Below, piece after piece: positions 1 to 6,689 of a stretch of 6,689 bases of DNA. The notes beneath the pieces are model-generated. The model was not told the origin of the DNA and made no database searches. It saw only the letters and a program-made list of their open reading frames with translations. Origin of the DNA: Candidatus Desantisbacteria bacterium CG1_02_38_46 (GTDB taxonomy: Bacteria; Desantisbacteria; UBA1551; UBA1559); the NCBI GenBank assembly GCA_001871015.1, contig MNUO01000036.1, positions 1 to 6,689 on the forward strand. The letters run 5' to 3'. A program made the position numbers and the translations under genes. Each line of letters opens with the position of its first letter. Position 1 is the stretch's first letter.

Positions 1-234
1 CTGAAATATCTTTTTGGATTTGTCAACCCAGTTAATTTTAGGAGGAACGATGCCCGCATAAGTACAAACAGCATCGTAATAGCCGGATTGTTCAATAAAA
101 GCATAATATGAAAGCCCCGGATATAATGCTTCAATGACTTTATGGTCAACTGACAATTCAGCAATCGGCACCCTGTCAGGGATTTCGCCTTTCAATGCTG
201 CATTTATTCTTTCCGGAGAAGTCATTATTTTCAT
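1..234 (-). CDS. URO-D (uroporphyrinogen decarboxylase / MtaA-like) family protein, N-terminal part
   Basis: The first 78 codons are visible; the gene continues past base 1. Residues 5-27 (TSPERINAALKGEIPDRVPI and on) match the opening of URO-D superfamily proteins, where a helix with an ERxxAAL-type pattern is followed by PDRVP. The tract PPKINWVD near residues 64-71 also fits. The superfamily holds HemE and the cobamide-dependent methyltransferases (MtaA, MtbA and many uncharacterised relatives). Genomic neighbours here are not haem genes, so a methyltransferase-like or unknown role is more likely than haem synthesis; this is inference. The ATG at 234 overlaps the stop of the transketolase gene as ATGA and has GAGG five bases upstream. 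A second ATG at 225 is less well spaced. The active-site region lies outside the window, so the subfamily cannot be decided. Confidence 0.8.
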   Translation of the reverse strand, partial: MKIMTSPERINAALKGEIPDRVPIAELSVDHKVIEALYPGLSYYAFIEQSGYYDAVCTYAGIVPPKINWVDKSKKIFQ

Positions 235-1157
235 TTTTGCCTCACTGTTTTCTCAATTGTATCCGCAATTCCCTGAGGAGACATTCCGTACTGCTCTCTC
301 AGCCATTCCTGACTTCCAACCTTACTTATATTGACATCTGGCAAAGCAATTCTTTTGCATTTTATATTCGTGAGATTTGAATCCATTAGCACTTCTGCCA
401 CAGCTCCTCCAAGTCCTCCCATCATGTTGTGTTCTTCAACCGTTATAATCGCCCCTGTTTCTTTTGCTGCTTTCACTATAATTTCACTATCAATTGGCTT
501 GACTGTGTGCATACTTATGAAACGGCATTTAATTCCTTTCTTGTCCAGCTCTTTTACTGCAAGTTTTGCATTATATCCAATGGTTCCGGTATAAATAACG
601 CCAGCATCTGTTCCATCACATACGGTAATTGCCCTGCCAATCTTAAAATCAATAGAGTCTTCATGAATCGGGGGTTCCTTTTTATAACCGCAACGGTAGT
701 AAATCGGCCCATCGTATTTAATCATAGCTTTAGTTGCCTCAGAAGCCTCGGCTAAATCAGAAGGTGCCAGCACCACCATATTGGGAAGTGCCCGCATAAT
801 TGCCAGGTCCTCAGTGGAATGATGAGAGATTCCCAGAGGACCATAAGCAACACCACCTCCGATAATGACAATTTTTACATTCGCATTGTGATAGCATACG
901 TCATTTCTTATCTGTTCCAGACAACGCAATGTAGGAAAATTGGCAATAGAATAGGTAACTGGGATGTTTCCTTCCATTGCGATACCGCAGGCAATTCCAG
1001 TCATATTCTGCTCTGCCACGCCAACATTGAAATAACGGTCTGGAAATGCCTGGGCAAACGGTTCAATTTCTCCGTAACCTATATCTGCTAATACCATAAA
1101 AATACGGTCATCCTTCTTGGCCAGCTCCAACAATGTTTTATTGAATACGCTTCTCAT
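231..1157 (-). CDS. Transketolase, C-terminal subunit (pyrimidine-binding and C-terminal domains)
   Basis: A 308-residue protein corresponding to the second half of transketolase. It pairs with the N-terminal subunit encoded just upstream to form a cytoplasmic, TPP-dependent enzyme that moves two-carbon ketol units between sugar phosphates. The pyrimidine-binding domain covers about residues 1-165: GVAEQNM at 46-52 carries the conserved Glu49 that activates the TPP aminopyrimidine, and SHHSTEDLAIMR at 111-122 is the family's conserved His-Glu-Asp stretch. The C-terminal domain follows, with TVEEH and GGLGGAVAEVL around 239-257. Length is normal for this half. The start ATG at 1157 overlaps the stop of the N-subunit gene as ATGA, with GGGGGT upstream as a plausible ribosome binding site, so the two halves are probably made at matched levels. 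Split transketolases are common in archaea and many bacteria; 1-deoxyxylulose-5-phosphate synthase is excluded by the two-gene layout and length. The sugar substrate is not determined by the sequence. Confidence 0.93.
   Translation of the reverse strand: MRSVFNKTLLELAKKDDRIFMVLADIGYGEIEPFAQAFPDRYFNVGVAEQNMTGIACGIAMEGNIPVTYSIANFPTLRCLEQIRNDVCYHNANVKIVIIGGGVAYGPLGISHHSTEDLAIMRALPNMVVLAPSDLAEASEATKAMIKYDGPIYYRCGYKKEPPIHEDSIDFKIGRAITVCDGTDAGVIYTGTIGYNAKLAVKELDKKGIKCRFISMHTVKPIDSEIIVKAAKETGAIITVEEHNMMGGLGGAVAEVLMDSNLTNIKCKRIALPDVNISKVGSQEWLREQYGMSPQGIADTIEKTVRQK
240..245 (-). promoter_or_regulatory. Ribosome binding site of the URO-D family gene
   Basis: GTGAGG on the minus strand lies five bases before the ATG at 234 and inside the end of the transketolase C-subunit gene. 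It favours 234 over the in-frame ATG at 225, where the spacing would be 14 bases. Confidence 0.6.
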
Positions 1158-1960
1158 ATTTTTACCCCCAGCTCATTATAAGCCTTCTCTAATTCTTCTT
1201 CATTTGCGTACTTGTAATGACAGGAAACTGTGTCCTCAAAGAAAGAAACTCCTTTTCCTTTAATAGTATGCGCAATAATAAACGATGGCTTGCTGGATTC
1301 CAGCGGAACATTAGTAAGTGCATCTTCTATTTGCTGATAATTGTGCCCGTTTATTTCCTTTACTGCCCAGTGAAAAGCTTTTAATTTTTCAGTCAAAGGT
1401 TCCAGGTCAATAATATCCTTGCTTCTTCCCAGAGCCTGAATTTTATTGTAATCAAGAATGGCAATCAGGTTGTCCAGGTGATGTTGGGCAGCAAACATTA
1501 TAGATTCCCAGGTAGAACCCTCATTGCAATCTCCGTCGCTAAGCAGAGCAAATATACGGTAATTCTTGTTTTTGCGTTTCGCATTTATCGCCATTCCCGC
1601 AGCTACTGGCAAACCATGCCCCAGAGAACCGGTAGAAAATTCCACACCCGGAACATGGTGGCTGATATGACCGGAAAGGCGACCATTGTCCTGGTAATAA
1701 GTATCAAGCCAATCTTTGGGGAAAAATCCCTTTTCAGCCAGAGCTACATAAACACCAGCCGCCGCATGGCCTTTGCTCAAAATAAAGCGGTCCCGTTCTT
1801 GCCAGTCAGGCTGAGAAGGGTTTACCCTTAAAATTTTAGTATAAAGTACACTTATTAGGTCAGCCATTGAAAGAGAACTTCCCACATGACCGCTTTTACC
1901 CCTGTGGGTCATTCTGACTGCATAAGCCCTGATTAAAGTTGCAAGACGTAGATACTCCAT
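1154..1960 (-). CDS. Transketolase, N-terminal subunit (TPP pyrophosphate-binding domain)
   Basis: A 268-residue protein equivalent to the first half of transketolase, binding the TPP diphosphate through Mg2+. Visible motifs are GKSGHVGSSLS at 21-31, LSKGHA at 61-66, GSLGHGL at 112-118 and the TPP motif LSDGDCNEGS (140-149), which ends at the conserved Asn of DYNKIQ (Asn172). The usual first Gly of GDG is Ser141 here; the Asp and following acidic residue are kept, so cofactor binding should be retained. HTIKGKGV at 231-238 is also typical. The ATG abuts the TAA of the ROK gene with no gap and is preceded by a very strong GGGGAGG. It overlaps the C-subunit gene by four bases. Both halves look intact, so a functional enzyme is expected. 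Whether it serves the pentose phosphate pathway or a specialised ketose pathway cannot be told from motifs. Confidence 0.93.
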   Translation of the reverse strand: MEYLRLATLIRAYAVRMTHRGKSGHVGSSLSMADLISVLYTKILRVNPSQPDWQERDRFILSKGHAAAGVYVALAEKGFFPKDWLDTYYQDNGRLSGHISHHVPGVEFSTGSLGHGLPVAAGMAINAKRKNKNYRIFALLSDGDCNEGSTWESIMFAAQHHLDNLIAILDYNKIQALGRSKDIIDLEPLTEKLKAFHWAVKEINGHNYQQIEDALTNVPLESSKPSFIIAHTIKGKGVSFFEDTVSCHYKYANEEELEKAYNELGVKI

Positions 1961-3259
1961 TTAAGCCTCCCCTGAGGAAAGTTTTAAAAATGGAAATTTA
2001 AAAATTTTATCCATTGCCAATACTGCTGCTCCCAGCGCTCCTGCATTATCATTGAGATTTGAAATCTTGATTTCTACTGGTTTCAGCAATTCGGGATAAG
2101 CATATTCTTTGATTGTCTCTTTCATTGGTTCTAACAGTAAATCTCCGATTTTTATTAATCCTCCGCCGAGAATAATTTTTTCAGGATTCAGCAAATTTAT
2201 TAAATTTGAAACAGCAATTCCTAAATACTTTCCGGCATTATTTATAATTTTTATAGCAAGCCTGTCTCCAGATTTTGCAAGTTCCGCCACTTCTTTACAG
2301 GTTTCAACTTCTATGTTCTTACTTTTGCTTCTATACTCTTTCGGAATTGATTCTCCTGACAATATTGATTCCAGACAACCCTTTCTTCCGCATATACACA
2401 ATTTCCCTCCGGGTTTTACTATTGTATGTCCTATTTGACCTGCACTATCAGTTGCACCCGTCTGGAGAACTCCTCGATTAAAAAAAACACATCCAATTCC
2501 TATTCCTAAATCTAAAAAAACAAAATCATCATCTTCTCTGGCTAAGCCAAATAATTTTTCAGCAATTGCTCCTATTCTTGAACAATCATCTATAAAAACT
2601 GGTAAGCCAAATTTATCCTTAAGAATTTTTACTACAGAAACATTTTTCCATTGGGGTAAGTAGACTGCGTAAAGAGAAATTTCTTTTTTCCTGTCAATAA
2701 GACCGGGAACACCTATGCCTATTCCGAGAATATTCTTATTTTGACCCACTCCCGACGTTTTGTTCCGAAAAACAAGGTTCTCGAAGAGGTTCTTATTTTG
2801 ACCCACTCCCGACGTTTTGTTCCGAAAAACAAGGTTCTCGAAGAGGTTCTTATTTTGTGCACTTTCAATTAAAGTTTTTATTGTGCTTATAATTTTATTT
2901 ATTATGGAATTACTTGCTTCATTTTTTTCAATTTTAATATCCTGCGAATAAAGAATATTTCCCCAGGCGTTTGTAAGCACTCCGCTAACATGCGTTACTC
3001 CAAAGTCAATGCCGATATAAAGATTATCAGGATTTAACTGAATTTTCTTTGCTCTCCTTCCTCCTGAAGAAGGATAAAAGCCTGCAACTATTACCAATTT
3101 TCTTTTTAAGAGCGAGAACAAAACGTTCCTGATAGTTTTAGTGTCCAGATTTATTTTGTGCGCAAGTTCCTCCTGAGAGAAAAATTGTTTTATCCGCAGG
3201 GCATTCAGAAGCTTCAGTTCATTCTCTTTTTTCATTATAAAATGGCTTCTGCTTCTCAT
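1961..3259 (-). CDS. ROK-family (NagC/XylR-type) transcriptional regulator with an in-frame 57-base repeat insertion
   Basis: A 432-residue protein from the ATG at 3259. An upstream in-frame GTG at 3271 would add four residues, but the ATG has GGAG at six bases and forms the ATGA overlap seen at other junctions here. About residues 26-56 form a winged helix-turn-helix (SQEELAHKINLDTKTIRNVL), followed by the GGRR linker typical of ROK regulators. The ROK domain starts near GIDFG at about 83-87. GIGIGVPG lies near 179-186, and a zinc site follows with GH plus CxCxxxxC (Cys288, Cys290, Cys295). ROK regulators bind DNA and release it, or tighten, on binding a sugar or sugar phosphate. The END-type catalytic motif reads IDDC, placing Cys at the kinase Asp, and the GExGH motif reads GQIGH. 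This supports a regulator without sugar-kinase activity. Residues of about 139-176 are a two-copy 19-residue repeat; without it the protein would be about 394 residues, a normal NagC-type length. It probably regulates this operon, autogenously. Confidence 0.9.
   Translation of the reverse strand: MRSRSHFIMKKENELKLLNALRIKQFFSQEELAHKINLDTKTIRNVLFSLLKRKLVIVAGFYPSSGGRRAKKIQLNPDNLYIGIDFGVTHVSGVLTNAWGNILYSQDIKIEKNEASNSIINKIISTIKTLIESAQNKNLFENLVFRNKTSGVGQNKNLFENLVFRNKTSGVGQNKNILGIGIGVPGLIDRKKEISLYAVYLPQWKNVSVVKILKDKFGLPVFIDDCSRIGAIAEKLFGLAREDDDFVFLDLGIGIGCVFFNRGVLQTGATDSAGQIGHTIVKPGGKLCICGRKGCLESILSGESIPKEYRSKSKNIEVETCKEVAELAKSGDRLAIKIINNAGKYLGIAVSNLINLLNPEKIILGGGLIKIGDLLLEPMKETIKEYAYPELLKPVEIKISNLNDNAGALGAAVLAMDKIFKFPFLKLSSGEA
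1966..1972 (-). promoter_or_regulatory. Strong ribosome binding site of transketolase N subunit
   Basis: GGGGAGG on the minus strand lies five bases before the ATG at 1960 and within the last codons of the ROK gene. It is the strongest ribosome binding site in the gene string. It may raise translation of the transketolase pair above that of the regulator upstream. Confidence 0.7.
2733..2857. repeat. Tandem 57-base repeat, two full copies plus 11 bases, inside the ROK gene
   Basis: Copy 1 covers 2733-2789 and copy 2 covers 2790-2846; the two are identical. The first 11 bases of the unit (TTCTTATTTTG) recur at 2847-2857 and then the similarity stops. On the minus strand each unit encodes 19 residues (LFENLVFRNKTSGVGQNKN), and since 57 is a multiple of three the frame is kept. 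Removing both units leaves the plausible ROK sequence ESAQNKN-ILGIGIGVPG, so the array looks like an insertion in a loop between a helix and a core strand. By my count the unit is 25/57 G+C, with several CG dinucleotides, against a more AT-rich gene. It also has short hairpin potential (CTC-TTC-GAG, and GTTTT/AAAAC around a seven-base loop) and is open in four of six frames. Confidence 0.93.
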
Positions 3260-4095
3260 TTTATTCTCCACATAATTTCTTTTGCCAAGATAGTTTTATA
3301 TTGAGAAATAAATTCTAATAATCTTTCTGCAGTTTTAAATTTATCAGCTGTATACATACATATAGGATGCATCAAAATTGTTGCAAGTCCCTCTTTTTCC
3401 TCAATTTCCACAACCTGTTTTTGAACCATTTCTCCCCATATTTCAATACTATGGGAATCCGAACCAAAATCATCTCTGCCATATCCAGCAATTTTTGCTT
3501 TCCTTACAAATTCTCCATCACGGTGAGCGTGATAAAGATGGTCGTGGTCTGGAATAGTATTTATCGGATGAGAAATTAATCCCTCTTTTATTTTTTCTGG
3601 AAAAATTTTTTTAGAACTTATTTCGTCTGAAATCATCTTTATTCCCATCTGGGCAAGAATGGAATATGTATTTTCATCATGAATATACCCGTGACTCCTC
3701 CAGGAAATAATTTTCCAAGCAGTTTTTTTCTCTGCCAATTCTATCATTCTTTTTATATCTCTTTTTTGCTGAAAGTAAGAACCGTATGTAGGACTGTGCG
3801 AAGGTGGACAGCGCCCAATTATTTTATGCAAGATTTTAGAAAAATTTCCCAGTGGTAAACCACCATAGGTATGCCCGCCAATCTCTACCAAATTGGAATC
3901 AGTAATTAGTTTAAGATTCTCCCATTCTTCATCAAAAGTTTTTCCGGTTACGTAAAATGTGACCTTCAGACCATATTTTTCAATAATTTTCAGGAATCGG
4001 CAGGCTATTTTAACTTCTGAATCCCCTGATTCTACAAATCTTTGTTCATTCGTCTCTAATGAAGTGTGATGGATATCGCCGGTTAAACATATCAT
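3256..4095 (-). CDS. Divergent polysaccharide deacetylase-like (NodB-type, carbohydrate esterase 4-like) protein
   Basis: A 279-residue protein with no signal peptide or membrane segment, so probably cytoplasmic. The order of motifs follows the NodB fold. LTGDIHH (residues 4-10) stands for the TFDDG-type motif 1 after the first strand, and LKVTFYVTG (43-51) is the typical second strand. IGGHTYGG (72-79) stands for the HxxxH metal motif, SWRSHGY (131-137) for the RxPxG motif 3, and ILMHP (240-244) for the terminal His motif. The second His of motif 2 is Gly79, and motif 1 has His9-His10 in place of the usual second Asp, so the metal ligands have changed. A His-rich run around 183-191 (DHDHLYHAH) is extra. 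Known family members remove acetyl or formyl groups from amino sugars; the altered ligands leave substrate and even activity open. The ATG overlaps the sulfatase stop as ATGA, with AAGGA eight bases upstream. Confidence 0.8.
   Translation of the reverse strand: MICLTGDIHHTSLETNEQRFVESGDSEVKIACRFLKIIEKYGLKVTFYVTGKTFDEEWENLKLITDSNLVEIGGHTYGGLPLGNFSKILHKIIGRCPPSHSPTYGSYFQQKRDIKRMIELAEKKTAWKIISWRSHGYIHDENTYSILAQMGIKMISDEISSKKIFPEKIKEGLISHPINTIPDHDHLYHAHRDGEFVRKAKIAGYGRDDFGSDSHSIEIWGEMVQKQVVEIEEKEGLATILMHPICMYTADKFKTAERLLEFISQYKTILAKEIMWRIK
3266..3269 (-). promoter_or_regulatory. Ribosome binding site deciding the ROK start
   Basis: GGAG on the minus strand lies six bases before the ATG at 3259. 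Choosing this start gives the ATGA overlap with the deacetylase stop. The alternative GTG at 3271 overlaps this site itself and has no comparable ribosome binding site. Confidence 0.6.
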
Positions 4096-5384
4096 TGTTT
4101 TTTTCCTTCGTATCTCTTACCAATCCAGTGTTCCAATTTCTCTTTTAATTCTTTTGCAATTTTTGGTTCCTGATGAATGAGATTTTCCTTTTCTTCCGTG
4201 TCATCCTTAAGATTATATAACTCATAGTAATTGCTCTCTTTATTATTTGGGTCTTCATAATAAATGAGTTTCCACTCCGATGTCCTGATACAATAAATCA
4301 TTCTTTCATCGCCCTCTATTACCTGCCAGCCACAGGGTTGAGTCATTGCGTAAGATTCCTCTTTAAAATCTATTTTTTCATCTTTAATCAGAGGGATAAG
4401 GGAATGTCCTTCAGTCTGCCCGGGCACTTGAAGACCTAACAATTCAAACACGGTAGGCATAATATCAATCTGGGAAACCTGGGTTTCAATTATTTTCCCT
4501 TGTGGGATTATCCGGGGATATCTTATGATTAAAGGAATTTTGATATTCTCATCGTACAGGTTGCCCTCCAGGGAACAGGAAGAGTGTCCTAAAGCACCTC
4601 TTTCCAATAACTGTTCACCGTGGTCTGCAGTAATTACAATCAATGTTTTATCCAGAAGGTTTAAATCCTCAAGTATTTTTACATACTTCTCAATCTCTTT
4701 ATCGAGTAATCTTATTTCTCCATCATAAAGAGCAATAATTGCCGGCCTATCTGTTTTTAAAAATACTTCTTCTGCAAATGTCCTTTCATAACCAGGTTTT
4801 TCTATCGGGTCCTTTGTACCTTTTTCCATCCTGCTTAAAAGGCCGGGTCTGTGAATAAGCATTTTGGTTTTTACTATTTCTAATTTTTTTTCTGTTGATT
4901 TTTCTATCCTGTAAGCTTCGGGCAAAAATATTTTATCATAGGGAGGTTCAGGATTATATGGAAGGTGCGTAACTTCTGAACGATACCAGATGAAAAAGCG
5001 CTTATTTTTATTCTCCACGATAGACAGGGATACATCTTTAACTTCAACACGATAACCGATATGTCCATAAATTGCCGGGTCAGGACCAGCAACCACATAG
5101 CCTTTATCTTCAAGAATATTAAATGGCGTTTCCCATCCTTTCCATAAATCTCCCCAATATTGATAGTTTTTTGGACCATCAATCATATGTGTGGTTTGAT
5201 ATAATCCAGTAAATAAAGAGACCAGCCCCGGTATGGTGTGATTGCAGTTAGCAATTGTGTTTTTAAAAAGAACTCCCTCTTTAGCCAATTTATCAATAAA
5301 AGGACTGGTCTCTTTAGAATAACCATAACAACGTAAATGGTCGGGACGAAGTGCATCACAGACAATGAATAACACATTTACCAT
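4092..5384 (-). CDS. Sulfatase-family (alkaline phosphatase superfamily) hydrolase with Thr at the formylglycine position
   Basis: A 430-residue protein with full-length sulfatase architecture (Pfam Sulfatase type). NVLFIVCDALRPDHLRCYGY at 3-22 holds the N-terminal metal Asp10 and the classical DxLxxYGY-like start. TSPFIDKLAKEGVLF follows at 26-40. DGEIRLLDKEI (221-231), TADHGE (252-257, Asp254-His255), His267 in GHSS, IKIPLIIRYP (281-290) and QIDIMPTVFELLG (305-317) are all standard. The signature that normally reads C/S-x-P-S/A-R is HTIPGLVSLFTG (49-60): Thr50 sits where the Cys or Ser is converted to formylglycine. The protein should therefore not be a classical formylglycine sulfatase; Thr is the nucleophile in related phospho-transferases and hydrolases. 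No signal peptide is visible, so a cytoplasmic role is likely. It overlaps the aminotransferase gene by seven bases and has AGGA seven bases before its ATG. Natural substrate is unknown. Confidence 0.9.
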   Translation of the reverse strand: MVNVLFIVCDALRPDHLRCYGYSKETSPFIDKLAKEGVLFKNTIANCNHTIPGLVSLFTGLYQTTHMIDGPKNYQYWGDLWKGWETPFNILEDKGYVVAGPDPAIYGHIGYRVEVKDVSLSIVENKNKRFFIWYRSEVTHLPYNPEPPYDKIFLPEAYRIEKSTEKKLEIVKTKMLIHRPGLLSRMEKGTKDPIEKPGYERTFAEEVFLKTDRPAIIALYDGEIRLLDKEIEKYVKILEDLNLLDKTLIVITADHGEQLLERGALGHSSCSLEGNLYDENIKIPLIIRYPRIIPQGKIIETQVSQIDIMPTVFELLGLQVPGQTEGHSLIPLIKDEKIDFKEESYAMTQPCGWQVIEGDERMIYCIRTSEWKLIYYEDPNNKESNYYELYNLKDDTEEKENLIHQEPKIAKELKEKLEHWIGKRYEGKKQ

Positions 5385-6253
5385 ATCAGTTTCCTTTTCT
5401 CCATGAATGTCTGAGCCTGCTTGACAATATCCACACCAACCATTTCACTCCATGCTGTCAATAACCTTCTCGTACAGAGACCGGGGATTTCTTTATTCAT
5501 TGTGACACCGTTAACTCGTGAAATCGGTAAAATACAATAAGTGGTGGTTGTGAAAAATGCCTCATCGGCATTATACACATCGTACAAATTAATATCAGCC
5601 TCTACAACTGGAAGATTCATCTTTCTGGCTAATTCAATCACTGTTTGTCGGGTTATTCCATTCAATATGTTTCTGGTTGTGGGTGTATATAAAGTATTGT
5701 CAGCAACAATAAAAAAGTTTGCTCCAGTACCCTCAGTAATATTTCCATCAAGGTCAAGTAGAAGTGCAAATGCATCAGGGTCTATTTTCATCGCCTCACG
5801 TTTAGCAATAAAAAAGTAGAGTCGACTGCGGTTTTTGGACCTTGAATCAAAAGTTTGTGGAGGCACATTTCTAACATTGACAATAACTGCAGGTTTACCA
5901 ATAATATAATAATGTGCATATTCCTCATAAGGGAGAGGGCTGGTATATACTATTACAGTGGGTTTTTGTTCTTTCTGTTTCATCAATGGATGTGGAAAGC
6001 CAACACCGGGAGTGACTTCTACAGAAATAAATACGTCATCATCCTTCTCTGTCAGATGAATATTTGTGGCCAGTACTTTTTCTATAATTTCTGCCATTTC
6101 AGTCTTATTTATCAATGATACCAATCCTACATAACGCAACGACCTTTCCAATCTGGCAAGATGTTCGTCCAATTTAAAAATTTTGTGTTTAAATGTCCTC
6201 AATGATTCATAAAAGGTTGCTCCATATTTAAACCCGATATCAAAAACAGACAT
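5378..6253 (-). CDS. Class IV PLP-dependent aminotransferase (BCAT / D-amino acid aminotransferase type)
   Basis: A 291-residue fold-type IV aminotransferase. DIGFKYGATFYESLRTF (5-21) and KLDEHLARLERSL (27-39) are the N-terminal family motifs. Lys140 in SRSKNRSRL is the expected PLP Schiff-base lysine. EGTGANFF (174-181) is the family signature with its conserved Glu, and LNGITR (197-202) and the TTTTYCILPI stretch (235-244) bind phosphate and substrate. The family includes branched-chain and D-amino acid aminotransferases and aminodeoxychorismate lyase; motifs do not settle which. The protein starts directly at the SVFD motif, whereas relatives carry roughly 15-30 residues (a beta-strand with a typical NG) before it. 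An in-frame TGA lies five codons upstream, so no longer start exists, and no strong ribosome binding site precedes the ATG. It may be 5'-truncated by a rearrangement. It is the first gene of the string. Confidence 0.9.
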   Translation of the reverse strand: MSVFDIGFKYGATFYESLRTFKHKIFKLDEHLARLERSLRYVGLVSLINKTEMAEIIEKVLATNIHLTEKDDDVFISVEVTPGVGFPHPLMKQKEQKPTVIVYTSPLPYEEYAHYYIIGKPAVIVNVRNVPPQTFDSRSKNRSRLYFFIAKREAMKIDPDAFALLLDLDGNITEGTGANFFIVADNTLYTPTTRNILNGITRQTVIELARKMNLPVVEADINLYDVYNADEAFFTTTTYCILPISRVNGVTMNKEIPGLCTRRLLTAWSEMVGVDIVKQAQTFMEKRKLIW

Positions 6254-6271
6254 CTGAGCAAATAATCAGGT

Positions 6272-6296
6272 AAAATTTTTCTAGAGTAGAAAATTT
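6272..6296. repeat. AT-rich imperfect inverted repeat upstream of the aminotransferase
   Basis: AAAATTTTTCTA at 6272-6283 and TAGAAAATTT at 6287-6296 form an inverted repeat around GAG, with one bulged base. AAATTTCT is also repeated directly just beyond, at 6291-6298 and 6301-6308. It could be an operator for the ROK protein (ROK sites are usually AT-rich palindromes), an end of a mobile element, or chance in AT-rich DNA. I found no convincing minus-strand promoter in 6254-6388. Confidence 0.35.
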
Positions 6297-6335
6297 CTAA
6301 AAATTTCTTGCAGGTTCAAAAATAATACTTTTTAG

Positions 6336-6364
6336 TAGACAGTTCTTTAATTTTGTGGTATAAT
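6336..6364 (+). promoter_or_regulatory. Sigma-70-type promoter for the rightward HTH gene
   Basis: The -35 is TAGACA (6336-6341, five of six consensus bases) and the -10 is TATAAT (6359-6364, perfect), separated by 17 bases. TGG directly before the -10 gives an extended -10. The start of transcription is expected near 6371, leaving a very short leader of about 18 bases before the ATG at 6389. Confidence 0.8.
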
Positions 6365-6388
6365 GCGTCCTGAAGGGGGTGCATTAAT

Positions 6389-6689
6389 ATGGGAAAAGAT
6401 GCAGAGTTATCCTTGCCTGGATTACCACAAAGAAAGAAAATAGAAGTAATAGAATCTGAGGGTAAAAAGAAAGTGTTATTAAGAGAACAACCATTTATGA
6501 CTTGGGCAAGTGAAGATGAGAGTGCTTCACGTATGGCTATTGTTCAACTATATGAATTAGGATTTGCTACACAGGAAGAATTATCTGATGCCTTTCAAGT
6601 GCATATTAAATCCATCTACAATTATATTAATGCCTACAAGGCTGATGGAGTTCGCGGATTAATAGATCAACCAAGGGGGCCAAAACAAG
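6389..6689 (+). CDS. Helix-turn-helix protein, probable transposase N-terminal part
   Basis: One hundred codons are visible and the gene continues past the window edge. Residues 1-37 are a charged leader (GLPQRKKIEVIESEGKKK and on). Residues of about 46-91 look like a helix-turn-helix: SRMAIVQLYELGFATQEELS, then a recognition-helix-like VHIKSIYNYINAYKADGVRG. They are followed by LIDQPRGPK, a basic Gly/Pro-rich turn that typically follows the N-terminal HTH of many transposases. The DDE catalytic region, if present, is outside the window, so the IS family cannot be named. The ATG at 6389 has a GGGGG tract (6375-6379) nine bases upstream, and the gene has its own consensus promoter. It is divergent from the operon and separated by 135 bases. 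A non-transposase DNA-binding protein is the main alternative. Confidence 0.6.
   Translation, partial: MGKDAELSLPGLPQRKKIEVIESEGKKKVLLREQPFMTWASEDESASRMAIVQLYELGFATQEELSDAFQVHIKSIYNYINAYKADGVRGLIDQPRGPKQ

Follow-up and report, generated by a model that had tools for sequence, protein, structure and literature searches.

An in-frame tandem repeat in a ROK regulator gene of Candidatus Desantisbacteria as a probable expansion of a dispersed palindromic element

Introduction

The gene for a ROK-family regulator on contig MNUO01000036.1 contains two identical 57-bp units in tandem, raising the question of how a coding sequence came to accommodate them. An earlier note on the 6,689-nt stretch of DNA analysed here (the window) had proposed a dispersed, protein-compatible mobile repeat comparable to the Rickettsia palindromic elements (RPEs), a group of short palindromic repeats that are scattered through the genome, lie in intergenic DNA and also interrupt unrelated proteins in frame (PMC10969869). 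Our analysis indicates that the ROK array probably arose when one copy of a short palindromic mobile element, ~50-90 bp long, non-autonomous and dispersed, became two at this locus.

The tandem repeat in the ROK gene

A single array with a period of 57, 2.2 copies and 100% match was found by TRF at positions 2733-2857 of the window, within the ROK open reading frame (Table 1). A 24-base piece of the unit gave two matches in the 6,689-nt window against zero expected, which excludes chance for the array. The unit encodes NKNLFENLVFRNKTSGVGQ, and these 19 residues are present twice in the ROK protein; the two-unit, in-frame repeat that the earlier note had described is therefore exact, and the tandem unit is, as stated there, open in four of the six frames. 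The insert proper comprises 114 bp, or 38 codons, with AGTGCACAAAA ahead of it and TAAGAATATTCTC behind it in the ROK gene. TRF counts 11 extra bases because the host flanks resemble the ends of the element. These bases had been taken for either a target-site duplication or the footprint of unit-wise slippage. The reading as a target-site duplication did not hold, the flank matches being a resemblance between the target and the element junction. In a comparison with glucokinase 2qm1, a relative lacking the insert, residues 82-136 of the ROK protein aligned weakly with residues 5-59 and residues 178-420 aligned strongly with residues 65-320; the alignment blocks therefore leave ~36 extra residues at the repeat.

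Table 1. Features of the ROK gene and its insert (positions in the window)
Feature	Position	Strand	Basis or remark
Host gene, ROK-family regulator (436 aa)	1961..3271	-	ORF; Pfam ROK E 2.1e-59, residues 177-421; PDB matches
Insert proper: two identical 57-bp copies, tandem, in frame	2739..2852	-	TRF; model matches 2735-2795 and 2796-2852
Element copy 1 (TAAGAACC ... GTCAAAA)	2796..2852	-	
Element copy 2 (TAAGAACC ... GTCAAAA)	2739..2795	-	
Variable hairpin 1, copy 1 (TCTTCGA, within CTCTTCGAG)	2838..2844	-	Identical in copy 2, 2781-2787
Core stem left arm, copy 1 (CTTGTTTT)	2826..2833	-	Pairs with 2792-2799; covariation
Core stem right arm, copy 1 (AAAATAAG)	2792..2799	-	Covariation
Host flank CAAAA before insert	2853..2857	-	Resembles element right end; counted within array by TRF
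Host flank TAAGAA after insert (T, then purine-rich target)	2733..2738	-	Resembles element left end

Elsewhere in the window, a transketolase is split into two genes for its N- and C-terminal parts (231-1960), and this pair neighbours the ROK gene and genes for a polysaccharide deacetylase, a sulfatase and a class IV aminotransferase. A helix-turn-helix ORF (HTH_28) at 6389-6689 is cut by the contig end and is perhaps the start of a transposase gene.

Dispersal of the element

The unit proved to be dispersed in the source genome, as the earlier note had anticipated, with 47 BLAST matches to the 57-bp sequence. A covariance model built from 30 element copies gave 61 matches in this 1.73-Mb genome and 20 in the other Candidatus Desantisbacteria genome examined (the sister genome), and a gapped pattern of the core had 37 exact matches compared with none for a reversed-pattern control. 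Tens of copies lie inside and outside genes, several genomes have unrelated proteins that carry the insert in frame, and comparable tandem arrays occur at other loci of the source genome and in a second genome.

Among GTDB species genomes, matches to a strict core pattern were confined to Candidatus Desantisbacteria CG1_02_49_89, which is the sister genome. When 386 sampled genomes were searched with the covariance model, the sole further lineage with many copies was a family of another phylum-level lineage (f95). Exact copies were present in five of the six genomes of this phylum examined, at up to 22 per genome, and the sixth (G232) has a copy that fits the pattern with one change. The f95 copies are divergent, yet they share the frame and the targets of the Desantisbacteria element. 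Single weak model matches in G065, G132, G192, G242 and G311 are about as many as chance alone would give among 386 genomes at an E of 0.01, and a pattern match in G006 also looks like chance. The plasmids, phages and viral contigs that were searched gave no element match, and no Rfam 15 covariance model matched across the element, the hits being limited to tRNAs, CRISPR repeats and weak matches.

Anatomy and folding

The element begins with TAAGAACC, followed by hairpin 1, AGAACCTTGTT, a structured core or second hairpin, and AAT. At dozens of sites, the constant frame of TAAGAACC, AGAACCTTGTT and AATA encloses swappable hairpins. In 37 distinct Desantisbacteria elements, hairpin 1, bounded by the constant AAGAACC and GAACCTTGTT, takes 26 different forms. 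The Desantisbacteria core that follows AGAACCTTGTT reads NYTCG-N7-NGTCG-N7-GTCNN before AAT, and its place in f95 is mostly taken by a second simple hairpin. The stem CTTGTTXY/Y'X'AATAAG covaries, with X/X' being UA in 16 cases, GC in 11, AU in two and another combination in one.

Mismatches in the stems are also patterned. On the gene-sense strand, T.C/C.T mismatches outnumber G.A by 19 to 4 in hairpin 1 of Desantisbacteria and by 45 to 6 in hairpin 2 of f95, which on the opposite strand are recurrent tandem G.A pairs. Tandem G.A pairs stack well. One further pair, C.A on the sense strand and G.T on the opposite strand, occurs in ~10 of 30 sequences. Because the tandem G.A and G.T pairs sit there, the base-pairing patterns suggest that the strand opposite the gene sense is somewhat more likely than not to be the structured one. 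Folding energies did not confirm this and were unremarkable for single copies; the top strand was slightly better than the bottom strand, and single-copy folds were no better than shuffles in six of the seven stretches tested.

Several variants of the layout occur. In a short subtype, hairpin 1 is merely AAGC-AAA-GCTT (TAAGCAAAGCTTGTT...; loci L153 (G000:C75:11370-11517), L155 and L156), and at L079 (G000:C89), L080 (G000:C1) and L009 (G000:C86) the core is interrupted by more hairpins or by another dispersed repeat (CCTCTTACAgAGCATACTCCTGTCGAA). A subgroup in G001 (L161-L163, L165) has the right flank TATG, mostly ATATGCTCAG, as if it were part of a larger composite repeat, and two of its members (L162, L163) lie beside apparent tRNA genes. 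At L038 (G001:C38) a four-unit element array adjoins a CRISPR array near a contig end.

In-frame copies in proteins

The ROK regulator is one of several proteins with in-frame copies. CarB of the sister genome has ~20 extra residues relative to E. coli CarB, and RsmG of two f95 species of one genus carries a copy at the same position, seen as extra residues relative to PDB relatives. In-frame copies were also found in IspE and in a protein resembling MEMO/AMMECR1, and a MurD-like protein contains at its start three 16-residue units of the short subtype in tandem and in frame (the latter two names were read from sequence). Some copies within proteins run with the gene and others against it.

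Target sites and stop codons

The element lies, without a long target duplication, at sites that read A-rich-T|RR, the left flanks being A-rich. The preference T[AG][AG] holds at 31 of 33 sites, and the right junction reads TAA, TAG or TGA at 30 of the 33, TAT at two and TGG at one. Only the T, or TA in most cases, is shared by both sides of the element. Most copies in the source genome lie between the genes of operons. At 11 of 32 independent loci, about a third in Desantisbacteria, an upstream ORF on the same strand ends at the element's own first TAA; these copies lie in sense orientation, and the old TAA, TAG or TGA has been pushed to the element's far end. As the TAA of the element replaces the old stop codon, the upstream protein stays the same. 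The ORFs that end in this way include L18, L5, SecE, DnaK, GlyQ and ArgC, and the genes that follow include S5, NusG, GroES, GlyS and TrpE (names read from sequence). Translational bypass or read-through is not supported, as only five of the 11 stop loci have the displaced stop and the new TAA in the same frame.

The L18-S5 junction is available in both states. Without the element, the sister genome reads GLQF-TGA with the same protein end, while the source genome reads GLEF-TAAGAACC...CAAAA-TGA, with the TGA at the far end of the element. For this one site, comparison of the empty and filled junctions therefore shows directly that the element was inserted at a stop codon. At the stop of a GAF-ANTAR gene, an element is present in both Desantisbacteria genomes, which represent two families (L045 1476-1608 and L166 near 1039; 186 of 229 aligned residues identical). 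The hairpins and cores of the pair differ; the site may have been hit twice independently, or else an early insertion has retained its form. Since the RsmG insert is common to two species and this stop-codon site to two families, some copies may be old.

This siting could mean that the mobiliser recognises termination sites or their motif, as opposed to selection leaving only the copies found there. The background for stop sites is 7.7% of non-coding stop trinucleotides, well below the 11 of 32 loci observed; weighting by the target motif raises it to 13.5% (P ~3e-4), although that motif was learned from the same sites. Intergenic loci away from stops are likewise biased toward sense orientation (~15 versus 2, P 0.002), and occupation of the same GAF-ANTAR stop in two families points the same way. 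However, selection in tight operons could yield the same pattern, and f95 has one of 20 loci at a stop with mixed orientation, which favours selection plus target preference. We consider active stop-codon targeting unlikely.

Comparison with known repeat families

The behaviour of the element is much like that of the RPEs, bearing out the analogy drawn in the earlier note, in that copies occupy intergenic positions and also occur in frame in genes for unrelated proteins. It differs in its unrelated sequence frame, its length of 50-90 bp compared with ~150 bp, its two-hairpin frame, its stop-codon sites and its presence in other phyla. The CGTC-type RPE-4 and RPE-6 have no known transposase (PMC3733652); their CGTC tag, the feature compared here, is absent from the ends of the element. 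CGTC REPs, some of which lie within genes, are hairpin repeats that lack a transposase of their own and are defined by a CGTC end, an 8-9 bp stem, a 4-5 b loop and a CCA tail (PMC3733652). In our element, CGTC occurs only inside the Desantisbacteria core of some copies and is missing from the f95 hairpin-2 copies. In GTAG REPs, a TAG of the repeat often serves neighbouring ORFs as their stop codon, and intragenic copies and clusters occur (PMC3733652). The constant parts TAAGAACC, AGAACCTTGTT and AATA hold no terminal GTAG tag beside a hairpin, and no RAYT, the repeat-flanked Y1 transposase gene of that system, is flanked by the element.

Correia, ERIC, BOX and other MITEs are also non-autonomous short elements near gene ends, but our element has no clear target duplication, and its two ends, TAAGAACC and CAAAA(T), do not form inverted repeats. 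Compared with the integron attC boxes GTTRRRY / RYYYAAC, the constant GTT is followed by NYTC and not RRRY, and no cassettes lie between the units. The TAACTGA direct repeats of Beggiatoaceae are intergenic and tandem, can overlap an upstream stop and lie mostly in one orientation (PMC4679880); they differ in being 7-bp units of another sequence without a hairpin frame. No description of the element was found in the literature searched, which covers part of the field. The element is apparently undescribed; although it behaves as an RPE does, the features compared place it in a separate family.

Candidate mobilisers and other origins

Hairpins, tandem arrays, the lack of target duplication and strand-specific structure would all be expected of a REP/BIME- or IS200/IS605-type element, moved by a tyrosine transposase of the Y1 (HUH) type that works on hairpins in single-stranded DNA, and Y1 genes are present in both Desantisbacteria genomes. 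However, no Y1 gene is flanked by the element: 12 of the 13 Y1 loci have no adjacent copy, and the copy near the thirteenth (L167/L169) lies outside the hairpin ends of the IS200 itself (CCCCGCGG). The element-bearing f95-lineage genomes G094, G362 and G232 (82-93% complete) gave no Y1 match, and the GTAG tag is lacking. Mobilisation by a Y1 enzyme is accordingly doubtful. Two RAYT-like Y1 genes (L087, L088), one with an internal stop, have their own short flanking repeats (GTCCCCTTTTTT; AGGGTCAGACCTC / GAGGTCTGACCCT).

A cis-acting operon regulatory RNA that acts as a signal for processing, stability or coupling, and whose copies arose by duplication and were maintained by selection, would fit the covarying stem and, in Desantisbacteria, the sense bias and the siting between co-transcribed core genes. 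Copies within proteins on either strand, tandem G.A mismatches on the strand opposite the mRNA, a second lineage without the bias and the lack of an Rfam match argue against it, making this origin quite improbable. Ordinary local tandem duplication of ROK sequence, or an assembly artefact of copy number, would be expected to give the 100% identity of the two copies, but is extremely unlikely, as diverged forms of the 57-bp unit occupy dozens of further sites and recur in other genomes.

Discussion

The reading of the ROK array as an expanded copy of a mobile element draws on the dispersal, the in-frame inserts and one empty orthologous site. These observations uphold most of the proposal of the earlier note, with movement itself being what we infer from them rather than an observed event. 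Its mobile-repeat idea was largely right and its duplication idea was wrong; to these the present analysis adds the second lineage and the siting at stop codons.

Such an element might move as a structured single strand or as a small circle. Inside arrays, the sequence formed where two ends meet (CAAAATAAGAACC) is similar to the target (AAAATAAGAA), and a circle or joined-end single strand could integrate into target-like sites. Because of this similarity, a further element integrating next to a resident copy would give rise to a tandem array without a long duplication; the same step would account for the target preference. The step from one to two copies in the ROK gene may instead be local slippage. 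Insertions that shift the frame or introduce stops would be purged, and the survivors would be found at gene ends, in operon gaps and as stop-free multiples of three such as the ROK copy. Essential operon genes would tolerate insertion at the stop codon because the element supplies a replacement TAA. More tentatively, the element could represent a novel class of non-autonomous elements in which a structured single strand with tandem-G.A hairpins is moved by a non-Y1 enzyme, prefers stop codons and supplies the replacement TAA, a possibility to which we assign low probability.

The usual REP transposase is missing from three element-bearing genomes. In-frame insertion of the RPE type, best known from Rickettsia, is found here in uncultured lineages of two phyla, with a sequence frame different from that of the RPEs and with hosts that include the core proteins CarB, RsmG and MurD. 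The stop codon itself constitutes a second near-neutral niche for a repeat family, and the family provides dozens of natural experiments on the peptide inserts that proteins tolerate.
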